From a bacterium (GTDB lineage: Bacteria > Zixibacteria > MSB-5A5 > GN15 > FEB-12), in NCBI GenBank assembly GCA_030629485.1, contig DAOVOW010000010.1, forward strand, positions 1 through 14,580: DNA of 14,580 bases. Direction: 5' to 3'. Positions within the stretch are counted from its first letter, which is position 1. Every line of letters starts with the position of its first letter. Position numbers and translations under genes: made by a program. Shown here piece after piece: positions 1-14,580 of this stretch. Under the pieces are notes generated by a model that searched no databases, was not told the origin of the DNA, and was given only the letters and a program-made list of their open reading frames with translations.

Positions 1-47
1 GAAAGGAGGGTGTCGGGCGGGGTGAGGCTGTCCCACAAGTGCGTGTT

Positions 48-92
48 CCGGCAGGTCTTGCGGTTGCCGAAGGCAAACGTGTGACCTGCCGG
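48..92. repeat. Nested palindrome near the left edge
   Basis: A perfect 10-bp inverted repeat (CCGGCAGGTC at 48-57 with GACCTGCCGG at 83-92) encloses a second hairpin, TTGCC-GAA-GGCAA (64-76). The outer arm plus inner GAA-loop hairpin is the same design as the palindrome at 130-174, which has TTC in the loop. No T run follows on either strand. Confidence 0.5.
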
Positions 93-129
93 TTGATAGT
101 CCTACTGTGCAACAACGGCTTATGAGTAA

Positions 130-174
130 TCGTCGGGTCACACCCTCGACTTCGTCGAGTCCAAGACCCAACGA
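130..174. repeat. Nested palindrome downstream of the operon, with a possible short direct repeat on each side
   Basis: The outer arms TCGTCGGGTC (130-139) and GACCCAACGA (165-174) pair with one mismatch. Inside is a perfect hairpin, CTCGAC-TTC-GTCGAG (145-159). The octamer CTTATGAG occurs at 119-126 and again at 181-188, bracketing the palindrome like a target duplication. No ORF is inside. It may be a small non-autonomous or REP-like element; one 8-base repeat is weak evidence for insertion. Confidence 0.45.
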
Positions 175-234
175 AACGATCTTATGAGACAGCATCGAGT
201 CGCCTTACATCACCAACGAAATCTGTGGCAATAG

Positions 235-260
235 AAAAAGGCCGGCGGTGAGGCCGGCCT
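235..260 (-). terminator. Intrinsic terminator of the T6SS operon
   Basis: A perfect 8-bp stem (AGGCCGGC at 239-246 with GCCGGCCT at 253-260), a 6-base loop and a run of five T on the minus strand lie 28 bases after the stop of the last gene. This is a textbook Rho-independent terminator and marks the end of the transcript. Confidence 0.88.
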
Positions 261-287
261 GAGAAAGTCCATCTGTCTGTCTGGAGG

Positions 288-806
288 TTAGTCCATCAGA
301 ATAACGATATCCTCAGCAATTACCGCCTTAAACGGCTGGTCGGCTGGGATTTCTCCCTGCCCGCCCTTGATGAAGAGTCCGAAAATCAACAGCCAGGACA
401 GCAGCTTCTTGCTCTTGCCGTCGGCGGATATTTCATCGACTGCCTTGAGCATGATTTTCTTGTCACCCTCAGCCTCGTAATTGCCATCCGACTCCAGTTC
501 CAGAAGTTCCACTACAATCGAGCCCGGCTTACCGCCGCGGCCGGCCGCTTCGACTGATTTGACTCTGGCCGAACCCGGGGTGCCGGCCTCTACGACAGTG
601 AAGCCGCCGATCTCTATCGGTGCATTGAGTCGGATAGGCACCAGGTCTCCGGGCGCGAGATACTTGGAGGACACATCCTGACTAAATACGATTTCCACCT
701 CATGTCCCTGAGGTAGCTCGATATCAGCCCAGACGTTCCCGGTCAAGACCATCAGCAGGGCCATAAGAACCGTGGAACACGAGAGTAAGCACTTAGCTTT
801 TTGCAT
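288..806 (-). CDS. Secreted or periplasmic protein with Sec signal peptide, last gene of the T6SS operon
   Basis: The 172-residue product has a clear Sec signal peptide: lysines near the start, a hydrophobic core (STVLMALLMVLTG) and a cleavage site after residue 27 (NVWA before DIE). The mature part is beta-rich, with a block of the type LAPGDLVPIRLNAPIEIGGF followed by VVEAGTPGSARVKSVE, reminiscent of small envelope proteins that carry a beta-barrel of the VirB10/SAF-like style; that likeness is loose. Near the end is a hydrophobic patch (LLSWLLIFGLFIKGGQG) that may touch a membrane. AAGGAG lies eight bases before the ATG at 806 and would overlap the GTG at 815, which decides for the ATG. 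As the only exported product here, it could be the periplasmic or outer-membrane partner that stands in for TssJ. Confidence 0.78.
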   Translation of the reverse strand: MQKAKCLLSCSTVLMALLMVLTGNVWADIELPQGHEVEIVFSQDVSSKYLAPGDLVPIRLNAPIEIGGFTVVEAGTPGSARVKSVEAAGRGGKPGSIVVELLELESDGNYEAEGDKKIMLKAVDEISADGKSKKLLSWLLIFGLFIKGGQGEIPADQPFKAVIAEDIVILMD

Positions 807-814
807 ATTAGTCA

Positions 815-820
815 CTCCTT
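815..820 (-). promoter_or_regulatory. Ribosome binding site that fixes the start of the secreted protein
   Basis: AAGGAG on the minus strand is eight bases before the ATG at 806. It overlaps the GTG at 815, so the longer start is unlikely. Confidence 0.6.
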
Positions 821-845
821 GCTTGCGCTTGTTAAGGGCTCATGC

Positions 846-1436
846 TTACCATTTGGGCAGCAGCTTCTTTGGATCTTCCTCGAAACTGAAACTGATCTTC
901 TCGCCCGTGGCGGTGAACGTGATGATCTCGGTCATTTCCAATATCGCGAAGTCGCTGGTCAACTCGGCCAGCGCCTTGTATGTCTCGCCCCAGCTTTCCT
1001 TGCCGCCGCCGTGGTCCTTTTGGTGGAGGGCGATGAAAATATGGTCACCCTTTCTCCAAAAGATACTGGCCGGTCGATTGATTCTGATCTGCTGCGGTCG
1101 TGGCCACTCGTCCGGCTTGCCCTTGCCAACCACCTTGATATGGATATGATGTCCCGGCGGACAATTGGAGAGTGTGAATCGGTACTCGCGCTCTTTGTCG
1201 AAGTTCTTGGCATCCTTCAGGAACTTGTCGATGCGAGCGACATCTTCCTGTCGGTCCGGATCGGAGACCAGTTGTCTACGATAACTTCGGAGTTTCTTAA
1301 CGCCGGTTCCCAGCAAGAAGGCGGGGTCGGTTTCCTCGGAGAGCCGTGTGGAGAACTGATCAAACTCTACGGTAGTTTTCTGATGGACCACTTCCTGCTT
1401 CTGCTGCAGCTTACGCGAGTTGACTATATCCAGCAT
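846..1436 (-). CDS. Uncharacterised protein of T6SS locus, helical N terminus and beta-rich C terminus
   Basis: I do not recognise this 196-residue protein. The first 95 residues are charged and probably helical (LQQKQEVVHQKTT, VKKLRSYRRQLV, ARIDKFLKDAKNF). The rest alternates hydrophobic and polar residues as in a beta sandwich (YRFTLSNCPPGHHIHIKVVG, RPASIFWRKGDHIFIALHQ, EIITFTATGEKISFSF). There is no signal peptide or membrane segment, so a cytoplasmic site is the default. The gene starts 12 bases after the GTPase-like gene, and a GGTG precedes the ATG. Because canonical TssM ends in a beta-sandwich domain that is missing from the neighbour, one guess is that this gene holds a separated equivalent, but the lack of an export signal speaks against that. 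A regulatory or scaffold partner is equally possible. Confidence 0.65.
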   Translation of the reverse strand: MLDIVNSRKLQQKQEVVHQKTTVEFDQFSTRLSEETDPAFLLGTGVKKLRSYRRQLVSDPDRQEDVARIDKFLKDAKNFDKEREYRFTLSNCPPGHHIHIKVVGKGKPDEWPRPQQIRINRPASIFWRKGDHIFIALHQKDHGGGKESWGETYKALAELTSDFAILEMTEIITFTATGEKISFSFEEDPKKLLPKW

Positions 1437-1448
1437 AGCCGCACCGAG

Positions 1449-3062
1449 TTATTTGGTCTCAGCCGATGGTTTCGGAGTCATGTCCGGATAGAGGTCGATC
1501 TGGCGACCAATGGCAGCCCAGGCTTCGGGCGAATCAGACTGGACCAGGGCAGCCTTGAAAAGATCCCACAATTCGAGAGCCCTGGTGCTGCGGGTTTGCA
1601 GCGATGATCCCTCCGGCGCCTGAGTGTAACGGCTGACGCCGCTTTCCAGCTTGGCCGTTTCCTCAGTCGTCACCACCGTATCTCCGGTCGGCGCAACTTT
1701 GGGCCAGCGGGTGGAGTCACGGACGATGTTGGTCAATTGTCCGATCGACTTCGCCAACTTCTGGAGATCGACTCCCTCGCTAATGGTATTATAGTAATTG
1801 TACACATAGCTTGCCTGCACGGCGAAATCCTGGAATACCCAATTGGCGAATTTCGAACGTGCATACGAGTTATAAGCCGTGCGGAGATCAAGGCGTCCTT
1901 TCTCCGGTATCTCGTGAACGCTGCCCTTGCCCTCCCAGAGCCGATTTTCCAGTGCCGAGATGCGATTCAGTTTCAGATGGAAACTGTATAGATGCGGCGC
2001 CGACCAGACGGCGGCAAAGATGAGACTGAGCACGACTGCGTATTTGGCCAGTTTCCTGAAAGCGACCAGACGGCGGTTGCGTATGATTGACTTCAGCAAC
2101 CAGTAGAACGGTTCCCTCACGCCTGTCGGTTGCATCTTGTCGGGTGGTTTGTAGAGCGACCGACCGACATCGGTGCCGATCTTGGTCGGCTCGACGCCGG
2201 TGTTCGAAGTGAAGAATACCTGAAAATCCAGGGTGCGACCGACGATCAGCTTAAGGAAGTCTTTGAGTTTGACCAGGATGTCTCGCACCGAACCGGCCCA
2301 GGCAGAGTTGGAGGCGATCCGGTGGGAGGCGAGGATATTCTCAAGGAACAACTCGTAATCCTCGGCCAGGAAATGCTCCTGATCGCTCCGGACCAATACC
2401 GTTTGGCCTTCGCCGGAGAACCCCGGCAATACATCGGCCTTGGTAACTACCAAAGCCACCGGAATCGGCAGTCGCCCGCCGGCCGGGGCCAGCATCTCGA
2501 GCATATTGACAAACGAGGCAACATGAGCCTGACACTGCAACTCGGCGCCGAGAACCTTGGGATCGAAAAAGAACAGAAGCCCCTGACAGCCATACATGAA
2601 ATCCCTGACCTTGTCGGCCAGTTCGTGTCGCTCCTGGATCGAGAGAGCCTTGCCGTTGTAATCGTAGGTGACGATCGGGATGTTTTTTGAGCGATCGAGG
2701 ATGACGTTGAACTGAAGGACTTTCTCACTCGGGGTGGACGGCGGAAACTGTTTGTCCTCGCGCAGGTCCACCATCGTGCCGGCACTGTCGGATGTCCCCA
2801 GCCCCCACAGCGCTCGGTAGTTGGCCAGAAACTCTCCGGCTGTAATGTTGTCGGTGACCGAGAGGCCGAGGTTTTTCGATACCTTGCACTCCTCGTTGAG
2901 CACTGTGAAGTAAACTGTCTTGCCGCTGTTGCTGTGGCCGAAGATACCGATCCGCATCCCCGATGGCCAGTCGAAACCACCGCCCACTGCTGCTTTGTCT
3001 TTCCCTTTGGGGGCGGCCTTGGCGCCCTTCTTGAACAGCTTGAATATCTTGCCCAGTTTCAC
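1449..3062 (-). CDS. Membrane-anchored GTPase-like protein, possible reduced TssM/IcmF analogue
   Basis: The 537-residue protein has a complete P-loop GTPase signature near its N terminus: G1 GHSNSGKT (42-49), a likely switch I PPSTP (107-111), G3 DYNG (134-137), G4 TKAD (207-210) and a G5-like FTSNTG (284-289). A basic leader precedes it. One membrane segment follows at about 341-357 (YAVVLSLIFAAVWSA), then about 180 mostly helical residues that should be periplasmic. TssM/IcmF also has a GTPase-like cytoplasmic domain, but it normally starts with two membrane helices and is over 1000 residues long, with a large periplasmic arm. This protein is about half that size. Start is GTG with a weak AGAGAAG upstream. 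I infer that it replaces TssM; an independent GTPase regulator is the alternative. Confidence 0.72.
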   Translation of the reverse strand: MKLGKIFKLFKKGAKAAPKGKDKAAVGGGFDWPSGMRIGIFGHSNSGKTVYFTVLNEECKVSKNLGLSVTDNITAGEFLANYRALWGLGTSDSAGTMVDLREDKQFPPSTPSEKVLQFNVILDRSKNIPIVTYDYNGKALSIQERHELADKVRDFMYGCQGLLFFFDPKVLGAELQCQAHVASFVNMLEMLAPAGGRLPIPVALVVTKADVLPGFSGEGQTVLVRSDQEHFLAEDYELFLENILASHRIASNSAWAGSVRDILVKLKDFLKLIVGRTLDFQVFFTSNTGVEPTKIGTDVGRSLYKPPDKMQPTGVREPFYWLLKSIIRNRRLVAFRKLAKYAVVLSLIFAAVWSAPHLYSFHLKLNRISALENRLWEGKGSVHEIPEKGRLDLRTAYNSYARSKFANWVFQDFAVQASYVYNYYNTISEGVDLQKLAKSIGQLTNIVRDSTRWPKVAPTGDTVVTTEETAKLESGVSRYTQAPEGSSLQTRSTRALELWDLFKAALVQSDSPEAWAAIGRQIDLYPDMTPKPSAETK

Positions 3063-3100
3063 GGTCTATCTTCTCTTTCGACTAACGGCATACCCGGTCC

Positions 3101-4033
3101 TCACCCGCCTTCTTGCAGCTCGGTGAGATGGTCATGCATCTGCTCCAGTCGATCCTGACGGTACTGGCTCCACTTAATCGGAACGTACAGCGCAAATAGT
3201 AGGAATAACACGATGATAATGCTGTAGAAGGCGTAAGCCGGACTGCGTTGAGTCAGCGACATGCGAAAGTATCTCGAACTTGAAAAAACGCCCTTGATCT
3301 TACCACCCAGAGTGCTGAGAAAACCCTTCACCCGCGACCAGAAACCGCCGGCTTTGATTACGTATTGCCAGTCCTTGAAGTACCAGTCGAACAGCGGGCT
3401 GCGCTGGGCCATTTTGGAGAATCCTTCAATGCGATGCATATGGAACTCCAGCGTGGAGCGGTCCTGCATGAGTTCGCTGCCGATTTGGAGGCGACGGCGT
3501 GCTAACTCCAGGAACTTCAGCGGGTCACTTAAGGCCGCAAACGCCTCCGGGTTGAGATCGGTCTTCAACGGCTTGCCGTACGTGTTCATGTAGCGCGCCA
3601 TCTCCGATAAGAAGAAAGCGTTGAGCGGGTAGTTGTTGTTCAGGGCTCCATCTCGAAACAGCAGCGGCACGAGGTGGTTCTCAAAGAACGGCACATCCTG
3701 CTTGACGGCGCGAAGCCCCCGGCAGTAGGTGTACGACCGGTTGGACTGACCATCGATATCCGCCTCTGCCTCAAAGAACGACACCAGAACCTGCACCGTC
3801 AGTTGCCGCAGATCGGAACTTGTCAGCGGCGCCTGCTTGATCTTCTCAAGCAAAAACTGATCAAGCTCCACCGCCTGGTCGCGCTGCTGACGCAAAGCCT
3901 GAAAGACGGCCCCGATACCGTTATATGTCTGCAAGAAAGCCTCGGTGGCAAACTGCTGCGGGTTTTGCTCGAAACTCTGCAGATATCTGAAGATATCCTC
4001 TACATATGATTTAACAGCGATACGGTCGTCCAT
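3101..4033 (-). CDS. Tail-anchored inner-membrane protein, possible TssL-like component of the T6SS membrane complex
   Basis: I do not recognise the family from sequence. The 310-residue chain has a long cytoplasmic helical domain (about 1-240), a basic loop, one strongly hydrophobic segment (about 266-286, with YSIIIVLFLLFALYV) and a short 24-residue tail. This is the topology of TssL/DotU, which has a cytoplasmic domain, one C-terminal membrane helix and little beyond it, and the gene sits next to tssK as tssL often does. The usual TssL sequence blocks are not evident to me. I infer a TssL analogue or a very diverged homologue that receives TssK. GGAG lies about five bases before the ATG, and the gene is ten bases from tssK, so it belongs to the same transcript. 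Confidence 0.7.
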   Translation of the reverse strand: MDDRIAVKSYVEDIFRYLQSFEQNPQQFATEAFLQTYNGIGAVFQALRQQRDQAVELDQFLLEKIKQAPLTSSDLRQLTVQVLVSFFEAEADIDGQSNRSYTYCRGLRAVKQDVPFFENHLVPLLFRDGALNNNYPLNAFFLSEMARYMNTYGKPLKTDLNPEAFAALSDPLKFLELARRRLQIGSELMQDRSTLEFHMHRIEGFSKMAQRSPLFDWYFKDWQYVIKAGGFWSRVKGFLSTLGGKIKGVFSSSRYFRMSLTQRSPAYAFYSIIIVLFLLFALYVPIKWSQYRQDRLEQMHDHLTELQEGG

Positions 4034-4043
4034 TATCTCCGAC

Positions 4044-5492
4044 TCAGATTGAGTATATAATCAAATCCATTTTCGACAGGTTCATGAATCTCTGACTATC
4101 ATCGGCGCCGCGGAAAATAAGTATAATCCGGCTTACCGACGGTGACTTCAGCATGTCCTGGGGGTGCAGCGCCACTTTGTTGCCGTAAGTTACCACATCG
4201 ATCTCCACCGGGTCGGTTTCACCAAGACCGCGAGCCTCATTCAGCCCCAGTCGCACCTGCATACTGGTCCATCGAGCAGTATCGAACAGATCCTTGTTCA
4301 AGAGGATCACGGTGTCACTCATAGCGCGCGCATCGGGAATATCGATCAGCAGGTAACACAGTTCACCCACAACTTCCGTTCGGCAGCCACCATAATCAAC
4401 CACCCGATAAGTCTGTCCGTGATAGGTGAGGGTGTCGGAGGCCACCGCCTGATCGCCGAGTTGTTCCTTCTTGACCTGGGCCAGAAAACCGAAGACGCCA
4501 CGCACCTGGCTCAGGATGTCGTCAATAGCCCGGATGTGGCCGCCGAGATCATTGTGATTGTAGTCGGCCAGCAGGAAGGCATCGACCTGCGACATGAAGC
4601 GACCCACCTCGGAACTCATTTCCTTTATGAAGAAACGCTCGTTGAGTAAGTCCTTCAACCCCGGTTGGAGGTTCAAAAGAGTCGTGAAGGAGCGGAACAG
4701 CCTTTTGAAAAACATGACCAGGTGAATCGGATGTCCGGCGTTCTTGCCGACCACGTAGCTGTCAAGCGTCGAGGACAGGTGGTATGCGAACTGATAGATA
4801 GTATCCTTGAAAGCCTGCTGTAGTTCGGTGTGTTCACCGGAGAGCGCGCCACCAGCGCAAACAGCCATGTATGCGCGTGACGATAACGACAGGAGATTCT
4901 CAAGCCGGTTGCGATAGTCAAGACTCTTGGAGGTCAGTTGTTCGTCGGCATAGAGCGTGACACAGGGCGGGTAGTAATACTCGGCCGGAGTGACGTTACC
5001 ACTGTCGACGGACAGTTCGGCTATTTGCAGGCAGCGTCCCTCGGGCAGGTCCGGCGGGGCGCCCAGGGTCAGTAGATAGTTCCCCGTCAGGTATGGCAAG
5101 CGGGGGAGATCTTCGTGGGGCGCCGGGTCGCCTACCTGTTTGCGAGCAGTTGCGTCGATGCCGATGTACACCGGAACCTTGTCGCTGCTGACTTCACCAT
5201 CCGCGCGAACGGCGGTCTGGTTATCTTCGTTGATCTCAATCACACCGCCATCGGGGGTCAAAGCCTGACAACGAACCACTTCCACGCGCAGACGGTTTCC
5301 CGACATTGACAGGTTCAGGCTCAAAGCTGCGTGGCCGGAGAACGACTTGCGAATCAGACCGTAGCGATCACCAACGTTGAGCGCATACCAGCGGGCCAAT
5401 TCTTCAAAGTAGTTCTCCTGGTCCTGCAGATGCCGCTGGGTGATCAGCATCCCATCCTGCCAGTTAACGGAATATAAGTTCAAGTCAGTCAT
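4044..5492 (-). CDS. tssK: T6SS baseplate protein TssK
   Basis: TssK is the trimeric adaptor that joins the baseplate to the membrane complex. The 482-residue protein opens with the family signature, here VNWQDGMLITQRHLQDQENY, equal to the usual 'v.W.eGm.l.pqHfq..d.y'. The N-terminal shoulder domain, related to phage receptor-binding proteins, is followed by a helical middle (about 195-330, including LENLLSLSSRAYMAVC and HLVMFFKRLFRSFTTLL) and a C-terminal beta-rich head that normally contacts TssL and TssM. Because those partners are atypical here, the head should have diverged with them. The start is the ATG at 5492 in a short gap after tssG. It ends ten bases before the next gene. Confidence 0.88.
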   Translation of the reverse strand: MTDLNLYSVNWQDGMLITQRHLQDQENYFEELARWYALNVGDRYGLIRKSFSGHAALSLNLSMSGNRLRVEVVRCQALTPDGGVIEINEDNQTAVRADGEVSSDKVPVYIGIDATARKQVGDPAPHEDLPRLPYLTGNYLLTLGAPPDLPEGRCLQIAELSVDSGNVTPAEYYYPPCVTLYADEQLTSKSLDYRNRLENLLSLSSRAYMAVCAGGALSGEHTELQQAFKDTIYQFAYHLSSTLDSYVVGKNAGHPIHLVMFFKRLFRSFTTLLNLQPGLKDLLNERFFIKEMSSEVGRFMSQVDAFLLADYNHNDLGGHIRAIDDILSQVRGVFGFLAQVKKEQLGDQAVASDTLTYHGQTYRVVDYGGCRTEVVGELCYLLIDIPDARAMSDTVILLNKDLFDTARWTSMQVRLGLNEARGLGETDPVEIDVVTYGNKVALHPQDMLKSPSVSRIILIFRGADDSQRFMNLSKMDLIIYSI

Positions 5493-5519
5493 CGTCTTGC
5501 CTTTGACATCTCAGGGTGG

Positions 5520-5548
5520 AATCTATGTTCGATATGTTGACGTGTCAA
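5520..5548 (-). promoter_or_regulatory. Candidate sigma-70 promoter in front of tssK
   Basis: On the minus strand a perfect -35 box TTGACA (5548-5543) is followed by a 17-base spacer and TAGATT (5525-5520), four of six matches to the -10 consensus. The -10 box ends 27 bases before the tssK ATG, leaving a leader of about 20 bases. The -35 box overlaps a short palindrome, TTGAC-AC-GTCAA on the minus strand (5537-5548), which could serve as an operator. The site would allow tssK and the membrane-complex genes to be transcribed separately from the sheath and tube genes. Confidence 0.5.
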
Positions 5549-5561
5549 GGTTATATTCCTT

Positions 5562-6512
5562 TCAAACTCCAACTCGTGGTCTCGCAGCGTGGCGGCTCTG
5601 CACAAAGGTAGAGTAACCGAGAAAACTCCGACCTCGTGACGACCCCAGGTTCAGGTCACCCTCGTCCACCTTGATGCGAATCTTGCAGTCCAGGTTTGTC
5701 GGCATGCAGATGCTGAGAACCCATTCGATCTTGCGTCGTTTCGGTTTCCCGGGCAGCAGGTCGGCAACCTCATTCGGTTTGACACCGCTGACCGTAAGGA
5801 CGTAGCTCGAATCATACTCTTGAAAAGACTGCCCCATGACGAGATCATCGCCAAGGCGGCTGTTCCTCCGGCCGAGTCGACATTGTAGATCAGTCGGGAT
5901 ATCGTACCGGGCTGCGACATTCTCGATGAAGCGAAAGTCAAACCCCAAAAGGAAGCGCAGCACGTGGGCCACGAATTCGGGGTTGCCGGCCCACAGGTGA
6001 AACCCTGGCATGATGGCTGCCCACATTAGCGGCTCGCGTATGTGATCGGGCGGTTCCGGCAGGCTGAAGTTGAACAGTTTCAGATAGCGCAGAAGGTAAT
6101 CGAGGTTGACCAGGGCTAAGGAATACTCCAGTCGTTCGTGCAGGGCGACGGTGGTGTACCTGATAACGGAACCATCAAACGGCGCCATCAGGTGGCGGGC
6201 GTTGTCCTCCCATACCCGAGCACCGGCCTGAGTGCCGTGCCAGCCGTAGAAAAACTGGTAGGGCAGCCAGTCGACAGCGCTGGGGAAGCCGACGTCCAGC
6301 ACGACCGTGGTGCTCTCGTCGACCGGCTTGCCGGCGACCGGTTGCTGGCTGAGGATTTCACCCAGGTAATTCCGATGTTCGCCGACCGCCCTGATATGAA
6401 TACGGTGAATATCGATCCCGAGCTTCATCAATAGCGTCAGCGCCGTGGCGTAGTGGAAAGGGTGATGCCGATTGGTCAGGTTCGGCATGATGCAGTGGCC
6501 GCTGTTGTTCAT
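5562..6512 (-). CDS. tssG: T6SS baseplate protein TssG with N-terminal PASTA-like domain
   Basis: TssG forms the baseplate wedge core with TssF. The body of this 316-residue protein is TssG-like: GFDFRFIENVAARYDIP, then LGRRNSRLGDDLVMG and a strand ending NEVADLLPG match the family's 'LG..n..LG.d.vlG ... lLPG' block at about residues 213-255. The N terminus (about 9-75) does not look like the usual TssG start. It reads as a PASTA-type fold: MPNL, a helix with ALTLLMKLGI, then GEILSQQPVAGKPVDESTTV and VVLDVG. PASTA domains are best known from extracytoplasmic cell-wall sensors, yet no signal peptide or membrane segment is seen, so here it should be cytoplasmic. Start ATG overlaps the tssF stop. 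The domain call is by eye and moderately sure. Confidence 0.82.
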   Translation of the reverse strand: MNNSGHCIMPNLTNRHHPFHYATALTLLMKLGIDIHRIHIRAVGEHRNYLGEILSQQPVAGKPVDESTTVVLDVGFPSAVDWLPYQFFYGWHGTQAGARVWEDNARHLMAPFDGSVIRYTTVALHERLEYSLALVNLDYLLRYLKLFNFSLPEPPDHIREPLMWAAIMPGFHLWAGNPEFVAHVLRFLLGFDFRFIENVAARYDIPTDLQCRLGRRNSRLGDDLVMGQSFQEYDSSYVLTVSGVKPNEVADLLPGKPKRRKIEWVLSICMPTNLDCKIRIKVDEGDLNLGSSRGRSFLGYSTFVQSRHAARPRVGV

Positions 6513-8173
6513 CTCAACTCTATCTCAACGGCGAATTGTGTATTGACAGGAGCCCGGGCCTTCAAGAAGTTGGCCAGCCGGATTTCCAGAAGTCCGGTTT
6601 CATCTTCACTATGAAAGTCATCCTTGCCCGCGACGACGGTCACTACGATACACCGCCGGACGCCCCTTTCGAATCGGTGCACACCATTGTCGCAGTGAGC
6701 CTCGACGATGCGAGGGTCGAACGAGCGCGCCCAGTTGGCGATTTCGGCGAAGGTAAGGGCGCGGTCGCGACTGCGCAAACGCGAGGAGGCCTCGGATACG
6801 ATTTGTTCTTCGGTCTTCGCCGGCACCGCACCGGCCGTGGGAATGATGTTCGTGGCCGATTCGATGCCGGGATGGTTCTCGTACAGTTCGGTTATTTTGT
6901 TTGCAGCGATACCGTTGGCATCAACCCCGGCTGTAACTGTATACGTGACCTTGATAGCATCCGGCGGGTTGTCAACTTCGGTGGTGAAATCAAACCAGAG
7001 TGTCAATCTGTCGTCGTGCTCCTCCAACGAGTAGACCCCCTGGGCCCGATCCGAAAGCACCTGATGAGTGGGCACGTAATCCCGATTGTTGGAGTCAGTG
7101 ACATTAGTGATCTCAAAGATCGTCGAAATGTCATCGGGGAGTTCCAGCTCAACCAGCCGGCTCGCGCCGGTGTGCTTGAACGAGGTTAGCTCGGTTTTGT
7201 TCACGACGACAAAACAATCGAAGTAAATGCCGAGCGGTGCAAGCAATTTCGATCTGTCACCACCCGGCGGAAGATCGATTTTGATCCAGAACAGGCTCTC
7301 CGAAGTGGGTTGTTCCAATTGGTTCTGCCGGATCAATGATGCGAGCGTCTCGTCAGCGGGACCAGAGTCCCAGGTACTGCTGAATTTCTCAGGAAGCACT
7401 GCGAAGCTGTCGGCCAGCGGTACGAACAAATCGGAAGTCGATCGCAGCCCACCCCAGTCCAACGGTTGGCCGCCGTTCTGAAAGATTTGCTCGAGACCAT
7501 CACCCAGTCCGGGACAAAAACCACTGTCTTCGTAGAACGACCCAAAGTGACTGCCTGGGTACCAATAGGACCAACGCAGTTGTCTCAGGGCTTCCGGGTC
7601 TCCGTCTATGAATACCACGGCGTTGGTCAAATTGGCACTGGGACCCTGGTACTCTACAGCCACAAACAACTGTTGCGCTTCGCTGATCTCGGCGCCACCC
7701 ATCGTCGGCGCGCCGCCGGCTGGAGCACCTGCGCTAATGTCCACCAGAGTGTCGCCGGACCTTAAATAAACATGCTTAACTTCGGCTGCCAGTATTCTCT
7801 CGGTACGCAACGGCGAGAAGAACAGCGTATGTCCGCCTTCCCGTTTTTCCTTGAAGAAGAACCGGGTGTTAGGGTCTACCTCGACCGCCGGATCGGTCGG
7901 CTGACAACGCATCACGGTAAACGCCGGGACCGGCCAGCGGCGGCACTCCGGCGCCAGCGATCTGATGAGCGACGTGGTCGCCACGTCCCAGGTATGTCCG
8001 ACCTTACTGTCGATCGAGGCAAGCTGGCTGGCGTACATCTGCATTAGTATCCGCAGAATCGGATCCAGTCGTTCCGATGACTCCGGTATCTCAGAGTTGA
8101 ATGACCGCAGCTCGCGGTGCATCTGGGCGAAAATGCGTTCGGTCGATCGAGGTTCGCGTGACTCCATTTTCAT
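6509..8173 (-). CDS. tssF: T6SS baseplate protein TssF
   Basis: TssF is a main wedge component of the baseplate, working with TssG, TssE and TssK. The 554-residue protein begins with the family's helical region, SSERLDPILRILMQMYASQL then ASIDSKVGHTWDVATTSLIR, and the 'L.P......P.p.ft.m.c.p' segment near residues 75-95. The last 130 residues (KTEEQIVSEASSRLRSRDRA and LTFAEIANWARSFDP) resemble the C-terminal domain of phage baseplate J/gp6 proteins, the known structural relatives of TssF. Length is near the family norm (about 580-620). The ATG at 8173 has only a weak binding site, and a second ATG follows two codons later. Its stop overlaps the tssG start as ATGA, so the TssF and TssG partners are translationally coupled. 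Confidence 0.88.
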   Translation of the reverse strand: MKMESREPRSTERIFAQMHRELRSFNSEIPESSERLDPILRILMQMYASQLASIDSKVGHTWDVATTSLIRSLAPECRRWPVPAFTVMRCQPTDPAVEVDPNTRFFFKEKREGGHTLFFSPLRTERILAAEVKHVYLRSGDTLVDISAGAPAGGAPTMGGAEISEAQQLFVAVEYQGPSANLTNAVVFIDGDPEALRQLRWSYWYPGSHFGSFYEDSGFCPGLGDGLEQIFQNGGQPLDWGGLRSTSDLFVPLADSFAVLPEKFSSTWDSGPADETLASLIRQNQLEQPTSESLFWIKIDLPPGGDRSKLLAPLGIYFDCFVVVNKTELTSFKHTGASRLVELELPDDISTIFEITNVTDSNNRDYVPTHQVLSDRAQGVYSLEEHDDRLTLWFDFTTEVDNPPDAIKVTYTVTAGVDANGIAANKITELYENHPGIESATNIIPTAGAVPAKTEEQIVSEASSRLRSRDRALTFAEIANWARSFDPRIVEAHCDNGVHRFERGVRRCIVVTVVAGKDDFHSEDETGLLEIRLANFLKARAPVNTQFAVEIELR

Positions 8174-8194
8174 CTATCCGTTAATGCTTGAGTG

Positions 8195-8277
8195 CTGTCA
8201 GGTGACTCGCCTAACAGCCCGTGGATTGTACTGCTTGCGTCAGGCGGGGTCGCCTGACGCCACGTAGCCCGAAGGGC
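8195..8277. repeat. Two related palindromes plus a small hairpin in the tssE-tssF gap
   Basis: Two palindromic units share a core of the form GTCAGGYG - spacer - TCGCCTRAC. The first is at 8195-8217, with a mismatch and a G-T pair. The second, at 8237-8260, is a perfect 10-bp stem (GCGTCAGGCG with CGCCTGACGC) around GGGT. A third hairpin, GCCC-GAA-GGGC, follows at 8267-8277. No T tract follows on either strand, so this is not a standard terminator. The pairing of similar palindromes inside an operon gap resembles REP/BIME-type dispersed elements; that identity is inferred. Confidence 0.55.
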
Positions 8278-8293
8278 AGAATCAACAAGCTGC

Positions 8294-8680
8294 TTATCCG
8301 AGGGCATAGCTGGCCTCGAATTTCATTTCTTCCTTGCCGTCCATGTAGTTGCCGGTGACTTTGACCGTCAGTCCAAGAGCGTGTGGGGACAGATCACTGG
8401 CTAATCCGAACGACGCTGTCACGTTGTACAGCCTCTTCTCGAATTTATCGATAGCATTTCTCAGGCTGGCGCGGATGTCAGCCTTATTGGCCGCGTAAAG
8501 GTCGGCGTACTCCTTGTCCCATAAATCGCAACCGAAATCCGGACTGAAAGGAATAGTGCCGAGGCGGGTGCTCAGTATAAGTCCGACTGTATCTCTGATC
8601 GAATCCTGCAATTCAGCTCTGGCTAAATAGCCTTCGCGCAGCACCAGAGGGAGTGACAGGTATTCCATCAGTTCGGTCAA
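8294..8680 (-). CDS. tssE: T6SS baseplate wedge protein TssE (gp25-like)
   Basis: TssE is the gp25-like wedge subunit that links the baseplate to the first sheath ring. The 128-residue chain has the gp25 core: QDSIRDTVGLILSTRLGTIP followed by FSPDFGCDLWDKEY, then a helix of the type RASLRNAIDKFEKRL and C-terminal beta strands. Length is slightly below the family norm (about 130-160). The start is not certain. A TTG at 8680 overlaps the vgrG stop as TTGA, and an ATG lies four codons later at 8668; neither has a good binding site of its own, which suggests coupling to vgrG translation. A palindrome-rich 120-base gap separates it from tssF. Confidence 0.9.
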   Translation of the reverse strand: MTELMEYLSLPLVLREGYLARAELQDSIRDTVGLILSTRLGTIPFSPDFGCDLWDKEYADLYAANKADIRASLRNAIDKFEKRLYNVTASFGLASDLSPHALGLTVKVTGNYMDGKEEMKFEASYALG

Positions 8681-10464
8681 TTAATCTTGACAATGCCGCC
8701 CTTGATCGTGGTCATGGCGTCACCCTGAAGGGTGGCGGTCGGCGCCTTTACGGTGATGGCTGCGCCGCCCTTCGAGTCGTGATTGATCCCGCCCTCACTT
8801 GAGAAATTCCCACCGGCCTTGATCTTGGTATCCATCGAGCTTTCCGCATTGATGGCGCTGCCCGACTTCAGGGTAATATCACCACTGGTAGTTTCCAGCG
8901 TGATATTCGCACCTTTCAGAGTGATGTCACCGTCGGTTTCGATAGTGACCTTGGGGCCATCGGCACTCAGGGTGATGGTGTTGCCGGACGCCTGAGTGAT
9001 GCAGATAGTCTCGCTGCCGCCCTTGTCGTGAAAGTAGATCTCGTTGCCGCTCTTGGTGCGGAAGATTTTCAGGTCGTTCTCAGCAGCATCATACCCCGCC
9101 GAATGACCAACCGGAGCTTTGTCTACGCCGTTGTAGAGGCTGCCCAGCACAACGGGGCGGTCGGGGTCGCCGTGCTCGAACGCAATTAGTACTTCGTCAT
9201 CGATTTCCGGCAGACAGAAAAAGCCTCGTTCGTTGCCGCTGTGGGGCGTCAGGACTCTCAGCCAGTGATCCGGCTCGGCGCCGGACGAGCCATCATTCCA
9301 TAGGAGTTGAACCTTTATGCGGCCAAGGCCGTCTGGGTCATCGGTGCTGGTGACGATAGCGCTCTGTACATCGGCAAAAAGCTTCCGCGCATACTTCTTC
9401 GGCGGATACGCGGTGTCCAGCGGTGTGCAGGTGAAAGTATTGTGGTAATCGCCCCTGACGTAACGATGACCGACCGACTTGACCCAATGAGGACCATGAA
9501 ACTCGCTGGGCATCCCCGCTATCTTGACGCAGCGGCCGATGTTGACGCGGGGATCCCTCGACCGGCCGTAGCAGTTGACCATCCTGCCGACCGAGCTTTC
9601 GCGCGCCCGCTCAAGCGATTTGTCCATGACCGATTGACTGGTCGGCTTGAGTCCGGCAACAAAGCTACCGTCGGGATAGATATTCTTGGACCCGTCGTGC
9701 GACAGTTTCGGCAAGTCCGAAAGGGAGGTCTTCAGCGCGCCCGACGTCTCACCGTCGTACACATCTTTCTTCAGGTAATCATAGGCCTGAGCAGCGAACT
9801 TCTCGGTGCGCGTGCCAAGACCCATTTTGAATTCAAAGAGGGTTTGGCCGAAAGTCAATTCAACATCTTTATCAGTAGTCTGGGCCTTGCCTGCCGTGAA
9901 TTTCGAACCGTCGTAATAGGCAAACAAACCGCTAAGCCCAGCCAGACGCATGACAAACTGGAAATCGGTTTCGCGGTACTGCACACAATAGGGCAGGTTT
10001 CCCTCGGTTGCTTCGACTCCTCCGACCGTAATCGCATGGTTGTTGAGTACGGCGCTTATAATGTCTTTAGCCGTCTGATCGTGAAACAGCTTGTTCCGCA
10101 GCGCTCCGTCCATCGCTATGGTAGGGCTGTGTGCGATGATGACGACTGAGTTAATCTGGTCGACTGTGTTTTCGTGCCTGACCTCGGTAACCACCCCGAT
10201 AAACTCCATGGCTGTTATCGACCGGGCCTCCTCCCAAACTTCATCCGTTTCTAATTTCAGCGAAATAGTCTCGCCCAGGAAGCCAGAGAACTCCTTCGTC
10301 CCGACAAAGGCGCTCATATCTCGCTCGGCGCCCAGTCCGTGAAGCTCGAGCTTCAGAACATGGTGCCTGTCGACGTACTGGTCCAGCTTAATGGCAGAGA
10401 CCGCGGAAATGAACTCTGCGTCGACGGTTTTGTCAGCTACCTTGATGCGAAAGTCGTAGGCCAT
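8677..10464 (-). CDS. vgrG: T6SS spike protein VgrG/TssI
   Basis: This 595-residue protein forms the trimeric spike on the tip of the Hcp tube. The N-terminal 350 residues are the gp27-like part. The gp5-like OB fold follows (about 365-460), recognised by DDPDGLGRIKVQLLWND, WLRVLTPHSGNERGF and the hallmark EIDDEVLIAFEHGDPDRPVV LGSLYNG. After it comes a glycine- and threonine-rich beta-helix with short repeated strands (ITL, DGDITLKG, SGDITLKSG). The chain stops at TIKGGIVKIN, the usual end of a VgrG needle that is capped by a PAAR protein. There is no C-terminal effector domain, so toxins must be delivered as separate cargo. No PAAR gene is visible in the window. The binding site before the ATG is weak. 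The stop overlaps the likely tssE start. Confidence 0.95.
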   Translation of the reverse strand: MAYDFRIKVADKTVDAEFISAVSAIKLDQYVDRHHVLKLELHGLGAERDMSAFVGTKEFSGFLGETISLKLETDEVWEEARSITAMEFIGVVTEVRHENTVDQINSVVIIAHSPTIAMDGALRNKLFHDQTAKDIISAVLNNHAITVGGVEATEGNLPYCVQYRETDFQFVMRLAGLSGLFAYYDGSKFTAGKAQTTDKDVELTFGQTLFEFKMGLGTRTEKFAAQAYDYLKKDVYDGETSGALKTSLSDLPKLSHDGSKNIYPDGSFVAGLKPTSQSVMDKSLERARESSVGRMVNCYGRSRDPRVNIGRCVKIAGMPSEFHGPHWVKSVGHRYVRGDYHNTFTCTPLDTAYPPKKYARKLFADVQSAIVTSTDDPDGLGRIKVQLLWNDGSSGAEPDHWLRVLTPHSGNERGFFCLPEIDDEVLIAFEHGDPDRPVVLGSLYNGVDKAPVGHSAGYDAAENDLKIFRTKSGNEIYFHDKGGSETICITQASGNTITLSADGPKVTIETDGDITLKGANITLETTSGDITLKSGSAINAESSMDTKIKAGGNFSSEGGINHDSKGGAAITVKAPTATLQGDAMTTIKGGIVKIN

Positions 10465-10497
10465 ATCCTATTACCGTATGATGGTCGCGGTTCAGCG

Positions 10498-10538
10498 AGC
10501 AGCGCCGGGCGGGAATTCAAACCCGCCCGCCCGCTGCT
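10498..10538 (-). promoter_or_regulatory. Strong hairpin between hcp and vgrG, without a U tract
   Basis: An inner perfect 8-bp stem (CGGGCGGG at 10506-10513 with CCCGCCCG at 10522-10529, 8-base loop) is extended by an outer 7-bp stem (AGCAGCG at 10498-10504 with CGCTGCT at 10532-10538), with a one- and two-base bulge. No T run follows on the minus strand, so it does not look like a full intrinsic terminator. I infer a role in stabilising the hcp mRNA 3' end, or partial attenuation before vgrG. Confidence 0.6.
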
Positions 10539-10545
10539 GTCAAAC

Positions 10546-10956
10546 CTATTCCTGCCAGCGGTTATCGATCTCGGCGTCGCCCACGACGACCTTGTGGCAC
10601 GAAATCTCAAAGTAAAGGAAAATCTGATCCTGGGGTCGGTCCTTGATGTGAGGAATGGTCTCGACGAACTTGGTGATGAAACCCTCTTCCCAGGTCAGTT
10701 CTTTCATCGTGGCGTCATCCGGGTTGTGGAAGGTCACTTTGCCGGATTTCCAGTTGGGTTTGCTGGAGTCCATCGCCCAGCGGGCAATGTCCACGTTTCC
10801 TTCCGGATCGGATTCGATGGTCACCTTGATGGTTCCCGCGTGGGCGCGATCGGATGGGCGCCCGGTCTCATCGCGAGCCGTGTAGAGCTCGTATGAGATC
10901 TGATAGACGTTGTCATACTTGACACCATCAATTTCCAAGAATGGTCTTCTTGCCAT
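10546..10956 (-). CDS. tssD: T6SS tube protein Hcp/TssD, Bacteroidota-like family
   Basis: The 136-residue product should form the hexameric rings of the inner tube that the sheath propels. The motifs differ from proteobacterial Hcp and match the TssD family best known from Bacteroidota T6SS: a start with LEIDGVKYDNVYQISYELY, then DETGRPSDRAHAGTIKVTIE, the stretch FHNPDDATMKELTWEEGFI, and a C-terminal strand EISCHKVVVGDAEIDNRW. Length is typical. The start is fixed by AAAAGGAG six bases before the ATG, an excellent site in line with a highly made protein. It sits alone between a 127-base leader and an 81-base gap that holds a strong hairpin, so hcp may be expressed above its neighbours. Confidence 0.9.
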   Translation of the reverse strand: MARRPFLEIDGVKYDNVYQISYELYTARDETGRPSDRAHAGTIKVTIESDPEGNVDIARWAMDSSKPNWKSGKVTFHNPDDATMKELTWEEGFITKFVETIPHIKDRPQDQIFLYFEISCHKVVVGDAEIDNRWQE

Positions 10957-10962
10957 GGCTGG

Positions 10963-10970
10963 CTCCTTTT
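10963..10970 (-). promoter_or_regulatory. Strong ribosome binding site of hcp/tssD
   Basis: AAAAGGAG on the minus strand, six bases before the ATG at 10956. This near-ideal site fits the large number of Hcp subunits needed. Confidence 0.65.
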
Positions 10971-11083
10971 AGCCTTAACGTTTTACTCTAAGGTTTCGAA
11001 TATGTTAGTGTCACATCTGCCAAACGTTGCGATGAGCGTGAGAGAATCGAATGGAATGGACCATGCGGCGCTCTCCTCAACAC

Positions 11084-12502
11084 TTACTTATCCTTCACGT
11101 TGGTGGCATCGTCCTCGTTCCAGGCGGTGAACTCGATATTGAATGTCCGCGCCGGGTACTTGGGATTCAACGCCACCTTGATATCGATCTCCTGTCGCTT
11201 GCGCATCTCTTCGTCGGCGAAAATCTCCACCCGATAGTCCTGGAGAATATTATCACCGCCTGAGATAGCTTTCATGAACTTGTCGATGTCGCGACGCATG
11301 GCGTCGACGAATTTTTGGTCGATCACACTAAAGGTCTGTTTGTTCAGGTAGTTGCGCAGCGTCTTGTAGACGTAGTCGTAGGTGCGACGAATAGAGTAGA
11401 TATTGAACGTCTCCTTGGTGAACAACGTCGCAGCACCCATAGCCACCGCCGAGCCCTCAAAACTGACCAACGGGTTGACGCCTTTCTCGTTGATCTTGCT
11501 GGCGTCCGGCTGGTTGGCCTTGAAGCGGATATACTTGGCGTCGGCTATCTTGCCGTACTTGAACCCAGCCGATGGCTGCTGCATCCCGGTAGTGGTGTCA
11601 CATTTGTACATCATGCCGGCCACGGAAGCCGACGGCGGGACCCACATGTCGTCGTCCTCGTACTGGTTGGCGCTGCGGGCTTGTAGATAGTTGGCAAAAA
11701 CCGACACGTACTGCTTGTAGTCATCGATTCCCGGCATGTTGGCGTAGTTGGGATCGTCGAGCATCTCCATGACCTCTTCGAAACTTTCGAAGTTCGGCAG
11801 GTCGGTCATGACATGCACCTTGTTGGGCAACCCCAACTGCCGAGCCACGTTGTCGATATTCTCAACACTGCCCAGATAGCCGGGTATCACGGCCATCGAG
11901 AAACACTCTTTGATGCTCCACTCGCGGTAGAGATCGGCCACAGCTTTTGAGACTTCTTCAAACTTCTCTTTGTCGTCCGGGTCGGTCAATGCCTCTGCAC
12001 TGACGTTGGCGAACCAGGCGTTGACTTTCTCGTCCGGCTCCTGCTGCGCGTTGGAAAAGAACTTGTCAACCCCACGGTAGGTCGTCTCCAGTTCACGATT
12101 GGCTTGGTGGACCTTTTTCATGTTCTTTTCCAGATTGGTCTCCAGCTTGGCTGACTGCTCGCTGAGAGACTTGCGAACCTCGTCCAAGTTGTCACTCTGA
12201 GACAAATACTGCACCCAGAGCTTAAGCCTCTCACCCAGAAGTTTGCGCTGGACGGCAAACTCCTTCTTGGTAAGGAACTCCTTGCGTTGGAAATCCTTCT
12301 TGGGGTCGAGCCACTCGATCCCCCGGACCAGGTCGCCGTCGGCGGTCTTGAACGACGGCAACAAATTGGCTAACTTCTTGAAATCTCCGAAGGAATCGCT
12401 CAGAATCGACGCGAATTCCTCATCGGAGACCTTTTCTGCTGCCGGCTTCGCCTCTGCTGCTTTGGCCGGCTGCGGCTGAGCTTGTTTTTCTTCTTCGCCC
12501 AT
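11084..12502 (-). CDS. tssC: T6SS contractile sheath large subunit TssC (VipB)
   Basis: This 472-residue protein is the large sheath subunit that interlocks with TssB and contracts to drive the tube outwards. The first 25-30 residues are a low-complexity Ala/Lys/Glu/Gln/Pro leader. Conserved TssC features follow: the helical N-terminal half, the segment WFANVSAEALTDP, the strand SMAVIPGYLGSVENID, and WVPPSASVAGMMYKCDTTTG, which is the usual 'vPpSg.vAGvyar.D...Gvw.aPA' region. The C-terminal part has FNIYSIRRTYDYVYKTLRN and the terminal beta strands around RQEIDIKVALNPKYPARTF that knit into neighbouring sheath subunits. Length is close to the family norm (about 450-500). GAGGT lies about ten bases before the ATG. 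It is followed by a 127-base gap, the longest in the operon, before hcp. Confidence 0.92.
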   Translation of the reverse strand: MGEEEKQAQPQPAKAAEAKPAAEKVSDEEFASILSDSFGDFKKLANLLPSFKTADGDLVRGIEWLDPKKDFQRKEFLTKKEFAVQRKLLGERLKLWVQYLSQSDNLDEVRKSLSEQSAKLETNLEKNMKKVHQANRELETTYRGVDKFFSNAQQEPDEKVNAWFANVSAEALTDPDDKEKFEEVSKAVADLYREWSIKECFSMAVIPGYLGSVENIDNVARQLGLPNKVHVMTDLPNFESFEEVMEMLDDPNYANMPGIDDYKQYVSVFANYLQARSANQYEDDDMWVPPSASVAGMMYKCDTTTGMQQPSAGFKYGKIADAKYIRFKANQPDASKINEKGVNPLVSFEGSAVAMGAATLFTKETFNIYSIRRTYDYVYKTLRNYLNKQTFSVIDQKFVDAMRRDIDKFMKAISGGDNILQDYRVEIFADEEMRKRQEIDIKVALNPKYPARTFNIEFTAWNEDDATNVKDK

Positions 12503-12526
12503 TTATCCGTTACCTCGTTTTGACGT

Positions 12527-12967
12527 CTATTCCGTGAGTAGATCTATGTAATAGCTGGCCGCTTTCAAAAGCGCTTCTTTCTTCTCTTTGTCGCCCAGCG
12601 TTTTCTTTAGAGGGTTGTTCTTCTTCAACTGCTTGTCGAGATCGGCCATCATCTCCTTCTGGTAGTAAGTCTTCTGAAGAAAGTCGTTCTTCTCAATCAG
12701 CTCTTTCGATGAGAAGTCCTTCATCGCCTTAATCTCAAAGTCAGCGTTGATCGGTTCCCCCTCGGCCGACTCCAGTTCGGTGGAGAACGACGGTCGATAC
12801 TTCTGGAACACTTCTTTGAGGTTGTTGCACCGCGTCGGTGTAACGTCGGCATCCTCCTCACTGTTCAGTTTTGCGGCGTAGAGCATCTTGTTGGAGGGGA
12901 GAAGCTCGACCGGCACCGAGTCGTCTTTTTTGATCCGTTCCGTTGCCCCAAGAATGAACTTGGCCAT
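12527..12967 (-). CDS. tssB: T6SS contractile sheath small subunit TssB (VipA)
   Basis: TssB pairs with TssC to build the cytoplasmic contractile sheath around the Hcp tube. The 146-residue protein is a little shorter than usual (about 160-180). Recognition rests on the central part: the stretch around TRCNNLKEVFQKYRPS, then the paired strand INADFEIKAMKDFSSKEL, which corresponds to the conserved 'v.l.F.smdDFsP' segment of TssB, and a C-terminal helical part rich in lysine. The start is well set, with GGAGG five bases before the ATG. It lies 30 bases after the ClpV stop and 24 bases before tssC, the usual tssB-tssC pair. The direct link of ClpV to tssB fits ClpV acting on this sheath. Confidence 0.9.
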   Translation of the reverse strand: MAKFILGATERIKKDDSVPVELLPSNKMLYAAKLNSEEDADVTPTRCNNLKEVFQKYRPSFSTELESAEGEPINADFEIKAMKDFSSKELIEKNDFLQKTYYQKEMMADLDKQLKKNNPLKKTLGDKEKKEALLKAASYYIDLLTE

Positions 12968-12972
12968 TTAGT

Positions 12973-12977
12973 CCTCC
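12973..12977 (-). promoter_or_regulatory. Ribosome binding site of tssB
   Basis: GGAGG on the minus strand, five bases before the ATG at 12967. It is the strongest-looking binding site in this half of the operon and fits high production of a sheath subunit. Confidence 0.6.
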
Positions 12978-12997
12978 GTATTGCTAATTCATTCGGC

Positions 12998-14095
12998 CTA
13001 CGCCTGCTCCGTAACGGTGAAGACGTAAGCATCGTCTTTAATATCTATAGTAATGCGATCACCTGGTGACACCTCACCGGTGATTATATCCACGGAAAGC
13101 TTGTTGACAATTTCCTTTTCGATAATCCGCTGAATCGGTCGGGCGCCCAACTCGATCGTGTAGCCGTCGGTCGCCAGCTTGTGCTGCGCTTCAGCGGAGA
13201 GAGTCGCCCGGATGTTCTGATCTTCCAGCAGTGACTCCAGCCCTTTGAACTCCAGGCCGGCGATTGACTCAACCTGTTCCTGCGTAAACGAATGAAATAC
13301 GATGATATCAGTGAGCCGGTTGAGAAACTCCGGGCGGAACTTCGTGAACAGGAAGGCGCGGATCTCCTCCATATCGAGTTCGTGTCCCTCGCGGTCGGCA
13401 TCGAGGATTTTGTCGGCGGCGTAGTTGGAGGTGAGCACCACAACGCAGTTGGAAAAATCAACCGTGCGGTTCTGCCCGTCGGTAAGGCGGCCGTCGTCGA
13501 GCAGTTGCAGGAGAACGTTGAAGACATCGGGGTGGGCTTTCTCCACTTCGTCAAATAAGACGATTGAGAACGGTTTGCGCTTCACCGCTTCGGTAAGCAC
13601 ACCGCCCGCCTCGTAACCGACATATCCGGGCGGGGCGCCGATCATCTTGGCCACCGAGTGCGATTCCATGAACTCGGACATATCAAGACGAACCATGGCG
13701 TTCTTGTCGTCAAACAGGAATTCCGCAAGAAGTTTGGCCAGATAGGTCTTGCCGGTGCCGGTGGGGCCAAGAAACAAGAACGACCCTACCGGGCGGTTGG
13801 GCAGCTTCAGACCGGCACGCGCCTTGCGCACGGCATTGGCGATCCCCTTAATCGCGTCCTTCTGACCGATGATCTTGGCGGCCAGGAACTCCTCCATCTT
13901 AACCAGGCGGTCTTTCTCCGCCGTCAGCATCTTGGAAAGCGGGATGCCGGTGCGCCGCGCCACCACGGCGCCGATATCGGGGTCATCGATCACCCGCTCG
14001 GCTGTCTCAACTGTCCTGGTAATGTCGGCAAGTTGCTTCTGACGTTTTTCGAGGTCAGTCGTAATATCGGCCAGGCTCATATTGTCGATCTTCAT
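12998..14095 (-). CDS. tssH: ClpV/TssH ATPase, second half (AAA+ domain 2) as a separate ORF
   Basis: This 365-residue ORF carries a complete second AAA+ domain of the Clp/Hsp100 family. Visible are the TGIP linker motif (49-52), IIGQ (75-78), Walker A GPTGTGKT (110-117), pore loop GYVGYE (157-162), Walker B VLFDE (179-183), sensor 1 TSN (222-224), arginine finger in RPEFLNR (R260) and sensor 2 GAR (317-319). All catalytic residues look intact. The first 35 residues are a charged helix that would extend the middle-domain coil. Its ATG overlaps the stop of the first half, with a good AGGAG seven bases upstream, so it is probably translated by coupling. Together the two ORFs equal one ClpV, which normally is a single chain of about 850-900 residues. 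I infer two co-assembling chains; a sequencing frameshift is the alternative. Confidence 0.93.
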   Translation of the reverse strand: MKIDNMSLADITTDLEKRQKQLADITRTVETAERVIDDPDIGAVVARRTGIPLSKMLTAEKDRLVKMEEFLAAKIIGQKDAIKGIANAVRKARAGLKLPNRPVGSFLFLGPTGTGKTYLAKLLAEFLFDDKNAMVRLDMSEFMESHSVAKMIGAPPGYVGYEAGGVLTEAVKRKPFSIVLFDEVEKAHPDVFNVLLQLLDDGRLTDGQNRTVDFSNCVVVLTSNYAADKILDADREGHELDMEEIRAFLFTKFRPEFLNRLTDIIVFHSFTQEQVESIAGLEFKGLESLLEDQNIRATLSAEAQHKLATDGYTIELGARPIQRIIEKEIVNKLSVDIITGEVSPGDRITIDIKDDAYVFTVTEQA

Positions 14096-14580
14096 TGCCC
14101 TGCTCCTGTCGCCGCCTCGACGCGATAACCCCAGGAATCATGCAGCCGATCGAGGTCACGTGTGAAATCATCATAGGCTTTCTTCAGGTCCTCAAACTCC
14201 TCGCACTTCTCTGGTTTTTTCTGGCCTTCGCACGCCTTGATCATCTCCTCCAGCGAGGTCACCTGTTTCTCTAGGTGAGGAAGCTTCGACTTAGCGAATT
14301 CCTCTTTGACGCTAAACTCAGAACCGGCTTCGTCGATAAGATCCAGCGCAACGTCCGGCAGATTGCGTTCGCTGAGATATCGCTGGGAGTACTTGACCGA
14401 CGCGATCACAGCCTCCCTGGTATAAGTCATTTCGTGATGCTTTTCATAGTTGGCAATGACGCCCGTGACGATGCGAACGGCGTCGTCGTAAGGCGGTTCC
14501 TCGACTTTCACGCGCTCGAAGCGCCGGTCCAGCGCCTTGTCTTTTTCCAAATACCTGGTGTACTCTTCCTCGGTGGTAGC
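14092..14580 (-). CDS. tssH: ClpV/TssH ATPase, first half (end of AAA+ domain 1 plus middle domain), 5' end outside window
   Basis: This is the downstream end of a Clp/Hsp100 unfoldase; 162 residues are visible and the frame stays open to the window edge. The visible part starts in the ClpB-like ATTxxEY segment, followed by the arginine-finger region KALDRRF (about residues 15-21) and the sensor-type stretch RNLPDVALDLIDEAGSE of AAA+ domain 1. A short charged coiled coil follows (LPHLEKQVTSLEEMI and onwards), shorter than the ClpB middle domain and closer to ClpC. In a T6SS locus this ATPase is expected to be ClpV, which extracts and recycles the contracted TssB/TssC sheath in the cytoplasm. 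The ORF ends in TGA before any second AAA+ domain; its stop overlaps the start of the next ORF as ATGA. The TTG at 14550 aligns to an internal leucine and is not the start. Confidence 0.9.
   Translation of the reverse strand, partial: ATTEEEYTRYLEKDKALDRRFERVKVEEPPYDDAVRIVTGVIANYEKHHEMTYTREAVIASVKYSQRYLSERNLPDVALDLIDEAGSEFSVKEEFAKSKLPHLEKQVTSLEEMIKACEGQKKPEKCEEFEDLKKAYDDFTRDLDRLHDSWGYRVEAATGAGQ
14103..14107 (-). promoter_or_regulatory. Ribosome binding site of the second ClpV ORF
   Basis: The minus strand reads AGGAG, seven bases before the ATG at 14095 and inside the end of the first ClpV ORF. It decides the start and argues that the second ORF is translated in its own right rather than being a frameshift artefact. 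Confidence 0.6.

Follow-up and report, generated by a model that had tools for sequence, protein, structure and literature searches.

The three genes that follow tssK in the T6SS operon of a Zixibacteria-type MAG probably code for the inner-membrane and periplasmic base that serves a T6SSiii-like tail. Since these genes travel with tssK, their products match no TssJ/L/M or TssN-R profile, DotU/TssL is absent from the genome itself and TssN was found in 0/132 phylum genomes, the best reading is that these products would form a T6SS membrane complex of a new kind, unlike both described envelope bases. The case is built on gene order, co-occurrence, absent base-protein profiles, predicted topology and motifs, from which we infer that the three proteins associate with one another and with TssK and that secretion depends on them. 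An earlier note on this DNA had proposed a new envelope module; an alternative membrane complex is what we retain of that proposal, without its four-gene set and half-size GTPase.

The T6SS operon and its tail

The window, that is, the whole stretch of DNA analysed (14,580 nucleotides), is one entire contig of the MAG. Its T6SS operon contains TssB, TssC, Hcp, VgrG, TssE, TssG and TssK, all found by Pfam (Table 1). The ORF in the TssF position has no Pfam TssF match, and the name ClpV rests on position, the C-terminal half of this protein having an NCBIfam score closer to ClpB than to TssH/ClpV. By their profiles, TssC and Hcp are of the T6SSiii type; the closest solved Hcp structure is that of a Bacteroidales TssD (PDB 7yw0), the window TssK is related to the T6SSiii TssK (E 1.7e-29), and the tail as a whole resembles the Bacteroidota T6SSiii kind. 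In a TssC tree with long branches, two T6SSi rows and three eCIS rows, the window TssC stands beside T6SSiii with weak support (80/91). A TssK family search of the genome gave no match, yet hmmscan detects TssK.

Table 1. Features of the T6SS operon in the window
Feature	Position	Strand	Basis or remark
ClpV	12998..14580	-	two ORFs, 4-base overlap; truncated by contig end
TssB	12527..12967	-	PF05591 3.2e-6
TssC, Bacteroidota-like	11084..12502	-	PF17541 4e-70
Hcp/TssD, Bacteroidota-like	10546..10956	-	PF17642 1.9e-21; PDB 7yw0 1.7e-14
VgrG/TssI	8677..10464	-	profile matches (Pfam, NCBIfam)
TssE/gp25	8294..8680	-	PF04965 5.9e-13
TssF-position baseplate protein	6509..8173	-	related baseplate model TIGR02243 1.6e-5, under its cut-off
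TssG	5562..6512	-	PF06996 2.4e-16
TssK, baseplate-membrane connector	4044..5492	-	PF05936 3.7e-7, above cut-off; NCBIfam TssK model under cut-off
TM310 (310 aa): predicted cytoplasmic helices, a single TM helix at the C-terminal end and a short tail in the periplasm	3101..4033	-	ORF, homologues
TM310 C-terminal TM helix, predicted	3176..3232	-	hydropathy
GTPase, first part: P-loop GTPase domain, then a TM helix and a helical region on the periplasmic side	1449..3062	-	ends at in-frame stop
G1/Walker A GHSNSGKT	2916..2939	-	pattern in 58/58 homologues
G3 DYNG	2652..2663	-	pattern in 57/58 homologues
G4 TKAD with TssM-like extension TKADVLPGF	2418..2444	-	motif
GTPase protein TM helix	2013..2069	-	prediction
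In-frame TAA stop within GTPase gene	1449..1451	-	ORFs 1449-3062 and 846-1436 in one frame
GTPase, second part: helices and C-terminal beta-rich domain	846..1448	-	listed as 196-aa ORF 846-1436
Sec175: putative signal peptide, without lipobox	288..815	-	start may be ATG at 806
Probable operon-ending terminator	235..259	-	GC-rich inverted repeat then T run, read by eye

Composition and conservation of the three genes

Four minus-strand ORFs lie downstream of tssK (3101-4033, 1449-3062, 846-1436 and 288-815), and the earlier note had taken them for four genes co-linear with the T6SS. They are indeed co-linear, but the four-gene reading is rejected: in the alignment with homologues, the second and third ORFs are fused into a single ORF of about 735 residues and so, judging from these homologues, the genes after tssK are three, not four. 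What had been described as a separate soluble beta-rich protein is the second part of the GTPase gene after the in-frame TAA, and the supposedly half-size GTPase is the first part of a protein of about 737 residues with one membrane helix. Among the 36 complete GTPase ORFs counted, two are short, namely a frame-broken copy in L049 and a divergent 620-residue protein in L046.

In its own genome the GTPase gene is present in a single copy with one TAA. Compared with L001, dN/dS is 0.028/0.192 before the stop and 0.070/0.664 (about 0.11) after it, and the stretch after the stop looks to be still under purifying selection, which argues for either a stop of recent origin or an error of assembly. 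The GTPase copy found here may be non-functional, or the stop may not exist outside the assembly. That it is a true pseudogene mutation and that the system is decaying in this genome, as the single copy with its one TAA would allow, is a serious possibility that we place somewhat short of probable; purifying selection past the stop speaks against it, as do the remaining tss genes in the window, which are open, and an assembly error is equally likely in a MAG of 437 contigs.

The first of the three genes encodes TM310, which the earlier note had rightly described as tail-anchored: one TM helix, C-terminal, is predicted in all 53 homologues. The AlphaFold2 model (pLDDT 84) has no significant Foldseek match (best E 0.41), with the DotU fold ranking seventh amid unrelated helical proteins. 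The GTPase protein consists of a P-loop GTPase followed by a TM helix and a periplasmic part, its periplasmic side being deduced from topology; exactly one TM helix is predicted in 52 of the 58 homologues, none in five (including P0001) and two in one. The fold of the second part is taken from the predicted structure of the intact homologue P0001. The extended G4 pattern occurs in 48/58 of these GTPases, in 8/13 TssM and in 0/7 E. coli GTPases. A comparison of the GTPase with a viral fold library returned, in its best 50 rows, mostly generic GTPases and dynamin-like proteins, and a PDB sequence search with the TM310 and GTPase profiles gave nothing credible, the top match being a Mis12 chain (0.0067). 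The last gene, Sec175, has a start resembling a signal peptide, in agreement with its earlier description as secreted.

Of the 41 loci in which the TssK-TM310-GTPase order could be tested, 40 preserve it, and the exported gene comes next in 34 of 35, so that the neighbourhood survey proposed in the earlier note finds the genes travelling with tssK; the same trio is also present in a divergent subclade (L098, L054). In L006 no tssK lies beside the GTPase gene, which is surrounded by N runs. Across 132 genomes of the phylum, TM310 is found in 58 and TssC of the PF17541 type in 65 (both in 56, TM310 only in 2, TssC only in 9, neither in 65), an association that exceeds chance (Fisher p about 5e-25, with genomes treated without regard to relatedness). 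The figure of 58/132 is a lower bound because the profile used, A3, missed the divergent subclade (G064). Of the genomes with TssC only, G064 itself carries the divergent trio, in G112 a GTPase and TssC lie about 8 kb apart, and the contigs of G062 and G063 stop before tssK; TM310 was not detected in G017, G051 and G095, for which we have no explanation, and G061 and G065 were left out of closer examination. The two genomes with TM310 and no TssC, G060 and G089, are 64% and 77% complete. No GTPase adjoins TM310 in G115, and in both G114 and G115 the GTPase maps about 600-670 kb away, perhaps because of scaffolding, while in G118 (69% complete) TM310 is present and the GTPase was not found.

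Relation to known membrane complexes and to DO-GTPases

None of the four ORFs reached the TssJ/L/M or TssN-R models of Pfam and NCBIfam, so the profile searches that the earlier note had called for bear out its failure to recognise canonical trans-envelope parts or TssN-R families. By profile the set is unlike the canonical parts, as claimed there, but its layout is not: a tail-anchored protein directly after tssK, and behind it a P-loop NTPase that has both a TM helix and a periplasmic part, is the tssK-tssL-tssM layout of T6SSi. Moreover, a single C-terminal TM anchor is common to TM310 and TssL/DotU, E. coli TssL being described as C-tail anchored in PMC3426401, and the GTPase shows a weak TssM-like signal. 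IcmF PF14331 is matched below threshold in 39/58 GTPases (best E 1.5e-4, among the matches listed, 25/49 families) and under cut-off in P0001 (12.1 of 25 bits), while the NCBIfam IcmF model has no match in P0001 or P0081. Because of these weak profile signals, a distant kinship with TssM is possible. It is conceivable, if rather doubtful, that the trio is a shrunken and very divergent TssL-TssM pair of canonical ancestry, in which the exported protein would stand in for TssJ. Against this, the divergent subclade favours the control GTPases HflX (61.8) and ObgE (54.4) over any single TssM (28-45) in single-sequence comparison, the GTPase C-terminal domain is unlike that of TssM by profile, contrary to what its motifs had led us to expect, and the GTPase protein, with about 735 aa and a single TM helix, contrasts with an EAEC TssM of about 1,130 aa with three (PMC3213119), a number not predicted in any GTPase homologue. 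The search for TssM homologues found only the query, and the TssM and TssL sets were drawn from annotated plasmids. TM310 for its part has no PF09850/TIGR03349 match, its 53 homologues show no PF09850 among the matches listed (25/27 families), and hhalign against TssL gives a probability of 0.16, which leaves a TssL identity by profile without support. DotU/TssL is absent from the genome itself and present in 12/132 genomes of the phylum, and of these 12 a single one has the window-type TssC. As for the exported protein, a lipobox was found in 0/29 homologues and hhalign against TssJ gives a probability of 2 (0.3 for the divergent subclade); a TssJ identity was rejected for want of a match.

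The tail and TssK are of the kind found in the Bacteroidota T6SSiii, whose membrane complex is TssN-Q-O-P-R (PMC10781749), and this complex was not found here. TssN PF17555 is matched in 0/132 phylum genomes, with positive controls matched in 2/2 Bacteroidota records; the four ORFs have no Pfam match to TssN-Q-O-P-R, the parts other than TssN being compared as single sequences, and the GTPase and exported families have no match among the 24 proteins taken from T6SS records of Bacteroidota, four in number. A TssN-R identity was rejected, the signals consisting of a weak TM310 match to one TssO (15.6 bits, all filters off) and another to one Runella protein (hhalign probability 11), neither of which we trust. 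The non-canonical complex of Acinetobacter, according to PMC10564176, is similar in that TssJ is missing and lineage-specific envelope proteins are present, but it differs in retaining canonical TssL and TssM.

By sequence, the GTPase appears closest to DO-GTPase2 and is possibly a distant relative of TssM. We consider it plausible, though slightly short of an even case, that it was recruited from the membrane-associated DO-GTPase/GAP1 switches and that the complex arose independently of TssJLM and TssNQOPR. Among the matches listed (25/49 families), no Pfam family other than DO-GTPase2 (PF19993) is matched in 58/58 GTPases, and it is above its cut-off of 27 in two divergent members, L054 (33.0) and L098 (27.2). 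Furthermore, in L098 and L046 the gene next to the GTPase matches GAP1-N2 at 1.1e-4, slightly under cut-off. The founding paper, PMC7159879, reports that a GAP1 gene usually follows the DO-GTPase gene and that membrane placement is frequent, and it names a conserved Walker B glutamate for DO-GTPase2. However, the match is under cut-off in the window protein (7.6e-5, 22.9 bits) and in P0001 (22.8), the GTPase here is a single copy within a T6SS operon, and Pfam found no GAP1 gene in the window; in addition, DO-GTPases and TssM are both P-loop GTPases, and a Pfam match cannot separate these origins. In its main text, PMC7159879 uses neither T6SS nor IcmF, and 'type VI' once.

A proposed base and a convergent gene block

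We hypothesise that TM310 occupies the TssL position, its cytoplasmic part probably binding TssK, and that the GTPase would occupy that of TssM, with a Ras-fold GTPase in the cytoplasm, a single TM helix and, in the periplasm, a long part of helices and beta structure that would extend in the direction of the outer membrane. This periplasmic part would probably be completed by the exported protein, and assembly or docking is probably gated by the binding or hydrolysis of GTP. A T6SSiii-like tail on a TssK-TssL-TssM-like GTPase base could either connect the two known complexes or represent a third solution reached independently. In surveys that rely on TssJLM or TssN-R markers, the T6SS of the phylum genomes with TssC (65/132) would be overlooked or scored as incomplete. 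Among the matches listed from the open-access literature searched, no description of the trio module was found; PMC12172429 and PMC9765016 are unrelated to it.

Many relatives carry, near the operon, a convergent kinase/CsgG/beta-barrel/lipoprotein block with outer-membrane-type parts, which is a possible outer-membrane partner of the trio. Tentatively, and with more doubt than confidence, we suggest a third, independently assembled base across Zixibacteria, Krumholzibacteria and their neighbours, in which a T6SSiii-like tail would sit on a GTP-switched, DO-GTPase-derived base with this kinase-linked CsgG/beta-barrel/lipoprotein partner. The same block, by its proximity and its parts, and by the presence of four of its genes in the genome itself (contig C77), could instead favour the view that the trio has a regulatory or accessory function and that the real membrane complex lies elsewhere, in the block or at an unlinked locus. 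We find this improbable, as the block shows no tail-anchored or TssK-adjacent candidate, the barrel-TPR pair is, by ORF sizes, missing beside the trio in L003, L012, L014, L030 and L035, and the trio lies within the tss operon adjoining tssK, like the membrane-complex genes of T6SSi. Counted by single-linkage blastp, the barrel cluster occurs in 21 loci, of which at least L004 has less than 2.5 kb downstream, and the TPR/CsgG cluster in 18, loci with more than 2.5 kb downstream numbering 26; the kinase cluster, being mixed with other proteins, was left uncounted.

A three-gene module with an interrupted GTPase gene

The source MAG comprises 2.47 Mb in 437 contigs, of which the window is one complete contig (C32), and in homologue searches many of the closest named relatives carry the label candidate division Zixibacteria. 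On the minus strand the T6SS genes run in the order ClpV (two ORFs, truncated by the contig end), TssB, TssC, Hcp, VgrG, TssE, TssF, TssG, TssK, followed by the trio region, which encodes a tail-anchored protein (TM310), a membrane GTPase and an exported protein. All four ORFs that the earlier note had placed after tssK are present, and the second and third (1449-3062 and 846-1436) lie in one frame with a single TAA between them, while in homologues both stretches form one protein of about 735 residues. What had been described as a half-size GTPase and a soluble beta-rich protein are therefore two parts of one membrane GTPase, and the gene count of the module is three, corrected from four.

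The genome holds a single copy of this gene, with one stop; the gene is intact in relatives, and P0001, its homologue at locus L001 of a same-genus genome, is 94% identical. Compared with L001, dN and dS were 0.028 and 0.192 before the stop and 0.070 and 0.664 after it, values which point to purifying selection on either side, and the stop is thus young or an error. At another locus (L049:6068-7782) the GTPase gene is also interrupted, split into two overlapping frames, and genomes G054 and G071 have one stop each within the TM310 match.

ClpV consists of two ORFs (window 12998-14580), the C-terminal AAA half being a separate gene with a 4-base overlap. This split recurs in relatives (L057:16928-19476, also with a 4-base overlap; L098:15068-17000; L094:1359-3899), and an annotated Runella T6SSiii record (L077) has two adjoining AAA genes too. 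The protein in the TssF position (window 6509-8173) did not match the Pfam TssF model and reached only a general model for baseplate assembly, below cut-off; divergence extends to the baseplate as well.

Conservation of the module with tssK

The neighbourhood survey proposed in the earlier note found that the trio travels with tssK, the order TssK-TM310-GTPase being kept in 40 of 41 testable loci and the exported gene directly following the GTPase in 34 of 35. A scan of species genomes found the GTPase at 49 loci, whose labels were Zixibacteria, GN15, Krumholzibacteria and Latescibacterota, besides a small number of others that may reflect misbinning. Exceptions to the order are L006, where the scaffold is broken by runs of N, and the divergent locus L046, in which a GAP1-N2-like gene intervenes. 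The operon recurs at the complete divergent locus L098, where the GTPase is smaller and the exported gene is encoded on the other strand; L054 resembles this locus. The GTPase adjoins TM310 in G113 and maps 600-670 kb from it in G114 and G115; in G118 (69% complete) TM310 is present and no GTPase was found.

Among 132 genomes of the phylum, T6SSiii-like TssC was detected in 65, TM310 in 58 and both in 56. Nine had TssC without detected TM310 (G017, G051, G061-G065, G095, G112); of these, G064 carries a divergent trio that the TM310 profile overlooked, G112 has the GTPase, and in G062 and G063 the contigs stop short of tssK. TM310 occurred without TssC in G060 and G089. DotU (TssL) was found in 12 of the 132 and shared a genome with TssC in G045 only, so it is not the missing membrane part elsewhere. 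Loci L052 and L053 appear to be canonical T6SSi loci (TssK-TssL-TssM) of this minority DotU kind, and G045 holds both kinds. TssN was detected in none of the 132 genomes by a search that was positive in both of two Bacteroidota plasmid records.

The trio is a genuine and conserved set of genes, most likely a T6SS membrane module, and apparently undescribed: we found no description of it in the open-access literature among the matches listed. PMC4454575 reports ten of thirteen core tss genes in Latescibacteria, unnamed in that passage, a report which fits the present T6SS.

Relation to T6SSiii and origin of the GTPase

The tail and TssK resemble T6SSiii of Bacteroidota: TssC fits PF17541, a Bacteroidota model, at 4e-70, Hcp hits PF17642, its best solved counterpart being a Bacteroidales TssD, and TssK matches the Bernardetia T6SSiii TssK (E 1.7e-29). 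Nine of 20 matched plasmid records had TssC covering at least 80% of the query, all Bacteroidota by name, and in the TssC tree the family groups with T6SSiii (80/91, weakly supported), apart from T6SSi and eCIS. By contrast, four Bacteroidota T6SS records with 24 proteins in all yielded no match to the GTPase or exported-protein profile; for TM310 the only signals were a weak match to one TssO (15.6 bits, filters off) and an hhalign probability of 11 with one Runella protein.

Among the 25 of 49 Pfam families listed, DO-GTPase2 matches all 58 GTPase members and IcmF-related_N comes second with 39 of the 58, its score for P0001 staying below cut-off. In hhalign comparisons a 13-sequence TssM profile gave probability 83 (E 9e-6, G4 region) for the main GTPase profile and 96 for a three-sequence divergent subclade. 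Controls temper this resemblance: as single sequences against the main profile, seven E. coli GTPases reached 22-38 and 13 TssM 27-44; with the L098 GTPase alone the TssM profile scored 45, HflX 38 and ObgE 27; but against the divergent subclade HflX (61.8) and ObgE (54.4) exceeded every single TssM (28-45). An extended motif, TKxD..GF, picked after inspecting the alignment, is carried by 48 of the 58 GTPases and by 8 of 13 TssM, and by none of the seven controls. A GAP1-N2-like gene, just under the Pfam cut-off, directly follows the GTPase at L098:2549-3364 (-) and L046:2368-3195 (+); together with PMC7159879, these neighbours may point to a link with the DO-GTPase group.

Proposed architecture and the convergent block

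TM310 and the GTPase would build an inner-membrane platform, with TM310 and the GTPase domain receiving the TssK baseplate and the nucleotide state of the GTPase potentially controlling assembly or opening. Together with the exported protein, the extended periplasmic stretch of the GTPase would span towards the outer membrane, where an anchor could possibly be supplied by a convergent block; the contacts are all inferred, what is observed being anatomy, gene order and co-occurrence. In many relatives this block, on the opposite strand downstream of the exported gene, encodes a lipoprotein, a beta-barrel-like protein of about 373 residues, a TPR/CsgG-like lipoprotein, a CsgG-like protein and a Ser/Thr kinase, and is a possible outer-membrane partner or regulator. 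The barrel label comes from a weak OMP_b-brl match (0.01), obtained with one of the two proteins tested. Members of the barrel cluster were counted in 21 loci and those of the TPR/CsgG cluster in 18; 26 loci extend more than 2.5 kb downstream. The window contig ends ahead of the block, and four block genes lie on contig C77 of the same genome (4.5 kb, L097).

Locations of the convergent block in three relatives and of the probable operon terminator in the window
Feature	Location	Strand	Remarks
Convergent block	L008:12846-18800	-	kinase with PEGA domain
Convergent block	L034:12861-19594	-	
Convergent block	L001:17222-21578	-	
Probable terminator, ending the operon	window ~259-235		GC-rich inverted repeat and T run, read by eye

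In the closest relative, L001:13255-16911 (+), between the T6SS operon and the block, encodes a beta-helix/Ig protein of 1218 residues that carries a Por-type C-terminal sorting domain. The divergent locus L095 has, close to its ClpV end (L095:1277-2864, +), genes for an FHA-domain protein (by Pfam) and for a second protein similar to the Ser/Thr kinase of the block, which suggests phosphorylation control.
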